Below are positions 1-11,219 of a stretch of DNA of 11,219 nucleotides, piece after piece. The notes below the pieces were generated by a model. It ran no database searches, was not told where the DNA came from, and saw only the letters and a program-made list of their open reading frames with translations. Numbering within the stretch: the first letter of the stretch is position 1; every line of letters begins with the position of its first letter. Position numbers and translations under genes: made by a program. The stretch comes from Patescibacteria group bacterium (GTDB lineage: Bacteria; Patescibacteriota; Patescibacteriia; Patescibacteriales; JAHJJO01): positions 1 through 11,219 of the forward strand of contig JAHJJO010000141.1 of NCBI GenBank assembly GCA_018822835.1, written 5' to 3'.

Positions 1-1
1 A

Positions 2-94
2 TTAGTTTATTTTATCGCCTTGTTTTTATTAGGTGGGATTAAAAAAGAAGATGTAATTAGAATTTTAGAAATAATAAGAATTAAAAAAAGTTAA
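2..94 (+). CDS. 3' end of a probable membrane protein (possible polysaccharide flippase), partial
   Basis: An open frame enters from the left edge and stops at TAA 92-94, leaving the last 30 residues. They consist of a hydrophobic stretch (LVYFIALFLLGG) followed by a charged amphipathic tail with IKKEDVIRIL and a basic end. A final membrane helix followed by a K-x-E-D tail is typical of the C-terminus of MurJ/Wzx-like polysaccharide flippases, and the nearby glycosyltransferases fit that. Only the tail is visible, so this is inference; another polytopic membrane protein is equally possible. The stop lies next to a hairpin repeat. Confidence 0.45.
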   Translation, partial: LVYFIALFLLGGIKKEDVIRILEIIRIKKS

Positions 95-95
95 A

Positions 96-156
96 AGTTT
101 ATAAAGTATACTGAGTGATTGACTTTTGACTTTACGGACTTTTGACTTTATAGACT
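96..156. repeat. Imperfect hairpin repeat, family 'actttatagact/gactttacggact'
   Basis: The left arm agtttataaagt (96-107) pairs with actttatagact (145-156) with one mismatch. The space between contains gactttacggact (128-140) and several ttgactttt units. The same words recur at 480-557, on the other side of the next gene, so this is a repeat family and not a one-off terminator. It lies between the stop at 94 and the ATG at 162. Confidence 0.6.
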
Positions 157-161
157 AATTT

Positions 162-479
162 ATGACTTTAGAAAGATGGGAAAATATAATAGGAAATATT
201 AAAGACAATTTTAAAGTTGAAGAGCAGGGGAACGAACATTTTGATGAACATGGCGGCATTGATGTTGAGTTTATAATATTTAAAGGGCCGTTAGGAAAAA
301 TGAAATTAGAATTTATTACTAAGCCTGTAGTATTGGATAAAAAAACATTCTACTCGCAACGCATTGGCTCTGAAACGCAAGTAGAATATATTTATAGCAA
401 AGATGAAAAAAGTCGTAAGTTTAAAGCGCATAAAGATGAGGATGGGGAGTGGAAGGAGATTAACGAAATTAGTTTATAA
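162..479 (+). CDS. Conserved-looking hypothetical protein, 105 aa
   Basis: I do not recognise a named family. The protein is small, soluble and charged, with no signal peptide or membrane segment. The N-terminus looks helical (MTLERWENIIGNIKDNF). The middle has alternating hydrophobic residues suggesting beta strands (DVEFIIF, KMKLEFITKPVVLD, TQVEYIYS). The tail is lysine/glutamate rich (KFKAHKDEDGEWKEI). Small proteins of this look are frequent in CPR genomes, but no function can be assigned. The start has no Shine-Dalgarno site and lies only 5 bases after a hairpin repeat. A second repeat of the same family begins right after the stop, so the gene sits alone between two copies. Coding is supported by an intact frame, codon use like its neighbours, and a plausible composition. 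Confidence 0.7.
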   Translation: MTLERWENIIGNIKDNFKVEEQGNEHFDEHGGIDVEFIIFKGPLGKMKLEFITKPVVLDKKTFYSQRIGSETQVEYIYSKDEKSRKFKAHKDEDGEWKEINEISL

Positions 480-557
480 AGTCCATAAAGTCCATAAAGT
501 CGAAAGTCTATAAAGTATTTAACTTTATAGACTTATAGACTTTCGACTTTACGGACT
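480..557. repeat. Long inverted repeat (hairpin) upstream of the beta-propeller gene
   Basis: The left arm 489-516 (agtccataaagtcgaaagtc, then tataaagt) pairs with the right arm 522-557. The right arm has one base difference and an 8-base duplication (tatagact). The loop is about 5 bases. The word agtccataa is tandemly repeated at the outer left edge. It shares actttatagact and gactttacggact with the repeat at 96-156. It starts directly after the stop of the 105-aa gene and ends 8 bases before the next ATG, so it could act as terminator or mRNA leader structure, but it lacks a U-tract. Confidence 0.75.
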
Positions 558-565
558 AATATTTT

Positions 566-2842
566 ATGTTTAAATACAAAACAACAATTAAGTCAGCAGT
601 TGCGTTATTCGCGATTATTTTAGTTTTATCTGGCTGTTCTTTAATTCCTAAACCGCCCAAAGATGTCGTTGGCAACAAACCAATTCTGTCAACAATTCAA
701 GAAAAATTAGCAAATCAAAGCAAGATTAAAAAATTCGCAGATTACGACGAATTAAAAGAATTTTTGCAAGAACATCCTGTTGAATCTTATGGAAATATAA
801 ATTATTCAAGAGGTGATATGTGGGGTGGTGAAGAAGTAATGTTTGATCAGGAAATGGGACTTGGCGAGGCAACGCCGTCATCAATGAAAAGCATGGTGCA
901 AGAAACAACTGCTGGTTCAGTAGATTATTCTAAAACAAATATTCAGGTTGAAGGAGTTGATGAAGCTGATATCATTAAAACAGATGGAAAGTATATTTAT
1001 GCTGTTTCAAAAAATAATTTATTTATTGTAAACGCTCATCCAGCTGAAAATGCTGAAATTTTCTCTAAAATAGAATTTAAATCACGACCGAGCGATATTT
1101 ATATTAATGGAGATAACTTAATAATTTATGGTATAGATGATCAAATTCAAACAACAGAGCTGTATAAAAAATTTGTACGGCGTGGAAATTATGTATTTTT
1201 CAAAGTTTTTGATATTAGTGATAAAAAAAATCCAAAGCAAATTCGCGATTTAGGATTTGAAGGCAATTACAGCAACTCAAGAATGATTGGCGATTATGTA
1301 TATTTTATAACAACTAATAATAATTATTATACTGATAACGATTCTGTGTTACCAATGATAATTGAGGATAGTAAAGTTGTATTAAATAAATGCGCTGATA
1401 AAACCGCTAAATGTTTTGCGCCTGATGTTTATTATTTTGATATGCCTTATGATCTATATAATTTTACCACTATTATTGCTGTTAATATTAAAAATAATAC
1501 ACAGCCGATTAAGGGCGATGTTTATCTAATGGCATCTAACCAAAATATGTATGTTTCTCAAAATAATATTTACATAACATATACAAAATATATTAGCGAG
1601 CAGGAGTTAGCGACAGAGGTTATGAAAGAAATAATTTATCCATTGTTATCTAAAGCAGATCAGGATAAGATTGCAAAAATTGAGCAAACAGAAAATTTTA
1701 TTTTATCTAAAAATGAAAAACTGTTTAAAATTAGTCAAATTATAGAGCGTTATAAAAATTCTACTTTAAATCAAGCAGATCAAAATGAGTTGCAAAAAAA
1801 ATTAGAAAATGCAATGAAACAAAAATATGAAGACATTTCAAAAGAGTTGGAAAAAACAATAATTCATAAAATTGCAATTAACAAAGATGAATTAGAATAC
1901 AAAACATTTAGTGAAGTGCCAGGGCAGGTTTTGAACCAATTTTCAATGGATGAAAGCAATGGCTATTTTAGGATTGCGACAACCAAAAATAGAACATGGT
2001 CGCAATTTGCGGAAAGCAATGAATCTTATAATAATCTTTATGTATTAGATGTGAAAGATTTAAAAACAGTCGGCAAGCTAGAGGGATTAGCAAAAACAGA
2101 AAAAATATATTCTGTTCGTTTTATGCAAAATAGGGCGTATATGGTGACATTTAGGCAGACTGATCCATTATTTGTTATTGATTTAAGTAATCCAACAAGA
2201 CCAACAGTGTTGGGTAAATTAAAAATTCCAGGATTTTCTAATTATTTACATCCTTATGATAACGATACTTTAATTGGTATAGGCAAAGACGCGACTGAAT
2301 CAGGCAGACAACAAGGATTAAAATTATCATTGTTTGATGTGTCAGATGTGGCAAATCCAAAAGAAATAGATAATTATGTTATGGGAGATAGGGGAAGTGA
2401 TTCCATTGCTTTGTATGACCATAAAGCATTTTTATTTTCAAAAGAAAAAAATTTATTAGTTATTCCAGTGTCCACCAGAGAAGAAGTTATTTTTGAGGAT
2501 GTTATTATTGAACCAAATTTTGGGCAAATTATGCCACCTCTTCCCCCACGCAGAAAAGAAATGTCAATTTTTGTCGGCGCTGCAGTATTTAAAGTAGATA
2601 AAACAGGATTTAAATTAACAGGCAAAATAGATCATTCAAATGGCGGGCAATCTTCTGGCCAAGATTATTGGCGCGGTTATAATTATTATGACAATACTGT
2701 AAAGCGAAGTTTATATATTGATGATATTTTATACACTTTTTCCAATAATTACTTAAAAGCAAATAAGTTAAGTGATTTGGAATTAGTTAAAAATATAGAA
2801 TTAAAAAAAGAAAAGTCGGACGACTTTGAGGTTGTAAATTAA
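566..2842 (+). CDS. Secreted lipoprotein with C-terminal beta-propeller domain (PF09826-type)
   Basis: This 758-residue protein starts with a lipoprotein signal: basic N-terminus, hydrophobic core, and lipobox LSGC with Cys24 as the lipidated residue, so it should be anchored on the outer face of the membrane. The core matches the beta-propeller family seen in archaea and Gram-positive bacteria. The signature NIQVEGVDEADIIKTDG lies at 125-141, followed by blade-like repeats (YIYAVSKNNLFIVN, VFFKVFDISDKKNPKQIRDLG, LYVLDVKDLKTVGKL, LFVIDLSNPTRPTVLGKL). HPYDNDTLIGIG is at 562-573 and RSLYIDDILYTFS at 713-725. Residues about 343-445 form a charged, helix-rich insertion between blades. The molecular role of the family is not established; binding or scaffolding at the cell surface is likely. 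The start follows a hairpin repeat with no Shine-Dalgarno site. The stop is 3 bp from the convergent glycosyltransferase stop. Confidence 0.9.
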   Translation: MFKYKTTIKSAVALFAIILVLSGCSLIPKPPKDVVGNKPILSTIQEKLANQSKIKKFADYDELKEFLQEHPVESYGNINYSRGDMWGGEEVMFDQEMGLGEATPSSMKSMVQETTAGSVDYSKTNIQVEGVDEADIIKTDGKYIYAVSKNNLFIVNAHPAENAEIFSKIEFKSRPSDIYINGDNLIIYGIDDQIQTTELYKKFVRRGNYVFFKVFDISDKKNPKQIRDLGFEGNYSNSRMIGDYVYFITTNNNYYTDNDSVLPMIIEDSKVVLNKCADKTAKCFAPDVYYFDMPYDLYNFTTIIAVNIKNNTQPIKGDVYLMASNQNMYVSQNNIYITYTKYISEQELATEVMKEIIYPLLSKADQDKIAKIEQTENFILSKNEKLFKISQIIERYKNSTLNQADQNELQKKLENAMKQKYEDISKELEKTIIHKIAINKDELEYKTFSEVPGQVLNQFSMDESNGYFRIATTKNRTWSQFAESNESYNNLYVLDVKDLKTVGKLEGLAKTEKIYSVRFMQNRAYMVTFRQTDPLFVIDLSNPTRPTVLGKLKIPGFSNYLHPYDNDTLIGIGKDATESGRQQGLKLSLFDVSDVANPKEIDNYVMGDRGSDSIALYDHKAFLFSKEKNLLVIPVSTREEVIFEDVIIEPNFGQIMPPLPPRRKEMSIFVGAAVFKVDKTGFKLTGKIDHSNGGQSSGQDYWRGYNYYDNTVKRSLYIDDILYTFSNNYLKANKLSDLELVKNIELKKEKSDDFEVVN

Positions 2843-2845
2843 TTT

Positions 2846-3631
2846 TTATTTCCATTTCCAAAAATATTTGATCCATGACTTAATATGCTCTCTAGCTAAT
2901 TTATTTAAAAATGGTGAAATATACCATGGCTTTTCAATGCCGCTCCTGATATGGTCATGAATTATTATTGCTTTTGGATTATAAATTATTTTATATTTTG
3001 CTTCGCATGCCCTGTAACACAAATCTATATCTTCGCAGTACATAAAAAAACGTTTATCAAATAATGGTTTAATTAAATTAAATTTTTTTTTATCAATCAT
3101 TAAGCATGATCCCATTAGCCAATTCACTTCTTTAATACTATTATGATCAAAATCTTCCATTAAAAAATTATTAAGATATTTCTTAAAAAATTTCCCCATA
3201 AACGTCCTTCTCAGTATTGGCGTATAAAATTTTGGAAAACGAAAACAAGAATATTGCAAAGTGTTGTCTGGATTTAATAATTTTGGGCCAACAATACCGA
3301 CTTTTTCATTATTTTTAATGTAATTGTATAAAGTTTTAATAGCATCTTTTTTTACTGTGGTATCTGGATTTAAAATTAAAATAAATTCACCTCGCGTTTG
3401 TTTAATGCCTAAATTATTTCCACCTCCCATTCCTAAATTTTTTTCGCTTTGAATAAAATTAATTTCAGGATATTGTAATGTAATAATTTTTTGACTGTCA
3501 TCTTGTGATGCATTATCAACTACGATAATTTCATATTTTAAATTATCTAAATCAGACTCTTTGATTGATTGAATGCAATTCAAAGTTTTTTCTTTAGATT
3601 TGTAGTTGACTATTATAATGCTTAAATCCAT
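2846..3631 (-). CDS. Family-2 glycosyltransferase (WbbL/rhamnosyltransferase-like)
   Basis: This 261-residue protein probably transfers a sugar from a nucleotide donor onto a surface glycan. It has the GT-A fold hallmarks of family 2: SIIIVNYKS at 4-12, VDNAS at 38-42, the loop NLGMGGGNNLGI at 65-76, and LNPDTTV at 87-93, where the NPD replaces DxD for metal and nucleotide binding. GSCLMIDKKKF is at 174-184 and MYCEDIDLCYR at 197-207, containing the catalytic acidic pair, with HDH at 225-227. This set is typical of the WbbL-like subgroup; the actual donor sugar cannot be read. The length is complete for the subgroup. A C-terminal basic and aromatic tail (SWIKYFWKWK) may associate with the membrane. 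It is downstream of, and co-oriented with, a second glycosyltransferase, separated by a 77-bp hairpin repeat. No Shine-Dalgarno site precedes the ATG at 3631. Confidence 0.9.
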   Translation of the reverse strand: MDLSIIIVNYKSKEKTLNCIQSIKESDLDNLKYEIIVVDNASQDDSQKIITLQYPEINFIQSEKNLGMGGGNNLGIKQTRGEFILILNPDTTVKKDAIKTLYNYIKNNEKVGIVGPKLLNPDNTLQYSCFRFPKFYTPILRRTFMGKFFKKYLNNFLMEDFDHNSIKEVNWLMGSCLMIDKKKFNLIKPLFDKRFFMYCEDIDLCYRACEAKYKIIYNPKAIIIHDHIRSGIEKPWYISPFLNKLAREHIKSWIKYFWKWK

Positions 3632-3636
3632 AAATT

Positions 3637-3713
3637 AGCTTTTTAGCTTGTAGCTTTTTAGCTTCTTAGGATTTTATATTTTATAAATCTACAACCTAAA
3701 AAGCTAAAAAGCT
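3637..3713. repeat. Inverted repeat between two glycosyltransferase genes
   Basis: Arm 3652-3670 (agctttttagcttcttagg) pairs with 3695-3713 with a single mismatch across a 24-base AT-rich loop. A second direct copy of agctttttagctt precedes the left arm at 3637. The structure fills almost the whole gap between the stop of the upstream gene (3717) and the start of the downstream gene (3631). It could attenuate or protect the bicistronic message, but no clear U-tract follows. Confidence 0.7.
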
Positions 3714-3716
3714 ATG

Positions 3717-4865
3717 TTACCACCAAATCATCCTATTCACTATCCGCCAATACAACCCAAAAACAGGATTAATCACTTTTAACTTCCAGTCATTAATTTC
3801 CTGATACCAAATTTTTCCTGTAAATAATTTAATAATTTTTTTGTCTTTAATTTTGCGTAAACTTTGTGATTGCTTGCACGCGTAATATAAATATTTCCAT
3901 TTTGCAGGCGTTAAAAAATATTTCCAAACTCTAACTTTCTCTTTAAACCAGCCAGTTTTTAATGAAAACAATATTAAACCAAATTCCATTATAATAAATG
4001 CTGGTGAGATTAATAGTAATGTTAAAATATTATAATTTTTAATTATAGCAATAATTCGATTTCTGTCCATCCAATAATATTTTTTAATTGATCTGCTAAA
4101 TTCGTATTTATGATAAACAACAGCGTCTTGAGCTAAAACGCATTTATATCCAGCAAGCCAAATGCGCCAGCCCAAATCCTGATCTTCATTATACATCCAA
4201 AATTCTTCGTCAAAAAGGCCTATTTGTTTTAAAATATTTACTTTTAATAAAACCGCTGATCCGCTAAAATAACAAATATCTCGTGAATTACGAAACGCCT
4301 CTAAGTTGTCATTCCCGCGAACGCGGGAATCCAGCTTAGTGCTGTTATGACTGGATTCCCGCGTTCGCGGGAATGACACAAAGGAACATTTTTTTTGACT
4401 TGAATTTAAACTATCCTGATAATTTGAACAGTAGCCGAATCCTAAAAAATGTGTAATATTACCTAAACTGTTTATTTTTTCTTTCTCAGACCAAAGCATT
4501 ATTCGCGCCTGAACAGCGCTAATTTTATCATCGCTTTCCGCAACTTTTATTAATTCATTCACGCACCACTGTTCAACTATAACATCTAAATTAAATAAAA
4601 TTACATAATTAAATTTTTGTTCTATTGCCTTTTTTATAGCGTCATTATTTCCTTTTGCAAACCCATCGTTATTTCTATTTCTAATAATTTCTGCTTCTGG
4701 GACTATTTTGTTTAAATAATTAAAACTTTTCTCGCTTGTTTCATTGTCAACTATAAAAATTTTGTAATTTTTACAGTCTTGTTTTCTAATGCTTTCTATG
4801 CAGTCTGGTAAATACTTTTCAGCATAATCTTTATAATTTATTAAAATAATCGCGGTTTTTTTCAT
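3717..4865 (-). CDS. Family-2 glycosyltransferase with in-frame palindromic element
   Basis: This 382-residue glycosyltransferase has the same GT-A core as its neighbour: AIILINYKDY at 5-14, VDNET at 39-43, NRNNDGFAKGNNDAI at 63-77, FNLDVIV at 91-97 (N-x-D in place of DxD), SGSAVLL at 201-207, and FDEEFWMYNEDQDLGWR at 218-234 with the catalytic acidic residues. Residues about 279-302 are strongly hydrophobic and probably form a membrane helix. Residues about 163-187 (FPRTRESS...LDSRVRGNDN) are not part of the family. They are the translation of a 70-bp perfect palindrome, placed between the nucleotide-binding and acceptor-side motifs. All core motifs downstream remain in frame, so the enzyme could still be functional. 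Without that segment the protein is close to the usual length of these enzymes. There is no Shine-Dalgarno site. Confidence 0.88.
   Translation of the reverse strand: MKKTAIILINYKDYAEKYLPDCIESIRKQDCKNYKIFIVDNETSEKSFNYLNKIVPEAEIIRNRNNDGFAKGNNDAIKKAIEQKFNYVILFNLDVIVEQWCVNELIKVAESDDKISAVQARIMLWSEKEKINSLGNITHFLGFGYCSNYQDSLNSSQKKCSFVSFPRTRESSHNSTKLDSRVRGNDNLEAFRNSRDICYFSGSAVLLKVNILKQIGLFDEEFWMYNEDQDLGWRIWLAGYKCVLAQDAVVYHKYEFSRSIKKYYWMDRNRIIAIIKNYNILTLLLISPAFIIMEFGLILFSLKTGWFKEKVRVWKYFLTPAKWKYLYYACKQSQSLRKIKDKKIIKLFTGKIWYQEINDWKLKVINPVFGLYWRIVNRMIWW
4308..4377. repeat. 70-bp perfect palindromic element inside a coding sequence
   Basis: Two 27-bp arms, 4308-4334 and 4351-4377, are exact reverse complements across a 16-base spacer. 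Each arm contains its own smaller palindrome, attcccgcg-aa-cgcgggaat. It is much more GC-rich than the surrounding gene. The word GTCATTCCCGCGAACGCGGG belongs to a palindrome type that recurs in many bacterial genomes and resembles the neisserial dRS3-like repeats. Here it lies within the glycosyltransferase reading frame and is translated on the minus strand as FPRTRESS...LDSRVRGNDN, analogous to Rickettsia palindromic elements. Confidence 0.92.
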
Positions 4866-4878
4866 AAAATGAAATAGA

Positions 4879-5036
4879 CCTTCGGCATTTTTTCTGCGTA
4901 GATCTATGCGTTGTTACCCTATTAAATTCGTTTTGCGACTATTTAAACAGGGTAAATCTGCGTTTACCCCATTAGATAACTGCATATCTAACGGGGTTTA
5001 TCCGCTTTCCGCCAACTTATAAGCAGATGGACGTAT
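4879..5036. repeat. Left copy of the 'tctgcgta' island-border repeat, interrupted
   Basis: The two ends, 4879-4915 (ccttcggcat...gcgttgtta) and 5001-5036 (tccgctttccgcc...cttataagcagatgg), match the reverse complement of 9172-9270 with few differences. The right-hand copy is continuous. In this copy about 85 bases of unrelated palindromic sequence replace about 10 bases in the middle. It starts 13 bases upstream of the glycosyltransferase start on the minus strand. Confidence 0.75.
4916..5000. repeat. Two adjacent hairpins nested inside the border repeat
   Basis: The first hairpin is ttaccctattaaat (4914-4926 region) with atttaaacagggtaa (4941-4955). The second is accccattagata (4966-4978) with tatctaacggggt (4985-4997). 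The ccctgttaaat/atttaacaggg words are the same family as at 8518-8560 and 9311-9424. The block interrupts a sequence that is continuous in the other copy of the border repeat, so it is best read as a later insertion. Confidence 0.7.
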
Positions 5037-5071
5037 ATAATTAGTTCCTGTGTAAAAACTAAACAATCTTC

Positions 5072-5185
5072 GACGGTTCTATAGTTCTCACGGAGCGAGA
5101 CTGTGGAGCCTTGATGCAAATATGCATAATGGCTCCATCCGCCGTGGCGGACTCCATTGCATTCCGTAAAAACTATGGAGCCGTC
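5072..5185. repeat. Branched palindromic element (one stem enclosing two hairpins)
   Basis: The outer arms 5072-5094 and 5163-5185 are 23 bp each and match at 19 positions; the four differences are all transitions. Inside, tggagcc (5104-5110) pairs with ggctcca (5131-5137), and tccgcc-gt-ggcgga (5138-5151) is a perfect hairpin. The result is a three-way junction. I see no credible gene here; the minus-strand open frame across it has no family character. Confidence 0.7.
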
Positions 5186-5245
5186 AAAAAAGTATTGTAA
5201 TTTAATAACTAAATCGTTTTTAACATAAAGCAATCCAATAACGCT

Positions 5246-5311
5246 GTCATTGCGAGGAGAGCCAGGCTGTCTAAAAACTCCAGGCGCAATGACAAGTACT
5301 CTCGCAATGAC
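5246..5311. repeat. 'gtcattgcgag' palindromic repeat interrupted by an 18-bp motif
   Basis: gtcattgcgag (5246-5256) pairs perfectly with ctcgcaatgac (5301-5311), and a partial inner copy gcgcaatgac lies at 5284-5293. This word is a common palindromic repeat type in bacterial genomes. In the middle, 5263-5280 is identical over 18 bp to the terminal repeat of the element at 8218-8376 (caggctgtctaaaaactc), apparently as a solo copy. Confidence 0.7.
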
Positions 5312-5407
5312 ACTATTCTTGTACTGCCTTGCTGTTAAAAACGATTATTATTGCATTTTTACATAGGGACTACTTAGATTATAAAACAGTCAAAAGAGCT
5401 GTTAAAA

Positions 5408-5579
5408 AGCGTTATCCACCCAACACTGTCTACAATTTTTAAAATTATATGCCAATATTAGGGAAAAGATTAAATAAAAATAAATTACCATAAATCACAA
5501 AAAGGGACTTGAATGATAAATTGAACGTCTTATAATTTAAAGACGTTTTATAAATTATGGACAGTGTTGGGGCAACGCT
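5408..5579. repeat. Small element with terminal inverted repeats (MITE-like)
   Basis: The left end has cccaacactgtctacaattt (from 5419). The right end, aaattatggacagtgttggg (to 5572), is its reverse complement apart from about three bases. Further out, agcgtt (5408-5413) pairs with aacgct (5574-5579). An internal hairpin aacgtct...agacgtt lies at 5524-5546. No protein is encoded. Length and layout fit a non-autonomous transposable element; I could not identify a convincing target-site duplication. The right end lies about 100 bases upstream of the R-M operon. Confidence 0.6.
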
Positions 5580-5627
5580 AAGGAACTCCCTAAAGATTTA
5601 TTTACAAAATTGTTTAAATTCGTTATC

Positions 5628-5665
5628 ATTATAGTATCAAGAAAGAAGCCTTTATATACTATAAT
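5628..5665 (+). promoter_or_regulatory. Perfect inverted repeat overlapping candidate promoter of the R-M operon
   Basis: attatagtat (5628-5637) and atactataat (5656-5665) are exact reverse complements across 18 bases, just upstream of the XRE regulator start at 5686. The right arm contains a consensus -10 TATAAT (5660-5665), with no good -35. A second option is TTGTTT (5610-5615) with TAGTAT (5632-5637) at 16-base spacing. The layout suits an operator bound by the adjacent regulator, giving autoregulation as for R-M controller proteins. That link is inferred. Confidence 0.5.
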
Positions 5666-5685
5666 GTTATACAATTAGAAAAGAT

Positions 5686-5892
5686 ATGTCAAACAATAAT
5701 AAAATTGCTGAAAACTTAAAGAAACTGCGGGCTAAAAAAGGGCTTTCTCTTGAGAAAATAGCCCATCTTGCCGATTTATCCCTTAACACCATTGTTAAGG
5801 TCGAAAACGGAGTAAATGCAAACCCAACTATTGAAACGCTAACCAAGATCGCCAAGGCGCTTGAAGTTGGTGTTGATGATTTAATTAAGTAA
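5686..5892 (+). CDS. XRE/Cro-type HTH regulator, probable R-M controller protein
   Basis: This 68-residue protein is almost entirely one HTH_3 domain: IAENLKKLRAKKGLSLEKIAHLADLS with the recognition helix region LSLNTIVKVENG, then NPTIETLTKIAKALEVGVDDLIK. It should bind DNA as a dimer. It is the first gene of a same-strand operon with the restriction endonuclease and methyltransferase, a position and size like controller (C) proteins, which delay endonuclease expression after transfer. The inverted repeat at 5628-5665 is a candidate binding site. The ATG at 5686 is preceded by a weak purine stretch (agaaaag). The stop is two bases before another ATG (5895), suggesting translational coupling in the ancestral operon. 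It could alternatively be a generic XRE repressor. Confidence 0.85.
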   Translation: MSNNNKIAENLKKLRAKKGLSLEKIAHLADLSLNTIVKVENGVNANPTIETLTKIAKALEVGVDDLIK

Positions 5893-5894
5893 TT

Positions 5895-6020
5895 ATGCCG
5901 ATTTTTAATGATTTAAATTTAGATAATTGGAAAGAGTCAGAAATTTTAAGAAAATATATTTTAATTTTAAAAACTAATCATGAAAACAAATTTACTTATT
6001 GCTATTGCAAATTTAGTTAA
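5895..6020 (+). pseudogene. Short frame resembling the 5' end of a DNA methyltransferase
   Basis: The ATG is 2 bases after the regulator stop. The frame reads MPIFNDLNLDNWKESEI and then changes character ([20 protein letters not shown]...), ending at 6020 after 41 codons. It overlaps the endonuclease start out of frame by 41 bases. The first ~17 residues resemble the N-terminus of N4-cytosine/N6-adenine methyltransferases of the type that continue with TDSLW...ERDKSGKH; this is from memory of family style. I infer a gene deleted to its first ~50 bases, with the rest chance coding. It may equally be a leader peptide that couples translation to the endonuclease. Confidence 0.35.
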
Positions 6021-6828
6021 AAGTCCAATCATAAATTTAGTGTCTTATTATCACGCCACTAATAGAGCTAACCATATGGGCGATGCTTTAGAGTTCTATG
6101 TTAAGGATTTATTTTGCAATTCTGTAAATGAAAAAAATCTTGAAAAGAAAAACGAAACTTATAGTAAATATTTTTCTTATATTGGCAATCAAAATAATCC
6201 ACCAGATATTATTATCAAGCGGGGCGATGCGATAGAAGTTAAAAAAATTGAAAGTTTACGTTCGGGAATTGCGCTTAACAGTTTATATCCGAAAGACAAA
6301 CTATTTTCCGATAGTCCAATGATAACTACAGCTTGTAGAAATTGTGAGGATTGGCGGGAAAAAGATTTGGTGTATGTTATTGGTATTTCAAAAGATGACA
6401 AATTAAAAACACTATGGATCGTTTATGGTAATTGTTATTCAGCAAACAAAGAAGTTTACGAAAGAGTAAGGGATAAAATTTCAAAAGGTGTTAATAAATT
6501 ACAAAATATTGAATTTTCAGAGACCAATGAACTTGGCAGAGTAAATAAAGTTGATCCATTAGGAATAACTTATTTGCGTATTCGTGGGATGTGGGGCATC
6601 GAAAACCCTATTAAAGTTTTTGATTATATTGTCCCAACAGAGAAAAATTCTGATTTTTTTGTTAATGCAATTTTATTAAAAGAAAAATATTTGTCATTTC
6701 CAGAGAAAGATAGAAAAAATCTTGAGAATTTAGTCGGTGATAATTTTTCAATAAAAGATATAAAAATAAAATCGCCAAACAACCCAGCAAAATTGCTGGA
6801 GGCAAAGTTATTAAGTTTTAGAAAATAG
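5980..6828 (+). CDS. Type II restriction endonuclease, NgoPII family (predicted GGCC)
   Basis: This 282-residue enzyme should cut unmethylated DNA at GGCC, the specificity of NgoPII, which has a similar length. The N-terminus carries the family signature [18 protein letters not shown] at 28-45. The nuclease centre is visible as PPD (74-76) followed by AIEVKK (84-89), a PD-(D/E)xK arrangement, preceded by YIGNQNN and followed by [16 protein letters not shown] and [15 protein letters not shown] later conserved block is [16 protein letters not shown]. The start at 5980 is forced: an in-frame TAA lies at 5968-5970. There is no Shine-Dalgarno site. The stop is one base before the methyltransferase ATG, so the two are co-translated. 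All core motifs are intact, so the gene looks functional. Confidence 0.9.
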
Positions 6829-6829
6829 T

Positions 6830-7810
6830 ATGAAATTAGTTTCTTTATTTACAGGCGCAGGCGGATTGGATTTAGGCTTTGAAAAAGCTGGTTTTTATAT
6901 TGCTTGGGCAAATGAATATGATTTTACAATTTGGGAAACATTTAGACATAATTTCCCCAAAACGAAACTGGATAAAAGAAGTATTGTAGATGTTCCAGCA
7001 TCTGAAATTCCAGATGTTGACGGTATAATCGGCGGACCACCTTGTCAAAGTTGGAGTGAGGCAGGGGCTGGTCGTGGAATAAATGATAAGCGAGGACAGC
7101 TATTTTATGACTATATCCGCTTGTTAAAAGAAAAACAGCCAAAATTTTTTCTTGCTGAAAATGTTTCGGGTATTTTACACCCGAAACATAAAGAAGCATT
7201 TTTAAACATAATCAAAGAATTTGAAAATGCTGGATATGAAGTATCCTATAAATTATTGAACGCCAATGATTATAGTGTTCCGCAGGATCGCTTCCGCGTA
7301 ATTATAATTGGTTACCATAAAAAAATAAATAAAAAATTTTATTTTCCTGAATCTCAAAAATACAAACCCGTTTTAAAGGATGCAATTTATGATTTGCGAT
7401 TGGCAAAACCAGCCAAAGATAAAAACAAGACAAATGGCGATGAATTGAAAGTTCCCAATCATGAATATATGAATGGCGGATTTTCAACGATTTATATGTC
7501 GCGAAATAGAGTTCGTTCTTGGGATGAACCTTCTTTCACAATTCAAGCTGGCGGTCGTCATGCCCCGATTCATCCTCAAGCTCCAAAAATGAAATTTATA
7601 AGTCAAAACAAAAGAATTTTTATTCCCGGCAAAGAATATTTGTATCGCCGTTTGTCCGTAAGAGAATGTGCAAGAATACAAACTTTTCCTGACAATTTTA
7701 TTTTTAAATATCAAGATATTGCTGACGGATATAAAATGATAGGTAACGCGGTAGCTGTGAATTTTGCTAATCATTTGGCAAAAAAAATAAAGGAAGATTT
7801 GTCTTTTTAA
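6830..7810 (+). CDS. DNA cytosine-5 methyltransferase, HaeIII/NgoPII-like (predicted GGCC)
   Basis: This 326-residue enzyme transfers a methyl group from S-adenosylmethionine to cytosine C5 and should protect GGCC from the partner endonuclease. Motifs are in canonical order: [12 protein letters not shown] (7-17, SAM binding), [11 protein letters not shown] (68-76, catalytic Cys72), VI AENV (109-112), VIII QDRFRV (152-157), the target recognition region about 175-270, [20 protein letters not shown] (273-290) and X GNAV (305-308). The recognition region contains [31 protein letters not shown] and HPQAP, close to what I recall of M.HaeIII, which is the main ground for GGCC. Length matches M.HaeIII. 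It directly follows the endonuclease with one intervening base. Confidence 0.95.
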
Positions 7811-7823
7811 ATTCTTAAAAATT

Positions 7824-7913
7824 ATGAATTATATAGGTAGTAAATTATCGTTGTTGGAATTTTTGGAGGAATCCATAAATAAAGTAGTTGGTAAAAACTG
7901 CGATACTTTTTAG
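7824..7913 (+). pseudogene. 5' remnant of a D12-class (Dam-like) adenine methyltransferase
   Basis: Thirteen bases after the cytosine methyltransferase stop, an ATG opens a 29-codon frame reading MNYIGSKLSLLEFLEESIN then KVVGKNCDTF before TAG. The opening (NYIGSK, a hydrophobic helix, then C-D-x-F) is what one sees at the start of D12-class N6-adenine methyltransferases just before SAM motif I (DLFAGTG). The frame ends exactly where motif I should begin, and no DPPY motif follows. This looks like an internal deletion that joined the first ~85 bases of the gene to the downstream sequence. Confidence 0.6.
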
Positions 7914-8184
7914 AAAAAAATCATTTGACAGATTTAACCAAGAAAATATTTTTTATATTCTAGTTTTACGAGATGGATTAAAAATACGAGATGGATTAAA
8001 AAATAGTTTTTTTATTTTACCTTCAAATGAAGTAGAAAAGAAAATTAAAGAAAATGCTATTTTTACCGTCAACAACAATTCTGGCTATGCGTTAAATGTT
8101 AAATTTAGAGACCAAAAAATTTATCTTGGAAATACAGATCATGAAATGAGTTATTTTCTAGATGATTGGAATTTGATAAAATAA
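7888..8184 (+). CDS. Hypothetical protein, probably 5'-truncated remnant
   Basis: The frame runs to TAA 8182-8184 and can only start at TTG (7888) inside the adenine-methyltransferase remnant, so the first ~8 codons probably belong to that other gene in a different frame. The rest (FRKKSFDRFNQENIFYILVL..., FFILPSNEVEKKIKENAIFTVN, KIYLGNTDHEMSYFLDDWNLIK) looks like the genuine C-terminal part of a soluble protein of alternating strands and helices, but I do not recognise the family. Given the neighbours, it may be the 3' end of the endonuclease once paired with the adenine methyltransferase. Codons for RDGLK(I/N) are duplicated in tandem as an 18-bp repeat near 7970-8000. No catalytic motif is visible. 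Confidence 0.45.
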   Translation: MVKTAILFRKKSFDRFNQENIFYILVLRDGLKIRDGLKNSFFILPSNEVEKKIKENAIFTVNNNSGYALNVKFRDQKIYLGNTDHEMSYFLDDWNLIK

Positions 8185-8217
8185 AGTAATAAGGTGGCGC
8201 GCCAATGACCCTCCAGA

Positions 8218-8376
8218 CAGGCTGTCTAAAAACTCCAAGCCAATTTTTGAATTCCCCACTTTAGAGTTATTTTAAATCTAAAATAGGGACGAGACCCCTA
8301 AATTAGACTATATTTTAACTCACATTCCCCACTTTTAAATTATTTTTGCGTCAAAATTGAGTTTTTAGACAGCCTG
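8218..8376. mobile_element. 159-bp MITE-like element with 18-bp perfect terminal inverted repeats
   Basis: caggctgtctaaaaactc (8218-8235) and its exact reverse complement (8359-8376) bound the element. CAGA occurs immediately outside both ends (8214-8217, 8377-8380), a possible 4-bp target duplication. Inside, attccccacttt...ttatttt occurs twice in direct orientation (8251-8273, 8324-8346; 20 of 23 match). An imperfect inverted pair (8266-8287 with 8296-8320) surrounds the central gggacgagacccc. It has no coding capacity. A solo copy of the terminal repeat is at 5263-5280. Confidence 0.7.
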
Positions 8377-8431
8377 CAGAGGCGGGCAGGAATTGGCACA
8401 GCCTCAAATTCCTCCGAAAAAAAGAATCGTC

Positions 8432-8455
8432 CCTGCCTGTGTTACGGCAGGCAGG
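8432..8455. repeat. GC-rich hairpin cctgcctg/caggcagg
   Basis: cctgcctg (8432-8439) pairs perfectly with caggcagg (8448-8455) around tgttacgg. It is followed by a GC-rich run (tccgcgagggcgtggcggaa) and then A-tracts. It stands out from the AT-rich genome and resembles short GC-rich palindromes frequent in CPR intergenic DNA. It could serve as a transcription stop for the R-M operon, but the U-tract is missing on the plus strand. Confidence 0.55.
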
Positions 8456-8517
8456 TCCGCGAGGGCGTGGCGGAAGGGGGGAAGAAAAAAAAATCGGCAC
8501 GTGCAAATTAAAAAATG

Positions 8518-8560
8518 TTCACCCCGTTAAATAATTACAAAGTAAATTTAACAGGGTGAA
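8518..8560. repeat. Stem-loop of the 'ccctgttaaat' family
   Basis: ttcaccccgttaaat (8518-8532) pairs with atttaacagggtgaa (8546-8560), matching at 14 of 15 positions across a 13-base loop. Related arms occur in the nested block at 4916-4955 and twice in the branched element at 9311-9424, so this is the simplest member of the family in this window. Confidence 0.75.
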
Positions 8561-8562
8561 GA

Positions 8563-8673
8563 AAACTTTTTTGCGAGGTGGCGAGGTTTCCGAGCGACGA
8601 CGGGGGTGCCTACCCGCCAAAGCTTTAGCGTCGGAGGGGCTTCCTTATTGGGGGTTTTGCTCAAAAAAAGTTT
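8563..8673. repeat. GC-rich repeat-like block with short inverted ends
   Basis: aaacttttttg (8563-8573) and caaaaaaagttt (8662-8673) are inverted ends around a core (gcgaggtggcgaggtttccg...cgacgacgggggtgcctacc...) far richer in GC than the flanks. Open frames cross it on both strands, but their translations are low-complexity and mutually exclusive, so I treat the block as a repeat or structured non-coding sequence. From 8674 to 8850 I see only a weak hairpin (ttcc-aaaaa-tggaa near 8774) and AT-rich DNA that probably holds the promoter of the next gene. Confidence 0.45.
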
Positions 8674-8858
8674 GAACTTCGTCCAAAAAACACCGCATTT
8701 TTTCAAAACAGGACTTTTTGTGATAATTGTTCTTTCAGATTCCCTATTGCCGAGCCGTTCTCGTTCTGCTTTTTCCAAAAATGGAAATAGAAATTATTAT
8801 ATTATAGTTTAAATATTGTTAACATTTTTTAACTCTTTAAAAATGATAAAAGGAGCAT

Positions 8859-9167
8859 ATGAAATTTATAATAAATAAAAATCAAATAACCATGGCGCCA
8901 GAGCAGTTTTTGCGTCGCGCGGGTTATGGCTATATTCGAGATAGACGCACTGACTCAGAAAGTTTTGTTCGCAGATTTGGAAATGGATTTTATCCACGGT
9001 TGCATATGTATGTTGACGAACAGAATGATCAAATTATTTTTAATCTTCATTTAGATCAAAAACAACCAAGTTATGATGGCGCGCGAGCGCATAACGCTGA
9101 ATATGATGGAACAGTGGTTGAGAAAGAAATTATGCGATTACGTGAACTCGTTAATATCGGAATTTAA
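8859..9167 (+). CDS. Conserved hypothetical protein, 102 aa, upstream of dnaG
   Basis: This is a small soluble protein with no signal or membrane segment. It begins with a strand (MKFIINKNQI), then a helix and loop PEQFLRRAGYGYIRDRRTDSESFVRR. A strongly patterned core follows: FYPRLHMYVDEQNDQIIFNLHLDQKQPSYDG, then AHNAEYDG and an acidic helix VVEKEIMRLRELV. Conserved-looking His, Asp, Gln and Tyr residues (LHLDQKQPSY, AHNAEYD) suggest a binding or catalytic pocket. I recall proteins of this style in other Patescibacteria, but no function is known to me. It has the only strong Shine-Dalgarno site I see in the window: aaaggag ending at 8855, three bases before ATG, which suggests efficient translation. 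The ATG at 8859 is fixed by that site. Confidence 0.85.
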   Translation: MKFIINKNQITMAPEQFLRRAGYGYIRDRRTDSESFVRRFGNGFYPRLHMYVDEQNDQIIFNLHLDQKQPSYDGARAHNAEYDGTVVEKEIMRLRELVNIGI

Positions 9168-9171
9168 ATTT

Positions 9172-9270
9172 TAGCGTCTATCTGCGTATATCTGCTTATA
9201 AGCATGGTGGAAAGCAGATCAACGCGGATAACAACGCAGACCTACGCAGATAAAAATGCCGAAGGCTTAT
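9172..9270. repeat. Right copy of the 'tctgcgta' island-border repeat
   Basis: This is an internally symmetric repeat: atctgcgtatatctgc on the left, gcagatcaacgcggataac and gcagacctacgcagat on the right. Read in reverse complement, it aligns with 4879-5036 end to end, except that the left copy has an ~85-base palindromic insertion. It begins 4 bases after the stop of the 102-aa gene. The 'ctgcgtaga' word is common in intergenic DNA of many bacteria. Confidence 0.75.
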
Positions 9271-9310
9271 TTTATAACGAGTGAATTATAAATTTTCAAT
9301 TTCTAATTTT

Positions 9311-9424
9311 TACCCTCGTTAAATGCGAAGCAATTTTTGCTCGCCCTGTTAAATAATTTCGTCTTTGACGAAATTCCTGCTCTGCAGGATTTAACAGGGC
9401 AAGCAAAAATTATTTAACAGGGTG
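9311..9424. repeat. Branched palindromic element of the 'ccctgttaaat' family
   Basis: The outer arms accct(c)gttaaat...aatttttgc (9312-9340) and gcaaaaattatttaacagggt (9403-9422) enclose a second stem, gccctgttaaat (9343-9354) with atttaacagggc (9389-9400). Inside that are two perfect hairpins: aatttcgtc-ttt-gacgaaatt (9355-9375) and cctgc-tct-gcagg (9376-9388). The left outer arm has a 7-base insertion (gcgaagc). The whole folds as a stem bearing two hairpins. It lies upstream of dnaG. Confidence 0.8.
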
Positions 9425-9518
9425 AAATTTCTAAACAATGATTCAATATTATAATATTTTAATGGAATTAATAGAATTAAGTTATTGATAAATTAATTCA
9501 TTGAAAATTGAAAATTTA

Positions 9519-9546
9519 TTGATAATTGATAATTGATAATTGTAAA
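9519..9546. repeat. 7-bp tandem repeat upstream of dnaG
   Basis: There are three perfect ttgataa units (9519-9539) and a fourth variant (ttgtaaa), ending 6 bases before the dnaG ATG. Just upstream, aaattgaaaatttat (9505-9519) is an exact inverted copy of 9288-9302, bracketing the branched element. The AT-rich tandem block occupies the place of the ribosome-binding site and could vary in copy number. Confidence 0.65.
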
Positions 9547-9552
9547 TTCTTT

Positions 9553-11219
9553 ATGCAGTCTTCTGATGAAATAAAATCAAAATTAGATATTATTGATGTT
9601 ATTCAAGAATACATTCAATTAAAACCTGCTGGTGTTAATTTTCGAGCTTTATGTCCGTTTCATAGGGAAAAAAGCCCGTCTTTTGTTGTGTCTCCGGAAA
9701 AGCAAATTTGGCATTGTTTTGGCGGATGTGGAAAAGGAGGAGATATTTTTTCTTTTATTATGGAAATGGAGGGGGTAAATTTTGTGGAAGCTTTAAGAAT
9801 ACTTGCTCAAAAAGCAGGAGTTGTTTTGCAAAAACAAGATCCTAAAATAATTTCTCAACGCAATCGCATTTTGGATATTTTAGAATTTAGCGCTGATTAT
9901 TATAATCAAATGTTGTTTAAAAATAATAATGCAAGCAAGATTAAAAAATATTTATTTGAACGTGGCTTGACTGAAGATACTATTAGAGAATGGAAGATCG
10001 GATATAGTCCTGAAAGCTGGGATGATGTAATTAATGTATTAAAAAATCAAAAATATAGCGAAAGCGAAATTTTTTCAGCTGGTTTGTCTGTAAAAAAAGA
10101 AGGAATTAATAGATTTTACAATAGATTTAGAAATAGAATTATGTTTCCAATTTGCGACGCAAACGGAGTAGTGGTTGGTTTTTCTGCAAGAGTAAATCCA
10201 GAGAAAGAACAAGAAGAAAAATTAGGAAAATACATTAACACTCCGCAAACAGCAGTTTATGATAAAAGTAAAATTTTATTTGGTTTAGATAAAGCAAAAA
10301 CAACGATTAGAAATGAAAAAACAGTCATTATTGTTGAGGGTCAAATGGACGTAATTACAGCGCATCAGCATGGATTTAAAAATGTCATAGCTTCTTCCGG
10401 AACAGCCTTAACTTCTGAACAAATTAAATTAATAAAGCGTTGGACAAATAATATTTCTTTAGCTTTTGACATGGATGCGGCAGGTCAAATGGCGGCTGAT
10501 CGCGGGATTAAGGAAGCAATGGCACAAGAAATGAATATTAAAATTATTATTATACCATTCGGCAAAGACCCTGATGAATGCATTAAAAACAATCCTGATG
10601 AATGGAAAAAAGCAGTGGAAAACGCCCAGCAGTTTATGCAATATTATTTTGATAAAATATTTGCAGGACTAGATTTAGAAAAAATTGAAAATCGTCGTGA
10701 GGGCGCTAAAAATTTATTGTCTATTATTATAAAACTTGAAAATAAAATTGAGCAGGATTTCTGGTTAAAAAAATTAAGCGCAAAAATTGATGTTAATGAA
10801 TTTATTTTACGTGAAACCATAAATCAAGCCATACCAAGAAACGCCAAAAAAATATATCAAGAAAACACACCAAAAAACAACAATGTTAACAGTCTAAAAA
10901 GTAGAGAAGAAAAATTATCCGAGTTGCTATTGGCTTTAATAATAAAATTTCCTGCTTTAATAGAATATGTTGTTGATCATATTGACACAGATCACATTAT
11001 AGGATTTGAGAATAAAGAAATTTACAAAAACCTAATAATTTATTATAATGATATGAAAGAGGTTAATTATAATAAATTTCAAAATTGGCTGAAAAATAAA
11101 AGCGACAATAGCCAGCTTGCAATATTAGACAAGTTGGTTCTTTTGGGTGATAAAGATTTTTATAACATAGATAACGAACAAGCAAAACAAGAAATTATTA
11201 AAATTAATTTGGATTTAAA
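9553..11219 (+). CDS. dnaG: DNA primase DnaG (3' end outside the window)
   Basis: This enzyme makes RNA primers for DNA replication with the replicative helicase. The first 555 codons are present, and the frame is still open at the window edge. The N-terminal CHC2 zinc-binding domain has CPFH (34-37) and CFGGC (55-59), with REKSPSF and FIMEMEGVNFVEALRILA around it. The spacing of the last two cysteines is C-x3-C, one residue more than the usual C-x2-C. The polymerase core follows: RFRNRIMFPICD (191-202) and VGFSARV. The Toprim domain has VIIVEGQMDV (258-267), ASSGTALT and LAFDMDAAG (303-311), supplying the metal-binding Glu and DxD, then FGKDPDE (336-342). The part after ~residue 450 should be the helicase-binding region, and is less conserved. 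There is no Shine-Dalgarno site before the ATG at 9553. Confidence 0.95.
   Translation, partial: MQSSDEIKSKLDIIDVIQEYIQLKPAGVNFRALCPFHREKSPSFVVSPEKQIWHCFGGCGKGGDIFSFIMEMEGVNFVEALRILAQKAGVVLQKQDPKIISQRNRILDILEFSADYYNQMLFKNNNASKIKKYLFERGLTEDTIREWKIGYSPESWDDVINVLKNQKYSESEIFSAGLSVKKEGINRFYNRFRNRIMFPICDANGVVVGFSARVNPEKEQEEKLGKYINTPQTAVYDKSKILFGLDKAKTTIRNEKTVIIVEGQMDVITAHQHGFKNVIASSGTALTSEQIKLIKRWTNNISLAFDMDAAGQMAADRGIKEAMAQEMNIKIIIIPFGKDPDECIKNNPDEWKKAVENAQQFMQYYFDKIFAGLDLEKIENRREGAKNLLSIIIKLENKIEQDFWLKKLSAKIDVNEFILRETINQAIPRNAKKIYQENTPKNNNVNSLKSREEKLSELLLALIIKFPALIEYVVDHIDTDHIIGFENKEIYKNLIIYYNDMKEVNYNKFQNWLKNKSDNSQLAILDKLVLLGDKDFYNIDNEQAKQEIIKINLDL

Follow-up and report, generated by a model that had tools for sequence, protein, structure and literature searches.

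The glycosyltransferase gene and its palindromic element

The window, meaning the whole stretch of 11,219 nucleotides analyzed here, carries on its minus strand a gene for a family-2 glycosyltransferase (GT2) which is read through a palindromic element. The relevant features are listed below.

3717..4865, minus strand: intact GT2 gene, 382 aa, host of the element
4286..4391, minus strand: whole inserted element, about 99-100 bp, with approximate outer limits given as the union of two estimates
4290..4388, minus strand: codons of residues 160-192, the sole segment of the AlphaFold2 model with pLDDT below 50
4307..4334, unstranded: left arm of the perfect palindrome (inverted-repeat search, 100% complementary)
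4312..4329, unstranded: REP-like inner hairpin TTCCCGC-GAAC-GCGGGAA, unit 1 of the inverted pair
4335..4350, unstranded: 16-bp spacer between the arms (inverted-repeat search)
4351..4378, unstranded: right arm of the perfect palindrome, 28 bp (inverted-repeat search)
4356..4373, unstranded: REP-like inner hairpin, unit 2 of the inverted pair

The protein matches PF00535 with 54.7 bits against a cut-off of 23.3 and has the GT-A fold, which places it in GT2. The element lies between N-L-D (residues 92-94) and E-D (residues 227-228) of an intact minus-strand frame and all later conserved positions stay in frame, as the first-pass annotation of this DNA had proposed when it put the element between the N-x-D and E-D motifs. 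Its suggestion of a likely CPR host also agrees with the nearest named loci of the gene, which among the best 80 of 113 loci are records of Candidatus Falkowbacteria, Parcubacteria and Patescibacteria. Elsewhere in the window, positions 5686-7810 hold a restriction-modification set (HTH control-type protein, NgoPII-type endonuclease and C5 cytosine methylase). Three more intergenic inverted repeats lie at 5227-5330, 5419-5571 and 9332-9411 (CATTGCGAG, CCCAACACTGTC and ATTTAACAGGG types), and imperfect intergenic tandem units which also form inverted repeats at 489-557 and 3631-3719.

The palindrome at 4307-4378 is perfect, with 28-bp arms around a 16-bp spacer, and its 72 bp correspond to 24 codons. 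An exact inverted repeat had been described previously at this place, at a slightly smaller size (70 bp with 27-bp arms) which did not hold, together with the proposal that about 2 extra bases from a target duplication, or a small loss, were needed to keep the frame. Since 72 and approximately 99 are both divisible by 3, insertion poses no frame problem; the extra bases are unneeded, and target duplication as the source of the frame was rejected. When the 114-nt stretch around the palindrome was folded as single-stranded DNA, a free energy of -39 kcal/mol was obtained versus a shuffle mean of -12.5 (z -10.2), with none of 200 shuffles equally good.

Homologues were compared in a set of 120 listed proteins of 1632, the window's own protein included. 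Many of those listed have 349-351 residues, and the window protein carries 33 extra residues at one place, equivalent to 99 bp at about 4293-4391 by protein alignment. Relatives without the palindrome also lack the segment. At the DNA level the best other copy, G000:C33:18641-18739, is 94% identical to positions 16-113 of the 114-nt query (about 4286-4383 of the window). Because this match extends so far, the repeated unit is larger than the palindrome, at about 100 bp, and its outer ends are degenerate; its borders are uncertain by about 7 bp between the DNA-copy and protein-alignment estimates. Structure prediction had been put forward as a check for a surface loop at this position. The AlphaFold2 model (52 sequences, mean pLDDT 85.9) singles out residues 160-192 as the only stretch below 50, and what it indicates is predicted disorder only.

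Copies of the element in the source genome

The source genome (G000) comprises 805,503 bases on 157 contigs and is 88% complete; the window is its contig C150. A search with the 114-nt query returned 44 matches, merging into 24 places, and a pattern search added two more (C47 and C37:6808), both of which match in local comparison, for a known total of 26. Only the window copy lies inside an ORF with both flanks in frame. With respect to the other 25, the count of genic and intergenic copies called for by the first-pass annotation placed 22 outside ORFs of at least 80 residues and 3 (C124, C112, C153) overlapping an ORF end. The copy at C33:18641 has a 72-bp core identical to that of the window and different flanks, and some copies adjoin genes for RNA polymerase beta, ribosomal proteins S2 and S7, and elongation factor Ts. 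All 16 copies examined are inverted pairs, as is the window copy, but they were gathered as pairs, single units falling outside the collection. Extra internal sequence was present in three of these 16 and in one of the three was itself an inverted repeat; in the element copies at L023:1448, L024:1491 and L027:1504 an arm or the spacer is interrupted by additional sequence, that of L023 being an inverted repeat.

Several candidate explanations for the spread of the element were considered. An element pre-adapted to reading frames was rejected, as 13 copies were open in 0-2 of 6 frames each, 20 in total, for a mean of 1.5 versus 1.97 in shuffled sequence. An autonomous parent with the palindrome at both ends was sought on contig C56, where no transposase was seen among the Pfam matches of its ORFs. 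For a RAYT-type mobilizer, three Y1_Tnp matches were seen, none of which has an exact REP core in its own locus, and no mobilizing enzyme for the element was found among the Y1_Tnp matches examined. Neither a target-site duplication nor an empty site at the DNA level was found among 79 loci, the nearest of which is 74% identical outside the loops, G000 being the one genome of its family in the set searched. Plasmid records yielded two weak matches to the element, both in Cupriavidus (79-80% over 71 bases), and phage records yielded none.

Two observations were made alongside these searches. On contig C56 (L188:1-2219) two inverted element copies stand about 2.2 kb apart with a 460-residue ORF between them; this ORF has no Pfam match, and beyond the second copy lies an ORF with a match to a type IV coupling protein family. 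The Y1_Tnp-like protein at L119:1264-1974 has an odd internal segment (AETEVELLSVSTDRSSTSVSAPAT) which may itself be a translated repeat.

Three repeat-bearing loops in related enzymes

Among the 120 listed proteins, length outside three loops is near constant (median 317, 5th-95th percentile 315-331), and the loops themselves reach maxima of 54, 27 and 57 residues for loops 1, 2 and 3, respectively. In the 80 genes compared as DNA (the window plus 79 loci) loop 3, which holds the element, measures 15-51 residues with a median of 18, and the 51 belongs to the window. In the secondary structure of the predicted model, loops 1 and 2 each run from a helix into the strand that follows. Helix-to-strand turns of Rossmann-like domains lie away from the nucleotide site.

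Several classes of repeat were recovered from these genes. A REP of the form GGATTCCCGC...GCGGGAATGAC occupies loop 2 in L038, L049 and L054, and the opposite strand of the same REP is found in L060 at a fourth position. Loop 1 holds C-rich stretches of the type CCCCCTNNCCCCC...AAGGGGG in L032, L041, L054 and L055, and loop 3 holds heptamer arrays in L029, L030, L032, L043, L055 and L062. The translated peptides are CHSREGGNP in L060, SFPRTRESS and LDSRVRGND in the window, and LDSRRRGND or similar in L038, L049 and L054. By author-defined motifs, which serve as a guide only, 45 of the 120 listed proteins fall in repeat-peptide classes; P0005 and P0006 have short REP-like peptides in loop 3. 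Long loop-1 rows L081, L089 and L092 contain no clear repeats and look like the ancestral length. The loop that hosts the element in the window and two others of the same enzyme thus carry several unrelated repeat classes elsewhere, and the site matters as much as the element.

A quick tree was built from 305 alignable columns outside the loops, with SH-aLRT support only. On this tree a loop exceeds the median by 8 residues or more in 21 of the 80 genes, and long loops call for no fewer than 14 changes (loops 1-3 giving 9, 7 and 7), counts which do not separate gain from loss. In all 80 loci the GT frame is open along the gene as far as each contig extends, these being the best 80 of 113 loci, so badly broken genes may be under-represented. 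The GT gene of L096 is truncated by the contig end and followed by a second GT. Judged by sequence appearance, at least five loci (L035, L038, L043, L056 and L096) have a second GT-like ORF adjacent.

Abundance and enrichment of the repeats

The repeats within the loops were also abundant in the genomes which carry them. With up to 2 mismatches, the REP was present at 2-45 places in each of 10 of 10 genomes, while a reversed-pattern control gave none in nine and one in one. The C-rich repeat (up to 1 mismatch) occurred at 2-58 places in each of 6 of 6 genomes, with a control of 0. Genome-wide searches for heptamers covered 2 of the 6 units, with places counted with overlaps: CGGATNT was found 134 times in G008 (home of L030), 33 times in G009 (home of L031) and in neither G007 nor G015, and AATTACG 23 times in G007 (home of L029), 10 times in G011, 4 times in G008 and once in G015. 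Both heptamers were thus most numerous in a genome whose GT loop carries them, although the 10 AATTACG places of G011 make the match between heptamer and genome one of degree.

Of 15 strong perfect hairpins in the 80 GT genes, 13 lay in the three loops, which hold 15% of codons (p 1.4e-9; the binomial p values given here treat sites as independent, and related genomes are not). The window palindrome is one of the 13, and the count without the window is 12 of 14. Codon shuffles of the whole 80-gene set gave a mean of 3.3 loop hairpins and a maximum of 8, versus the 13 observed. Across the 80 loci hairpin density per 100 kb was 6.0 in the GT, 1.1 in other ORFs and 77 outside ORFs, with 2 of 79 hairpins in none of the three classes; neighboring genes L090, L097 and L099 form one clade, and these counts are not fully independent. 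Of the REP cores with up to 1 mismatch in the 80 loci, 4 were in the GT, none lay 20 or more codons inside a different ORF and 7 were elsewhere, the last class including places within 20 codons of an ORF end. This bias towards the GT has p 1.2e-4 if the cores are independent and about 0.011 (2 of 2; 0.105 squared) if L038, L049 and L054 are one event, as they may be, their REPs lying in the same loop and in one supported set of 8 rows.

The density of period-7 arrays per 100 kb was 132 in loop 3, whereas the remainder of the GT had 0, other ORFs 2.5 and DNA outside ORFs 22 (p 4.5e-9). These densities come from 6 arrays over 4.6 kb of loop 3, none over 71 kb of the remaining GT, 18 over 707 kb of other ORFs, where 8 were at least 20 residues from both ends, and 18 over 83 kb outside ORFs. 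Nothing comparable was seen at periods 6 and 8-12, where one period-12 array lay in loop 3. One result is left unexplained by tolerance alone, namely that heptamer arrays are denser in loop 3 than in DNA outside ORFs.

Repeats in other genes

Exact REP places were surveyed in five of the ten REP-searched genomes, which had been chosen for their REP-like GT inserts, so that their GT count is no test of GT bias, for which the hairpin, REP-core and period-7 counts of the 80 loci serve; 66 stretches around exact matches were taken, with two exact G006 places left out. Of 78 exact places, 14 lay in ORFs with at least 40 residues on each side, 4 near an ORF end and 60 outside ORFs. The 14 intragenic places comprised 3 in the GT, one each in a UvrD protein, an intein-bearing protein, a PfkB kinase, a Wzy_C protein, a DNA methylase and a methyltransferase-like fragment, and 5 in short, doubtful ORFs (the Pfam search covered 1 of the 5). 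The GT is therefore not unique, since other genes take repeats too.

The UvrD-type helicase at L129:577-2421 has REP-derived segments in frame; repair genes of other phyla with in-frame REP segments are reported in the portion of PMC3733652 consulted. PfkB-family kinases carry a heptamer array in L038:4172-5155 and L072:3908-4885, which are 72% identical, and a REP in L146:832-1770, which is 25% identical. These repeats fall at residues ~133-142 and ~122-131, aligned positions near residue 130, which make this loop the second candidate for a repeat-permissive site. Loops of this sort seem to be a broader feature of these genomes, the GT being the best replicated case seen.

Proposed origin and persistence of the in-frame repeats

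We consider near-neutral capture of each genome's own repeats by tolerant GT loops to be the most likely explanation of these data. It builds on several observations: the element is present in many copies, there are relatives which lack it, disorder is predicted for the segment, and several repeat classes recur at the same loops. In the window, an inverted pair of REP-type palindromes from an otherwise intergenic family of about 100 bp would have been copied into loop 3 of the GT2 gene. It could have survived through a length that is a multiple of 3, one of few open frames falling in register, and a loop which tolerates extra disordered residues. More generally, loop 3 and the two other GT loops would be permissive sites which repeatedly take up the short repeats abundant in each Patescibacteria genome. 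REP pairs would arrive by some copy process and heptamers probably by slippage or local duplication. The effect on the enzyme would be near neutral, and selection would filter for an open frame and a tolerated position, presumably removing insertions that are out of frame or harmful.

An alternative, which we regard as unlikely, is that altered loops change acceptor use and the repeats are retained for this reason, capture then serving to diversify a surface-glycan enzyme. Loop 3 would in that case be an evolved diversity site, with genome-specific repeats (REPs, C-rich repeats, heptamer arrays) fed into an acceptor-side loop, and selfish or slippage-born DNA would be a recurrent source of protein, perhaps surface-glycan, variation. 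The heptamer density of loop 3 (132 versus 22 per 100 kb outside ORFs) exceeds what neutral tolerance alone predicts and fits this alternative, as do the position of the loop between the donor-site and E-D positions and the second GT-like ORF adjacent in at least five loci. However, the translated peptides of L060, the window and L038/L049/L054 are unrelated in sequence and frame, the window segment is predicted to be disordered, and a similar pattern appears in PfkB kinases. A shared function of the peptides is spoken against because they differ in sequence and frame between genomes.

Decay of the gene, by which a transferase becoming a pseudogene would tolerate junk, could account for large inserts in a conserved enzyme, but is very improbable given an intact frame, retained conserved positions, 305 columns alignable outside the loops and no frame break in 80 loci as far as they extend. 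We attach just as little weight to misassembly. A multi-copy element in a genome of 157 contigs might well have been joined into a contig wrongly, but here the element is flanked in frame by both halves of a single gene, its outer ends are unlike those of other copies, and independent genomes bear repeats at the same loop. That the segment is an old part of the enzyme whose likeness to intergenic copies does not stem from insertion is scarcely credible: loop 3 varies in length generally and P0005 and P0006 have short REP-like peptides there, but the same 33-residue segment occurs in none of the 119 other listed homologues and none of 79 loci, and the loop-3 length of the window is the extreme of a range with a median of 18.

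In-frame repeats have been known as scattered cases over many genes, and this one enzyme offers a replicated natural experiment, in which the same three loops in many lineages hold repeats of several unrelated classes, and those genomes are also rich in them. Near-neutral capture can thereby be tested, in that repeats as neutral passengers can be set against repeats as protein raw material, and the sites where a GT-A enzyme tolerates insertions are marked. Where peptides of the LDSRLRGND kind occur in proteins of Patescibacteria, they are likely to be repeats that have been translated, and they can lead annotation and alignment astray.

Comparison with known repeat systems

Rickettsia palindromic elements are said to have been described by Ogata et al. 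in 2000 and 2002. The parallel with these elements drawn in the first-pass annotation holds, in that a multi-copy palindromic repeat is translated in frame within an apparently functional protein (PMC10969869 and PMC3733652, in the parts consulted). The present element differs in belonging to another phylum and in that just one of 26 known copies, that of the window, is present in frame within a protein-coding gene; the parallel is one of in-frame presence.

According to the portion of PMC3733652 consulted (Di Nocera et al. 2013), dRS3 and the R. conorii elements RPE-4 and RPE-6 are assigned to the CGTC REPs, a superfamily in which inverted (head-to-head) dimers predominate, the tail is 3 bp and there is no association with a transposase gene; its Table 1 gives stems of 8-9 bp and loops of 4-5 nt. 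The window element has a stem of this kind, ATTCCCGC/GCGGGAAT around GAAC, and CCAG follows it. It shares with the CGTC REPs the 8-bp stem and 4-nt loop, the inverted pairs, a mostly intergenic and sometimes in-frame intragenic location, and a UvrD-type helicase among the hosts, there and here (L129). It differs in its Patescibacteria-like host and in its tag: both window arms have TGTC before ATTCCC, and of 11 REP cores in the 80 loci 9 have TGTC and 2 CGTC. The element resembles the CGTC REPs, but because of the TGTC tag it is not filed as a member. A further difference is that several repeat classes recur at a single loop of one enzyme, a pattern absent from the consulted portion of PMC3733652.

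Like MITEs, the element is short, palindromic and multi-copy and has terminal inverted repeats; neither a parent transposon nor a target duplication was found for it in the sequences searched. The heptamer arrays share the 7-nt unit with bacterial heptameric tandem repeats as described in the available part of PMC4692102, but here they recur in one protein loop across genomes. The main text of PMC12306157, in the part available, makes no mention of Patescibacteria, Parcubacteria, intragenic or in-frame, and a literature search of titles and abstract starts, with most subscription journals outside its scope, gave no report of such repeats in Patescibacteria. In-frame REPs in proteins are already known; what is new, as far as the literature searched shows, is that several repeat classes recur in the same loops of a single enzyme.
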